Below, piece by piece: positions 1-64,000 of a stretch of 64,000 nt of DNA (its first letter is position 1; each line of letters begins with the position of its first letter). Below the pieces are notes generated by a model, which was given only the letters and a program-made list of their open reading frames with translations, had not been told where the DNA came from and searched no databases. The stretch covers positions 48,358,111 through 48,422,110 of the forward strand of contig CM023537.1 in the NCBI GenBank assembly GCA_013350335.1, in the 5' to 3' direction. The translations under genes and the position numbers were made by a program. Origin of the DNA: Chimonanthus salicifolius (Eukaryota > Streptophyta > Magnoliopsida > Laurales > Calycanthaceae).

Positions 1-1449
1 CATTCTACATGGGCCTAAAGATTGAAGCCCAATGAGTTGTCCAAGATCCAAAAGGTGCCACATGTGCAGTTGAAAGTTTGAATAGACCCCACTAATGCAT
101 CATTGTTGGAAGTCTTGAGATTCCAAATTACATTTGAATTGGGATACCGTGTGGTGTGCAAGCACCACTGTATGGATTATGCAAAGTGCAACACTGAGTG
201 TAGTTGTTTTAGGATTTAGTTAGTTCTTTTTTTTTTTTTTAATTCAAATGACTGTATTAGTTTCGGAATAAGAAATGAGGGTCGATTCATGGACCTTAGG
301 GTTGTGGTTTTTTTATTTAAAGGGTTGTAATCTGCAAAATTGGTAGAACTCATTATAAAATTAAATTTTAATTTTCTAAAGAAAATTCGTTGGAGATTGA
401 ATATCTAAGAATTGCATATTGAATCATGATCGAGTCAAGGACAATTCAAGGTTGATTTGAAATCCACCCTTCAAAACTCGATAAGCCTAAACTCACTTAG
501 TCTTTGGGTTGATTGGATCAAATTTTAGAGTTAATTAAAAACAATTTTGGCCGAAACAACTGCTGGCTTTAATTAGCTGAGTCACATTGATTCACTGGAC
601 GCAAATCCCAAAAGATTGTTTTTCAACTAGGAGTTTAATCTAACCACGGGATTTGTTGGTGTGGGTTTAGATGTTAGTTGATGGCCAGTTAAGGATTTAA
701 ACAACCAGATTCCAAACCTATTAAGATTGTGTTTTTTAGTCTTAATTGAAATCTAATAAGCGCGTCCCATTGTTGGGGACTGATGTGCAAACCCTACCTT
801 GTTGCTATAGAGAATACAATCCCTGTTACAGGCCTTCCCTTACAATTCTTTGGTAAACAGTGGGTTCTTGACTCGTGAGAGGGCAAGTCCTGATCATCAG
901 TCCTAGAGGACCAGCTTCAAACCACTTGAGCCAGGTCGAGTAATCGACTGCAGGCCAAGTCCTGCATACAGTTCGATTATGTGTTGCAGGTCACCTGTAG
1001 AGTGGGCAGTCCTCGGTGTGCTTCAAATCAGACCCTACAAGACCCAATCCTAGGCCCTGACCAAGTCTAGACTGATTTTGTCCCTTTCAGACCCGATTAT
1101 TCTGTGAAGAGAGTTGTTTTAGTCATTATTTGACAAAATGTCTCAGTTTTTGTTTTTATTTGATTATTTCGGCCAAAGAAATTTTGGAGAACCAAGTTAG
1201 GGATGAAATTTCATAAAGGTTTTGTTAAAATTCATTTGGCACGATTTTGAAATTTACTACGTTGATCTTCATCCTATTAATTTAATTCAATTAATTCCAT
1301 CATTATTTGAGTTGGAATTACCATTTAAAGCCTGTGGGCTGTGTTAAACTCGTTTGGTTCTTTAACTTCCACTAATCAGGGTATCTAGGGTTGTGTCAGA
1401 TCTTCCGTTTAGCAATTGAGGTTGGGTGCCTTAACCTTGGCAGTCAACA
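1..1449 (+). repeat. Ty3/gypsy-type 5' LTR (left part beyond the window)
   Basis: The stretch is repeated in direct orientation from 7,340 with the same order of short blocks, starting with cattctacatgggcctaaag in both copies. It is followed at once by an initiator-Met primer-binding site, which marks it as the 5' LTR. By comparison with the downstream copy, about 110 bp of this LTR lie outside the window. The copies differ by many substitutions and small indels, so the insertion is old. No coding capacity is seen in it. Confidence 0.85.
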
Positions 1450-1454
1450 TTAGT

Positions 1455-1466
1455 TGGTATCAGAGC
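1455..1466 (+). other. Primer-binding site of the gypsy-like element
   Basis: The sequence TGGTATCAGAGC matches the 3' end complement of plant initiator methionine tRNA. It lies 5 bp after the end of the LTR, which is the expected position for priming minus-strand cDNA. It fixes the orientation of the element as plus strand. Confidence 0.9.
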
Positions 1467-1593
1467 TGAGTTATTTGAAAATGTTATTCGATCATCTTGT
1501 GATTGGCTTATTCCATCACTGTTGATTATTTTTATTACTCCACAACCTGTTGTGTGCTATCTGATTCCAGGATCCTACTAGTTCAGGTTAACT

Positions 1594-2155
1594 ATGGCAA
1601 GGTGTCACAACCTTCGTAGCCGTTAAGTTAGGGAATGATAACAAGATCCCTACAAGCCCCGCTCATCGGATCATAAGTGATCTAGAAGATGGTCGCCTAG
1701 ATCGTCTTGAAGTCACAACAAATGTCTAGATTAACTGGCTGAGTTGGTGGCTAGTCTATCTAAGGAAGTTGCAGCTCTGCGAATGTAGACAAGTCAACAA
1801 CCCCCTAGATCTCCTTCAGTTAGTTATGAGGATAGTAGACAATCACCTTCATCAGATGAAAGAGAATTTAATATTCCTTCTCCTTCTAAACATAGAGCAA
1901 GACATGTGGATAAACGACAAGAGTGTGGAAATCGAGCAAGTCTTGAATCATATGGAATTCAAATCGACATTCCAGACTACACATGCAGAACAAAAAATGA
2001 TGAGTTTGTGGAGTGGATTGAGGCGATTGAGAATGTGTTTGATTGCAGAGATGTCCTAGAGGACTTGAAGGTTAAGTTGGTATCTTGTATGTTGAAAGGT
2101 AGAGCCCTGACATGGTGGCACAGGATTAAGGGTGACAGACGCAATCAAGGAAAGT
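1594..2155 (+). pseudogene. Ty3/gypsy gag remnant (N-terminal and capsid part)
   Basis: Reading from the ATG at 1,594 gives a gag-like protein broken by early stops. The open part from about 1,906 contains the capsid signature IDIPDY, then EFVEWIEAIENVF, then KVKLVSCMLKGRALTWW, typical of the retrotransposon gag domain (polymerising capsid protein of the virus-like particle). A leucine and charge-rich stretch (LAELVASLSKEVAAL) upstream resembles the usual coiled coil. The frame ends at 2,155, where a foreign LTR begins, so the zinc knuckle and all of pol are missing. The minus-strand gag at 10.2-11.5 kb is a close relative. Confidence 0.75.
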
Positions 2156-3745
2156 AAAAAATCCAAACCTAGTATAAAATGACCAAAACTAGTATCACGT
2201 CAATGGGGTGAAATAGTTTCTAGCTCTATGCAACCATACACAACAAGTGTGCAGAAAAGTTGTGAAGGCACCCCACAGTATCAAACTTGTAAGAGGTTCA
2301 CCTTGCGACATCAACCACACGGGGCCAAGCCTCCGTGGAAAACACCATTGTTCCAGTATAGTTCCCTTAGTAGTTTTCTTTCATTCTTTACACCAACCTC
2401 CTCTAAGGAGTTGAGTAATTACAATAATGGGGATTCTAGAGATGGCAAATTTTCATCTCCCTTAGAGTCGAATTCCCACATCTTCCACTTGTAAGGAATA
2501 TAAGTCCATTTAATTCAATACTTCATACTTACTCATGAATTAACTCATTTGATCGAGTAGAGTGTAGAAGATATACACTTTAACATCATAGCATATGTAT
2601 GTTATATCTACAATAAGAGTTCACATCATTGATAGCATGCATAGCTCATTCCATGCAATTTCATACATTGTACAATTTCTCATGTTCATGTTTGACCATA
2701 GGAAGGGACAACCTCATAGGATTATATAATTGGGCTTATGGGAACTTTCCTCTCTACATGTAGCCCATAATCATCCATTTCTAACAAGAGTTAACATATA
2801 TAGTCCCAAACATTCTCACAATACATATTCATATTTCAAATCTTCTCACATTAACCCAATTTATTCCATCATAATCACATTCTCCATTCAATGGGTTACA
2901 TACATGATATCCATACATTCATCTATACATTATGTGAGATACAATCAAGAATTTATACACACTTAGGCATTCCATTCATCATTCATAACACGTACATTCA
3001 ATTATCATGCATTTTCACTTGAAAACATCTCAAAGGATTCCAACAACTCACTATTACTTTCAAATCATTTAAATAAACTGTGTAGCATTCCTCACCTTAA
3101 GTTTTTATGAAGGGCCGGGTTGATTCTTGACTTGATCGGTTTCAGGGTGGGGATTATTGGGCTCTAATCAACACAAGAACACAAATAGAGTCCATTTAGT
3201 GTATAAATTTAGCCCAATTTAAAGTTTAGAAACAAAAACCCCAAATTAGCCCAAGGTTTTTTACCCTAACTTGGTCATCCTATACTCAACCTAAGGAGAA
3301 ACCCCAAATTTCTCCAACATTGGTACTCAAATTCGTTCATGTATGACATTCCCAAATTCCATTACCTTCCATTGGTTTCCAAAACACATTTCCAACAAAA
3401 TCCATGCCTACGCAAAACCCCAAATTAGAAAACCCCCAATGTTTTCCAAGGAGTTCTCTCCAAATAAGGTCTAATGGCCATTTCTAACCCCATTCTCACT
3501 AGATCTCATGAAAAAGCCCATCAAAATAGAGGAAAGGGAGTGAGAAGAAGAGAAAATCTTACATTTGAGACAAGAAAATCAGCTCAAATGGAAGCTCGGG
3601 GTGAGAGGTCTTCAAATTCAACACATGCAAGGGCCAAAAATGGTGAAGGAAGGAAAGGGGAAAGCACAAGGATCAGCTGAGGAGGGTGAACTCGAGCTGC
3701 TGGAGGAGAATGGGTGAAACCTAAGCTAAAATCGCGAGATTCGGG

Positions 3746-3756
3746 GTTTAAATACC
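3746..3756 (-). promoter_or_regulatory. TATA-like box of the minus-strand LTR
   Basis: On the minus strand the sequence reads GGGGTATTTAAACCCC, a TATA-like core inside a short palindrome. It is followed downstream on the minus strand by a pyrimidine-rich leader. It is a plausible LTR core promoter, inferred from position and sequence only. Confidence 0.45.
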
Positions 3757-3771
3757 CCACTTATGTCGCGT

Positions 3772-3884
3772 TGTCGATCGCACCGACACACAAGTGTCAG
3801 TTGAACCGACAAAATACAGTAAAATGTTTTACTCTTTGTTCCTATGTCGTTTGATCCGACGCACAGTGTCAGTCGAACCAACAC
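3772..3884. repeat. Two units of paired dyads, about 72-bp period
   Basis: Four imperfect dyads of the form TGTCG(N)7CGACA start at 3,772, 3,795, 3,845 and 3,867. Spacing inside pairs is 23 and 22 bp, and the pair-to-pair period is 73 and 72 bp. The DNA between the pairs is unrelated to them. On the minus strand the array lies just upstream of the TATA-like box of the surrounding LTR, an enhancer-like position. Confidence 0.7.
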
Positions 3885-4066
3885 ACCCATAACTTTTATC
3901 TATTTTTATTTTTCACTTTAATTCCAACTCATTTGTAACATGGGTGTTTTCTAAAGGCCACGTGTCTTCAAGGGGGGACCCATATGGGACCCTCAAACTA
4001 CTCACACGTTAAACCCCCTATTATTACATCATAATTCTACAAATTTAAAGGTTGAGTCATTATAGT

Positions 4067-6462
4067 TTTCTTATAAATATGAATGCTTGTAAGAGAGGGA
4101 GACATATACACGATGGATTATTAATGAAATTTCCTCCTATCTCCGCCAATTTGCAGACGTTTCTATTTTTTTCCTACCCAGTTGCAGGCGTGCTTTCGCA
4201 TCAATTGGTTTAGAGCCAAGGTTCTCTGTATCTCTGTTATACAGAAAAACCCCTATTTGGAGACAGGTCCCTGCATTCTCAAGGACGATTGTGGTCTTGA
4301 TCCCCACCATATTTCTGCAATCGTCAAATCTGGACATTATCCTAGGTAAGATCTACCATCCCAATCCCCATTCTCCTGCCCTTTTCCCTTCCAAAAAACA
4401 AAACAAAAAAAAAAAACCAAGAAACACAGACCTGCCATAGTTCCGCCTCGGCTACAGTTCACCTCCTTCGTTTAATCTCCTGTACCAACCTTCTCGTTCT
4501 TCCCCCTTTCCTGCAAATCCCTTTTCTTTTCCCTTTTTTCCATCACTGCAACCTCTGCAACTCTCTCCTTGGTTCCACCACTCCCAACACCTTTCTGCTG
4601 CATTTATTTTCGCTACTCGCCTGACCCCAACTACACCCCATTCGTTTATGAAAACCTTACCCATGACTTACCACCTGTTCATCCAAAGACAGATACTTCA
4701 AATTCATCTTCCTCAAGATCACTTCAAGAAAAACCCATCTACCCACGTCCTTTCCACCATGCCTAAGCCTATTTCCCTAGCCTTTAAGTAACCCAATACT
4801 CCCACCTACCTTTTTCTTTAAACAAACTCATTCACAAGCCACGAGACAAAAAAACATTTGCCATCTTTTTTCTCTCTTCATTTAAAGTCATCAAAACATC
4901 AATTTCTCTTTACATTAATACCCCTCAACTTCCTTTTATTTACCCACTTATATCATTTTCCCACCTTTTCCTAGTTACCCTTCACATCTTACTAATTACC
5001 CATTCTATCATATTACTCCTTTGACCAAAGTCATACCTTAAAACGTGGGCCCATCCATCTTTGCCCAAGTTTGACTCGAGTTGACCAATTGACCAGATTT
5101 GACTGTTTGACCAACATGTGTCCACTTTGACCGACCTTATTTCCATGTCTTATCCTTGAGTCCCACATCACCCTATCCTATTAAACCATTTACCCAGTCC
5201 TCCTCATACTTTCCATCTAATCCCCTCACACACCCCTCTAACCTGCCGTAATTCCCTATTCCGTCTCACTCAGTTTCTTTTTATTCCCATTCGCCTCAGT
5301 CACCAAATTCTTTCCAACTCCTGAACCGCTCCAACCGTCGTGTCTTGGACTCTGTAACACACCGATATGATTACCTACATCACATAGACCCGAGTTCATC
5401 AAAAAACAATGGTGAATCAATATGTCAGCCAATCTGAATTCAAAGAATTCCTCTCTGAATTGCTATCTGACGCTTGATTAGCCTTACAAGATTTGTTGCA
5501 TGAGTTCACATCGAAACATGTGCATGCTTCCTCGAGATGCGTACTAACTCCTCCAAAGTCACCTTCAAAGTTCATGCATGCTCCTCAAGCGGTCGTCACC
5601 CCACAGATGGTGCCTGTGTTGAAAAAAGAGCCAGTTGTGTTGTTGGTGCCACAGTCTATGCAATTGACACGTGTCGATCCACCACCACCAACACCTCCCC
5701 AACCACCACCACCAATTACCCAACCCTCTCATATACCCAATCTTGATCCCCTTACGGACACCACAAATTTATCTCTGGTTATTCGTACATTATCTTGCTC
5801 ACCTCATATCTTCTCATTGGTGCCTTGTCCGACAAATCCTTAAGACTGTGTAATCACTCTAGTGCCATATGAAGACCCATTCGCAATCAATTTGGTTCAC
5901 CAATGCTTGCGCCTGTTTGCAATCCTTGATTTCTTCATCCCAAAGGCAGACACCTCTCATCGCTTGTACGTTGCAAGTTGTGCAATTACAAGCTTCATCA
6001 TTCGGCAGCTTCGGACTTGGTCTTCATCTTTGTTTGATGCCTTTTGATTTTGCTGATTTCAACTCGAGGACGAGTTCTTTTCAAGGCCTGGGGACTAATG
6101 TAGGACACGTTACTGGGATACTTATGTGGACACTACTTTTTTTTTTAGTAGATTTTATTTGTTAATTTCATTTTTATAAGTTGGCGTCCTATAGTACTTA
6201 GGAAATTTAGTTGTTATTTTCGTTGGAGTCCTCGTAGGATAGGAAAGCCAGGTCGGTGGCCTTCCCAATCGAGTCTAGAGTCCTTTACTATTTTCGTGTG
6301 TTTGTTTATATAATACGAATGCTTGTAAGACAGGGAGACATATACACGATGGATTATTAATGAAATTAATCAATGCTTAATCTTTTCCTATTTTCTCCTA
6401 TCTCTTCCAAGTTACAGACGTTTCTATCTTCCTCCTGCCTAGTTGCAGGCATGCTATAGCGT
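4067..6462 (+). mobile_element. Non-autonomous LTR retrotransposon (5' LTR truncated)
   Basis: A block containing gaatgcttgtaag and acatatacacgatggatta occurs near 4,080 and again near 6,320, each time running into a shared cagacgtttctat...gttgcaggc tail. This gives a truncated 5' LTR (about 4,067-4,201) and a full 3' LTR (about 6,100-6,462). The former is followed by TTGGTTTAGAGCCAAGG, a damaged initiator-Met primer-binding site. The latter is preceded by the purine run aaggcctggggac. The 1.9-kb interior shows no reverse transcriptase, integrase or protease, only a short proline-rich frame, so the element depended on another for movement. Its 5' LTR was cut by the minus-strand LTR next to it. 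Confidence 0.7.
5409..5843 (+). pseudogene. Proline-rich frame of the non-autonomous LTR element
   Basis: An ATG at 5,409 opens a frame (MVNQYVSQSEFKEF...) that meets one stop at about 5,476 and then runs open to 5,843. The second half is strongly proline-rich (PPPPTPPQPPPP near 5,680-5,720). It resembles no domain I recognise and may be the residue of a gag-like product. Its place in the middle of a non-autonomous element and the internal stop argue against a functional gene. Confidence 0.35.
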
Positions 6463-7226
6463 CAACATAACTTTAGAGTGTCCTAACCGAGTCGTCCATC
6501 TTGCCCACTGAAGAAGACACGACTGTACAAGTCGAAGTAGTTGACTCAGATTCCTTCAGTGAGGGTGATGAGAACTACGGTGATTTCAGAGACTACCTTA
6601 TGATCAAACCATTATTAGTTGCCATGAAAGAAAAGGTTGATGAGTTCATGGGAACAAATTCCATGAGTGTGAAACTCTTGGAAACAGAGCAAGAAGCTGA
6701 GATAATGATGAGGCAACATGTAACATTGTGGGCGCCCATGTTACACCATATTTCATTGCCTAGTATATCATCACTGATTGAGATTTAGACACCTAGACAC
6801 CATCATGAACAACAATCCAATAAGAAGCAGCCGGAAGGTGCTATAGACAGCGACAACAGAAATCGGTTGGTACGGATTCATACACTAGGCACAAGAGATG
6901 ACACGCATCTTGTGGACTCAAATCACCCCATCCAGTCATATTTTGACCATATTTAGGAGAGTTATGCAAGACAATCCTCAACACCAATTGTTCAGTCACT
7001 TTTGGTATGCCCAGATACGATTCTCCTAATGCGACGACAACTCCATAGAGACTGGGTGCACAACACGACGCAATGTCATAGAGTCAAAGGATATAGGCTG
7101 TGATAACACTGTAACCTTCAACCATGAACCTCCAAAATTCGAGGTCGAGTTTTTTGCGGGAGGGGAAGCTATGTTGCGGCCATCTGTGAAGGTGAAGAAA
7201 ATCTCATTTTTTATCCAGGCGGGGAG
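6463..7226 (+). other. 3' internal remnant of the gypsy-like element
   Basis: This stretch lies between the inserted non-autonomous element and the 3' LTR. An acidic frame at 6,501-6,788 (95 aa) is open but not recognised. Just before the LTR the purine run ggcggggag (about 7,219-7,226) looks like the polypurine tract that primes plus-strand cDNA. No RT, RNase H or integrase motif was seen, so most of pol has been lost. Confidence 0.5.
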
Positions 7227-8325
7227 TAATTTTACAACACAGACTTCAAGTCAGAAGGTTTGATATATTGGACCTACATGGACAGATGCCCACTCAAGAT
7301 TAGATGGACCCAATTTTGGGCATGCAACCTAACCCGAGTCATTCTACATGGGCCTAAAGACTGAAGCCCAAAGAGTTGTCTAAGATTCAAAAGGTGCCAC
7401 ACATGCAATTCAAAGTTTAAATTAACTCCCACTAATGCATCAACGTTGGAAGTATTGAGATTCCTAGTTGCATTTGAATTGGGACACCATATTGGGTCTG
7501 CAAGCACCACCATTTAGATTATGCAAAGTGCAACCAACACCGAGTGTAATTGTTTTAGGATTTTAGTTAGCTGTTTATTTATTTATTCTGAAATGCAAAT
7601 GATAGTATTAGTTTCGGATTAAGACATTAAGGTCGTCTCATGGAATTTAGGGTTGTGTTTTTTTTTATTTAAAGGGTTGTAATCTGCAAAAATCATCAAA
7701 ACCCATTATGAAATAAAATTTCATTTTTTTCCAAGAAAAATCGTTGGAGATTGAATATCCAAGATTGCATACTGAATCTTGATCGAGTAAAGGATGATTC
7801 GAGGTTGATTTGAAATCCACCCTTAAAAACCCGATAAGCCTAAACTCACTTAGTCTTTCGGTTGATTGGATCAAATTTTAGAGTTAATTAAAAACCAATT
7901 CCAGCTTGAAACAACTGTTAGGTTAGTTAACTGAGTCACATTGATTCACTAGACGCAAACCCCAGAAGATTGTTGTTCAACTAGGAGTTTAATCCAACCA
8001 AGGGATTAGTTGGTGCATGTTTAGATGTTAGTTGGTGGCCAGTTAAGGATTTAAACAACTAGATTTCAAACCTATATGATTGTGTGTGTTTTAGTCCTAA
8101 ACTGAGATCTAATAGGCTAGTCCCATTTCTTGGGACTGACGTGTCGACCTAACGTTGTTGCTGTAGAGAATCTAGTCCCTATTACATGCCTTCCCCTACA
8201 GTCCTTTGGGTACTAGTGGGGTCTTCATCCAGTGAGATGGCTATTCCTGATCATTGGTCCAACAGAACCAACTTGAGACCACATGAGCCAGACTAAGTAA
8301 TCGGTTGCAGGCCAAGTGTTGCATT

Positions 8326-8829
8326 TGTAACGACCCATCCCATCCCTCTAGCACAATATGGTCCACTTTGGCCCATAGGGGCCCGCATTGTTTTACTTCT
8401 GAGCACGTGTACCAAACATGCGTCCAAAATGCCTTGTGCTAGAAGGGAGGAGTGCTCGCTCATATAAACCACATTATTTTAACTCCCATAGACGGTATTG
8501 GACTTTTAACGCTCTCATTGGCATAAAGAGCTCTCCCATACACGCCCCTCACACACATTGGGTATCACAATCCACCTCCTCTAGAGAAGAGTCGTCACGG
8601 CACTTTTCCACACAACCACAGCCTAATGGTTGAACCGTACTCTGATACTATTTGTAACGACCTCTCTCTAGTGCAATATTATCAGCTTTGGGTCCAGAAG
8701 GGACCCGCACGGCTTTGCTTTTGAGCACATGTACCACACCTGCGTCCAAAATGATTTGTGCTAAAGGGGAGGAGTACTCCCTCATATAAACCATGGCACT
8801 TCAACTCCCATGGGCGGTATGGGACTTTC
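8326..8829 (-). mobile_element. TRIM element, minus strand, one LTR truncated
   Basis: Two LTR-like copies start with TGTAACGACC at 8,326 and 8,653. The first ends GGGTATCACA at 8,569 (244 bp). The second breaks off at 8,829 after about 177 bp, where another repeat starts. The 83-bp interior, read on the minus strand, begins with a damaged primer site (TAGTATCAGAGT) and ends in a purine-rich stretch. This is the same plan as the five intact TRIMs in the window, in a divergent subfamily. Confidence 0.7.
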
Positions 8830-9590
8830 TGTAATGACCCGTTCAACAGTTATTCGAAAAAAACCACACCTTAGATGAGGAGATTTGTGTCCTTACTTGT
8901 TTCAATCCTTTAATCTCATTTGTTTATTTATTAATCATTTACATTACTGATATCGGTATATGGTTATGCTATGTGAGTTTTCTTACTGAAATGCTATGCT
9001 TAAATGAACATGTTGTGTCTAACATGTTATGATGTGATGTGAGGTATGTTTTAAATTATATATGCTGTGTGATAATATGTTTAATATGCCATGAGATGTA
9101 TGTACTTATGTTTATTGAATAACATGTTATGGGTGACATGCTAGTGTGTGTTGCGTGTCCGAGTATTTCAGTGGAATGTTGGGTGTCATGTGTGTTACCA
9201 TGAACACAGGGATGTCCAGTGGGTTGTGTTGTGTAGTATGTTGTGGGTGGAGTGGTGTATTGTGATACCCCGTGTGTGTGAGGGGTTTGTAAGGGAGAGC
9301 TCTTTGTGCCGGTGAAGGCGTTGAAAGTGTAATGGCCCGCACTAGAGGATGGTGCTTGTGTGTGAGTTCGGCCATGAGATACCTGCGCCAAAGAGAGTGC
9401 GCACAATATCCCACATTGCCTAGGACAAGGACTGGAGAGGAAGATATAAACCTAACTTCTCATCGCTTCTAGCACAACGGTTTTGGGCTTAAGGGTGACA
9501 CTTAGGTCCAATGCAAAACATTGAGGGTATATGGGCTCCTAAAGAGGACAATATTGTACTAGAGGGACTGGGTCGTTACGTCATAAAGGT
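8830..9590 (+). mobile_element. TRIM-related and LTR-like DNA, opposite orientation
   Basis: From 9,247 the plus strand reads TGTGATACCCCGTGTGTG followed by a gagctctttgtgcc block, which is the inverse of the LTR at 8,326-8,569. It ends near 9,580 with GGGTCGTTACG. Between 8,830 and 9,246 lies a T-rich piece starting TGTAATGACCCG with ATGTTATG-like words, probably a fragment of a larger gypsy LTR. The whole 8,326-9,590 block therefore carries TRIM LTRs in inverted orientation around another fragment. Confidence 0.55.
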
Positions 9591-10239
9591 TCGATGTTGA
9601 GCTGCAGGTCGTTGTAGAGTGGGCATAAGACCTCAATTTGATTCAGAGTAGGCCCTATAGACCCGACCTAGGTCCTGACCAAGTGTAGTATGATCTTGTC
9701 CCAGTTCAGATCAGATTATCCAAGGAAGAGAGTTGCTTTAGTCCTTCTTTGACAAAATCCTTCGAGTAACTTTTTTTTTTAACTTGATTATTTCAGCCTA
9801 AGAAATTTTGGAGAACCAAGTTGGAGATGAAATTTCGTAAATGGTTTTGTTGAAAAATCATTGGTATAATTTTGAGATCCACTACATTGATCTTCATTCA
9901 ATTAATTCCATGATTATTTGAGTTGGGTTTTACCATTTAAAATCTACGGTTAGGTTAAACCCGTTTGGTTCTTTAACTTCCACAATCAAGATATCCAGGT
10001 TGTGTCAGAGCTTCCATTTAGCGATTGAGGTTGGGTGCCCTACCCTACTTAGTCTGTATCACATTTGTTTATATTTTCTTCAAAATTTGAAAAATCTCAC
10101 GATTGTATTAAGGATTTTTCCATAATTTTCAATGTTATATTATTCACAATACACTCAAGAGTTTTTTTAAATTTTCAAGAAAATCCATATTTTTTTTTCA
10201 AGTTTTAGTTCTAATTGTCTCTTCCTCCGATGTGATGGG

Positions 10240-11520
10240 AATATGTTGGATCATTAGGTATCCCCTGAGTCACCATAGTTTATTTCTCCCTCGCTGAAAG
10301 AATCAGGGTTGACAGGATGTTCTTCCTCAGAAACTTCACTACCTCCCAGGTTAGATGTACTACTTTGTTTGGGTACTTGGAGTTATGTGTCCAAGACCAT
10401 TGTACTTGAAGCATTTTATCTTTGACTTGACCTTCAGATCTACAGTGCTTGGTGGAGTGGAATGCTTGGCCACAACTCTAGAAGACGAAACCTTATGCAT
10501 GGTTGGTCTAGGGTTCACTAGCTTGTTACCAGACAAAGGATTGGCTCAGACCCTCATGCTATCGATTTTTTTGAATTGAATAGCTTTTCTATAGGCACCG
10601 GTTAGCATGTAAATGTCGATGTGTGCCATGACATCTGCAATAGAAGGTTAGAGGCGATCTATAAACCGTGAGACACTCTACTCTTCTGACTCAACCAAAT
10701 TGTTCGTGAGACAAAAGGAGGTTGAATTCCTCCACATATTCTGCGACAGTCTTGTTCCCCCACCTCAAATGTTAAAGCCTGTGAAAGAATTCTTGCATGT
10801 AATTAGCTAGGAGAAGGGTCTTATACATAAGCTTTTTTAGCTTATCCCATGATCATATTTTATTCTTCCCTCTAGCTTGTCTTTCCATTTTAACATTTTT
10901 AAACCATGCCAGAGCTCATCCTGTAAGTTTAATGGAAACTAACTTTACATGCATTTCATCGGGAATATTATTTGCTATCAAAACACATTTTCAGCTGTTT
11001 CAATCCAATCAATGAATTTATTACCAACCATACATCCGGAGTATTCAGAGATGTCGATTTTGATCTTGAAGCATTAATGGTCATGATGGTGTCTCCTCTC
11101 GAGTCTTCTTTCCTCATGTCTAGGCCTCTGACTATGGCGATAGAATTAGTTGTCATCATTTTCCTTTGAAGACTGATGAGAGTCATCTCTAGAGGTTCTG
11201 GATCTAACAGATGGTGATCTGGAATGTTCAGGGATTCTCTGTTGCCTTTCTAGTCCGTAGTGCTACCAATTCTCTAGTGACATTGGCGAGTATGTCACGC
11301 ATCTCATGCACTTGGTCCCTCAAGGACCCTTCCTGGACAAGCACTCCATGCGCATTTCCCAATGTGGGCCAAGCTAAAGTGAATTCAAGCCTAGCAAGCC
11401 AAAATCGAAGCTCCAGTCCAAGTTGCTCCAGATTCAAATTCCTATTCATTAACCCTACGTTCAAATTCACTCTAAGTCCAAACCCACAAAGCACATATCC
11501 AAAACCCATCCTACCCATGT
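10240..11520 (-). pseudogene. Ty3/gypsy gag remnant, minus strand
   Basis: On the minus strand the segment encodes a gag broken by stops and frameshifts. An N-terminal charged stretch (VHEMRDILANVTRELVALR, about 11,245-11,330) is followed by IKIDISEYSG and KFIDWIETAENVF (about 11,000-11,065), then VKLVSIKLTG and a capsid-type WFKNVK...TVAEYVEEFNLLL block near 10,690-10,930. This is the retrotransposon gag domain. It lies directly downstream, in minus orientation, of the LTR at 11.5-13.4 kb, as expected for the start of a gypsy element; pol is absent. It resembles the gag at 1,594-2,155. Confidence 0.75.
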
Positions 11521-13412
11521 AATCTTAATCATCCAATCTTCAATCACTCATCCACACCATCCATTAACCCAATCATGCAATCCAAACCATTCATTTCAAA
11601 CATCTCATTCATCTCATTCATAAAACATAGGAAAACCCTAGATCCACCTATTAAATCCAATCCGTTCATGCATTATGTTTAGATCTAGGACATTCAAACC
11701 ATTTATCATATAGATTAACCCTAGAATTAAGATCATCCATGCATTACCTATTCATCCATCTATTTAGATCATCCATCATACACCATAGCCATTAGATCTA
11801 AGCCAATCATTCATAGTCATCCATTTATAAACCCTAAGTCCCATGCACAAACCCTAAAATTTAGCATCTCATGCACATATCACATTGCATCACACGATAC
11901 ACACACACTCCATGCGCATACACTTAGTGGAAAATCCTTATTCTTTCTCTCCAATCTATCCACCTCACCTAGATCCTATCTTGTCTTCCAATCCAATCCA
12001 AACATAGCACACATGATTTTTGCACAACTCCATCCATCTCATTCGAATTTCATATTAGGTCAACTCTCCACATCACATCTCATCCATCCATTCATCCATC
12101 CTTTTAATCCCATCCATTGATTCATAATTGCACAACCCAAAACCCTAAACCACATAACCAAATTCGAATACCCCATTCCCAATTTTCTCTCCAATTCCTA
12201 TCTTCTCTCCAGTTGTTACTTAGCCACCAAGGCACCACACTCCAAATTCGTGTATAGCACTATGCAACCCTAGGTTTTCAATCTTTTAATCCCAATCACT
12301 CATATCCCATTAGATTTAATCTCATCATTTTATCCATTAACTTAAACTTAGATTTAATCTCCACCAGTCCGTCCATTTCTTAGCCTATAATACCTCATTC
12401 GACCATGGTGAAAATTGAATTAGACCTGGAGCTCAAGAGGACCTGAGATTGGAGACCACACCCTGAAGAATAAGAGATACTATGCTTCATGCGAATTTCA
12501 CGGAGTGTCCTGTAAGTTCGATTTTTAGTTGTCTTCTTAATAGTTGTTCCAATTCTTGTATTTAATTCTTCCATTAAATAAATAAGAGATGTCCATTTTA
12601 GATTCTTGAAAAGTCCAATTATTCAATATAACTGTTATGCTTTATTTTAATTTTAATTTACATTATTTGTTTAATTAAAGTCTTAGGTTGTGAATGTTGA
12701 ACCTAGGATCCAAACTTTAATTAGATTGAAGGGTATGAATTTAATTAAGAGGTGTAAATTGGTTTTTGAATTCTATGCGTTGAATTTCAGATCTAGATTT
12801 CTTGTTTATTTATTTACTTTGGGTGATGAGAGAATAATTTCATAACCACCTTTAAATTATGCATTTTTACATTATGTCATTTATTTTATTTGCAAATTTA
12901 ATTCATGTCTTTAGTTATGTTAGATCTTTTCATTGTATGTTGTATTTTAATTATTTGAATTCTTTTAATTCTCTTAATTTGTTTGTCATGTATTTTAAAA
13001 ATCATGTATTTTATTTCATGTATACAAATTACTCCTTCAATACTGGTTAACTAGTTTGAGATCTAATTTAAATAAACTTTAATTTTGTTTTCTAGAACTT
13101 AGGTGTGAGATTATCCATAAATTCTATCTTAATCATGTTTAAATTAATGTTCTAACTTTGGTTTTGAATTTTAAATGACAGATTGTTAACTTAGAAGTAA
13201 ATTTATAAAATTAGAATTGATTTTTATACTTTGATTTATTTTTAAATTTCTATATTTTCTAAGAAACATATTAACTCAAGCACTAGATTCCAAACATATA
13301 TATTTTGATTTACTTATGCATATATTTTGTTTGGTCTGTGTGGGAACGACCTCGCACTCATAACACTGTACTATAAATGGTTTGTGCTCTTGCGAGATTA
13401 TAAATTTAAAAC
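11521..13412 (-). repeat. Gypsy-type LTR, minus orientation
   Basis: The segment is an inverted match to 57,661-59,256. Shared blocks include tcttaggttgtgaatgttgaacctaggat and tttcagatctag followed by the gggtgatgagagaataattt block. On the minus strand its first part reads TCTCGCAAGAGCACAAACC and GAGGTCGTTCCCACACAG, words common at the start of a plant LTR class. It sits immediately upstream (minus strand) of a gag remnant, so it is the 5' LTR of that element. Its outer limits are approximate. Confidence 0.7.
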
Positions 13413-15601
13413 TTTCAGAAGGCATCAAGCGCAATGACTCACATTCAATGAACTCAATGGATCTTGAACAAATTAAGGAAATTACCTGACCTTCATGGAT
13501 CATTTTGAATGTAGCAACCCTTACCGGACATTGTCCAATAAATCAGTCTAGTTGGTTTCTACAAACCTTGAAACCCCAAGACCTGAGCTGGACCCAATTA
13601 AATTTAATTCTACCCAATCTATGCCTAACCTTAAACCTCACAAAACAAACCCTACATTTTCTCCCTTGGCCGCCCACAACCCTAAGAATTCTCCCTCAAG
13701 AAAACCTAGGCTGTCCAAGCACAAACAAATCCAAAGGGAATGACGTGTGGACTTGAAATGCCAGTCAAACAAGGAGAGCTAGGTGTGTGCTAGCTTGGTG
13801 GAGATTTCTTCATTCCTTTTTTATTTTGTGTTTTCTTAGAATTAATCCGCCATTGAATAAGCCTTCTTGGCACTTAGGAACATTTTTATTGGTTGCATTC
13901 CAAGCACAAGGATTGCTCCAATTGAGAGTCCAACCTTTGTGTATTTTCTTCTTTTCTTTTTGAAAATTTTCAAAATCCTCTCCTACTTTGGTGTGGTTGA
14001 CCAAAGCAAGATGGGATGGACTGCAGGTGTTTTATTTTGCCTATAAAAAGGCATGTAATTTTCGATTTTTAGCCAAGTCATATAATACACTTTTTTGGAG
14101 AAATACATTTGGACGTCTGTAGTATTTTGTGAAGCTTCTCAAGCCAAGAGTTGAACTTATGTCCAAAAGCAAGAAAGTACCATGGCCTTTTGATTTATAG
14201 TTGTGTATTATTAGGTTCTTAGACTAAGAATTTCATATTGTTTATGATTGATCTACTTTACTTTTCATTCGTATAAAACATTAAATCTTAAAAGAGTCCT
14301 TAAGTTAAAATCCAATAAGCACACATAATTCTCTGGTCGCTTGTCATCACGGGCTTCATTTGCAAACTCATTTGTAAACACTCTAATGACATCAATCAGA
14401 TCCATTTATCATGTCACGCTGGGGTAAAAGTGAAAATCCTCTCCAAGCCTGCATCATAAACCAAGGGTCAACCAACCATGGTTGGTGCAATTAAGGTGGA
14501 TTGTTTTGCTAACTAGGTTGACCTTATCCATGACACATCACTAGAACCAATGAGAAAAAAGAAAATGAAATTATAACCAATAAAAATCCTACATCTAAGC
14601 TTGATGAGTTGACACCAATTGACTTGTAAGGATGACATGAATTCCATGTGCTTGAATGAGGTGGACCAATGGGAGAAAGCCAACTAGGCTATATGATTCT
14701 TTCAACAATGTAGTCACACCACATATGCCCTAGTGACTCATCAAGCATTGAATTGGGTAAGTTGACTTCCATATATGCAAAGGATCTTGTGCATCAGAGT
14801 TACGTGAACTAAGTTGTTTCTTGAAGAATCCACTGAATCCACTAAAGCTTAAATGAGTCTTCATTGAGGTGCGACTTGACCATCATTAATATGGTCAAGG
14901 TGTATGTGGCATGCATACGTCATGTATCATATGCAAAATGCTCCAAGACTCATGTGGCTTGTGTGAAACATTTCGAAGCTTGGGCTTTGCATATTGGGCT
15001 TTGTCATGTGTTGCTTGAGTAGGCCCATAATTAGGCCCAAGCTCATTTGTGAGGCCCATAAGCATCAATTTATAGTGCAAATTAGGTGGTTTTGAACCAC
15101 CTTTGTTTTGATCTAATTGCTCATGGAAAGCCAATGCAATTCCAGCCACTCTGTCAAATTCATCCTCCTCCTCGTCTTTGATGTCCTCATTACCTCCATT
15201 AGAATTTATTCGGTCACTGATGCCAGCATCAAATAAGGTCTTTAGATTAATCACTCAACCAAAGTAGACTGATTTCAGATTTATCCTTTTTTCATAATCT
15301 TAGGCGGATCCAAGAAAAATGATGCGAACTCTTGTGCTAATATTAAATCTTTGTATCCATTGACCGATCTAAACTACTAAAATAAAATTAAGCTCTTTAC
15401 ATTATTCACTCGACCAAAATAGACAAATGAAAAAAAGATACCCACTTGATCCAAAATGAAAATGATAGTTAACTCTTAGATTTTTAACCAAAGTAAACTC
15501 GTATTGTTAATCTATTTAAAAAATAATATGAATAATGATACTAATAATAATCTTTCATCTACTTGATCTGAGGTTGAAATACACCATCAATGTGAAAGGA
15601 T
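13413..15601. other. Intergenic, no gene recognised
   Basis: The stretch is AT-rich with no recognised protein domain. A TATA-like ctataaaaaggc near 14,041 with downstream short leader sequence looks like an LTR promoter remnant, but I found no partner copy. One open frame at 14,895-15,254 is listed separately. Confidence 0.5.
14895..15254 (-). CDS. Unrecognised 119-aa open frame
   Basis: The frame starts with MINLKTLF and has an acidic patch (EDIKDEEEDEFDRVAG) near residues 23-38. No family motif, signal peptide or membrane segment is visible. It stands alone in repeat-rich DNA without a convincing promoter. It could be a gag or gene fragment, or chance; I do not assign a function. Confidence 0.15.
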   Translation of the reverse strand: MINLKTLFDAGISDRINSNGGNEDIKDEEEDEFDRVAGIALAFHEQLDQNKGGSKPPNLHYKLMLMGLTNELGPNYGPTQATHDKAQYAKPKLRNVSHKPHESWSILHMIHDVCMPHTP

Positions 15602-15610
15602 AAATTGCAA

Positions 15611-16625
15611 GGGTAGTGATCCTTTCATGGGTATTTTGTGTAACGCGACAAAGGATTTAAGGCATTATCTATTTTACCCTTCCACTGCCGTATGAGAGTA
15701 TTTAAAAAAAATTCAGTGATCCAGTCAATGAGCCGGTCAGTGATCCGATTTAAGTGGTCTGATCAGTGATCCGATTTGCTATTCTTTATAAAAAATACAG
15801 TCTCACTTAGATAAATTTCAGTGAGCCAGTCAGTGAGCCGATTTATTGTGATACCCTGCACACCAAACCAATGTGGGAGTCCCACATTGGTTTGGAAGGA
15901 AGAGAGGCTTGGGTGTATAAGAGGCCAGCCCACCATAAACTCGTAAGATGCGTTTTGGGCCTGGCAATGTGGGCCCGGACCCAAAAGCAAAAACCGCTCG
16001 GGCTCGCTTATGTGCGAGGCCCAAAGCAGACAATTTCTTACTGAGTTGGACCCTAGGCTTTGTGTTCGGATCGGGTCTTTACAAATGGTATCAGAGCCTC
16101 AGTTCAGCACTTTGACTGTGTGGGCCTTCCTCCTTCCCTAGTGTTGTTGAGCTAAGCCGGGTCGAACCGGGAGCGGCTCGAGGCTTTTGGGGGGATGATT
16201 GTGATACCCTGCACACCAAACCGATGTGGGACTCCCACATCGGTTTGGAAGGAAGAGGGGCTTGGGTGTATAAGAGGCCGGCCCACCATAAACTCATAAG
16301 ATGCGTTTTGGCTGGGCCATGTGGCCCGGGCCCAAAAGCAAAAACCGTGCGGGCTGGCTTGTGTGCAAGGCCCAAAGCGAACAATTTCTTATTGAGTTGG
16401 ACCCTAGGCTTTGTGTTCGGGTCGGGTCGTTACATTTATATTGTAGTGGAATGATCCGATGAGCCGATCAGTGATCCAGCGAGCCGATTTATACCGTAGT
16501 GGAAGGGTCAATGATCCGGCAAGCCGGTCAATGAGCAGATTTATACCGCAATGAAAGGGTAAAATGGGCAATACCCTAAATCCCGTGTCTGATTATACAA
16601 AACACTCGTGAAAGGATGGCTACCC
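15611..16625. mobile_element. Mutator-type MITE with long TIRs, split by a TRIM
   Basis: The ends are inverted repeats of about 85 bp: the left begins GGGTAGTGATCCTTTCATGG and the right, read inverted, GGGTAGCCATCCTTTCACGA, both continuing to TTTTACCCTT. The flanks carry a 9-bp target duplication (aaattgcaa at 15,602-15,610; gaattgcaa at 16,626-16,634), typical of Mutator insertion. Without the nested TRIM the element is about 420 bp. Its interior has short repeats of gtgatccgat and gagccgatc. No transposase is encoded. Confidence 0.85.
15847..16434 (+). mobile_element. TRIM retrotransposon 1 (complete)
   Basis: Two direct LTRs (15,847-16,083, 237 bp; 16,200-16,434, 235 bp) start TGTGATACCC and end in ACA. 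The 116-bp interior opens with AATGGTATCAGAGCC, an initiator-Met primer-binding site, and closes with the polypurine tract CTTTTGGGGGGATGA. A perfect 5-bp duplication TTTAT flanks the element. It has no coding capacity and must be moved by enzymes of another element. Each LTR contains a palindrome with 13-bp arms around gatgtggg/cccacatc. It is nested in the Mutator MITE. Confidence 0.93.
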
Positions 16626-16634
16626 GAATTGCAA

Positions 16635-17331
16635 AAGTAATTCATAACTTGGCCATTTTACATCATTTTTTACTTGTATGAATCTTGTTTTCATATTGCT
16701 TTTCTTTTAATACATGTAAAAATGACGTGGCCATTCAAATCGGTTGAAATAGAAGTACATCAGACAAAAATGGAGCTTATATGAATTTATTTTTTTCCGA
16801 ATTAAACTTAGAGTTGAAAAAGGGAAGTGGGGTCCTCAAACCCAACCAATAGACCCATTTACACCCAAATTAAGATCCATTGGCATCAATTTAGAATCTG
16901 GAACCACTTAGCCTTCTTGGACTCAAAACCCAATGACCAATCCTGCATGTGGTCTCAAGTTTGAATCGAGTCTGAAAATAGAAAATTATCTTCCAAACTT
17001 ATAGGTTGAATTTTGGAAGGTACAGAAGGAACGGGCGAACCCTTGCTGCTACTGTAACCAGTGCAAATACACTCAAGACGGAAGAGAAGCCAAGACCATC
17101 TCCAGTTTTGGAAGGAAATCACCAAAGGCGTTGGCACGGGGAGACTCCAACGAAAAAGAAGGGATACTAGTGCTGCAACCCGGTGAAGAGGCCGAGGAAA
17201 GAAGAAAAAAAGGGAGCCCAGGCGCCCGTAAAAGAAGAGAGAAAAACAGAGGGGAAAGAAAGAAACTCCAAACTTTTCGTAAATTATTTGAAACAAGCAC
17301 TCTTCGTTTAAGTTGAACACATTTAAGATAA
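16635..17331. other. Intergenic, GA-rich in its right half
   Basis: No gene is recognised. From about 17,090 to 17,280 the plus strand is purine-rich, so both strands give open frames of 60-120 aa of low complexity. These are not supported by any domain. Confidence 0.4.
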
Positions 17332-17340
17332 TTTTAATTG

Positions 17341-18687
17341 GGAAATGATTCGTGCACCCCCCACTTTACACAAATTCCAATTTTACCCCGCTTATTTTTA
17401 CTCATTTTTCTCTCGGCATCCGCATTTTTTCTCTCCTTCCCCTGCTTCCGCGTCCTGGTCCATTTTATTTCTCAAAGCCCTCTTTTTCTACTCCCATTCA
17501 ACGAAACATGCAACGTGCACTCTGAGAGTGGGATCGAAGCAGCAACCGTTTGCAAGTTTGGTGAATGGAAATTGGGTCTATGAGGACTCGATTTAAATGG
17601 ATTGTGGAGGTGAACGAGCTGGGAATAGGATTAATTAAAAGAAAAAGGTGAATGAGTGATGGGATTTAGGAATTGGGTGGTGCTGTTCTACACGAACAGA
17701 GACAGAGTGAAATGGGTGTTGCTTGGGGCATTGGTTGGATCTGGGGACGGGTATGATGAAAGAGTTTGGCAAAGTTGCAGGGAATGAGCTGAGTGAAAAC
17801 TATGAATGGAATTAAGGGACAATTGGGTTTGATCTGGATCAGGGAGTAGGGTGATGGTGTCGTTTTGGGAAATGGCTGAATGGTGAAGGATAGGAAACAA
17901 TGATGACTGAATGGAGAAAGGTTTGGCAGACCTGGTAACAGGGAAGGTAGATTGGAGAGTTGGGTTTGGAGGAAGGTTGGGCTACTACAGGCGAAGTTCT
18001 TAACACCATCTTAAAAGAAAACAGAGGCAAACTCTTGACCACTGGATTCTCGTTTCTTTCACAACCTCTAAGAACAAGTCACTACAATGTCACACTACAA
18101 GCAATACAGCCACTGCTATTTTTTCTCCCATGTGGCTGCTTCTATAATCCCTATTTGTCCTTAAATCTGCTGCAACCGCCGCTCAAACTGTCATTGTTCT
18201 GCTTGCCTGCAAACGTCGGTTCAGCTTCTGTGTTACCCCTCTGGTTTTCTTCGGATTTCTTCGATGGATTGCTGGACGATCTTGTCATCTACATCATCCT
18301 CTGCAAGCTCACCTCCAGCGCAGGATCTCCGTCCGATTTCATAAATGTCCTCATCACGCAATTACTCCTCGTCCTCGTCCTCTCTCTATATAGAAATAAA
18401 TACGGCTTTCACATCCTGACGATAAAAGAGAAGGATCTGATGAACAAACGATCGGATTAGATTTAATAGGAACACTGCTCAGCTCGGGCAATCCATCGAA
18501 GAAATCCGACCGATTGAGAAGTTGATTGCTCTGATTGAGAGGTCCAACCTGTGAGATGCATGCCGAGGTCGACCTCTTCACAAAGAGCAAGACGTTGGCA
18601 CTCAGGCGTGAGTGGGAGGGCAAAATTGAAAATCCAATTAATGGGAGTGGACGATGTGTAAATTTGGGGGTGCACGAATCATTTCTC
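17341..18687. mobile_element. Mutator-type non-autonomous element, 1.35 kb
   Basis: The termini are inverted: the left begins GGAAATGATTCGTGCACCCC and the right, read inverted, GAGAAATGATTCGTGCACCC, with similarity continuing about 50 bp. The flanks ttttaattg (17,332-17,340) and ttttaattt (18,688-18,696) agree at 8 of 9 positions, as for Mutator. The interior is less AT-rich than its surroundings and contains open frames (for example 17,960-18,460, 166 aa), but no transposase and no domain I recognise. It may carry captured gene pieces. An internal inverted repeat lies at about 18,248-18,270 and 18,489-18,511. Confidence 0.75.
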
Positions 18688-18696
18688 TTTTAATTT

Positions 18697-19528
18697 GTCA
18701 ATTTTAAAAATTAAATCTAGACAGTTTTTAATCACGTCTAAATGTTAAAAACTAAAAAATATATTTAAATTAGCTAACATGTCAAAATTCAGCTGCATTT
18801 GAAAACTTTAGCCATATAATCTAAAGCCCACAAAAGTAATGATTGCAAGTGAAAAAACAATTACTCAGAAGAAGTGGCACATGCTTTTGAATTTTTGTGC
18901 ATTGACAAATTTAAAGGTCTACAATTATTTTATATGCTTAAATTGAGCTCAAAACCATATCAATAATAATTTAAAAAATAATAAATTAAAGTATATAAAA
19001 CATGTGCTGGATTGAAACGAAGATGTTTCACATCATGCCTTCAGCTAGATATGCTTTAAACGTGGTACAAGTATAATTATGTCATTTCTCCCCTTTAAAT
19101 CAAATCATTTGGACATTAAGGGAAAGAGAAGTATTAGACTTGACTTGCCTCTTTTACATCCTTAAAAATATAATTACAGAATAAATCGCAATGAAATCCC
19201 TCAATTTAAGGAGGTAAAAGAGGAAAATCAACTCTAATAAGAAGGAAAAGGAGAAAAGGAAGTTCATCATTGATTTTTCATGTTAAGAATGTTGTAAATG
19301 TGGCAGACCTCATACATAAAATCCATATATCTACTTAATTTCATTAGGGCCTCGATTGTTGTATTGAAAGGTCCAAATTTGCGGAAAATACCTTAAAAAG
19401 CTTCAGCATATTCGAACAATTATAAGTGTGAAAAGTCTTCAATATATTAATGGAAAGAAGTATGATATGATGGAAACTTGAATAAAGAAAATTACAAAGA
19501 TGACAAAAGATATTATCTTTTTTTATAT
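18697..19528. other. AT-rich intergenic DNA
   Basis: I see no gene, RNA or recognisable repeat end here. Confidence 0.5.
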
Positions 19529-19688
19529 ATTTTTTTTAATTTACCTGTGAAATTTTGTGGGAAATTCATTAAAACCTCCATGGGTGATACCCACTGTCAT
19601 TAGGGCACACTAGGTGAGGCCATGAAGCTTGAACTTGACACCTCCTGCTTCTTAAGGTGGGAGATTATCGGTTAAGCTACACCCATGA
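19529..19688 (-). mobile_element. tRNA-derived SINE, minus strand
   Basis: On the minus strand the segment starts ATGGGTGTAGCTTAACCGAT, with an A-box-like TAGCTTAACCGAT (19,667-19,679) and a B-box-like AGTTCAAGCTTC (19,624-19,635). It ends in an A-rich tail seen as a T-run near 19,529. The ggtgtagct...cctcaccta...gtgtgcc layout matches the plus-strand SINEs at 43.2 and 43.7 kb. No coding role. Confidence 0.65.
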
Positions 19689-20246
19689 AGTTACATTTGG
19701 ATGAAGGGTAGATGGGAGAAAATGAAAGTACCACTCGTTTATCTCAAGTTTGCTAACAAAGAGAAGAAGCAAGAAAATTTATCCTCCTAGCACAAATTTA
19801 ATCATTCTCTCTCTTTAAAGATAAATTTGTAATTGTCAAATAAGATAATAAAAACTCTTCTTCAAAGAAACCGTGTAGATTTTACATTTCATCCCTAAGC
19901 GCTCTTTGTTGAAAAATAAAAACACTTATGTTGAAAGTGAGAATTTGATCTTCTTTCTCACATTTTTCTCTTTGTTCTACCTTTCTGGTGATTTTTCACT
20001 TTGCTACGTTATTTTTCCTTTATTAATGAGACGGGTTGGATTGCTAATTTTTTAAAAAGAAATTTATTTTATTATTGTTTCGGTCTTGCATGGATAGATG
20101 AAATTTCATTGATGATAAAATTTAATACAAACTCCTCCACGAAATTATTATAACTTCATAAGATGGACATGAAAAATCAATAGCCTACAACAATCAAAAT
20201 TTCAAATTATAAGATCATATGGCTAAGATATAACCCATTATACATA
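19689..20246. other. AT-rich intergenic DNA
   Basis: No gene or repeat end was recognised in this stretch. Confidence 0.45.
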
Positions 20247-20436
20247 CTCCCTCTGTCCCAAATTAATTGTCCTATATGGATTTTGAAATTGTCCCAAAAT
20301 AGTTGTCTCATTTGTATTTGTGTAGTACAAAATATGTTGAAAATGGATGAGATCACATGAATGCTAAGCTTATATAGAGAGTTCCTTAAAAAATACAAAT
20401 ATTTCAAATGAGACTATTAAAATGGGACGGAGGGAG
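20247..20436. mobile_element. Stowaway-type MITE (Tc1/mariner)
   Basis: The 190-bp element has the classic inverted ends CTCCCTCTGTCCC and GGGACGGAGGGAG and is flanked by the TA dinucleotide duplication (20,245-20,246; 20,437-20,438). It has no coding capacity and would be moved by a mariner-like transposase elsewhere. Confidence 0.92.
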
Positions 20437-20572
20437 TATTATTTTCTACATATCTCAATCAAGAATATTGCTATGTATATAATTGAGTCTTGAGAATTCA
20501 CCACGACTTAGTTGCATCATATTCTTTTATAAAATGTGATTACAGTGACCTTACGATTGGCATACTATAGTC

Positions 20573-20921
20573 TAGGGCTGCAACTCGGGTCGGGTTTTGG
20601 CCCGACCCACATGACCCTACCCGAGAAATCATGCGGGTCGGGTTGAGAATTTTGGGTCAGCGGGTCGGGTCGGGTTGAGAAAATAAAAACCCGCATGAAA
20701 TTCAGGTCGGGTCGGGTTGAGGATTTTACAAGTTATCCCGACTCGACACAATCCGACTAACCTGGTTAAAATTAGGCTAAAGGGTTTAGAATTCGGGTTG
20801 ATTTGGATTATAATTTGGGTCAGGTCGGGTTGTGAAGCTCGGGTCGAGTTGGGTCGGATTCCATATATATCAAGTCGGGTCGGGTTGGGTTTTAAAGAAC
20901 CCGACCCGAGTTGCAGCCCTA
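20573..20921. mobile_element. hAT-type MITE with perfect 8-bp target duplication
   Basis: The 349-bp element starts TAGGGCTGCAACTCGGGTCG and ends with the inverse, an exact inverted repeat of over 20 bp. It is flanked by the perfect 8-bp duplication ctatagtc (20,565-20,572; 20,922-20,929), typical of hAT transposition. The interior repeats words such as cgggtcgggttg. No transposase is present. A diverged relative lies at 46,997-47,337. Confidence 0.93.
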
Positions 20922-20937
20922 CTATAGTCTATATCAT

Positions 20938-21290
20938 TGTCACAAATGTCGTTCTCGAGATATTAATGGGGATTCGTAATATCGAGATATTTTCAAATTC
21001 TCTGGTTTTACAAAAACATTAACGAGAAAATCTCACAGAAAATATAATATTTAAATAAAAAATAGAATTAAATGAAAATATTAATAAAATAAAAAATCTT
21101 AATAAGGAATTTATCGGCAATTTACGACATATTATTACGATATTACAATTTATCATATTTTTAACGCAATTTTATTGGGAATTTACCGGAAATTTAACGT
21201 CGTGTCGGTAACTACGTGTTCTTAATGCGGTAATGGTATTTTGTCAATAAAAACATAAAACATTTAAAAATACCGCCGACATTTGTGACA
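20938..21290. mobile_element. Candidate MITE with 14-bp terminal inverted repeats
   Basis: TGTCACAAATGTCG at 20,938-20,951 is matched exactly in inverse at 21,277-21,290. The 353-bp interior is AT-rich and non-coding. No convincing target duplication was found, so the superfamily is open. It starts only 9 bp after the hAT MITE duplication ends. Confidence 0.5.
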
Positions 21291-21677
21291 TGTATCTATA
21301 TGATAAATCCAATCAAAATAGCTATGTTTAATACCGGTGTCACCATCATTTTGAATAAGATCATTTAAGTCATTTTTTAAGACCTTCATATTTAAATCAC
21401 TTTAAGTTAATTCTAATCTACATTTTTTTGGATTTTTAAATTATAGTTTAATTAATCAATCAAAGTGATTTGAAGACCATATATAGGGACCAGTGTGCCG
21501 GTCTATAATGTTGGGTTCATTTGAACGGTTTATGTTAAGATATAAAATCCACAAAAATCACATTGACTAGATCAATGAAGCCATATTTAAATTTTACTTT
21601 TTTAAGTTATTTTTTCAATCTTGAATTTTTGTAGTCTTGACTCGAATGATCAAATCAAATCAATTTTTTAGAAATTA
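21291..21677. other. AT-rich intergenic DNA
   Basis: No gene or repeat end was recognised here. Confidence 0.45.
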
Positions 21678-21686
21678 TTTTAAAAA

Positions 21687-22189
21687 GGCACCTCATGTAG
21701 ACACCCGATTTTTCTGCCTCCACACACCCGATTTCAAAAAATCAGATGAAATTACCATTCTACACCTCCTTGTTTTATTCATTCGAACGAACTATCAGTT
21801 CATTTTTAAGTTCGTTCGAATGAATGTACTCATCCAAACGAACAAATCAGTGTAGTTTCAGTTCGTTCGGATGAGTGTTCATTCGAATGAATGAGTCAAA
21901 TTTTGTGAAGGATTGACATATATATGTTCATTCTTTCGAATGAACAGTTAGTTCATTCGAATGAAATGTCATTCATTCAAATGAACCAAATTGTTCATTT
22001 GAACAAATGAACACTCATTCGAAGGAACGAAAATTACACTAAGGTATTCGTTCGGTTGAGTACATTCATTCGAACGAACTGAAAATTCGTTCAAATGAAT
22101 TCATATGCGGGGGTAGAATGGTAACTTCACCCAAAAATTCGAAAACGGGTGTGTAGAGGCAGATTTTTCGGGTGTTTGAATTGCTCGCC
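21687..22189. mobile_element. Mutator-type MITE filled with CATTCGAATGAA palindromes
   Basis: Inverted ends of about 83 bp (left GGCACCTCATGTAGACACCC; right inverted GGCGAGCAATTCAAACACCC, both running into CTGCCTC and later TTACCATTCTAC) are bounded by a perfect 9-bp duplication ttttaaaaa (21,678-21,686; 22,190-22,198). The interior is a dense series of short palindromes around ATTCGAACGAAT and CATTCGAATGAA. No protein is encoded. Related ends occur at 22.84 kb and at 51.0/52.4 kb. Confidence 0.88.
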
Positions 22190-22647
22190 TTTTAAAAAAT
22201 GCGTTCTTTTAGGACCTATTATTATCGCCATCAGTGGGCCCTAAATGGGGTCTCCACACTGTATTCTTCTAAGGAGTGCATTAAATATAAAATAAATTGG
22301 TATTATGCACAAAGCAATAGTTTGTTCTTTCATACTTATGTAAAGACCTCTAATTGCAGAAATTAAACAACTAAATACTAAATTCTACAACGTAATCTAT
22401 GATTTCTACAAATAAGGTACCAAAATTCATCTAATCTGAATTTTATGAACTCCGAGACTGATTAAGTGAAAATGGTATAGTTCTGGACTTTAAAAATCGT
22501 ACCCAAATAATTAAGAGGGAAGACAATTTTCCTTAATTCTTTGAGTACAATTTTTGAAGTAAAAAAATATATCATTTTCATTTAAAATCAATACCGGAGT
22601 TCATAAAATTTAGAGTAGATGAATTTTTATACCTTGTTTTAAAAAAT

Positions 22648-22843
22648 CAGTCGAGAAACGTCCTCGTTTGAAAATCCCTCTCCACAACCCACAAAGAGAA
22701 GAAAGTCCGCGTCTGAACAAACAAAAAATGAACTGGATGTTCATTCGGACGATCTAAAATGGAAGGGCAAAATGGTAATTTCACACTATTTTTGGAAAAG
22801 CGGTGTCTCTTAGCAGAAAAGAGGGGTGTCTAAATGGCAAGCC
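22648..22843. mobile_element. Fragment of a related Mutator-type MITE
   Basis: The right end, read inverted, begins GGCTTGCCATTTAGACACCC and continues to TTACCATTTTGCCCTTCC, the same family as 21,687-22,189. A gttcattcggacgatc word lies inside. I could not find a matching left end, so it looks truncated; the left limit is approximate. Confidence 0.55.
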
Positions 22844-23496
22844 TTTTTTTTTTTTTTTTCTAAAGATCTTGAATCAAAAAATTATTTATTGAATTTGATA
22901 AATGCATGCATCTAATAATGTAACATATATTTTATTTGTAATCCTTTAATATGCACATCTATTTTAGAACATAAACTAAAAGTTCCCTATTTAGAGAAGT
23001 TATTTATCAAAAAAATTATTAGGATAGGTATTCTTGGTTGGAATATGTAGAAAATGATAAGCACGATACGTAGGTAATTTTTTTTTTTGAATGAAAGGTT
23101 AATAGATTCATTCAAAGTGGGAAGGCCACAAAGATATACAGTAAACCCACAGCCCAGGCCAAGTAAACATCAGAAGATAACAGGCAAAAAACTCTACAAG
23201 CCAAGAAGGAAAACTGGACCCAGCCCAGAGAATTTCAACCTGGGTCAATAAGCCGATCCTACATAATACAAAAGCCCAAACAAGCTAAAAAGAAAACAAA
23301 TCACAGAGGATCCCAATTTGCAAATACCCCACTTCCATTTTTGCAAGATAAGGGCCTACTTCGAGCCCAACACCTGAGTTGACGAGAGCATCCAAGCTCA
23401 GCAAATATGATTATTTTACACTGAATATTTGTGAGTAATCCATGAATAGCCAAAACATGCGTTTTATACATCCAGGTGGAAGGATATTTAGTGCAA

Positions 23497-23770
23497 TGTA
23501 TTGAACCATCTACAAATCAAGAGCCATAAAACGAAGCAACGACAGCCTTGCACACGGTATCACAGTCTGGGACACGGTAACACGGCAACACAGATCACAC
23601 GGCAATCACAAGGCAAAAGATTTCTTCTCCACTGATTTCTCCATTGTGATTTCTCGTGTATATTTTTGGAATAATTTCCATCTTTGTAATATCTATACAA
23701 TATATTAATAGAAGAAACTCTCTCATGAAAAAGGGAGAAGAGTACACACCATTTTATCGATCTTTGCTTT
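23497..23770 (+). repeat. Copia 5' LTR
   Basis: It begins TGTATTGAACCATC and aligns with 28,761-29,031 along its length. A 12-bp insertion (caatcacaaggc region near 23,604) and a short loss at the right end are the main differences. The right limit is approximate because the last bases have diverged. Confidence 0.85.
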
Positions 23771-23771
23771 A

Positions 23772-23785
23772 TGGTCATCAGAGCC
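23772..23785 (+). other. Copia primer-binding site with one inserted base
   Basis: TGGTCATCAGAGCC equals the initiator-Met site TGGTATCAGAGCC with an extra C. It lies right after the 5' LTR. Confidence 0.75.
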
Positions 23786-23983
23786 ATCCGCCTTTGAGTG
23801 AATCACCGGTGAAAGTTCCATACTTGATCTGCTCACTGATTGAGAACATCAAAACAGGGCTTGCTGCCCCTTTTTCATATCAGACATTCGCGAAGCCTGT
23901 GCTCACGTTAGCCCGTTCCAGATTCAGATCTGCATTCTCAACTTGCATCTTGGATTGCGATCTGGTCGTGCGGCGATGACTGC

Positions 23984-24148
23984 GGCATCAAGTCTTCCCC
24001 TTCTACGGTCTCGATTGCAGATCTAGTTGTGTTATTGTTTCCAGATAGGTTGGGCCAGCACTGTTGAATCAAGCATTCCCCTTCTGCTTGTCTCGGCTGC
24101 AGATCTAGTTGTGTTGTTGTTTCCAGATCGGTTGGGCCAACACTGTTG
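23984..24148 (+). repeat. 82-bp tandem duplication in the Copia leader
   Basis: The block running from atcaag through cagatctagttgtgtt to ggttgggcca(g/a)cactgttg occurs twice in direct order, with gcagatctag at 24,017 and 24,099, so the period is 82 bp. It lies in the untranslated leader between the 5' LTR and gag. Confidence 0.75.
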
Positions 24149-24519
24149 TCATTGTTGTCACTGTCTCCGATCTACACTCCGGCTCATTGCCTCCGCCCGG
24201 CCTCCAAACCTCCCACTCAGATCTGTTCTACAACTGGCTCCTATGCTCGCACGCTACCTGTTTCAGCTGTCCTTCTTCTCGCTCCACTGCTAGAAACGCA
24301 CCCTTTGCTGTTCTCAGCAAGACCTCAGAGCAGGTATCCTGGACCGTGAGTCATCTATCCTCGAGGAACAGAATAGTGCATCCGTGTGCTGCATACACTT
24401 GTCTACCTCTGACAGCTAGTGAATCACTATCTCAAAGTCTCAATCGAGATTTGTCCTTGCCGTCTATTTGTTGGTCGGTTGTATTCTACAAAGACAGCCT
24501 ATTTCTTTTTCCTTTAACA

Positions 24520-25513
24520 ATGGCCTCTTCCTCCACAACAGAGTATCTTTACCGATCCTCCCTCAATGTTGGAAATTTTGTTTCCATTAAACTCACCCAA
24601 ACTAATTTTCTCCTATGGAAAACCCAAATCATGGGCCTCATAGAAAGTCAAGACTTGCTTGGCTTTCTCGATGGAGAACTTTCAATGCCAGATCAACTTC
24701 TTAAAATCCCCTCAACTGCAGATGGTTGTGAGATCACTACCAAACCTAATCTTGATTATATTGCAAGGAGACGGTCTGATAGGCTACTCCATGGATGGAT
24801 TATCGGCACCCTGTCAGAAGTTCTTGGGCTGGTGGTCGGACTTGACACATCAGCCGATGTCTAGCGTGTTTGCTGGACTCATTTGCGCAAGAATCGTAAG
24901 AGAGAATTTTACCTTCTCCAACACCTACAGTTACACTCCAAGGATAATCACTCTATAACTGAGTACCTTCTCCTTTTCAAAAACTACTGTGATGATTTGG
25001 CTTGCCATTGGCAAACCTGTGGATTATCGCAATACGGTCTTTAGTCTTCTCAGAGGACTTGGCAGAGGCTATGAGTCCTTTGTTACTACTATGCTCAAAC
25101 CACCCATTACATCTTATCGGGACCTCATTCCTCTGTTACAAAGTCATGAAACTATGAAAACTCTTCATAGTCCAAGCAACTCATCTCTTCCTAATCATAA
25201 TATGGCGTTTGTTGAATAGCGACCTAGCAGCTCCAATTTCAACCGTGGGACCAACAGGAGAGGAAGAGGAACTGGTAGTTCCTGCGGACAAGGATTTAAT
25301 CAAGGACTATCTCAAGCTGATGGCTACACTCAACTGGGCTATCAGTCAGCTCCTTACAACTGTGGTAGCTATCTTCGACCCTCACAAAAGCCCACTCCTG
25401 ACAAATCACTTAGAGACAGAGAGGAAGTCTGATGCCAAATATGTGACAAACCACGACACACGGCTCTTGAGTGCTGGCATCGATTTAATCAAGTCTATCA
25501 ACCAAATGATGTG
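24520..25513 (+). pseudogene. Copia gag remnant
   Basis: The frame starts MASSSTTEYLYRSSLNVG and has the copia gag core (KLTQTNFLLWKTQIMGLI, then LDGELSMPDQ). It meets a stop at 24,862 and shifts frame near 24,990 and 25,210. A CCHC zinc knuckle (C-x2-C-x4-H-x4-C, CQICDKPRHTALEC) is readable near 25,434-25,476. The intact product would form the capsid and bind RNA; this copy cannot. Confidence 0.8.
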
Positions 25514-28500
25514 ACTCAAGCCCTTGTAGCCACTTCTCTCAATGATAACCCAGACAAGACTTGGTTTCTTGACACCAGGGCAACGTCTCATATGACATCA
25601 GATCCTGGTAAGCTCACCTCTCTTGTTCCGTATCATGGCCCTAATAGGGTGTTTGTTGGTAATGGTAATTTGCTTGATATCTCTCATATTGGATCCATAA
25701 ATATTGAAATGGGAAATTCAAATCTACATCTAGATCATGTTCTGGTGGTCCCTGCAATAAAAAGGAACTTGTTATCTGTTAGTCAACTTACCTCTGATTA
25801 TCCTTATATAGTTGAGTTTGATTCTCGTGGGTTTGTGATCAAGGACAGAAAAACAGGAGTCGGGATTGCCTCAGGAAGTAGGACTAGTGGATTGTATGCT
25901 CTTCAGCCCTAGGAAGAGGCAGCTATGTTTTCTACCAGATTTCGCTCTGCAACTGATAGTGTTTGGCATCAACGACTTGGCCATCCTCAGTCACGGGTAG
26001 TAGAATTTTTGAAGAAAAATAAGCTCATTTTAAGCATTAGTAAAAATAAGGTTGACCTTATATGTAATAGTTGTCAGATGGTTAAGGTCTGTCGTCTTCC
26101 TTTTATTCAATCTCATGATGTTGCAATGAACCATTTGGAGTAATTCATAGTGATTTGTGGAGACCCTCTCCAGTAACCTCTTTTCAAAGATTTCGTTATT
26201 ATGTGATATTTGTGGATGAATGCACTCGGTACACATGGCTCTATCCTCTCAAGCACAAGTCAGGTTTTTTAAAGTGCTTTATTATGTTCTAGAAACTTAT
26301 TGCTACTCAGTTTGACAAGAAAATTCAGATTTTTCAATCCGATGGTGGTGGTGAATTTTCTGGTTCAAAGTTCAAAACCTTTTTGTCCGATCTAGGCAGT
26401 AAATATCAAATGTCTTGCCCATATACTCCTGAACAAAATGGGTTAGTTGAATGCAAACATAGCAATATCACTGAGTTGGGCATTACCATGATGTTCCATG
26501 CTCATCTCCCTCAGCGATTTTGGGTTGAGGCTTTTACTACTGCTGCATGGTTGATTAATAAACAACCTCTCGGGTTTTGGATTGGAAAAGTTCGTATGTA
26601 ACTTTATTTTCTAAACATCCAGACTATAGCTCTCCGCGGACTTTTGGCAGTAAGTGTTTTCCCTATCTTCAAGATTACACTAAGAATAAGTTTGAACTAG
26701 ATTACACTAAGAATAAGTTTAAACCACGGTCTCTTCCATGCATCTTTTTGGGCTACAGTGAACATTACAAGGGCTACCGGTGTTACTATCCGCCAACCAA
26801 TCGCGTTTATCTCTCGCGGCATGTGGTCTTTGATGAATCAAGTTTTCCCTTCCATAACCTAAGGTCACTTTACACTTCTTCACATACTACTACTGACCTG
26901 ATTGAGTTCTCTGACTGGTTTATAGATACTATAGTGGCAGTAACGGCCTCTCCCACATCTTCCACTATTTATGACACAAGAAGTCCACCCCCTTCTGATC
27001 CTATCACTACCGATCCAGAGGCTAGAGACAGTGATATCTCTACTGCGGATGATTTCGTTCAACCCCCTACGGTGTCTATTTGTGCGACAAATCAACCTAC
27101 ATGTGATGATCAACCTCTCCCATCAGACCACTCTCCAATGCCACTTGCAGCTGATGATATTTCTCCAATGCCACTTGCTGCTGATGATATTTCTCCACTG
27201 CCACTTGCTGCTGATGATATTTTTCCCTCCACTATGAGTTCTATGTTGTCTCCTACTGGCATCTCTTCCAGTGCAAGCTCACATTCCCCTAGAGCAACTT
27301 GTTGCAGCCATGGTATTATTAAGCCTAATCCTAAGTACTTTAATTTTGATTATTGTTTGTTGGCCCAATCCATACCATTAGAACCTAAGTCTATTATCTC
27401 CTCTCTAAAACACCCTGGTTGGACTGCTGCTATGCAAGACGAACTATTGGCTCTTTCTCTCAATGATACTTGGGATTTGGTTCCCCGACAGTCCACCATG
27501 AATGTTCTTGGTTGTAAGTGGGTATTCAAAACAAAACTCAAGTCTGATGGTTCTTCGGATCGATTAAAGGCACGCCTTATTGCAAAAGGATTCAATCAGA
27601 TTTCCGGCATTGACTTCTCTGAAACGTTTTCTCCTGTTGTCAAGGCTGTTACAATTCGACTTATTCTCACCGTGGCTTTAGCTCATAATTGGGAGATTCG
27701 ACAATTAGACGTTAAAAATGCTTTTCTTCATGGGCATTTAACTGAGCCTGTATTTATAGAGCAGCCTCTAGGATTTAAAGATCCTCTGCAGCCAACTCAC
27801 GTATGTTGTGCTCTATATGGGTTGCGCCACGCTCCACGCGCATGGTTTGATTGATTTAGCACCTTTGTTTTGAGACTGGGCTTCTACTGTAGCACCGCTG
27901 ACACCTCGTTATTCATTCATCATGGTCGCCAAGGTACATTGTTTTTATTATTATATGTCGATGACATCACTATTATAGGATCCAACCTTGTCCTGCTTCA
28001 TGGCTTTATTCGGTAGCTTAGTCAGGAGTTTGCAATGAAAGATCTTGGTCCTTTCCACTATTTTTTGGGCCTCTTGGTTATCCCTTTCTCTTGTGGTTTA
28101 TTTCTCAACCAGACAAAATATGCTTTTGATCTTTTGGATCGTGCTCAGATGATTGGTTGCAAGCTTGTCTCCACACCTATGGTCACAAAGTGGCGACCAA
28201 GTTCTACTGATAATGACATCTATCCGTATCCTTCCTTTTATCGCAGCATTATTGGTGGCTTACAATATCTCACTATCACTCGTCCTGATATTTCTTATAG
28301 CGTCAACTCTGTCTCTCAACATATGCATCAATCTATTGTTCTGCATCTTCAGATGGTGAAGCGGATTCTTCGTTATATTCATGGGACGATCACTATTGGG
28401 TTTTGTCTTCTGACTCACTGTCCTATGCAACTCTATGCCTTCTCTGGTGCCGATTGGGTTGGTTGTCCAACCACATGCTGCTCTACCACTCGTTTTTGTA

Positions 28501-28844
28501 CTTATCTTGGTGGCAATTGTATCTCCTGGACTGCTAAGAAACAACCTATTGTTGCTATGTCTAGTACTGAGGCAGAATATCGTGCGCTCGCCTCCGCTGC
28601 TGCTGAACTCACATGGCTCACCTACCTTATTCGTGATCTCGGCCTTCATATTTTATCCATTCCACTGCTTTACTCAGATAATATCTCGGCATTACATCTC
28701 ACCATAAATCCTATTTTTATGCTCGTACGAAACATACCTCCCCGTCTCAGTTTGTGGGGGGATATTAAGCCATCTACAAATCAGGAACCGGAAAAGGAAG
28801 CAACGACTGCCTTGCACACGGTATCACAGTCTGACACACGGTAA
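25514..28844 (+). pseudogene. Copia pol remnant: protease, integrase, RT, RNase H
   Basis: Protease shows WFLDTRATSHM near 25,562, where the family has D-S/T-G-A, so the glycine is lost. The pre-integrase zinc region (VWHQRLGHP, CNSCQMVK) lies near 25,960-26,090. The integrase core has SDLW, QSDGGGEF and EQNGLVE, keeping the D,D,E triad (26,150-26,460). Reverse transcriptase runs from WVFKTKLKSDG (27,520) through LDVKNAFLHG to YVDDITIIG (about 27,955). RNase H ends in SSTEAEYRAL (about 28,560). Stops lie at about 25,910, 26,141, 27,852 and 28,018. The order integrase before RT identifies copia. Confidence 0.9.
28751..28760 (+). other. Copia polypurine tract
   Basis: The G-rich run gtttgtggggg directly precedes the 3' LTR, the position where plus-strand cDNA is primed. 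Confidence 0.6.
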
Positions 28845-29031
28845 CACGGCAACACAGATCACACGACAAAAGATTTCTTCTCCACTGATTTCTCCATTGT
28901 GATTTCTAGTGTATATTTTTGAAGTAATTTCCATCTTTGTAATATCTGTACAATATATTAATAGAAGAAACTCTCTTATGAAAAAGGGAGAAGAAAACAC
29001 ACAATTTTATCAATCTTTGTTGTTCTCTACA
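28761..29031 (+). repeat. Copia 3' LTR
   Basis: It begins GATATTAAGCCATC and ends ctctaca, aligned with 23,497-23,770. Beyond 29,031 the LINE sequence resumes. Confidence 0.85.
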
Positions 29032-29396
29032 ATGCATGTCAATCGATTATCTACAACCCACTTGCAGAACAAAGAGAGCAATCCCTTTTTGCGAACAACT
29101 TGCAATCCGGATTGAATGGCGAGCATAAAGCTTACAATGGTATCACCAGATGTTTGCGACCACAAAAACATCCCAGAGCATGAATGATTGGATAGATTAG
29201 CCCCGATACAAGACTGATTGCAAATAGCAACGCGATCTATGAGAAGGCTCGATATAAACTGACTAGTAGATCTGTCCGAGAGAGGTATACTATTATTGTG
29301 GGACATCAGAGGAGCAGGGGGAGATCCCAAACAGCTGAGAATAGATCCCCAGCCTTGTAAACATCATCATTAGATAGAAGAAAGAAAAGACGCTCC

Positions 29397-30158
29397 CTAA
29401 TAGAGTATTGCATGGGATCTGGTGCTGTTCTGGAAGATGCGATGCTTTCTCTCTGTCCAGATGTGCCACACAACAGCAGGAAGAGTTAGATTTACCGTAA
29501 GCTTTTGAAGACGGGAATTCATGGCAGATGTAAGAGCGAAATGATCCTTAAGAATGTTATGAGATTGCCTTGAAAAACCACAATTTTCAGGGATTAAATC
29601 ACAAATGTTTATAACAAAACTACATTCCAACAAATGATTGGCAGTTTCACTATCAGAATTACAAAAAATGCAAGCCAGATCACATTGTATGCCAATACTA
29701 TGAAGCTTGAATCTAGTCTTGAGTCCTGAATTGAACAATATCCAAGCAATAAAAGAGTGTCGATTTATACAACGAGGGAACCATGTGCTTTTAACCCAAG
29801 GCGGCTCATCTGAAGTAGGAAGGGAGGCTTCATAAGCAAAAGAAAGGGAGAAGCATCCACTTTTATCAGCCACCCAGAGAATTTGGTCATCAGCCAGAAT
29901 TCTAGGAAATCTAAAAGCTTCAATCCTACTCCAGACATCTGTCATTCTTGCAAAGATTGGAGTGGGCAACTTCCAAGAACCATTGTGAATCAACTCACAA
30001 ACTGAAATATATCTGTCCAGACCCAATTGATAAATCAGTTGATTTCCAAATAGATCAACAAGGAAAACACCAGGATCAATCCATGGGTCTAACCAGAATC
30101 TGATCTTTCTCTCATTTCCAATGGCATGAATGATATGTGACTTTGCTACATCCCTCAC
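29397..30158 (-). pseudogene. LINE C-terminal zinc-binding domain (zf-RVT)
   Basis: A 253-aa open frame on the minus strand has the features of the plant LINE domain after reverse transcriptase: RFWLDPWIDPG near the start, the W-F-P-R...F-I-A-W-I-L block, and the cysteine-histidine motif CIFCNSDSETANHLLEC (residues about 162-178). The domain is thought to help bind nucleic acid. It is the longest intact piece of this LINE, but upstream stops separate it from the RT core. Confidence 0.85.
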
Positions 30159-31380
30159 AGCTATGATAGATTTTCAAGCCCATGAGTATTTGCAGTTTTG
30201 TTTGATACTCCAAAAATTTTTGCCTATAATGTATTTAGCATGGATCTACCTTATCCAAATGCTTTCTTTACCAGTTGCAATGTCCCAGGTTTGCTTCATG
30301 AGACAGGCAAAATTTATCTGCTTGATTCACCTCAATCCCAAGCCACCCTTTATTTCGGAGAACAAATCCTTTCCCAAGCTATTGTGTGCACTGGCTTCTT
30401 TATATGATCAGCCCACAAGAAGGATCTCATAAGTTTCTCAATTTGCCCAATATTTGTGGAGACCATTGATTGTAGATTTAAGAAGCTCAAGTCTACCAAA
30501 ATAAGAAAGGAGTTTACTTATCTAATTACTCATACGGCTGTGAACCTTGGAAATCAAATTAGAGCAATCAGATACGAAGTCTAGCAGAGAAGAGAGGAAG
30601 TCCAAGGTATTTGAGAGGCAGCATAGCTTCTTGCATTCCAAGGATGTGACAAATTTCATTTCTATAGTTTGATGAACCAGAGAATATAACTTGACTTTTA
30701 GAGTAGTTTACAGACAGTCCAGAGAAAGAATGGAAGTCATCCAAGAGATGTTTAAGTGCTCTAGCTGAATCTCAATTAGCACCACAAAATATCATTAAAT
30801 CATCAGCAAATAAGAGGTGCGTTATGGTAATGTTACCTCTCTTGAAGGGACAAGATATAGAGCCTCAACACATTTAAGTAGACACAAGATAAGCTCTCCA
30901 TAACAATGCATAAAAGAAGGGGGGGAAAGTGGATCACCCTGCCTTAGACCCATCGAACTTTGAAAGAAGCCATGAGGAGTACCATTAACTACAACTGAGA
31001 AAGCAGGATCAATTATACATTTAGAAGTCCAGCTAATCCATGAAGGGAGGAGTTCATTTGTCTAAGAATGTGAAAGAGGCAGTTCCATTTAACATTGTCA
31101 AATGCTTTGCGTAAGTCGATCTTAATACACATTCTAAGTGGCCCATGGCCTAAGTGAATACCCCAGAGAAGATCATGTAACAAGATATTCTCAGTGAGGC
31201 TTCGAGATTGATGGTAACTAATGAGTTTGGGCATGAGGGCTTTAAATCTATTGACAAGAATCCGAGAAATCATTTTGTATATTTCATTTGAGAGAGCAAT
31301 GGGATGAAACTGTTCAAGTTTATTTGCAGCACCTGTCTTAGGAATAAGGACCAAGAAAGAGGTTTTTACTAATGACAACA
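30159..31380 (-). pseudogene. LINE reverse transcriptase core, broken
   Basis: On the minus strand the start encodes LVKTSFLVLIPKTG, HPIALSNEIYKMISRILVNR and KIDLRKAFDNVKWN (31,013-31,380), then GLRQGDPLSP at 30,931-30,951 and the catalytic FADD at 30,799-30,810. These are reverse transcriptase blocks 1-5 in order. Several frameshifts and stops break the frame. The enzyme would copy LINE RNA at the nicked target. Confidence 0.88.
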
Positions 31381-34300
31381 TGTAACGTCCCACCCTTTTT
31401 CACTCACCGAAAATCAGAGTATATTTTTTTTTATAAAAAGTGAGAGAGAGCGGGAACGTCACGACGCAAGCTAAGTCCGGTTTTACAAACCCGACCCTTA
31501 ACTGGCAAACAAATACGTGTGCGTGGACCAAGTCCATTAAAACAGTTCACACGCTTATTAATTTAACTACGTAATTATTATATGGAACAGGGAATGGAAA
31601 TGACAGTGGACGTGAAGGAAGCCAAGCTTAGGAGCTTGGGTAGATTGTGTTTATTTTACTTAATTTATTTTGGAACAATGTATTTGAGATAATTAGCAGG
31701 GCGTTAATCAACGCGCCCAGTAGGAAGTCCAAATAGGGTTATACACATATGATTAATATAAAAATCAGAATAAGAGCATCATATTTAAACTGTAACATAT
31801 CATAGTACCAAAAATAGCGCATGATAAACATATCCAAACCATGCAAATGTATGTGACATGTCATGGGTGTCATATGCCAATGACCCCCTCCCAATCTCCA
31901 TATCAACACCATACAAATCATAATAACATTTTCCTTGATATCATGAAACCATATCAAGGTGTTCCCTTGGCCATTTACGTCCGTAATGTTTTGTGACGGC
32001 ACCACCAGGTCACTGTTATACCTCCCCACGTGTGTTAATAGGAATTACCGATGGAGCGTGGACTCCTCCCTCTGGGCAGGGTTTTTGGACTAGTTACCCC
32101 GGAACCCTTTGGCCCAATTACGCTGTACCCCTATCTAGCAATTCCAGACAAGGCCAATATATCAATGGTTCACATAGCTTTTTCCAAGCTAGTTTTCAAG
32201 CCCCAAGTCATATCCGGACAGTTCATAACTTGGCTTACTGCCCTCATATACTCCCTCCCATGCCATGCATGAGATCATGAATGCAAAAATGTCATTTCAT
32301 GTCAAATCATATTGAAATTCAGCTCATAAAACTTATACCATTTGATTTACCAAAATAAACATTGTACTAAAATAAAAACCAGTAACATATAAGATCCATA
32401 TGCATCTCAATAAGGTAGGAATCCTACCAAATCCCAGTATAGTATCCTTGTTGTTTGTGACGTGACGTGCAACGATTACGTCAAAACCACTCACACACCC
32501 GTTTACGAAATCTCTTTACCTTAAATGAATTCAATCATATACAATAATCAATTTAATTATCCATTTGATTTAAATCATCCCTTACATCTTTCTAGTTAGA
32601 CTGAGGTTTCTGGAAACATCATATAAAAATCAACTTTTCATTTCAGTCGACTGAATCACGCTCAGCTATAGTGTTCTGCCATACCGCAGACTTTCAGTGG
32701 ACTGAAATACATTTTCAGTCTGCTGAACTCCAACTCAGTACTGTTATTCTTTGACTCACTAACATTTCAGTCTACTGAATCACAGATTCAGTCTGCTGAC
32801 TCTGAGTCAAACCCATTATATCCTCGGTCAAACCCCTTTCAGTCGACTAATCACAAATTCAGTCGGCTGACTTTGGATCATATTAACTGTGCATTAGGCC
32901 AGTATAGATTCAGTCGACTGAATCCATGATTCAGTCGGCTGAATCATCAGCCAACAATTTACGTGTTTGCTAAGTAATCATTCAATCGACTGAATCAAAG
33001 ATTCAGTAGGCTAAAACATGTCAGATCCCCTTACTTCTTTGATACGTCTTTTTTCAGTCGACTAAATCCCATATTCAGCCTGCTGAAACATCATTATACC
33101 CCTTATATTTTAATCCAGACATGGTTCAGTCGACTGAATCCAAACATTCAATTGGTTGAAACTCCCAGAATTGGTTTTCTGTCTTCCGCCACACCAGTTC
33201 AGTGGACTGAATCCCTGATTCAGTCGACTGACTGTTTGTCAGTCTACTTTGTTTGTATATTTGGCTTGACCCTTCCTCATGGAATCCATTCCTTATCATT
33301 TTTAAACATAAATAAAGCCATTCACCCACTCTCAGTGAGTTCACTCTATCCTCTAGCCAAAGCTAGAGTCTTTTCACAATCTATTCCTATCTTAAGCCAT
33401 TAAACATAATTATAAATTTAATCCCTTGGTTGTTGGTTTCCAACACATGTCCATTCCATGGCTTATAACAGTTTAGCCATCCATTCCATGGATTGTGTAA
33501 CCCATAGATTCGGCCATTCCATGACCAAGTCTATGGTTCACCCTTAACCTTAATCATCCATTGTTTTTAAGCTTAAGCCCGTCTCCTCCTTTCTTTTGCT
33601 CTGTCTTTACTCCTCAGTCCTTCTCATTCTCTTCTTGTTCTTCAGCAACATTCTCCAAGTATTGATGGTGTAGATGGAAAAGAGATAGAGAAGAAGATGA
33701 GAGAACTCTCTTGTTTCCAAAAGGTGAAATTCGGCCAAGGGTGTGATGTGCCCCTTGGTTGGCATCCCTTTGTAACAGCCCAAAACTCTCCATCTTTCCT
33801 CATAATGTTTCCTTTGACCAATGAGTCCCTTGGCTTAACCAAGGAAACTCTTGGCTTAAACCAATGAGTCCCATTGTATTCCCAACGTGTGCATGGTTCC
33901 ATGTCCCTTGAGATGGAGACTTTCCATCTTCCTCTTCAACTCACCTTATTTACTCAATTGAACTCACTCACTCGAGCAACTTTAATTCTTTTAAACTCAA
34001 CACTTGTACTTAATTAAATTCGAACTCAATTGAGCTCACTAATGGTGGACCAAGTCAACCATGACCTAGCCGATCATGCATGTGGTGACAACATGGCACG
34101 TGGGTCCCATCATTGCCATATCACTTGATGATGTGGCACCTTGCCTAGTTGGCTTCCATGCATGTCACATCACCCACTTGCCACCTCACTTGATGATGTG
34201 GATTTGAGTCTTAAATTGGGTAGCTGATCCAATTAATTAAACCTTACCCATTTACTTAAAATCAACTCATCTATGACCCATTGAGTCCCAATTGGGCAAT

Positions 34301-34499
34301 TGGCCCATTTAATCACATTTACCCAATTACTTCTAAATCAAATCCTATCCATGATCCATTGGATCTTAATTGGGTTATTGACCCAACTCCTTTACCCATC
34401 TAAGGTCTATTTCATCCATAAATCTTAAATTCAATCAATTTAACAATTTAAATAGACAAAATCCAATATATTTATGCATTGAAAAATCAGGGTGTTATA
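31381..34499 (-). mobile_element. Solo LTR of a gypsy-type element, 3,119 bp
   Basis: It starts TGTAACGTCCC and ends GGGTGTTATA, the inverse-style ends of plant gypsy LTRs, and is bounded by a perfect 5-bp duplication CAACA (31,376-31,380; 34,500-34,504). It splits the LINE reverse transcriptase between GDVV and MLSLVKT, so the pre-insertion site is certain. No gag, pol, primer site or second LTR is inside, hence a solo LTR. By similarity of internal words to the LTR at 61,449 it is read as minus orientation. It carries the paired-dyad array at 32,642-33,250. Confidence 0.85.
32642..33250. repeat. Paired-palindrome array, eight 72-bp units
   Basis: First dyads (TTCAGTCGACTGAATC type) start at 32,693, 32,766, 32,838, 32,909, 32,981, 33,053, 33,125 and 33,198. 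Second dyads (TTCAGTCGGCTGAA type) start at 32,714, 32,787, 32,858, 32,930, 33,002, 33,074, 33,147 and 33,219. The period is 71-73 bp and the distance within pairs 20-22 bp. One extra dyad lies at 32,642. The roughly 36 bp between pairs differ in every unit. It is non-coding and inside a solo LTR. Confidence 0.92.
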
Positions 34500-34504
34500 C
34501 AACA

Positions 34505-34982
34505 TCTCCAATTATTTTCCAACATTTATGGAAGAAGATAAGGTTGAAACCATTTGGTCCTGGTGCTTTATGGGGATTGGAATTGAAGACAACATAAAGA
34601 ATTTCATCAAGGGTAACTGGGGATGACATTGATGCAGCCTCATTATCATCAATCCTACTGGAAACACTTAACTGGCTAAAGGAAGAAGGCAGATCATCAG
34701 CAATAAGGGAATGAGAAAAAAGAATTGTTAGAATGAGAGAGAGCATCAGCAGCATGCTTTATTTGGCAACCTCTGAACAGTCATTGTCATAAGCCATTTG
34801 AGCATGATACAGATTTGTTCGAGCATCAGAGATTCTTTTCGAAGAATTGGGTTTACTCTTATGCCAGCTGCATAGGGCTATTTTTTATTCAATTCTCTTC
34901 ATACCCAAGGTGGAGTTGGACCAAGAGAATTTACCCCATGAATGGAGAAGTCTAAAAGGTTAGCTCGCTCAATACAGTGATT
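34505..34982 (-). pseudogene. LINE region before and at the start of RT
   Basis: The minus strand encodes ASMSSPVTLDEILYVVF, then HKAPGPNGFNLIFFHKCW and KIIGDVV, the well-known entry to the plant LINE reverse transcriptase. Upstream, a degraded linker (RISDARTNLYHAQ-like) runs to the TRIM at 34,988. The next part of the protein continues beyond the solo LTR at 31,380. Confidence 0.85.
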
Positions 34983-34987
34983 AAACT

Positions 34988-35499
34988 TCTAACAACTCTA
35001 CCCCAACTTTCTAGTGTGATATTGTTCGCTTTGGGCCCACCATGCCCTCACGATTTTGCTTTGGGCCCAGGCCCATATGGCCAGGCCCAAAAGGCCTCAC
35101 ACATGGGAGAGGGGGCTCCCCTCATATTAACACCCAACCCACCCACCTCACTACCGATGTGGGACTTTCTTTGAGGTGGGTGGGGGTATTACAATCTACC
35201 CCACTTAAAACCAGAGCCGTCCCCAGCTCTGTCACATCACAGAGGTAGAGGGCCCACACAGTCCGAGTGTCGAACCGAGCTTTGATACCACTTCTAACGA
35301 CCCTACCCCAACTTCCCAGTGGGATATTGTCCGCTTTGGGCCCACCATGCCCTCACGGTATTGCTTTGGGCCCTGGCCCACATGGCCAAGCCCAAAAGGC
35401 CTCACACATAGGAGAGGGGGGCTTCCCTCATATTAACACCCAACCCACCCACCTCACTACCGATGTGGGACTTTCTTTGAGGTGGGTGGGGGTATTACA
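34988..35499 (-). mobile_element. TRIM retrotransposon 2 (complete, minus strand)
   Basis: Two LTRs (34,988-35,193, 206 bp; 35,293-35,499, 207 bp) enclose about 99 bp. On the minus strand the interior starts with TGGTATCAAAGC (primer site, 35,279-35,290) and ends with the purine tract aagtggggtaga before the TGTAATACC start of the other LTR. A perfect 5-bp duplication AAACT flanks it (34,983-34,987; 35,500-35,504). It sits inside the LINE between linker and endonuclease. Confidence 0.93.
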
Positions 35500-35504
35500 A
35501 AACT

Positions 35505-35640
35505 GTTCTGTTTGGAGGAGCATCACCCCTTTCTTCAGTAGCTTACCTCACACAATTGAAGTCTCCAATAAAAACACAAGCATGATGAATAGAGGAGGTA
35601 GGTAAAATTTGCACTTCATCTAAACATCCTAGCCATATGA
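35505..35640 (-). pseudogene. LINE endonuclease C-terminal fragment
   Basis: The minus strand reads VFIGDFNCVR followed by ATEERGDAPPNR, the conserved G-D-F-N block of the apurinic-type endonuclease of plant LINEs. Similarity fades near 35,640, which I take as the 5' truncation of this LINE copy. Confidence 0.75.
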
Positions 35641-35832
35641 TGTTAAAATTTGAAAATTAGATCGTTATGAACTGTCGATTTTTCATATCCATCTTAAAAA
35701 ACTATAATTACTAGGATGGAGGAGTTTCTCTTAAATTTTATGATCCATTAAATCCTGTATTTAAGTTTTCATTGTTAAATTTAAAAGTTGCGAGTTCGAA
35801 ATTTATTAGCATAGACAAATGATTTATAAATA

Positions 35833-35868
<36 letters not shown>

Positions 35869-36610
35869 TAAATGATTTTGACAACTATGAAGATGACTCT
35901 CACCCGTGGAGCACACAAACAATGAGGTGGAGGTGGAGAAAACCTCACTAAAAGTTGAATTGGACTTAAAAAGAAATCTGATATGCATAAGTCAATCAAT
36001 TGTATCAATTTTCTTTTAAGTTGTGCTGACAATATATTTCAATTATTTAACTAAATGAGTTTTTCAATTTAAATTCTAAACTTATTTAAATAAAAAGAAA
36101 TTACTCAAATATACTTTCAATTTATATAGTTACAAGACAATTTATAAAGCATCCAAATTGTATACTTTCATTTTCCCGTTTGGATCCAATTTTTTTAAAT
36201 AGATTTATCTAAAATCTGAGATTTTTTTTTTTTACATTTAAAAGTACAAACATAAACATATATTTGTGCTCTTTGAATTTCAAGAAGAGATTTTTAATTG
36301 ATTTTCTATAGAGAATTTTTTTATAAAATTAATTAGTGTAATAAGCTATAATATTGTATATGTATGAAAGAAAGGTTCTAAATTTTAATATGGCAAACAA
36401 TTTCAAATTGCAATCTCACGCATATTTGTCTTAGAATTTTTGGAATTCATGATTAGTCTTTTTTCTTTTTTGAATAACATTGGTCAATAAGTGAATTCAT
36501 TGGGACATCATTCGTACTGAATTAATTTTTCTTGAAAAATTAAGGTGGTCTTTAATTGTGATATTAGTCGTCATGAGAAAAATCATATTTTAATGAAAGA
36601 AAAAAATACA
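35641..36610. other. AT-rich intergenic DNA with a TTA microsatellite
   Basis: No gene is recognised. A perfect TTA/TAT run lies at about 35,838-35,868. Confidence 0.5.
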
Positions 36611-36615
36611 ATTTT

Positions 36616-37121
36616 TTTAACGACCCAATCCCAACATCTCAGTGTGATATTATCCGTTTTGGGCCCACCATGCCCTCACGGTTTTGCTTTGGGCCCTGTC
36701 CCACATGGCCAAGCCCAAAAGGCCTCACACATGGGAGAGGGGGGACTTCCCTCACATTAACACCCAACCCACCCACCTCACTAACGATGTGGGACTTTCT
36801 TTGAGGTGGGTGGGGGTATTACAATTTATCCCCTTTAAAACCAGACCTTCCCCGGCTCTGTCACATCACAGAGGTAGAGGGCCCACACAATCCGAGTGTT
36901 GAACCGTACTCTGATTACCACTTTTAACGATCCAACTTCCCAGTGTGATATTGTCCGTTTTGGGCCCACCATGCCCCCACGGTTTTGCTTTGGCCCTGGC
37001 CCACATGGCCAGGCCCAAAAGGCCTCACACATGGGAGAGAGGGGCTTCCCTCATATTAACACCCAACCCACCCACCTCACTACCGATGTGGGACTTTCTG
37101 GAGGTGGGTGGGGGTATTACA
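36616..37121 (-). mobile_element. TRIM retrotransposon 3 (complete, minus strand)
   Basis: LTRs at 36,616-36,823 (208 bp) and 36,923-37,121 (199 bp) closely resemble those of TRIM 2. The minus-strand interior starts with a primer site carrying one extra base (TGGTAATCAGAGT) and ends in a purine tract. A perfect duplication ATTTT flanks it (36,611-36,615; 37,122-37,126). Confidence 0.9.
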
Positions 37122-37126
37122 ATTTT

Positions 37127-37418
37127 AATTTAACTTGCTCTTTCTTTCAACTCTTTTTTGATGCCATTTATTGAACATTTATTCAGATGTATATGTGAAT
37201 ATATATGTACATAAAAAATATGAATTAAACAAAATTTCATCAAAAAATTTAAATTAAACTACTTACTTATTCTTTAGAAAAAAAATTAGTTATTTTTTAC
37301 CACTAAAATCAAATGGATATTTAAAATTTCATTCACTATGTGAAAGTTTAATTCAGTTAACTATATTTTCATTGAATTCCAAAGAATAAAAATATAATCA
37401 GGCGAACCTAAGTCATAG
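37127..37418. other. AT-rich intergenic DNA
   Basis: Nothing recognisable between the TRIM and the SINE. Confidence 0.4.
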
Positions 37419-37597
37419 GTTTTTTTCTTTTGGATAATATGGGTATCCCCACTTTATATTGGAGGTAAAACTAATCTTATATATACGCGAAATTCCACCT
37501 ATAAATCTCGTGTATTCAGGTAAGTTCGAAAGAAATCGAACCCAAGTCATCTAGTATAATGTAAAAGTTTAGACCTGACGAGCTACCCGTGCGGATT
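37419..37597 (-). mobile_element. tRNA-derived SINE, minus strand
   Basis: On the minus strand an A-box TAGCTCGTCAGG (37,574-37,585) and a B-box GGGTTCGATTTCT (37,531-37,543) lie 30 bp apart, as in RNA polymerase III promoters of tRNA genes. The 3' part is unrelated to tRNA and ends in an A-rich tail (T-rich run near 37,419). The family differs from the SINEs at 43 kb. Confidence 0.65.
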
Positions 37598-38189
37598 TAC
37601 TTGCAACTATTCTTTCCACGACTGAAGAAATGTCCTCTTCAAGGTGAAGACACTATCTTCTTTTGGAAGAGGTAAAAATTCAGGCTAGAAATTGGACTTT
37701 CCTAAAAAAAAGTCATCTTACTTTTTCCATCCAAACAAAGCCTATTCGATTTTCTTCTAATATATCTATATATAGAGAGAGCTCCACAATTTCATCTACT
37801 TTGAGTTTCTGTGATTTTTTCTATTTGCGACTTTTTGTAATTTCTTCTTTTTTTCTCTTTGGCAGAAAATCTTTCCTCCTGCTATTCTAGCTTCCTATGG
37901 AAATAGGGAAATACTTAGCTGGCTGATCTCAATGAAAGTTTTTTTTTTTAATCTAAATATACTCTACAGATGGGCAACCCATGATTTCAAGAATACGGCA
38001 ATATATTTGGTTTAGGTTGGTGGATCAGTTGATTATAAGATTTGCATATTTGACATGATCATATTCGATCTAGCATAATAATGCGTGTAATTTTTTTTAA
38101 TGACCCGTGAAGTGAAAATCGATCTCACTTTTCGAGATGAGATCTGACCAGCACTCAAAGAAAAGTGAGATCATATATAGAGAGAGAGG
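37598..38189. other. Intergenic DNA
   Basis: No gene or repeat end is recognised in this AT-rich stretch. Confidence 0.4.
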
Positions 38190-38213
38190 GGATATATATA
38201 TATATATATATAA
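38190..38213. repeat. AT microsatellite
   Basis: An uninterrupted run of alternating A and T follows a short GA run. Confidence 0.85.
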
Positions 38214-38217
38214 TATT

Positions 38218-38415
38218 AGGCCTGTAAATGGATCTAGATCTGTCCCAAATCGTCAGGATCCGAATCCGGCCCATTAGTCTTATCGGACTATCCAGATTCG
38301 GCCCACTAACACAGGATCCAACAAGACTAGATCTGGACGGTCCAATAAGCTTATTGGACCATCCGCGGCCCATTAAGGGTCCGCATGCCCATTTAACCCA
38401 ACGAAAAATCCATGT
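38218..38415. repeat. GGATC/GGCCCA-rich dispersed repeat fragment
   Basis: The segment starts taggcctgtaaatggatc and repeats ggatccg, cggcccatta and tggacc words. A related block (ggatccggatggcaaatgg) lies at 39,400-39,470. It resembles the ends of hAT-type MITEs, but no inverted partner was identified. Confidence 0.35.
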
Positions 38416-38749
38416 CAAAATTCTTTAAAGTCTGTATAATTTGATTGTTTAAATTATTTTTAAACTTTAAACTTTATTGAAAATATTATTATTTTATTAA
38501 TTTGATAAAAATATTTTTTATGAACTATGTATTAAACAATTGAAATTTTTAATATATCCAAATTAAATATTGTCATACTTTATATTTAAAAGTAAATTTA
38601 TGATAATAACTCAAAAGTAAATTTATAAAAATAACTCATCTCTGTTATCTGATATAAATCCAGAAATTAAGTATCTGATTTACAATGAATAGGTTCACAG
38701 CCAATAATTTCTCGAGTTCGGGCAGACTGCAAACTTCAATGTTACAACT

Positions 38750-39345
38750 ACAAAAAATCAAAGACATTCAGTACAAACCTTGAGAAGAACAGTGGAAGAA
38801 AAGTGAAGTTATCCTTGAATAATAATAATAATATTTTCAATCCAGGTTTAGAAAATGGAAACAGATCAACAACCCACATCCCAAAATCCATTAATAAATC
38901 AAGGAAAAACGACAAGAAGAAGAAGATTGAAATAGTAGAATGCCCAAAAGTTATTCTTGTTAGAGATACCGAGGGGATTGACATGGATCTTTTGCCTGCG
39001 TAGATGTGGACTCCAATGGCGACGAGGAAGATTGTTATAGAATGGTGGATTAGGGACTGATTAAAGCAAGAAAGAAAGGAGATTTTCCAAGAAAAACAGA
39101 GGAAAATTTCTAGAACTCAAGTAAAGAGGGGTTGGGGAACTGTGATAAAAAGGTGTGGAGAAAGGAAGGAACCACGAAGAGAGACTCACTGAAGAGAGCA
39201 GCAAGAGAGGCGAGAGAGATTGAGAGAGAGAGAGCAGCCGAGAGAGATCGAGAGAAAGAGGCGAAAGAGGAACCGCCTTTTTGAGAGAGAGGCGAGAGTG
39301 GAAACCTAAATGATTTTAATTTCTATTTATACTTCGCACTGTCCA
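38750..39345 (-). other. Promoter-like segment, minus strand, no product recognised
   Basis: On the minus strand a TATA-like GTATAAATAG (about 39,325-39,335) is followed by a long CT-rich leader (39,180-39,300) and then by open frames of about 75 aa (38,748-38,984) with hydrophobic content that I do not recognise. On the plus strand the same DNA gives a 66-aa lysine-rich frame. It could be a remnant LTR promoter or a decayed gene start. Confidence 0.3.
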
Positions 39346-39466
39346 TGACCACCCATGTCTGAATGGATCTATGGATCCTATTCGAGAGTCTTTATTGGAC
39401 TCTAGGATCCGGATGGCAAATGGACTTCTGGATCCGGGCCGAACGGTCCACGGGCTGGATCCGGAT

Positions 39467-39470
<4 letters not shown>

Positions 39471-39538
<68 letters not shown>
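39471..39538. repeat. Compound AT/AG microsatellite
   Basis: A long (AT)n run passes directly into (AG)n. It lies about 165 bp beyond the stop codon of the JAZ gene and is a likely polymorphic marker. Confidence 0.95.
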
Positions 39539-39543
<5 letters not shown>

Positions 39544-39702
39544 GCGCATAAAAACATGGACAAATGAATGCAAAGCTTGTAAATACAAAAATGGGTTATT
39601 TCTGCACAAAGTAAACAGTGAACTGTTATAGACTTTTGTTGCAGGTAACAGAAGGCCTTAACCAAGAAGAGAAATTTCACCACAATGACAGGCATTCCTT
39701 TC

Positions 39703-40384
39703 TCATTCATGATAAGGACAAGTTCTATTGATCCTACTCTTCCTCTTCTGGAAGAACTGTTGAAGTGATCGCTTCAGTGAAAGAGTTGGAGCATGGAGAT
39801 CGGGTTTCCGGCATGGCGAAAGCGGCTCCGAACAACCAACCTTGAACTTATCCTCCATTTCTCGCTTGGCAAGGTATATGATGACTCTAGCCTGCAAGGG
39901 AATTGCAATGCACTTGTCAGTCCCAACTCCAGAAACACTCTTCTCAACTGGGTTGACTCGCCCTAATGGCTATTTCGATTGCTCCGAGTTTAGCTCGGGC
40001 TGTTGGTAAACCATGAATGAGCTAGAGGAGAACCTGAATCTCCGTCATATCGCACATGCAAACCCGTCCGTCGTAGAAAATCGTTAGCGGCTTCGAGTTT
40101 CCGGTCGATTCTTCGCTCCTAGATTAAAAAAAAAAAGAAAGCAGAATTAGTACCAAGATGAATATGAACAAATTTTGTTTCCATGATCATAAACTTGAAA
40201 TTTTTCAATGGATATTTTGATAAAAAAAATCAGTTGATAGGAAAAAAGGAAAAGAAAATGGAAAATGTACTTACTTTGGCTTAACAGAGTGCGGGGACCC
40301 AACAACAGACCTGGCTCCGGTGCCGGCACTTGCGCCGTCGTCGGTTGGAAGAAGGGAGAGGTCCAAATTGCAATTTTGACCCAT
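39703..40384 (-). CDS. JAZ8: JAZ8-type jasmonate ZIM-domain repressor (TIFY family), 3 exons
   Basis: Coding exons on the minus strand are 40,384-40,275, 40,118-40,034 and 39,891-39,703; both introns (156 and 142 bp) have GT-AG ends and phases fit, giving 127 aa, close to Arabidopsis JAZ8. Residues 7-11 (LDLSL) form an EAR motif near the N-terminus, residues 49-54 are TIFYDG in a ZIM domain, and residues 107-125 match the Jas pattern S-L-x2-F-x2-K-R-x2-R-x5-P-Y. The LPIAR degron before it is replaced by PTLSLKR, as in JAZ7/8 types that resist COI1-dependent turnover. Known family role: nuclear repressor that binds MYC factors and recruits TOPLESS. The start was chosen because MGQNCNLDLSL fits JAZ8; an upstream in-frame ATG would add an unlike leader. 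It is the only intact host gene in the window. Confidence 0.92.
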
Positions 40385-40494
40385 TGGTAGGGGCAAAATT
40401 GTCTTTTTCCGCCTTGAAAAAAAGTAAAACAAACTAAATCCGACGGATACGTAGGTTGAGGTTGGGTTGGGAGAGAAATTTTGGTTTTGGCCTC

Positions 40495-40501
40495 TTTTAT
40501 A
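40495..40501 (-). promoter_or_regulatory. TATA box of the JAZ8-like gene
   Basis: The minus strand reads CCTATAAAAGAGG, a strong plant TATA box, about 110 bp upstream of the chosen start codon. This predicts a 5' leader of roughly 80 nt. Confidence 0.7.
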
Positions 40502-40715
40502 GGCAGGGGGAAAGACGGTGAAGCAGATTTTCTGAGTGGCAAAACCGACCGTTGAAGTGGAACGGACGGCTGTGATGAGAGGTTGAATCTGTTCTTTTTC
40601 CAAGAAGAGGAAACGGACAGAAGACACCTGGGACGAGGATAGGTCGCGGAATTCATTTCCTTGTCAGGTATCGGACAGCGCCCACACGAACAGCGCAGCA
40701 TTAAAAACCGGTGGG

Positions 40716-40741
40716 CACGTTTAAAACGCATTTCTCACGTT
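40716..40741 (-). promoter_or_regulatory. Pair of T/G-boxes (AACGTG) in the JAZ8-like promoter
   Basis: Two AACGTG hexamers on the minus strand (40,716-40,721 and 40,736-40,741) are exactly 20 bp apart, about 215-240 bp upstream of the TATA box. AACGTG is the T/G-box bound by MYC2-type factors, the very proteins JAZ repressors restrain, so feedback control by jasmonate is likely. Confidence 0.55.
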
Positions 40742-40899
40742 CTCAATTTCCCTTCTTTAATTCTTTCGGGCGTGGGTTTGGGCCTTTCTCCTTTTTTGGC
40801 AATGGTTGGTTCACCCTCTTTTATTTACGAACCCAAAATAACAATAAAGGGACTCTTGCCTCACCTAACAACACATGCTCTAAAGTGAGATGAGGTGTA

Positions 40900-42565
40900 A
40901 CTTTCATCACTCCACCCTCTTAATTAAAGGTATATCAATTGTCATTAATTCAATCACTTTATTTCAATATATAATTCAAATTCACTAATTTATTTGATAA
41001 ATTTATGTAAGTTCAATGTGTTTATTGAATTAAATGGTTAAATGTGCTCAAACAAAATCTTATTTTTCAAGACTTGGTTCAAATCGTGTTATTAGGTTTT
41101 ATTCAAAATTATCAAATTAGATTGTACTTGAGTTCAGATGATAAATTCATTTATTTAAACACTCATCCAATACTTTTCTATTTATGAAAGAGAGCACCAA
41201 ACTAATCTTCAGAATATGTGCAAGTTTCTCTATCTATATAAATCAAATAACTCTATGGGAAATGATCCTTTGGAGTAGAATGGAAATCGAACTCAAGACT
41301 CCTATTTTCTTAGGTGGATTTTTGACCATCATTCTAAGTCCTTTGGCTTAACTCAAACCTTCTTTTAAATTCATTAATGTTGAATTGTGCAATCAGATTA
41401 CAAATTATTAATCCTAAATTAGAATCTAATTGGATCAAATTAGAATTTTTGATAATTTACATTAGGAGAATGGTGAGTTGACAATCTAGACTGGTCTAAT
41501 CCTTAACTAAAAGAGAAGTAAGCAAAGTTAAACTTCAATAAAAAAAAAAAGAGGATTCATAGTGAAGAATATACGTTCATTTGAGTGAATAAACTATTAT
41601 CATCATCAAAATTACCATTGTGATCAAAATCATTATTTCATCTATCTCGAGTCTAACACTAACAATTGTGTTCGACAATTTGTTTGTCATATCTACCTAG
41701 AGAGAAAATGTCTAAACTTGATAAATAATCAATCACGTACTTACAAGTTAATTGACAAGCCAACCTCATGATGGTCGCTCATTGTTTGGCCTACCAAATT
41801 GAAATTTATGATGGAGCCTAGAGCCATATTTGTGATGTCAATGAGTTCCATTAAAATTAAGGGTCAATGGTGGACTTAAATCCAATGCATTTGCTTGTAT
41901 CTAATTGAATGTCACATGGCTATGTTATTGTTTAGCTTTCATATAAAATATATCATTACAAATGTATAATACTTTCATGTTTCAATTTTAGATGCACCTA
42001 ACTCGAAAATAGATCAAACTAGAATCCAATTATTACTTCTTCTTTTTCTATCATGAGCATTTAGGTACTTATAAGCTTCTCTACTCTAGATAATTAAAAT
42101 CATTTATCGAATATGTTACACAATTTAGAATGTACCTATAACATGATTGTTCGCTCATTTGATTCTACAAAATTGAAAGAGCATCTAAATCATCAAAAGT
42201 GTATATCCATACAATATAAAGATTACGAAATGGGCATTAAATTGAAAATCACTAAAATATTTTTTTTTAAGACCAAGGTATTTAAGTGTTTCACACTGAT
42301 TAATCCTTAAGACATGTGTAAGCCTCTCAATCCAAACAAGTCAGGAACAGAACTAAGGGAGTGACCCTATTTGTATTGAAGGGAGCTTGATCCTATGACA
42401 TCCCACAAAGAAGGATGAAAAATTACTATCAAGCAAGCTCCTCGGCCGCTAAAGTAATAACTTACATGTTGTCCATGTATGATGATTTTATATTAAATGA
42501 TTAAACACTTTTCGTGAAATTAAATTTTAATATTTTAGGAACTCTTAATTGTGACACATTAATTT
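40900..42565. other. AT-rich intergenic DNA
   Basis: No gene is recognised. A possible decayed SINE on the minus strand lies near 41,235-41,360 (B-box-like TTGAGTTCGATTTC), too weak to list separately. Confidence 0.45.
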
Positions 42566-42727
42566 AGGTATAGTACAACTAGTAATCTCCTGTCTAAGGA
42601 AACGAGAGGTGTCAGGTTTGAACCTCTATGGCCTTATTTGGTGTGTCCTAAGAACAGTGAATATCACTCGCGGAGGTTTTACACTGTGTTTTCATTGGTT
42701 TTCCACACGTAAATTCAAAAAAAAAAT
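42566..42727 (+). mobile_element. tRNA-derived SINE (decayed promoter)
   Basis: A B-box-like GGTTTGAACC lies at 42,615-42,624, preceded by a degraded A-box. The body shares gtgtcctaagaacagtg and tcctaagg-type words and the ttccacacgtaaat end with the SINEs at 43.2 and 43.7 kb. It ends in an A-run at 42,717-42,727. Confidence 0.6.
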
Positions 42728-43191
42728 ATTTTATTTTATTTTTATTTTAAAAAAGGAAATTGATGCAAAGTTTTTAGATAGAGAATAGAAAATAAACAAG
42801 TGAGTGATGTTAGGAGTTAGGAGAGGGCAGTTTTCAATTTTCAATTAAAATCGGTGGCCTACTTTTGAGGTTCCTTTCTCTTCAGGGAAGGGGAACTTCC
42901 TGTCCTATCTTTTCTTCGTTTTGGGGATTTTTGCACGTTTAAGTTAACGTTCTCTTTGCATGCTGATACCCACAAACGCACGTGATACAATGGGCCATCT
43001 CGTGGCGGGCCCCTCAAATACAACCGTGGCTTTAACGCTGCCATGTGTCACCATGTGAGATGCACGAAGTATTCTTACGCCTATATCAGATGTCTAAACT
43101 ATATTTCTATATTTATAAAAATTGAGTTGGTCGTGGTCTATTTTATTAAAAGTAATTATTAGTTTTATAATTAACAATGGACAATCCACAT

Positions 43192-43347
43192 ATGTGTAGT
43201 TTAATTGGTTGCCTCTCACCTCAAGAAGTGGAAGGTTGTGGATTCGAGCCTCAATGGCTTAACTTTGATGTGCCTTAGGGGTAGTGGATTCATCCGGAAT
43301 TTAGTAGAATTGTGTCTGAGTTTCCTACACGTTAATCAAAAAAAAAT
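43192..43347 (+). mobile_element. tRNA-derived SINE
   Basis: A-box TAGTTTAATTGG (43,197-43,208) and B-box GGATTCGAGCC (43,240-43,250) are followed by the family body (atggcttaac, gtgccttagg, cctacacgt) and an A-tail at 43,338-43,347. Confidence 0.75.
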
Positions 43348-43471
43348 AATGATGAACAATAAAAAACCCCGCTATTCATGATAAATTAAAATATACCGTG
43401 AGATCTTTTAAATCTATTAGTTTTCATAGTTTGACATTGAATACTTATTATAATTATCTATATTAAACTTC

Positions 43472-43654
43472 AAGGGGTTGGTGTGTTCATCAGAAACTTG
43501 CAGGAAACGAAAGTCTTAAGTTTGAATCCCATCTTATATCAAAGGGCTATTCCCTATAGTTTTACTTGGTCTGTGTGGGTAAGGAGGGTTGGATCTGCCT
43601 CAAAGACTAGTCATGTACTCTAAGAGGCCCTGGACACTTCAGTCATAAAAAAAA
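43472..43654 (+). mobile_element. Probable SINE of another family
   Basis: A B-box-like GTTTGAATCC (43,520-43,529) is followed by ggtctgtgtgggtaagga and an A-tail (43,646-43,653). The A-box is poorly conserved, so the call is tentative. Confidence 0.45.
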
Positions 43655-43715
43655 CTTATCTATATTAGAGTCTATCAGTGTTAAGCAATTTATAGAGATA
43701 CAAAGGTTAAAATAT

Positions 43716-43878
43716 CCCGTGGTGTAGCTCAACTGGTTGCCTTTTGCCTCATGAAGCGAAAGGTTGTTGGTTCGAGCCCTCATGGCCTAACCTTGGTGTG
43801 CCGTAGGAGTAGTGGGCTCACTCGTGAAGATTTTACATTGGGTATCCCGCGGTTCCCTACACGTAAATAAAAAAAAAG
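43716..43878 (+). mobile_element. tRNA-derived SINE with 11-bp target duplication
   Basis: A-box TAGCTCAACTGG (43,725-43,736) and B-box GGTTCGAGCC (43,769-43,778) are near consensus. The body ends ccctacacgtaaat followed by an A-tail. The 11-bp direct repeat ggttaaaatat (43,705-43,715; 43,879-43,889) marks the insertion. This is the best-preserved SINE in the window and probably the youngest. Confidence 0.88.
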
Positions 43879-43889
43879 GGTTAAAATAT

Positions 43890-46600
43890 AAGATTTTTTA
43901 TTTAATTATCATGATAAAGAACTTAATGTGAGAAATAACTCAACTATTTAACTTACAATATGATGAAATTTATTTGAATGTTCTTTATTTTAAAAAAAGA
44001 AATAGATTTTTGATACATCAAAATCACCTTTAGTTATTTTCTTTAACATATCAAACTCCAATAAATAAATTAAATAGTAATGGTTACCTACCAAAAAAAT
44101 ATTTAATCTTTTCATGTAAAATCGAATAGAATGCTAATAAAGCATAATTTTTTTATTTAATTATCCACTTATGATCTTTGCCGGCCAAAAAATAATGAAA
44201 ATGTAACTGTTAATATCTAATTGTTTTAAACTTTAAATTTAGAAGTAAGTCAAAATTAAACGCATCATATGTCTATACTTTTTATATGCACATGGTATAA
44301 GACATGATAAATTGTTGGGCATAGAATATGTTGGAGAAGGATGGTTGAGAACACATGATTGTGATATTTACAAATAACATTGTGATGTTACATGTACATA
44401 GGTTAGGGTATGGCCAATTGTAATGTGACATGTGCTTAGGTAATCTCACACATAGGTTAGGGTATGGCCAATACGTTGTGGAAAATCGGAAAAGAGAGAG
44501 GCGATGTTGTGGCTGATACGTTGCGTTGTGTATCGGCTTTCACTACGGTGTCAGAAGCGCCTGCATTGTTACATCAAGTAACGGACGCTTCTGACATCGT
44601 ATCACTCATGGGAGGGGAACTTTAAGTTTCTCTCCCTCCTTCCATGTCTTTATTCTTGATAATTTCTCTTATTCACTTAATGAAAAACAAAAAAATACAA
44701 AGAATATAAATAAATACAAACAATCCTAGAATAAGAAAAGACTAAACTACTCCTATGATATGTATACAAGAAACATACAGTCTTTGACATAATGGAGGGG
44801 TGATTTTGTGAGTTATATTTTTGAAAATGTTTTTTTTGCAAATTTTTCATGTTCTTTTTTGGAGATGTGAAAAGAATGAAGGGTGTTGTTTGATTTGGGT
44901 ATTATGAGTTTGAGAATGGTAGATGAAGTATTTAGGATACTATTGTAGTGTTTAAATGTTAGAATTCATGCATTTTTTTAATTTTTAATTTAATCCGAAT
45001 TTTGGGCTAAGTAAATTTAAAATTGGGGGTTTTTGGAAATGAAATATTGTTGTAGTTTAATCAATCAACTTTAAATGTAATAAAGGTGTGACTTTGTGAG
45101 TCACATTTTTTTAAATGGTTTTTTTTCAAAATTTTCATGAATGTTTTTAGAGATTTGGAAATAATGGATGGTGTTGTTTGATTTGAGTCTTATGTGTTTG
45201 GGAATGGTGGATAGAGTATTTAAGACACTAATGTAGTGTTTAAATGTTTTATCTCATGCATTTTTTTAATTTTTAACCTAAATTTTTTGGTAAAAAGTAC
45301 TCAAAAACACATCTCCTCCCAATATAAGGTCTAATCCGCCTAATATTTTATATCCATTTAACTTATTTATTTCAATGTTACATATATCACGTAGAATTCT
45401 TTATATATATATATATATATATCTTATTTTATACCACTTAATTTATAGTAATCATAATTATTTATCTTATTTTGTCAGGACGTTTGTAGCATACATTTTT
45501 TACATTATACATATTTTGAAGATAAATAATTCCAATACGCATACACCTACAGAGGTACACATATATAAATTCATTTTTTTCATTTATTATTCATTATTAT
45601 ATGTCATTATTTATTTTAATTATTTTATACATTCATTTCATTTTTCAATTATTTTCATATAAATCTCCTTTTTTTTCTCATGTTTACAACAATTTATTTA
45701 AAATACGAGAACTTTTTTAAATATAATCATTTTGTACTAATTAATCAGATCAAAATTTTGTCCAAAAATTACTAGGAATTATTTTCCATTTTTCAAGTAT
45801 TTTTGGCTATTTTTCAAAAAAAATTATACAATTATTGAAATATTGATTTTGTAAGCCGAACACTTTATTTTGATGTCTAAATGACCATTATATAGAGATG
45901 AAACTTAATTTTTTTTCACAATTTTTAAACAAAAAACTCAAAAAAAAAAAAACCGTATCAATAATTTATTATCAATAAATTGCCTATTATTTCTTACATG
46001 ACAAGTATTGCCCACCAAATCCTGTGACATCTCATGATGAACATAACATGTTTTAGCAAGTGCCATTTGCAATAAATGCGACACGATAAAGGTCCATTTC
46101 TCACTCACACATTAATGAATGGGGTCACAATTTCTCATGAAGCTCAGGACAGGGGCCCACCATTAATCCTCCTTAGATTACATCCCCGGGGTTTATCTTA
46201 TATAAAAAAATTAATTGTAATTTGATATGTTTGTTGAATTAGTGTCATTTCTAATATAAAATGAGATATCTATCTTATAAAAAGAAAATAGATATCTCGG
46301 CCAATATCGGGTATCTATCGGCCAGAATACTGGCCAATATTTGGATTTCTAGATTTTTTTTTGTAAAAAAAAAGCTGTTTTTTATTTTTACTTTTTAGTT
46401 AAAAAACCCAATATTTTCAAAAATAAAAATAAAAAATAAAAGAGAAGAGAGAATGATATTGATCGATATCTTGGCCAATGTCATCCAAAAACGAGTTTTT
46501 AACCCCTTCCTTAGAGTGTTCTACAAAAGTTCAATTTTAGAAAATTTAGATTCTAATAGACCGGTCATTCTAACACGGGACTTTTTTGTTAGGAGACAGG
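43890..46600. other. AT-rich intergenic DNA
   Basis: No gene is recognised. It contains a direct repeat of cataggttagggtatggcc (about 44,397 and 44,452), a short hairpin (44,544-44,601), two similar blocks near 44,780 and 45,080 (gtgactttgtgag...), and a TA microsatellite at about 45,402-45,422. Confidence 0.45.
44544..44601. repeat. Inverted repeat with 16-bp arms
   Basis: tacggtgtcagaagcg (44,544-44,559) is inverted at 44,586-44,601 with a single difference that becomes a G-U pair in RNA. The 26-nt loop holds a further 5-bp stem (gttac/gtaac). Confidence 0.8.
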
Positions 46601-46607
46601 AGATTTG

Positions 46608-46739
46608 AAAATTTTATGTGAAAAGTCTATTTTACCCTTCACCCTTTCGTATCCCCTTAAAAAAATCTGAGCTTTTTTTAAATCAGATTAGGGGATACGA
46701 AAGTGTGAAAGGTAAAAAAGACTTTCACATAAAATTTTT
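46608..46739. repeat. Fold-back sequence with about 57-bp arms
   Basis: The arm 46,608-46,670 (ttttatgtgaaaagtcta ... ctttcgtatcccct) is matched in inverse by 46,683-46,739, with a 12-nt spacer and a few mismatches and a gap. It looks like a collapsed MITE. Confidence 0.8.
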
Positions 46740-46996
46740 AAATTTTATGTGACAATAAGCTTTTACTTTGTTAATATATAGTTCTTTAAAATATATAAAA
46801 CATCATTACATTTGAAACCCAAATAAAAATTAGAGACATCTCGTCATAATTCTCTTGAATTCTTTTGCTCATTTTTTATGGTTTGTAAGTCACAAGTTAT
46901 AAATTTTTGAGCGCTTTAGTTAAACACTTAAACGGGTAGGCTCACACTTTTCAAGAAACTCACAACAGCCTGTGGAACTTTTTTATCCATTTAAAG

Positions 46997-47337
46997 TAGG
47001 GATGAAATGGGGTTGGATTTCTTAAAATCCAATTTGATTCGGATCAATATTTATGGAATTCGACCAATCTGACCCGAGCGATTGACTCTCGACCCCACCC
47101 AATCGAATTCTAACGTGGCTCAAACTAAATTCTGACCGACTTGCATTCTGAACCCATTTTAGTCAGGTTGGATCAGATCGGGTCGAATTAACTTGAAAAT
47201 TCCTCAACCTAACCCGACCTGAATTTCATGCGGATTTTTGTCTTCTCAAGCCAACCCGACCCACTGACCCGATCCACATGATTTCTCAGATCGGGTCATG
47301 CAGGTCGGGCCAAAAGCCGACCCGAGTTTCACCCCTA
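46997..47337. mobile_element. hAT-type MITE, diverged relative of 20,573-20,921
   Basis: It starts TAGGGATGAAATGGGGTTGG and ends, read inverted, TAGGGGTGAAACTCGGGTCG. Flanks atttaaag (46,989-46,996) and atttaacc (47,338-47,345) agree at 6 of 8 positions. The interior repeats gggtcgg and acccgacc words like the other copy. Confidence 0.75.
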
Positions 47338-47345
47338 ATTTAACC

Positions 47346-48123
47346 ATTATATGTGTGGATATGTACGTGTGGTCTATTTTCGATTTTTTACAAATTATTT
47401 TAAAATTAAATTTATTGGCTTGTAGTTTTGTACATATATCAAATTGTGGTTCAAAATTTATTTTCTAGTTATTTGGTCTTAATGGACAAAGTCACCTTCC
47501 ATCATTGTCTTAGTATTTTTAAAAGATGCTTGGTGATTTTAATCACTATAAAATGATTGGAAATTGTTTTCGATATAAATTTAGTCAAATTATAGATAAT
47601 CATGTGTATTTGTAGTATGAACCTGTGAATTTTTAATAGTTTTAAATCAATGAACTTGAAATTAGAACTTTTCCAAATAGTTGAACTCGAGTTTAACCTT
47701 AGAAAGTCCAATACACTATAGCCAACCTCAATCTTTTAGATATTCAAAACAAAGTCAAATTGTGAGAGAGGGATGACCTCAACTGAACCCAACCATTGAG
47801 AAGGCCTACTTTTGTTTTTAATATTAAAAATAGAAAAATAAAAGAAGAAAAAACATGTAAGTATCGTCAACAAAACTAGCTCTAACATATATTAAAGATA
47901 ATGTGTAGGGACAGATACCTGACCATATAAAGGGGGCACCGGGTTGCGTCTATATTTTAGACTCCTTAGATTTATATATTCTTCCTTGATTTTGAAGCAT
48001 ATTAATTAAAGAAGTGGGTAAATAAGAGGGCCAGAGAAATAAGTTATGAGAAGAGCACGTTTTTAAGTGGGACAGCTCATCACATGTTTTTTTAGAAGAT
48101 TTAAGTATGCATGTGCCTTATCT
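47346..48123. other. AT-rich intergenic DNA
   Basis: No gene or repeat end recognised. Confidence 0.4.
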
Positions 48124-48128
48124 AATTA

Positions 48129-48918
48129 TGTAATATCCTGACCTGTGAGCTAGAGGTCAGGCTCTAGAAGGGCTGATCCAAGTGAAACTGAGTCCTGTCA
48201 GTCGGACCAACAGTGGAGGCCGATCGGATCCGACAACCCAACAGTGGTTGGGCGTGTGGGAGCTTTACAGAGTCCTACATCGAAAGTGAGGAACTTCCTG
48301 ATGGGGTTTATAAGTGGTATCCCTCTTCACTTAGGTGTGACGCGTTTTGAGCCTACCGAGTTGGGCCAGGCCCAAAGGCAAAACGGTGAGGGCCATGTTT
48401 TTAGACCAAAAGCAAATAATTTCACACTAAGTTGGACCCTAAGCTCTTTTCACGGATCAGGTCGTTACAAATGGTATCAGAGCTCCAGGTTCTACACTCG
48501 GACTGTGTGGGCTTACTGCCTTCCACTGGGTTCGTTGGGTCGAGCCGAGGGCGGCTCTGGGCTTTAGGAGGGTGGATTGTGATATCCTGACCCATGAGAC
48601 AGTGGCAAGGCCCTAAAAGGGTTGATCCAAGTGAAATTGGGCCCAGTCAGTCGGACCAACAGTGTGGGCCGGTCGAATCTGACAACCCAACAGTGGTTGG
48701 GCGTGTGGGAGCTTTGCAAAGTCTCACATCGGAAGTGAGGAACTTCCTGATGGGCTTTATAAGTGGTATCCCCCTTCACTCAGGTGTAACGCATTTTGGG
48801 CCTACCGAGTTGGGCCAGGCCCAAAGTTAAAACCATGAGAGCCATGTTTTTGGACCCAGAGTGGACAATTTCACACTGAGTTGGACCCTAAGCTTTGTTT
48901 ACGAGTCGGGTCGTTATA
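48129..48918 (+). mobile_element. TRIM retrotransposon 4 (complete)
   Basis: Two 341-bp LTRs (48,129-48,469; 48,578-48,918) start TGTRATATCC and end GTTACA/GTTATA. The 108-bp interior opens with AATGGTATCAGAGC and closes with gctttaggagggtgga. A perfect duplication AATTA flanks it (48,124-48,128; 48,919-48,923). LTRs are longer than in TRIMs 1-3, so this is a separate subfamily. Confidence 0.93.
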
Positions 48919-48923
48919 AATTA

Positions 48924-51033
48924 ATCTTCGGATATGTGTAAATCTCCTAATTCGTACATATTGATGAGAAGTACTATTTTTGTGCTCATGGAATTTGATT
49001 TTAAGACTTTCTGCAAATAATAACGAGTTTTGATCACCAACCCAACACCTGATAGTTGCCTGGCCGTGATATTTCTTATGACTTTATGATTTTTTTTTTG
49101 GATAATGATCCGTACCATGAGTTTTCACCATGGTGCACCATCTTTAGAGAGGAAGGAGAGAAGAAGAAAATTAATGGCAAAATGGTCTTTTTCTTCTAAA
49201 GATACTATTTTTTTTACTTTATGGTTGTAAATGGAAAGTTTTTATATTCAAATAAGAAATAAGTTTTATTATAAATCCTTAATATAATATGAGAAATCTA
49301 CCATATCAAACAACATGGTTTTTGGAGGAAACTTTTAAAGCAAAATAAGAATTAAAATAAATAAATTTTCCATTTGCTACAACTTCTAATGTTCATTTTA
49401 AAACTTGCAATGATCTTTATTATTTAAATATAGCTCTTTTAAATAACTTAAATCGTACAAACACGAACAATATAATGTGTTTTTTGGATTATTTACCATA
49501 TTACAAATAAGTTTTTTTAGTTCATATGCTTATTTATTGTAAAATTATTTAATGTTATTTAAATTTTAATAATAACATTAAGCTAAGATTAATGAAATTT
49601 TATGGAGATGTCACTCTTTCCATTTTGCCGTTTTTAATAATGGACTTTAATAGGAGACTTTCCCTTAAACATATGCTATAAGATTAGTCAAATTGAAAGC
49701 CTATTGACAAAGTTATGGGCTTCCTATCTATATCTAAGGATTAATATTTGCGTCATATTTATTTTCCATTGAGTGAAACTTAGATTTGGTGATCCAACCT
49801 AACTCCAAGTTTTGTCCTAATAGAGTAGGAGGAAAAGTTGGTAAAAGGGTTTCTAAATTTTGAAATCCTAGATTTCGATTGTGGAATTAAGATCTAAAAC
49901 CTTTTTATTTTCACTAAAGATCTCTTGAAAGTGTGCAGTTTCTTGCAGTTACGATCATAGCTTTTCATCAAAAAGTAAAATAATAACTTGAGGGCAAAAA
50001 TTGGTGTGGTAGATGTAATAGAATTAATAGCTATGACGATGGTTTTTGTGATGGAAAAAACATTGATTAAGATGATAATTTTTATAAAAAAATTGTATGA
50101 AATAAACAATGAATAATTTCTGTTTAAAGATATAGAAAGATAGTAATAATCAATTAAATACGAAGTTCAGTAAGGGTCCAAAATTCCGAAGGCTTGTATA
50201 GGCATTATTTATTTTTTTAGGACCCAACCCCCTAAAATAATTTAGGCCTGCATGGGCTTGATCTAAGAAAGGGCTCAATATTTGCAAAGCCCAAGTCCAA
50301 ATTGACTTATGAGTTGCACCCCTACCTCTTGGCATCTTAAAGTGCATAGTTTCCAAGGACCACAAGCTCTGATTACCTACTGATGAAGATTGCAATTTTA
50401 TGGAATAAATCGAAAAATTCACGAGGGTAAAGGAATTGATGTAGAAAATTTCAACCTCTAAGGATTTTCAGTAAAGGGAAATCGGATTTTTGCACTATCA
50501 CACCAACAACTCAATTCGGTTCTCTCTAATAGATGAATCTCAAATCTCACCAAGGGTAAAAATTTAAGATAATTGGTTCACTCTCAAAAGGTATTTTCAC
50601 ACTCAAAACTTGAAAATCTAGAAAACCTATTATGATTTCTAACAAAAAATTCAAGAAAATTGAATGCATTCTGGAAACTTCTCAAAATTTTAACAGAGTT
50701 TCACTCACAATTTTATGAATTTGAGAAATAAATTCATATAAATAACAGTGTAGAATTTAATTAAGCCAATTAAATAAAATTAAAATAAATAAATTCAACT
50801 CAATTGTAGAAAGAAAAATCACTTAGAAGATAAATCATCAACCAATGCCTTTTCTATGGGCATAGAAAAAGTCTAAATCCTACATGCATGCTAGGGTTGT
50901 GAATCCACCTTGTGACAACTTTAAATGGTATATAACAACTAATTGCACCATTATTCTTCAATATAATCAAGCCACATCACTACTATATAAATCCTCGCAC
51001 ATATTTTTGGACAAATAATCAACAAAATATGGT
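48924..51033. other. AT-rich intergenic DNA
   Basis: No gene is recognised. Short open frames such as 50,150-50,422 (minus) carry no domain. Confidence 0.4.
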
Positions 51034-51042
51034 AAAAACAAA

Positions 51043-52364
51043 GGGTGGCTACATAGACACCCGACTTTTCTTTTAGGAGACACCCGATTTCGATTTTAAG
51101 ATGGCCATTTACTACTTTTCCCTTCCACTTTTAAAAAACTGAAATGTCTCTGCATCGTTCGGACGACACTTCCTTATATTTTTTGTTTGTTCGGATGATG
51201 AGACCGTCCGAACGATTATTTCAGTGAAGATATCATTCGTTCGGACGATCTCACTTGAAATGTTATTCATTTGGATGGTCTCATTTGAAGGAAACAACAT
51301 TCTCTCATTTGTTTGGACGACTCGATTTCTTTCTCTTTTCTTTCAATCGCAGCCTCTTTTTTCTTTTCTCATTCATTCGGACGGCAAGCCAACACAGTGG
51401 GCGAAGTTTGATGGAGTGCTCGGGTGGCCATTTAGATATCTGCCACTTCCGCTTGTGAGTTCAATTTTTTCTTCTTCTTGCTCTTCAAATGCGGGAACAG
51501 AGAGAGAGAAGGGCGAGAAATCGTCGCTGTTAATCATCTACAACAGCGATGCCGCAATCGGCAAGTTCCTGTGCAACGGTTTTTGCAAGATGGTTGATGG
51601 TATTGCAGGAGAGTCAGGAGGAGAGGAGGAGGAAGACGGTGGAGGGCATAATAGGATTGGTGGATGAGGAAGAGGAAGAAAATGTCGAGTGGAGGGAGAG
51701 AAAAGAGGAGGCGAAAATAGAGGAAAAGGCCAAGATCTAAAAGAAAGAGGAGGTAAGCATTTGCATCCCAATGCGAGTTCCTGTGCAACTCTCTTTCTCC
51801 ATTTCCATCTCCATCTCACCATTTCAACCTCCCCAGATCACCATATCCAATCTAGTAGCAAGAAAACCTTTCACAATCATCACCCTCTGTCTCTCTCGAT
51901 TGGGCAGAACACTTTGCTGGGTAGACTTTGGGGATAGATAGGAGCTGGAGCTTGGGGGCGATTGGAGAAGAGAACCCTTCGTTTTTTAATTTTTCTTTCT
52001 TTTCCTTTTCCTTTTCAGAAGAAGTGCTGGAGGTACAGAGAGGCTGCAAGAGGATCTTCCGAACGAAAGAACAGTGTGCCCCTTCCGCTTGTAAGTCGGG
52101 AGCGGCAGCCAGAGAATGAACGTTCCAACGAGAAAAGAAGGGTGGCAAGGGCATTGTCCGAACGAACTGAGTGAAAGTTTTTTGAAACAGAGAGGAGACC
52201 ATCCGAACAAATGACATTTCCACTGAAAAATGTAAGAAGGTGTCGCTTGGACGATGCAGATATTTCAGTTTTTTAAAAGTGGAAGGGCAAAATAGTAAAT
52301 GGCCACCCTAAAATCGAAATCGGGTGTCTTCTAAAAGAAAAGTCGAGTGTCTATATAGCCACCC
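51043..52364. mobile_element. Mutator-type non-autonomous element with long TIRs
   Basis: Ends match over more than 130 bp in inverse: left GGGTGGCTACATAGACACCC, right inverted GGGTGGCTATATAGACACTC, both continuing through CTTTTCTTTTAG to CATCGT. Flanking 9-mers aaaaacaaa and aaatccaaa agree at 7 of 9. The inner part has cgttcggacga palindromes like the MITE at 21,687, then a GC-richer core with open frames (51,224-51,667, 147 aa) that I do not recognise. No transposase. It could have captured host sequence. Confidence 0.85.
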
Positions 52365-52373
52365 AAATCCAAA

Positions 52374-52898
52374 AATTAAACTAATTTCTATGCACACCCC
52401 AAGCATTCTATTTTAGATTTTATTCTAGAGCCTAAATTCTTGCTTCATTTTTCAAAAAAGAAATCTTCTATGTATGTGCTTTCTTGAGGATGACATGCAA
52501 ATCTCACTCCTCCTTTCTTCTAGAATATGGGCCTTGTAATTGGGCTTTTACAAGTCTTTTTATGAGAAAAAACGGCTTGAACCCATTAAATCTTTCGTTT
52601 GACCATCTTAGAACCCAAATGGCTTCTTATAGGCCCATTTTTGCCGCATCAAAATTGGCATAAAATTTCATTGTCAACTTGAAAATTCTCTATTACGGAT
52701 GCCCTGCATCTGGAATTTAATGAACATTAAGACAAAAAATACCTGAATGGGTCTATGAAGAATGAGCTTTCGTTGAAAATTTAAAACATGGAATTTGTGA
52801 CATGACATGAAGCCCCATTTAATAATTAAGCACCATATATATAATTGGTCCATCAAGATTCCTTCATTTTATGGCTCAAAAATAATATGTACAATTTG
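52374..52898. other. Intergenic DNA
   Basis: No gene or repeat end recognised. Confidence 0.4.
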
Positions 52899-53290
52899 TT
52901 GGTACATTCATAATTCAACTATTGTTTATTGGCTCATTATTGGTCCAAGTCTAGCATGTGGCCCATGAATAAACCATGTACTATTTTATAGCACATTATC
53001 ACTGACCCATGTACGATCCATCCATGCATTAGCAGTCCATGTGGTCTTTGTTGGCCCATTAACAGTCCAAGTGTTATTTGTTGGCCCATGAACACTTCAT
53101 GCATTAGCTTTTAGTCAGTGAAAGGTCCACGTATTGTTTGCTAGTCTATAAGAATTTATGCATTAATTTCTAAACTATTGCTTGTTTTAGGCCCAGGTAG
53201 TAGGTCCATTAATAGTTCCTGCACATTTAGAGGCCTTTGGTAAGGACCCAAAATTTTCTTGAAGGCCCAGAAACATTCTGACTAGCTCAA
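52899..53290. repeat. Degenerate 30-bp minisatellite
   Basis: Units close to ttggcccattaacagtccaa start at 52,899, 52,929, 52,959, 52,989, 53,019, 53,051, 53,081, 53,111, 53,141, 53,171, 53,201 and 53,231, so the period is 30 bp with one 2-bp slip. Identity between units is low, but phase is kept. Confidence 0.75.
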
Positions 53291-53360
53291 TAACAATTGC
53301 ATGAAATATTCAAACCCTTATACACATTTTATGATATGCTCAGTATAGGGCAGAATTAGA

Positions 53361-53452
53361 GTGGGTGGGTCTGGTGGTGGTGGTGGGGGTGGATGGTGGT
53401 GGTGGGAGTGGGTGGTGGAGGGAAGGGGCGTTGTGGGGCAGGTTGGGGCCAT
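53361..53452 (+). repeat. GGT/GGGTGG-rich tract
   Basis: The plus strand is almost all G and T with many GG and GGG runs. The frames it opens are low complexity and not real genes. Confidence 0.85.
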
Positions 53453-53976
53453 GACACTTCCAAAACTTTCTGATTCATCTTTAGATATGTTATTGTATTT
53501 GGAAATTTTTAAAATAATTTCTTGTTGCCCCCTAAATAAATTTCCTTCGATTAGCAAATTTTAAGAAGCAAAGAAATCTACTAAATTATATTTTAGAATT
53601 GATATACCTTATTAAATAGCATTTACTAGCAAATATTTTGAGATTAATATGCCTTTCTAAATTGAGCTGTCAATTCACCTTATTTTGGCTCTTTCTTGCA
53701 TGCTTTAAGCCATAGACTGCCTTTGTACGAAGAGAATGAGAGGAAATGTGGGAGGAAAGCCAACTCTTTTTCCTCTAGGAAGGAATAGATAATTTTTTTT
53801 TTATGAAAGAAATAATTAAATAGAAACTCTTTTATTTGATTATTATAATTTTGTCAAAAATATTTTTTTATAAAATTATAAAATCACGCTACACTCAAAT
53901 ATTATAAACTAACATTTTCATTATTTTTATATATTTTATTAAAAAAATATGTGACCTGCAAGAGCCTCCATGTACC
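53453..53976. other. AT-rich intergenic DNA
   Basis: Nothing recognisable. Confidence 0.4.
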
Positions 53977-54065
53977 TAGGGGTGAAACTTGGATTGGGTT
54001 TTGACTCAATCCGAAAAAAGTGTGGGCTGGGTTGGTTAATTTTCAAGACTCCTATAGGCACCAAA
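53977..54065 (+). mobile_element. End fragment of a hAT-type MITE
   Basis: TAGGGGTGAAACTTGGATTG is the same end as the elements at 46,997 and 20,573. No inverse end follows, so only one side survives. A similar core (aacttgggttgggttttgac) recurs at 56,573. Confidence 0.5.
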
Positions 54066-54156
54066 GCAAAAAGAGGCCTCCATCCTCTTTTCTTCTTCCT
54101 TATGCCCCTTTTCTTCTTCCATCCCCTTTTCTTCTTGCCTTCCCGTCCATGCTCCA

Positions 54157-54578
54157 ATGGGTCAAAAAAAAACTCCTTCTGTTCTCAAGAAACCTCCAAA
54201 TCCCTTCCCTGACCCCTCTCAAGACCTGAAATACCAGGCTGAGTGCCTGGAACTTACCCTGCTGTCGGAGTTCTGGTTCGACAATGTTAAGATTAACGCC
54301 CTTGCTGACGCCATCAAGCGGGGTGTCGAAATCCCCCTCCCACTCAAGATGAGCTCATCTCTGCTGCCAAAGCCAAGATCTTCAACGAAAAGGTCGAAAA
54401 TTTCAAGAGGAAATTGGCCAAATGCTCCGACGAAGAAGAGCAGGTCGAACTAATTGCAGACTACATCTGTAAGCAATAACAGGAGCTCATTCCGCCTACA
54501 ATCCCGCAAAAAGTTCCTTCTCCTTGATGCAGACAGAGCCTCCCTTTACAAAAGGCATAGCCCTTTAGATACCTTTGT
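54157..54578 (+). pseudogene. LINE ORF1 N-terminal fragment
   Basis: The frame starts MGQKKTPSVLKKPPNPFP and after one frameshift near 54,345 continues with DELISAAKAKIFNEK and DEEEQVELIADYI before a stop. It ends at the TRIM inserted at 54,579. ORF1 proteins of plant LINEs bind the element RNA; this piece is the poorly conserved front part. Confidence 0.6.
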
Positions 54579-55208
54579 TGTGAAACCCCTGCCAAAAAAA
54601 ACAGCAGCACCTGGACCGATGTGGGAGAGTCCCACATCGGTAGTGGAGAGAAAAAAATGGGGGTTTATTTGAGGCCAGCCCCTCTTAACTCATGTGACGC
54701 GTTTTGGGCCAGGCCATGTGGGCTTGGGCCCAAGAGCAAAATTCGTGAGGGCTCGCTTGTGTGCGAGGCCCAGAACGGACAATATCACACTGAGTTGGAC
54801 CCTAAGTCCTGTATTCAGGTCGGGTCGTTACAATTGGTATCAGAGCCGGGTTCAACACTCGGACTGTGTGGGCTTTTCCTCCTTCCTTGGTGTTGTTGAG
54901 ATGGGCCGAGTCGAGCCGAGGGCGGCTCGAGGCCTTAGGGGGGGGGGGGTGATTGTGAAACCCCTGCCAAAAAAAAACAGCAGCACCTGGACCGATGTGG
55001 GAGAGTCCCACATCGGTAGTGGAGAGAAGAAAATGGGGTTTTATTTGAGGCTAGCCCCTCTTAACTCATGTGACGCATTTTGGGCCAGGCCATGTGGGCT
55101 TGGGCCGAAGAACAAAATCCGTGCGGGCTCGCTTGTGTGCGAGGCCCAGAGCGGAAAATATCACACTGAGTTGGACCCTAAGCCCTGTATTCAGGTCGGG
55201 TCGTTACA
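54579..55208 (+). mobile_element. TRIM retrotransposon 5 (complete)
   Basis: LTRs of 254 and 255 bp (54,579-54,832; 54,954-55,208) start TGTGAAACCCC and end GTTACA. The 121-bp interior opens with ATTGGTATCAGAGCC and ends in a run of G before tgat. A perfect duplication TTTGT flanks it (54,574-54,578; 55,209-55,213). The two LTRs are very alike, suggesting a fairly recent insertion. Each holds the palindrome ACCGATGTGGGA/TCCCACATCGGT. Confidence 0.94.
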
Positions 55209-55689
55209 TTTGTTGATAGTGAGATCTTTGGCGCCCCTACCTTTCAGAACAACTATGTCTTTAACCTCCATTCCTTCTATGCTGCAAGTAAGGAGGAAAA
55301 GGTTAAGATGATCGCTTCTTCCCTTGCATCTAGCAATGGTGCTGCTACCCCTGTTGATGTCAACCCCGCACTGGTTACGCTGGCACGTGCTCAAACTCAG
55401 AGAGGTTCCACCTCGTCATCGTCACGGCAAGTAACTCCGGCTCACATGTTGGGGTAAAAGATCCGGAGGTAATCTCCTCCACATCGTTGCAGTAGACTTC
55501 CCATGCCTCTGTTGTCTGTTATGCAAAGACCAGTGGGCAATGCTTCTTTACTGTTGTGGGCTCAACAACCAAGAAGCCTAACCCCTCCCAGCTGGCTAGC
55601 AAAAAGTCTAGCTCATGTGACCAGCCTCCTCGATCTGATGCCCCATTTTGCATGAACCCCAATATCACCCATGTAAAGGTAAACATGAC

Positions 55690-56250
55690 CTACATTAAAT
55701 TTGGGGCTCCACATAGAGGATATTAAATTAGGGAAACTATGTTTAAATAAGGAAGGTCTATTTTAGGAGAGTTCTAAATGGGGTTAGTTTCCTATTTTGA
55801 TGGGAAGTAGGAATGAAAAGTTCTAATTGCCTTAGGGGTCCTCCCTCTGCCTATAAAAGGGTCTCTCTCCATAATTATCCATCAACTTAAGTCGACCCTA
55901 GTGTCTAAAAATACTATTTACGAAATTGGAAGAGGGAATTAAGGAGGCAAGAGGCAGAAACTCCATGGTGGGTGTTTTCTCATGTTTTTGGACTTCAAGA
56001 AGTATTGACATATTAAAGGGAAGATCAAATTTCACTCTTCTTCATCAATGGATCAAGGAATGTCTTATAATTATTATGTTAATGATTTTCGCATTAAGAT
56101 TGATAAGTGTTTCAAGCATTAATCGATTCAGATCTTGTGGTTATATTGTTCGAGTATGTCGAACATTAAGTTTAATGATGAATGAATGTACGATTGATTC
56201 TCAATCAATAAACTCTGATATTATGATGAAGTATTACAACCCGTGCCTCT
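55690..56250 (+). mobile_element. Probable solo LTR inside LINE ORF1
   Basis: The segment interrupts the LINE reading frame after HVKVNM and carries a clear TATA box ctataaaag at about 55,850 followed by a leader, as in a copia-type LTR. Ends look like tacattaaatttgggg and gaagtattaca, but a target duplication is not clear, so limits are approximate. Confidence 0.45.
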
Positions 56251-56616
56251 TCCCTTCAAGATACCATGAATAGGCTTGAGTTTGAGAATCCTAGCAAACC
56301 CTTTTTGGCAATTCCTTAGCTGGATTGCAGATCAAGCCTGGTGATCCTATGCATGGTGATGCTGCCTTTTGTTTACCGTAGGACATGCTCATTGCTATTG
56401 TCCAATGTACTCCCTTTGCTGAGCCACCCCTACACAGTCTAGTCCCATTGTTCTTTCTCTCCCTGGGAGGACTTCAAACTTGAACGGTGCCAACTAAACT
56501 AATTTCCAATGGTCTTCTTTGTTTAAGAAGCAAAAAGAGGCCTCCTTGACCCTTGACTTTGCTGACCCTTAAAACTTGGGTTGGGTTTTGACCCAATCCG
56601 TAAAAAGTGTGGGTTG

Positions 56617-57150
56617 GATTCTACTACTGCCAGGGGCACCAATCTCGTACATACTCGGGTCTGTGTTGAGATCACTTCCACTAGCACCTTATACGACACA
56701 ATCATCATCAAAACTCCTATGGGGAACCTTGCGCAGAAAGTTGTCTATAACTGGAAGACAAAAGTTTGCAGCACTTGCAATTCCTTGCACCACTTCTTGG
56801 AACAGTGCCCTATGAAGCCAAAAACAGTACCAAAACAACTAAAAATTGTGTCCTATACTGAGCCTCATGTTGCTACTGCCAATACCATCACTGCTGCTGC
56901 AGTCACCAATATGGTAATTGTTGAAGCTAATGGTAAAGAAGTCGTCATTGACTCTACTCCACCTGCATTTCAGTCCCCCTTGTTCCTTAAAGGTGGCCCC
57001 TTAAAACCGAAGAAGTCTAATATTGCAACTCCTAATATGTTTCAAGCCCTTACTAATGATGAGAATTTGGACCAACCTTATTTTACAGAAGTCCCAATGA
57101 AGAAAAAGGATCTCAATCTAATTGATAATATCATCGACTCATATTCCTAG
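56617..57150 (+). pseudogene. LINE ORF1 C-terminal part with zinc knuckle
   Basis: The frame reads LDSTTARGTNLVHTRVCVE, then KVVYNWKTKVCSTCNS and LHHFLEQCPM, the C-x2-C-x4-H-x4-C knuckle (near 56,768-56,810) typical of plant LINE ORF1. A basic and acidic tail follows to the stop at 57,148. It would bind nucleic acid in the LINE RNP. Confidence 0.8.
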
Positions 57151-57231
57151 GCTAAAGTTGCTGATGAAAATGAGGATGTGGATGGGCCACTGGATGGCCA
57201 TCAACCTTTTCCATGTTATTTATCTCCTAGA

Positions 57232-57660
57232 ATGTAAGGTTGCTAAATCGCCCATGTTTGCAACAAGAGCTCAAAGACAAGATCACTGCTGAGTCTCCAA
57301 ACATTTTTTGTATCCTTGAAAGTAGAATTAGATCCAATAATTTTTATTTTACTTCTAATAATATCTTGCCTAGAAGCTGGCTGAATTACTCTAATTCTTC
57401 TTTGTGTAACTCTGCTAGAATCTGGATCACCTGGGATAGCAATGTCCATCTGGACATCATTCATACTTCTAACCAAGCCATTTTTTGTAAGGTCACTAAC
57501 CATACCTACCCTTCATTTCTTTCTGTGTTGTATCTATGGACACAACTGTCCTTAATCAAGGAAAAGTCTTTGGCAAGAAATCCAACATTTCTCTGCCAAT
57601 AACCAAGGTTCCTGCATCTATTTGGGGATTTCAACTGTATTAGAAGCGCGGACAAGAAGT
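57232..57660 (+). pseudogene. LINE endonuclease N-terminal half
   Basis: The start NVRLLNRPCLQQELKDKI matches the N-V-R-G-L-N entry of plant LINE endonucleases, followed by IFCILESRI, the position of the catalytic glutamate. After a frame break near 57,600 the block LFGDFNCIRSAD is readable at about 57,615-57,655. It is cut there by the next LTR. Confidence 0.8.
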
Positions 57661-59256
57661 TTTTATGTTTTAAATTTGTAAATCTCGCAAGCGTACGAGC
57701 CATTTGTTAGTATACCATATGAGTACGAGGTCAAAGCCACATGAAATCACAAAATATATGCTTAAAATTAAATATGTACCTTTTAAGAAAATGTAATCTT
57801 GAGAATCTTAGATTAAGTCTGGATGTGAAATAAAAAGATAAATTTTAATTGGAAAACAAGTGAACATCGTCTTTTATTTAACATGTGAATCAAATTAGTC
57901 CTTTTACTTCTTTTTTTACATTGGTGAATCAATGGATATGTAGTCATCTCTCTTAAATTAAAATTATAAAGTTCTGGATTAAAATAATATATTCACAGTT
58001 CCAATTAAAGAATATTTTGGGTGAGAGGTTGTTTTTATACATGAAAGAATAAATTAAAGAATGAATAAATTATTAAACAAAGATTACAATGTTAAACTAA
58101 GAATTAAATAAAATACATGGATTACAAAACAAATAAATAAGCATCAAAGATAAAAATAAACTAATTATCATACATACAAAGTGGATAGCATAACTAAATG
58201 AAGTAAATAGCAGAATTAAATTGACATAAAAAATAAATGACAGATTAAAATAAAAGCATAATTTAAAGGTGGTTGTGGAATTATTCTCTCATCGCCCAAA
58301 ATTATTAAATGAACAAGAAACCTAGATCTGAAATTCAACGCATAAAAGTCAAGTTTCATTTTACACCTTGTAATTAAATTTTAAACTCTTTGATCTAATT
58401 AAAGTTTGATCCTAGGTTCAACATTCACAACCTAAGACTTTAATCAAATTAGGAACATAAATTAAAAATTAAAATGAAGCATAAAAGATAACATGAACCA
58501 TCAGACTTTTCAAGAATCTAAAAATGGACGATATTTATTTATTAAATGGAATGAATTCAAAGTACAAAAGATGGAGTACAATACATGAAAAACACTTAAA
58601 ATAAATTGCAAATAAAGTAAATCTCATTTGCAATTTTCGAGTATGCTCCTTTGTCTTCAATGTATTTTTCCAACTTTAGGTACTCTTGAGCTCAAGGTCA
58701 AATTCGAATTTGGCTTTGGGGTAGTGGGTATTTATAGGCTCAAGGAAAGGATGGATGGCTGAGATTAAATTAAGGTATAAGTTAGAAAATCAAAGGACTG
58801 GATTAGATCTAAATGGAAATGGGTGGATGGGATTAAATGTTGCAAAAGGTTAGGGTTTACAAGGGTGTACACGAATTTGGAGTGTCTTGGCATGGTGGCT
58901 AAGTCATGATGGAAAGAATTTTGGAGTTTAGGAGAGAAGATAGGAGAGAGATAGGGCTACACGATTTTGGGGTGTGTGTTTAGGGTTTTGGGTTGATGCA
59001 AAATGAATGGCTAAGGTTTGAAGATGGGATGATTGAATGGTGGAGATGAATGGAAGTGATGTAGAGGGTTGACTAGGTGCAAAATTCAAATGCGGTGGCT
59101 TTGGATTGTGAAAATCGTGTGAGATGTGGTGGAATTAGGATGATGAGATGTGTAGGGGTCCTAGGAGTGTATCTAGATGGTTTTAAGTCTAAGTGTATGG
59201 AGAGGTTTTAGGTGCTAAAATCCTGCATGAGCTATGGAGATTGGATTGAATGATGT
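57661..59256 (+). repeat. Gypsy-type LTR, plus orientation, 3' end lost
   Basis: It starts near tgttttaaatttgtaaatct and ctcgcaagcgtacgag, with gagtacgaggtc 50 bp on. It is the inverse match of 11,521-13,412 over more than 1 kb. It truncates the LINE on the left and is itself cut by the next LTR at 59,257. Confidence 0.75.
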
Positions 59257-61447
59257 TGTAACGTCCCTCCTCTAACCACCATCATCAGAGCGATAATAGA
59301 GATATTTGAGTGGAGAGGGAGGCGAGCGCCACAACGCGAGCCGAGTCCGAGTACGAAGACCCTGACCCTTGACTAGCCCAACTAGTGTGTGCATTATAAT
59401 TTTGCACAAACTAACATAATCTTGCAGAAGATTTATAAATATTTCATAATATCGCATGAATAGTCAACATACATTCCATAGCAGACAAGGAAGTTCCCAC
59501 CAATGATCATAGTAGTCAATTACGAATCAACGTACAAAAGGGATGTAAAATTACAATCCTCAAAATGAATATCATTATACAACTTCAATATCCTCACAAC
59601 TCTCAAACATAAAATATCTAAATCCTCCAAGCTTTCCACTTGGTTCTTCTCTTCGTCCATATCCGGCCATTGCAAGGCTCGATCTCAATTACGTACTTTG
59701 AACCTGCATACACATCTAGTGGAGGAATTTATGGGTTTAGTCAACGCGCCTAGTAAGAATTCCGATCATAAAAGTACACTGATGAACACTATAGAAAAAC
59801 CCATACTTTTACTTACATATTCGATTCCAGAATCATATTTTATCATTAAAAGTATCATATACTTTTCCATCTTCTACATGATTGTAAAATCCCTCCTTCA
59901 AATCATACTTTACTCTCACATTTGAAATTCATATCTTTTCCTCATGAAAATATCAAACTTAAGACTCTTCTGCAAAACATCATCATTTTAGGAAAACTTC
60001 ATATTTCAAATATTATTTCAAAACTTTCTTTCATAATCTCATTCTTATAATGATATCAAAATCAAAACACATGTTGAAATCATACTTACATCTTTATTTC
60101 CAACTTCCATGCTCAATTCATATAAAATACTCATTAATATGTAATGTGCTCATGCCATGGGTGCCATGATCCATGTATGCTCTCTTCATGCTCCATGCTT
60201 AGGTGTTTCCTAGACTCATTTACAACCACTGGGAATACTACATTCCCATACTCTTATTTCAATTTACACCTTGGGGTACCATACCCTATACCATCAACTC
60301 AACCGGATTCACTGGGGAGTATTACATTCACATTTACCATCATTCACATTCTTACATTTTTACATACTGATATACACAGTCATATAAATTTCAGTCACAA
60401 TACCAAGGTTTGTTCCGGACTGCTCAGCCCATTGGTCTCATCATCTGTGACTACCACCATTCCCAGTTACGACATCAAGGTCTGTCCGGAACTGCTCAGC
60501 CCATTGATTCATCAATTATAATGTCCATATCATTCATCATATTACTCAACACTTAAACTGGACCAATGTCTATTCTATCAACAGTCTTCCCATCCCTTAC
60601 CATGTACCCGAGGATGGATGCAAATGACCATACCATGGATGTCAATGCATTCTTTATCGTGCTACTTATACTCATGTATGTTTCATGCTCTTATTTTTTT
60701 TAAAAACAATATAATAATAATTCGTTAACCCAAACTATCTCAAGATACATATCCATAATTCATAAACCCAAACTATCTCAAGGTACATATCCTTATTTTC
60801 ATTAAATACCAAATCATTTGAACACATCAAATTCACTTGATAATTTATTCATACCGTACATATATACTATCGTTCATAATTCCATTTCAAACACATTATA
60901 ACGGAAGTCTACGACATTTTCATAGTCATAATCATACAGTCTTAAGTATGAAATCAAATTGATGTATTTCAAAGATTCCTTTACACACTCATATCACGTT
61001 CACCCACATAAGTGGTCTTATTTCCACAAGCCACATGTCATAATTTCTAAATTTAATTATCCAATGCCATTCATACCATTCGTCATACACGGATATACAG
61101 TGTAGCCATCACAGGGCCCATGCACTATAATACAACACCGGGAATTTAAATTCCAATACATTTGCTAATTGACATTCTAGTAATCCATTACATCTTTCAC
61201 AAGTGGCTATACGGAGATGAAAAGAAACAACGAACACCTTTTATATAATGGTAGTGTTTCCACATCTGGATTTGAAAGCCATATGGATAATGGGAAGGTT
61301 AGCAGGGAAGCGACATGACGATGAAGGAACGAACTTGAGAATAAGGGTAGAATATAAGAATGTTCTATCCGAGATGATTTGAATGGAAATAAGTAGAACC
61401 CAAGCATGTCTAAATTTTTGGGACAAAAATTCTAAAAGGTGTTAGTA
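59257..61447 (-). mobile_element. Probable solo LTR related to 31,381-34,499
   Basis: The start TGTAACGTCCCTCC and the following cgccacaacgcgag and ccgagtccgag words match the start of the 3.1-kb solo LTR (acgtcacgacgcaag, ctaagtccgg). The other end ggtgttagta corresponds to its ggtgttata. No internal domains occur in 2.2 kb. A clear target duplication was not found, and no 72-bp dyad array is seen in it. Confidence 0.6.
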
Positions 61448-61448
61448 T

Positions 61449-62571
61449 TGTAACACCCCAAAATCTTAACCCAGTGGATAACTGTGATCACCTCTTACGA
61501 GTGAGATTAGAGGGGTGATTAATTAATTAAGAGAGGTTAAGAGATTTGAATTACCTTGTTAATTCCATTGAAGATAAATTAATGGAGTGAGATTAAGAAA
61601 ATAATTAACTTGGTGGTGAAATATAAGGTGATTAAATTAAGTGTTAATTTAATTACAAGATTACCGAATGAGGTTTGAGGGAGACTAAGTTAAGTGATGA
61701 TTTAATAAAATCATTTTGAAAATAGAGTGGAATATAATTAATATAAATTAATTGATGACATGGCGGGCGTGCCACATAAGCGATGACGTGGTAGGATAAG
61801 ATGAGGTGGCATACCACATGGCAATATGTGACCTCTAACCACCCCACCTTTGTATTAAATGTAAGGACCACTTCACCTCCACTTTCGGCCAATCCAAGCC
61901 CTCCACCTCACCCTTGCTTGTTGACTACACAAACCAAAAGCAAAAGAGGGAAAAAACTAATGCTTTTTCCTCCCTTCCACTCCCTCATCTCTCATACGGT
62001 GGTCTCTCTCTCTCTCTCTCATTCCCTCTTTCCAATCAGTGGTGCCTCTCCCATCGGTTCCCTTCCTTCTTCTCCCTCCTCTCCTTCACTCCTTCACCCG
62101 ATTTGGCCCATTTTATGTGTGATTTTTGGATTGGTCTCACTCTAAGCTCTCTTTTGCACGGATTCGTTTCCCTTTAAGGTAATTTCTTCAACCCTTCTTC
62201 TCTTTTTACCCTAGATTAAGGGATTTTTGTGAGAAATCATGGGATAGAAGTATAGAATGGCTATTGGGGCCTTATTGGGGAGAGATACATGGAGTAATTT
62301 TGGGGATTCCGAAATGTGGGCATGGGTATGGACTGAGTTGTAAATGGGTTTTGGTATCCATTGGGAGGCATGTAATTTGGGAAAAAGGGTGCAATGTCGA
62401 TTTTAAGGTTTATTGTTAGGGAAATTTGGGGATTTCTCATGGGTTTGGTGAATTGAACCGAGCGACTAAGCAGTCATTACTGATGAACCACCGGGTGACT
62501 AAGCGCCACCTCAAATGGTATCACCGAGTGACCAGCGCCACTATGGATGATAGTGTGGCCCAGAGGTTACG
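61449..62571 (+). mobile_element. Gypsy-type LTR, plus orientation
   Basis: It starts TGTAACACCCC, contains the gatgacatgg...gccacat and cggcc words seen in the minus strand of 31,381-34,499, and has a CT-rich leader at 61,970-62,180. The end near gaggttacg (62,571) is approximate. The frame 61,801-62,145 is low-complexity leader, not a gene. Confidence 0.55.
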
Positions 62572-64000
62572 ATACTGAATTTAAAAACACAATGCGTAAA
62601 AATAAAAACACAATTGTTAGATGGGGTTAATCTTTCCCCTCTTTTAATTAAAAGCTGAAAAATAAGTTTTGAACATAAAATAAAATGATTTTAAAGGTAT
62701 AACTTAAAATTTAGGAGAGAAGCCTACCCTCCCTTTATTTTGAAAAATTCAATTTTAAAACTCAATACTAAGCTATTCTTAAACTACTACGGAGTTATTA
62801 AAATTAAAAATAGAATCATTTCGGTACCTCACACGCAAAAATCAGTTGAGATTTGGCCTTGTTTTGAAAACCCGATGTAGACGTGGGAAAGTCGAGCGTC
62901 TGCTGTTGTTAGACGTTGGAACCGAACGAAAATGAAAAGAAGGAAAAGAAATAAAAGAAAAGAAGAAAGAGAGAGCGATGGAAGAGAGAGAGTTGCTGCT
63001 GCCTCTTTTTTTTTCCTTCTTCTGCTTCTTGCAAACGTAAAGAAGGAAAAATAAAAGGAAGAGAAGAAAGCGAAAGACAGAGAGAGGCGTTGGAGGCAGC
63101 ATTTTTTTTTTTTCTTTCTTTCCTTTAACTCCCCCTCATGCCTCCTCCTTACAATTTATAGCCGCATGGAAGTCACCTTGTGCACCCACGTTGCACATCT
63201 AGTACTATAGACTAATAGGATAGCTTAGATATTATCTTAAGATTTTTTTATTTCATTATTATTTTCTTTGAACTAATACCTCTTACGTCCTTTGTCAATT
63301 CTATGTATTTCAGGGTCCCACTAATTTAATCTAAATAGTCCACTAGGTCATATATTAAATTATAAGCATAGTATTAAATTTTGAATAGAAACTCACTCAA
63401 CAACTCAGTGTTTTAATCGAAAGACATCGATTTGACAAAATTTCTTAATTTTAAATAATCTCTCAGAGAAAATCTAATTTTATAATTAGATATATTAAAT
63501 TAGTCTCGTAAAAACATTCTAAAGTTTCAAAGTGTTTTGGAGTAAAAAACCACTCCATCTAAATGACAGAATATTCAACGGCTCACATTTTTTGACGTAA
63601 AATAACTATTAAAAAACTTGATATTTTGAAAATCTGAAGATACCAAAGGCTCAGTTATATTACAGATTGAATATTAACTCCCTCCGTTTATTTTTAAGAT
63701 TCTGTCTTCCTTATCAAAGTGTGGTTTTGCCACCTATAAAATTTTAGGCAGTGAAAATAGGTAGAATTAGGTCGATATTGACATTTCGTCAAGTCTGGAA
63801 TTTAAAAATAATGTAAGATCTAAAATTTGGAGTTGAAATGAGATTAAATGACTGAGTTTCCAAAGCAACCATGTTTTAACCTTAAAACAATGTTATTAAT
63901 ATTCATAACTTGTTATTATACATTTAAAATTTCATTTGAAAGAGTTTTTGGACTCGGATCGAGTCAGACTCAGACTCATTGAGAAGCTCATTCAATATTC
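62572..64000. other. AT-rich DNA with promoter-like and MITE-like pieces
   Basis: On the minus strand a TATA-like GGCTATAAATTG (about 63,155-63,166) precedes a CT-rich leader (63,000-63,130), which looks like an LTR promoter. At 63,678 CTCCCTCCGTTTATTTTTAA resembles one end of a Stowaway MITE; the other end is not seen. No gene is recognised. Confidence 0.35.

Follow-up and report, generated by a model that had tools for sequence, protein, structure and literature searches.

Introduction

Sirevirus retrotransposons are known for their repeated motif (RM) boxes, which the available text of Bousios et al. (2010; PMC2829016) describes as high-copy palindromes with divergent flanks, located in the LTR ahead of the TATA box and once more ahead of the ENV gene. 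The RMs listed there for Vitis (CGGTCGACCG) and Tnd-1 (ACAATCGATTGT) are both short palindromes. They have been called Sirevirus-specific on the basis of a comparison of Ty1/copia elements, and the accessible part of the same article states that no common factor binding the RM boxes could be named (PMC2829016).

A palindrome array that is probably of the RM-box kind, in a gypsy LTR, is described here. It lies in a stretch of 64,000 nucleotides from Chimonanthus salicifolius (GCA_013350335.1, contig CM023537.1, positions 48,358,111 to 48,422,110 of the forward strand), hereafter called the window. An initial annotation had described there, within a plant LTR, sixteen dyads paired every 72 bp with unrelated spacers, a geometry likened to CRISPR, and had taken the spacing of two helical turns to suggest a protein array on one face of the DNA.

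The Host LTR and Its Surroundings

The array sits in a solo Ty3/gypsy LTR of 3,119 bp, which on the minus strand starts with TATAACACCC (relative L007: TGTAACACCC) and ends with CGTTACA. These ends resemble those of Tekay/Del elements. No second LTR copy was found in a self-comparison of the window; relatives occur throughout the genome. The element type is deduced from the domain order in two relatives: L007 displays a protease, a reverse transcriptase (RT) and a Tf2-1-like SH3 domain ahead of its 3′ LTR, and in L014 the LTR end CGTTACA is followed by the primer site TGGTATCAGAGT, then by the protease and RT. An LTR with an adjoining primer site, the gypsy protein order and a 5-bp target duplication are thus all observed, the proteins and the primer site being known from these relatives and the window copy itself being a solo LTR. 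A chromodomain gave no match in the ORFs scanned. The assignment to a plant LTR is borne out, and the protein order of the relatives makes it one of the Ty3/gypsy type. The LTR and its neighbourhood are organized as follows.

31381..34499, minus strand: solo Ty3/gypsy LTR (ends read directly; relatives L007 for the LTR start, L014 for the LTR end and primer site)
31376..31380, no strand: target-site duplication CAACA, left copy (direct reading)
34500..34504, no strand: target-site duplication CAACA, right copy (direct reading)
29400..31375, minus strand: LINE-type reverse-transcriptase sequence adjoining the LTR insertion (Pfam zf-RVT 29400-30173, RVT_1 31016-31399)
33670..33710, minus strand: CT-rich stretch, upstream of the array in the sense of the LTR (by eye, window and 9-copy LTR alignment)

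The LINE-type sequence continues to the right of 34504, as judged by eye only. The CT-rich stretch possibly lies in the leader, near the transcription start, and may have a promoter role. In the nine-copy alignment of family A, to which the LTR of the window belongs, the array appears downstream of this possible CT-rich leader, and no clear TATA box is seen below it. A GGTATGT motif resembling a splice donor is recognized by eye after the leader in four of the nine aligned LTR copies (L005, L007, L012 and L013); from this motif, the family A array might be placed in a leader intron.

Several other features were seen in the window. Close to the 3′ terminus of the LTR, a segment of some 117 bp (31582-31698) is inverted relative to other copies, including L014 and L015, which it matches on the opposite strand. 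A Copia element (23499-29019) has LTR-like direct repeats at 23499-23766 and 28763-29019, 88% identical, and RVT_2/SH3_retrovirus ORFs. An inverted repeat with 91-nt arms (21804-22085) contains TTCATTCGAATGAA twice, 74 bp apart, and a family of tandem or near-tandem repeats, related across the window and present in both orientations, is found at 34978-37123, 48129-48921, 54578-55212 and 15845-16437.

Organization of the Dyad Array

The basic motif is a 14-bp palindrome, arranged at alternating spacings of about 51 and 21 bp in a 72-bp unit. The strict grid described initially is reproduced exactly: the starts of the first dyads of the pairs step by 73, 72, 71, 72, 72, 72 and 73 bp, those of the second dyads by 73, 71, 72, 72, 72, 73 and 72 bp, and the two members of a pair lie 20-22 bp apart. 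The count has to be raised from sixteen to 17 with a lone exact palindrome, 51 bp ahead of pair 1.

32642..33232, no strand: dyad array, 17 dyads, 72-bp unit, spacings 51/21 (dyad scan and direct reading)
32642..32655, no strand: lone dyad, exact palindrome TTCAGTCGACTGAA (mismatch scan)
32693..32727, no strand: pair 1, dyads at 32693 and 32714 (scan)
32766..32800, no strand: pair 2, dyads at 32766 and 32787 (scan)
32838..32871, no strand: pair 3, dyads at 32838 and 32858 (scan)
32909..32943, no strand: pair 4, dyads at 32909 and 32930; the first exact, the second of the exact TTCAGTCGGCTGAA form (scan)
32981..33015, no strand: pair 5, dyads at 32981 and 33002 (scan)
33053..33087, no strand: pair 6, dyads at 33053 and 33074 (scan)
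33125..33160, no strand: pair 7, dyads at 33125 and 33147; the first exact, the second weak (4 mismatches allowed) (scan)
33198..33232, no strand: pair 8, dyads at 33198 and 33219 (scan)

A scan of the window allowing at most two mismatches, with both strands counted, gave 34 matches, 30 of which lie in the array and four at 21878-21965; 100 shuffles of the same window gave 0.76 matches on average and five at most. The first dyads had been described as mostly full palindromes. This holds for the majority letters of 21 LTR copies, which show unit-specific states, with TCGA in the first dyads and TCGG in the second ones, but not for the window copy, where only two of the eight first dyads are exact TTCAGTCGACTGAA and one of the eight second dyads is exact TTCAGTCGGCTGAA. 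A coding repeat with an FSRLN-like frame was considered and rejected, since spacings of 20-22 and 50-52 bp break the frame.

Conservation and Origin of the Array

The conservation of the dyads was analyzed on an alignment of 21 copies of the window's LTR array (family A). At A/T sites, non-consensus letters amount to 1.7% in the dyads, 9.4% in the spacers and 10.4% in the flanks, a difference attained in none of 10,000 permutations. CHG sites also differ between the dyads and elsewhere (2 of 10,000 permutations); the central CG of the dyad is as variable as CG elsewhere (4,111 of 10,000), and dyad position 14 varies by unit. The comparison across copies that the initial annotation had proposed thus reveals spacers that are not as conserved as the dyads. 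In the nine copies of family B, described below, the corresponding non-consensus values are 1.0% in the dyads and 5.6% elsewhere.

Pairwise diversity among the 21 copies is 0.110 in the dyads; the long spacers reach 0.196, the short ones 0.179, and the flanks 0.169 on one side and 0.208 on the other. Gap fractions are 0.071 in the dyads, 0.134 in the short spacers and 0.009 in the long spacers: some dyads have disappeared entirely, and such losses affect whole dyads and short spacers more often than the long ones.

When the 210 pairs of copies are sorted into six divergence bins, the idea that the dyads are held while the spacers drift is upheld by the transversions, which stay flat in the dyads (0.023-0.030) and rise outside them from 0.035 to 0.151, so that the ratio between the two falls from 0.71 to 0.17. 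Transitions are also flat in the dyads (0.075-0.091) and rise elsewhere from 0.049 to 0.130; in the closest copies, those of the dyads are above those elsewhere (0.075 versus 0.049). Much of the variation of the dyads consists of C>T or G>A changes at CG and CHG sites, and we read the dyad transitions as a probable decay of methylated sites after insertion. The whole divergence pattern would be as expected if active lineages were under purifying selection and dead copies then decayed neutrally.

The spacers differ from unit to unit in the window, as initially stated; they are not unrelated in the wider sense, each one being recognizably the same between LTR copies. They are thus inherited, and not unrelated inserts. 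Their likeness within an array varies among copies. The long spacers of L009 and L011 are closely similar, with mean pair scores of 19.7 and 21.0 out of a possible 37 (null -6.5), those of L005 and L014 are partly alike (3.6 and 0.3), and those of the window and L007 are nearer to unrelated sequences, with -2.8 (letter-shuffled null -6.2, sd 3.5) and -4.2 (null -6.8), respectively. The similarity of the units in L009 and L011 suggests that arrays begin by tandem duplication, their spacers drifting afterwards. As judged from the sequences, the array is a tandem duplication in which the spacers decay faster than the dyads. A plain satellite fits this origin (L009 and L011) but fails on the dyad constraint.

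The Palindrome in Other Retrotransposons

In the 852.6-Mb genome, 14,025 occurrences of the exact palindrome were counted, whereas about three occurrences are expected from the base composition of the window and the reversed control gives two. Pairs of exact palindromes spaced by 20-23 bp number 1,050 genome-wide (control 0), the distance being 21 or 22 among the matches listed. In all of the first 50 distinct places among the matches listed, which cover the first 2.75 Mb of contig C1, another dyad is found at most 75 bp away. These places contain arrays of three LTR types, called A, B and C; L012 has a single pair.

The palindrome, paired 21-22 bp apart, is also present in Copia LTRs with unrelated flanks. 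The LTR flanks of family A (700 and 900 nt on the two sides, nine copies) gave no match at E ≤ 0.01 with those of B (nine copies) or C (three copies). Between spacers chosen to represent A/D, B, C and E, no similarity exceeded the null maxima, save a borderline case for A and C (23 versus 22). Family D is distantly related to A, with a spacer score of 39 compared with a null maximum of 24. Cross-matches exist between A loci and B/C loci, over about 1,050 bp for L007 with L018/L020 and about 440 bp for L009/L011 with L018/L020. Shared LTR flanks were considered as their source and set aside: except for 52-53 bp at its end, the L007 stretch matches neither the LTR of the window nor that of L014, and nothing in L006 matches the stretch of L018. 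The L009/L011 cross-matches start about where their LTR starts. All of these cross-matches are therefore taken as other repeats.

The signs that make family B a Copia LTR are weak but consistent, and come from two loci. In L017, a primer site at 3934 (minus strand) is followed by a gag match that does not reach the curated cut-off (E 2.4e-4); the RVT_2 fragment of L008 likewise stays under the cut-off. The B arrays contain only five to eight dyads, and in all nine copies the array is followed, 72 nt downstream, by a TTTAAAT box. In the three C copies, the array is followed by TATAAAA at distances of 95, 95 and 148 nt.

A Copia element at about 18.670-18.681 Mb of C1 carries array C in each of its two LTRs, with 99.7% identity between L042 and L060 over 863 bp. 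In this C/E element, the first LTR is followed by a primer site, L056 contains a Copia pol, array E separates pol from a third ORF (L051/L060), and the 3′ LTR (L060) is preceded by four GGGGGAG tracts. Read outside 18,672,501-18,673,499 and assigned by its layout rather than by phylogeny, it combines the features of a Sirevirus: Copia pol, arrays in the LTR and before the third ORF, and several PPT copies before the 3′ LTR. The third ORF matches Pfam Transposase_32, "putative plant transposon protein" (via L051). A search for relatives retained none of 1,442 candidates of the protein database at E ≤ 0.001, and a search of solved structures gave nothing convincing (best E 0.53). In the region of this ORF, L060 338-1536 contains two overlapping frames, apparently broken here, with a basic start and a coiled-coil-like end recognized by eye. 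L017 8734-9900 also matches Transposase_32.

A Ladder of Spacings

Spacings near whole helical turns are observed in the unrelated families too, in agreement with the near-helical phase noted for the window. At 50 loci, 580 of 597 adjacent spacings lie within 1.6 bp of 20.9, 31, 40, 51, 61.2 or 72 bp, in a pool limited to spacings of at most 80 bp (longer ones were dropped) and with rungs set after the data were seen; as most spacings are inherited within families, the independent evidence for this ladder consists of a few length classes, and not of 597 events. The rungs used differ between families: 51 bp in A, 50 bp in B, 39-40 and 50 bp in one array of C, and 30-32 and 50 bp in E. Family D, the relative of A, has spacings of 30-31 bp in four places and of 50-51 bp in twenty. 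For 26 hand-picked distinct family spacings, the best period is 9.8 bp, not 10.5 bp (R 0.78, reached by none of 2,000 uniform sets).

The 72-bp phase of the initial description is valid for the array of the window; elsewhere, steps of about 61 bp (40 + 21), 31 bp and 21-22 bp take its place. Seventeen spacings are off the ladder, including 53 and 56 bp in E and the 54 bp of L053, which is the single inter-pair spacing of that locus. In L006 and L050, both of family B, an extra pair lies 19 bp past the preceding dyad, again off the ladder. L046 555-855 shows a run of 22-bp steps right after a truncated Copia gag, and is possibly a rearranged element.

What the Array Might Be

It seems fairly probable, from these comparisons of sequence, that the array is a set of phased cis-acting sites of the RM-box kind, for a dimeric DNA-binding protein, in a Ty3/gypsy LTR. 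Taken together, the constraint on both arms of the dyad, the pairing at two turns and the ladder suggest protein dimers aligned along a single DNA face. The rows of dyads in unrelated retrotransposons are probably the docking sites of one DNA-binding protein. As to the initial proposal of a protein array on one DNA face, the near-helical phase and the dyad constraint agree with it, and the binding itself remains presumptive. The position of arrays B and C upstream of TATA-like boxes, and of E upstream of an ORF, suits an enhancer; family A differs from B and C in this respect. Several other observations are unfavourable to this reading: the loss of whole dyads and short spacers, the variability of the central CG and of position 14, the higher dyad transitions in the closest copies, the inheritance of spacings within families, the best period of 9.8 bp, the 17 spacings off the ladder, and the ready folding of the arrays as RNA.

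The following scheme may thus be proposed. Each dyad would be bound by a dimeric protein, probably a transcription factor of the host; through the pairs and arrays, the dimers would come to lie on the same side of the DNA, act jointly and drive the nearby promoter. Unrelated elements would carry the array for the transcription that it gives under that factor. Tandem duplication of the unit would enlarge the array, the spacers then decaying, and the dyads and their phase would be kept in the lineages that still transpose. DREB/CBF-type factors have RYCGAC as their core. A host factor of this type was considered and set aside: it would fit the GTCGAC/GCCGAC alternation, but not the wider constraint. 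Literature searches, not aimed at a binding protein, brought up none.

The dyads could instead act as RNA, a role already proposed for the LTR palindromes of maize Sireviruses, transcripts of the array forming hairpins that lead to host small RNAs or are of use to the element. The array indeed folds at -213.7 kcal/mol, versus -147.9 kcal/mol for 60 letter-shuffled controls (z -8.7), and seven of the eight pairs fold into one imperfect long hairpin; such folding is nevertheless expected of any palindrome. The accessible parts of PMC5311732 and PMC10760457 further report that maize small RNAs map to palindrome-rich LTR regions. The check for compensated changes proposed initially, run on 444 family A dyads, gave no clear excess: stem pair 5/10 has seven double changes versus 3.3 expected, five of them compensated, but the other pairs show none (3/12, 5 versus 4.6; 6/9, 5 versus 5.5; 7/8, 4 versus 10.9). 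Moreover, C>T and G>A changes in the stem are balanced (68 versus 78), without strand bias, the B and C arrays are upstream of the likely promoter, and hairpins need no helical phasing. An RNA role thus looks unlikely, if not negligibly so, and it can coexist with protein sites. A phased sequence positioning nucleosomes or favouring recombination, rather than transcription-factor sites, would agree with spacings near multiples of 10.2 bp; nucleosome positioning, however, needs no 14-bp word and the constraint spans most dyad positions, which leaves this explanation very improbable.

The arrays might also be the targets of an anti-silencing protein encoded by the element, as VANC is for the VANDAL motifs. 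Non-coding tandem arrays of a motif, gaining and losing units, are typical of VANC targets in the available text of PMC5735166 and PMC10398659, and one array lies directly upstream of the third ORF in the Sirevirus-type element. This ORF, however, matches only the Pfam "putative plant transposon protein", with no relatives and no convincing solved structure in the searches made, and the VANC21 motif YAGTATTAY is not a perfect palindrome, as far as given in PMC10398659; we thus find the parallel quite doubtful. Slightly less credible still is an extended version, where the array would be the address tag of an activator or anti-silencing protein from the Sirevirus-type third ORF, and gypsy elements would have acquired this tag, in helical phase, and would exploit the protein of an unrelated element. 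A functionless, ordinary tandem repeat, with dyads kept alike by gene conversion or by alignment bias, has in its favour the close similarity of the units in L009 and L011, a start by tandem duplication, and a possible underestimate of dyad divergence, the alignment being guided by the dyads. Conversion would yet erase the TCGA/TCGG states specific to each unit in the majority letters of the 21 copies, the long spacers align nearly gap-free, element types whose spacers are unrelated nevertheless retain this dyad, and the constraint at A/T sites speaks against it; we give this explanation little credit. The likeness to a CRISPR array with acquired spacers is one of superficial geometry only. 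The host is a eukaryotic LTR, the spacers are vertically inherited and keep their order from one LTR copy to the next, those within L009/L011 being clear duplicates of each other, so that this comparison has to be abandoned with hardly any reservation.

Phased sites for a dimeric protein thus remain our preferred reading. One palindrome in two retrotransposon superfamilies, held against the drift of the spacers near helical turns, argues for a shared dimer. If true, regulatory arrays would be shared by, or would converge in, unrelated mobile elements.

Comparison with Known Systems

VANDALs are DNA transposons. Like the array described here, the VANC targets that they carry consist of a short tandem motif in non-coding transposon DNA, with gain and loss of units, according to the accessible text of PMC5735166 and PMC10398659; they differ in that their motif is not a perfect palindrome and that their cognate protein is known. 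The palindromes of maize Sirevirus LTRs (Bousios et al. 2016, as cited in the available parts of PMC5311732 and PMC10760457) are likewise clustered in the LTR cis-region. They are described as small-RNA hotspots, whereas no clear signature of RNA structure is seen here. Plant LTR enhancer boxes such as those of Tnt1 comprise two or three motifs, in the portion of PMC2829016 available, compared with many paired dyads on a helical ladder here. Literature searches gave no match for TCAGTCGACTGA, nothing on such arrays for helical turn, LTR retrotransposon and enhancer (titles and beginnings of abstracts), and PMC2829016 only for Sirevirus repeated motif and gypsy.

The RM boxes remain the closest described system. 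With its 17 dyads, the window array contains more than the at least eight copies of a palindromic motif that characterize them, and the C/E element shares the LTR and third-ORF layout given in the available text of PMC2829016. That portion of the article says nothing of dyads in pairs or of spacing by helical turns. The CGG-CCG core of the RM boxes is absent here, the core being AGTCGACT and the second-dyad form having CGG on one strand only; the Tnd-1 RM also appears without this core in the same text (PMC2829016). The host is a Ty3/gypsy LTR instead of a Sirevirus of the Ty1/copia group. As both the Sirevirus host and the CGG-CCG core are lacking, the window array is considered a variant of the RM boxes, rather than a member.
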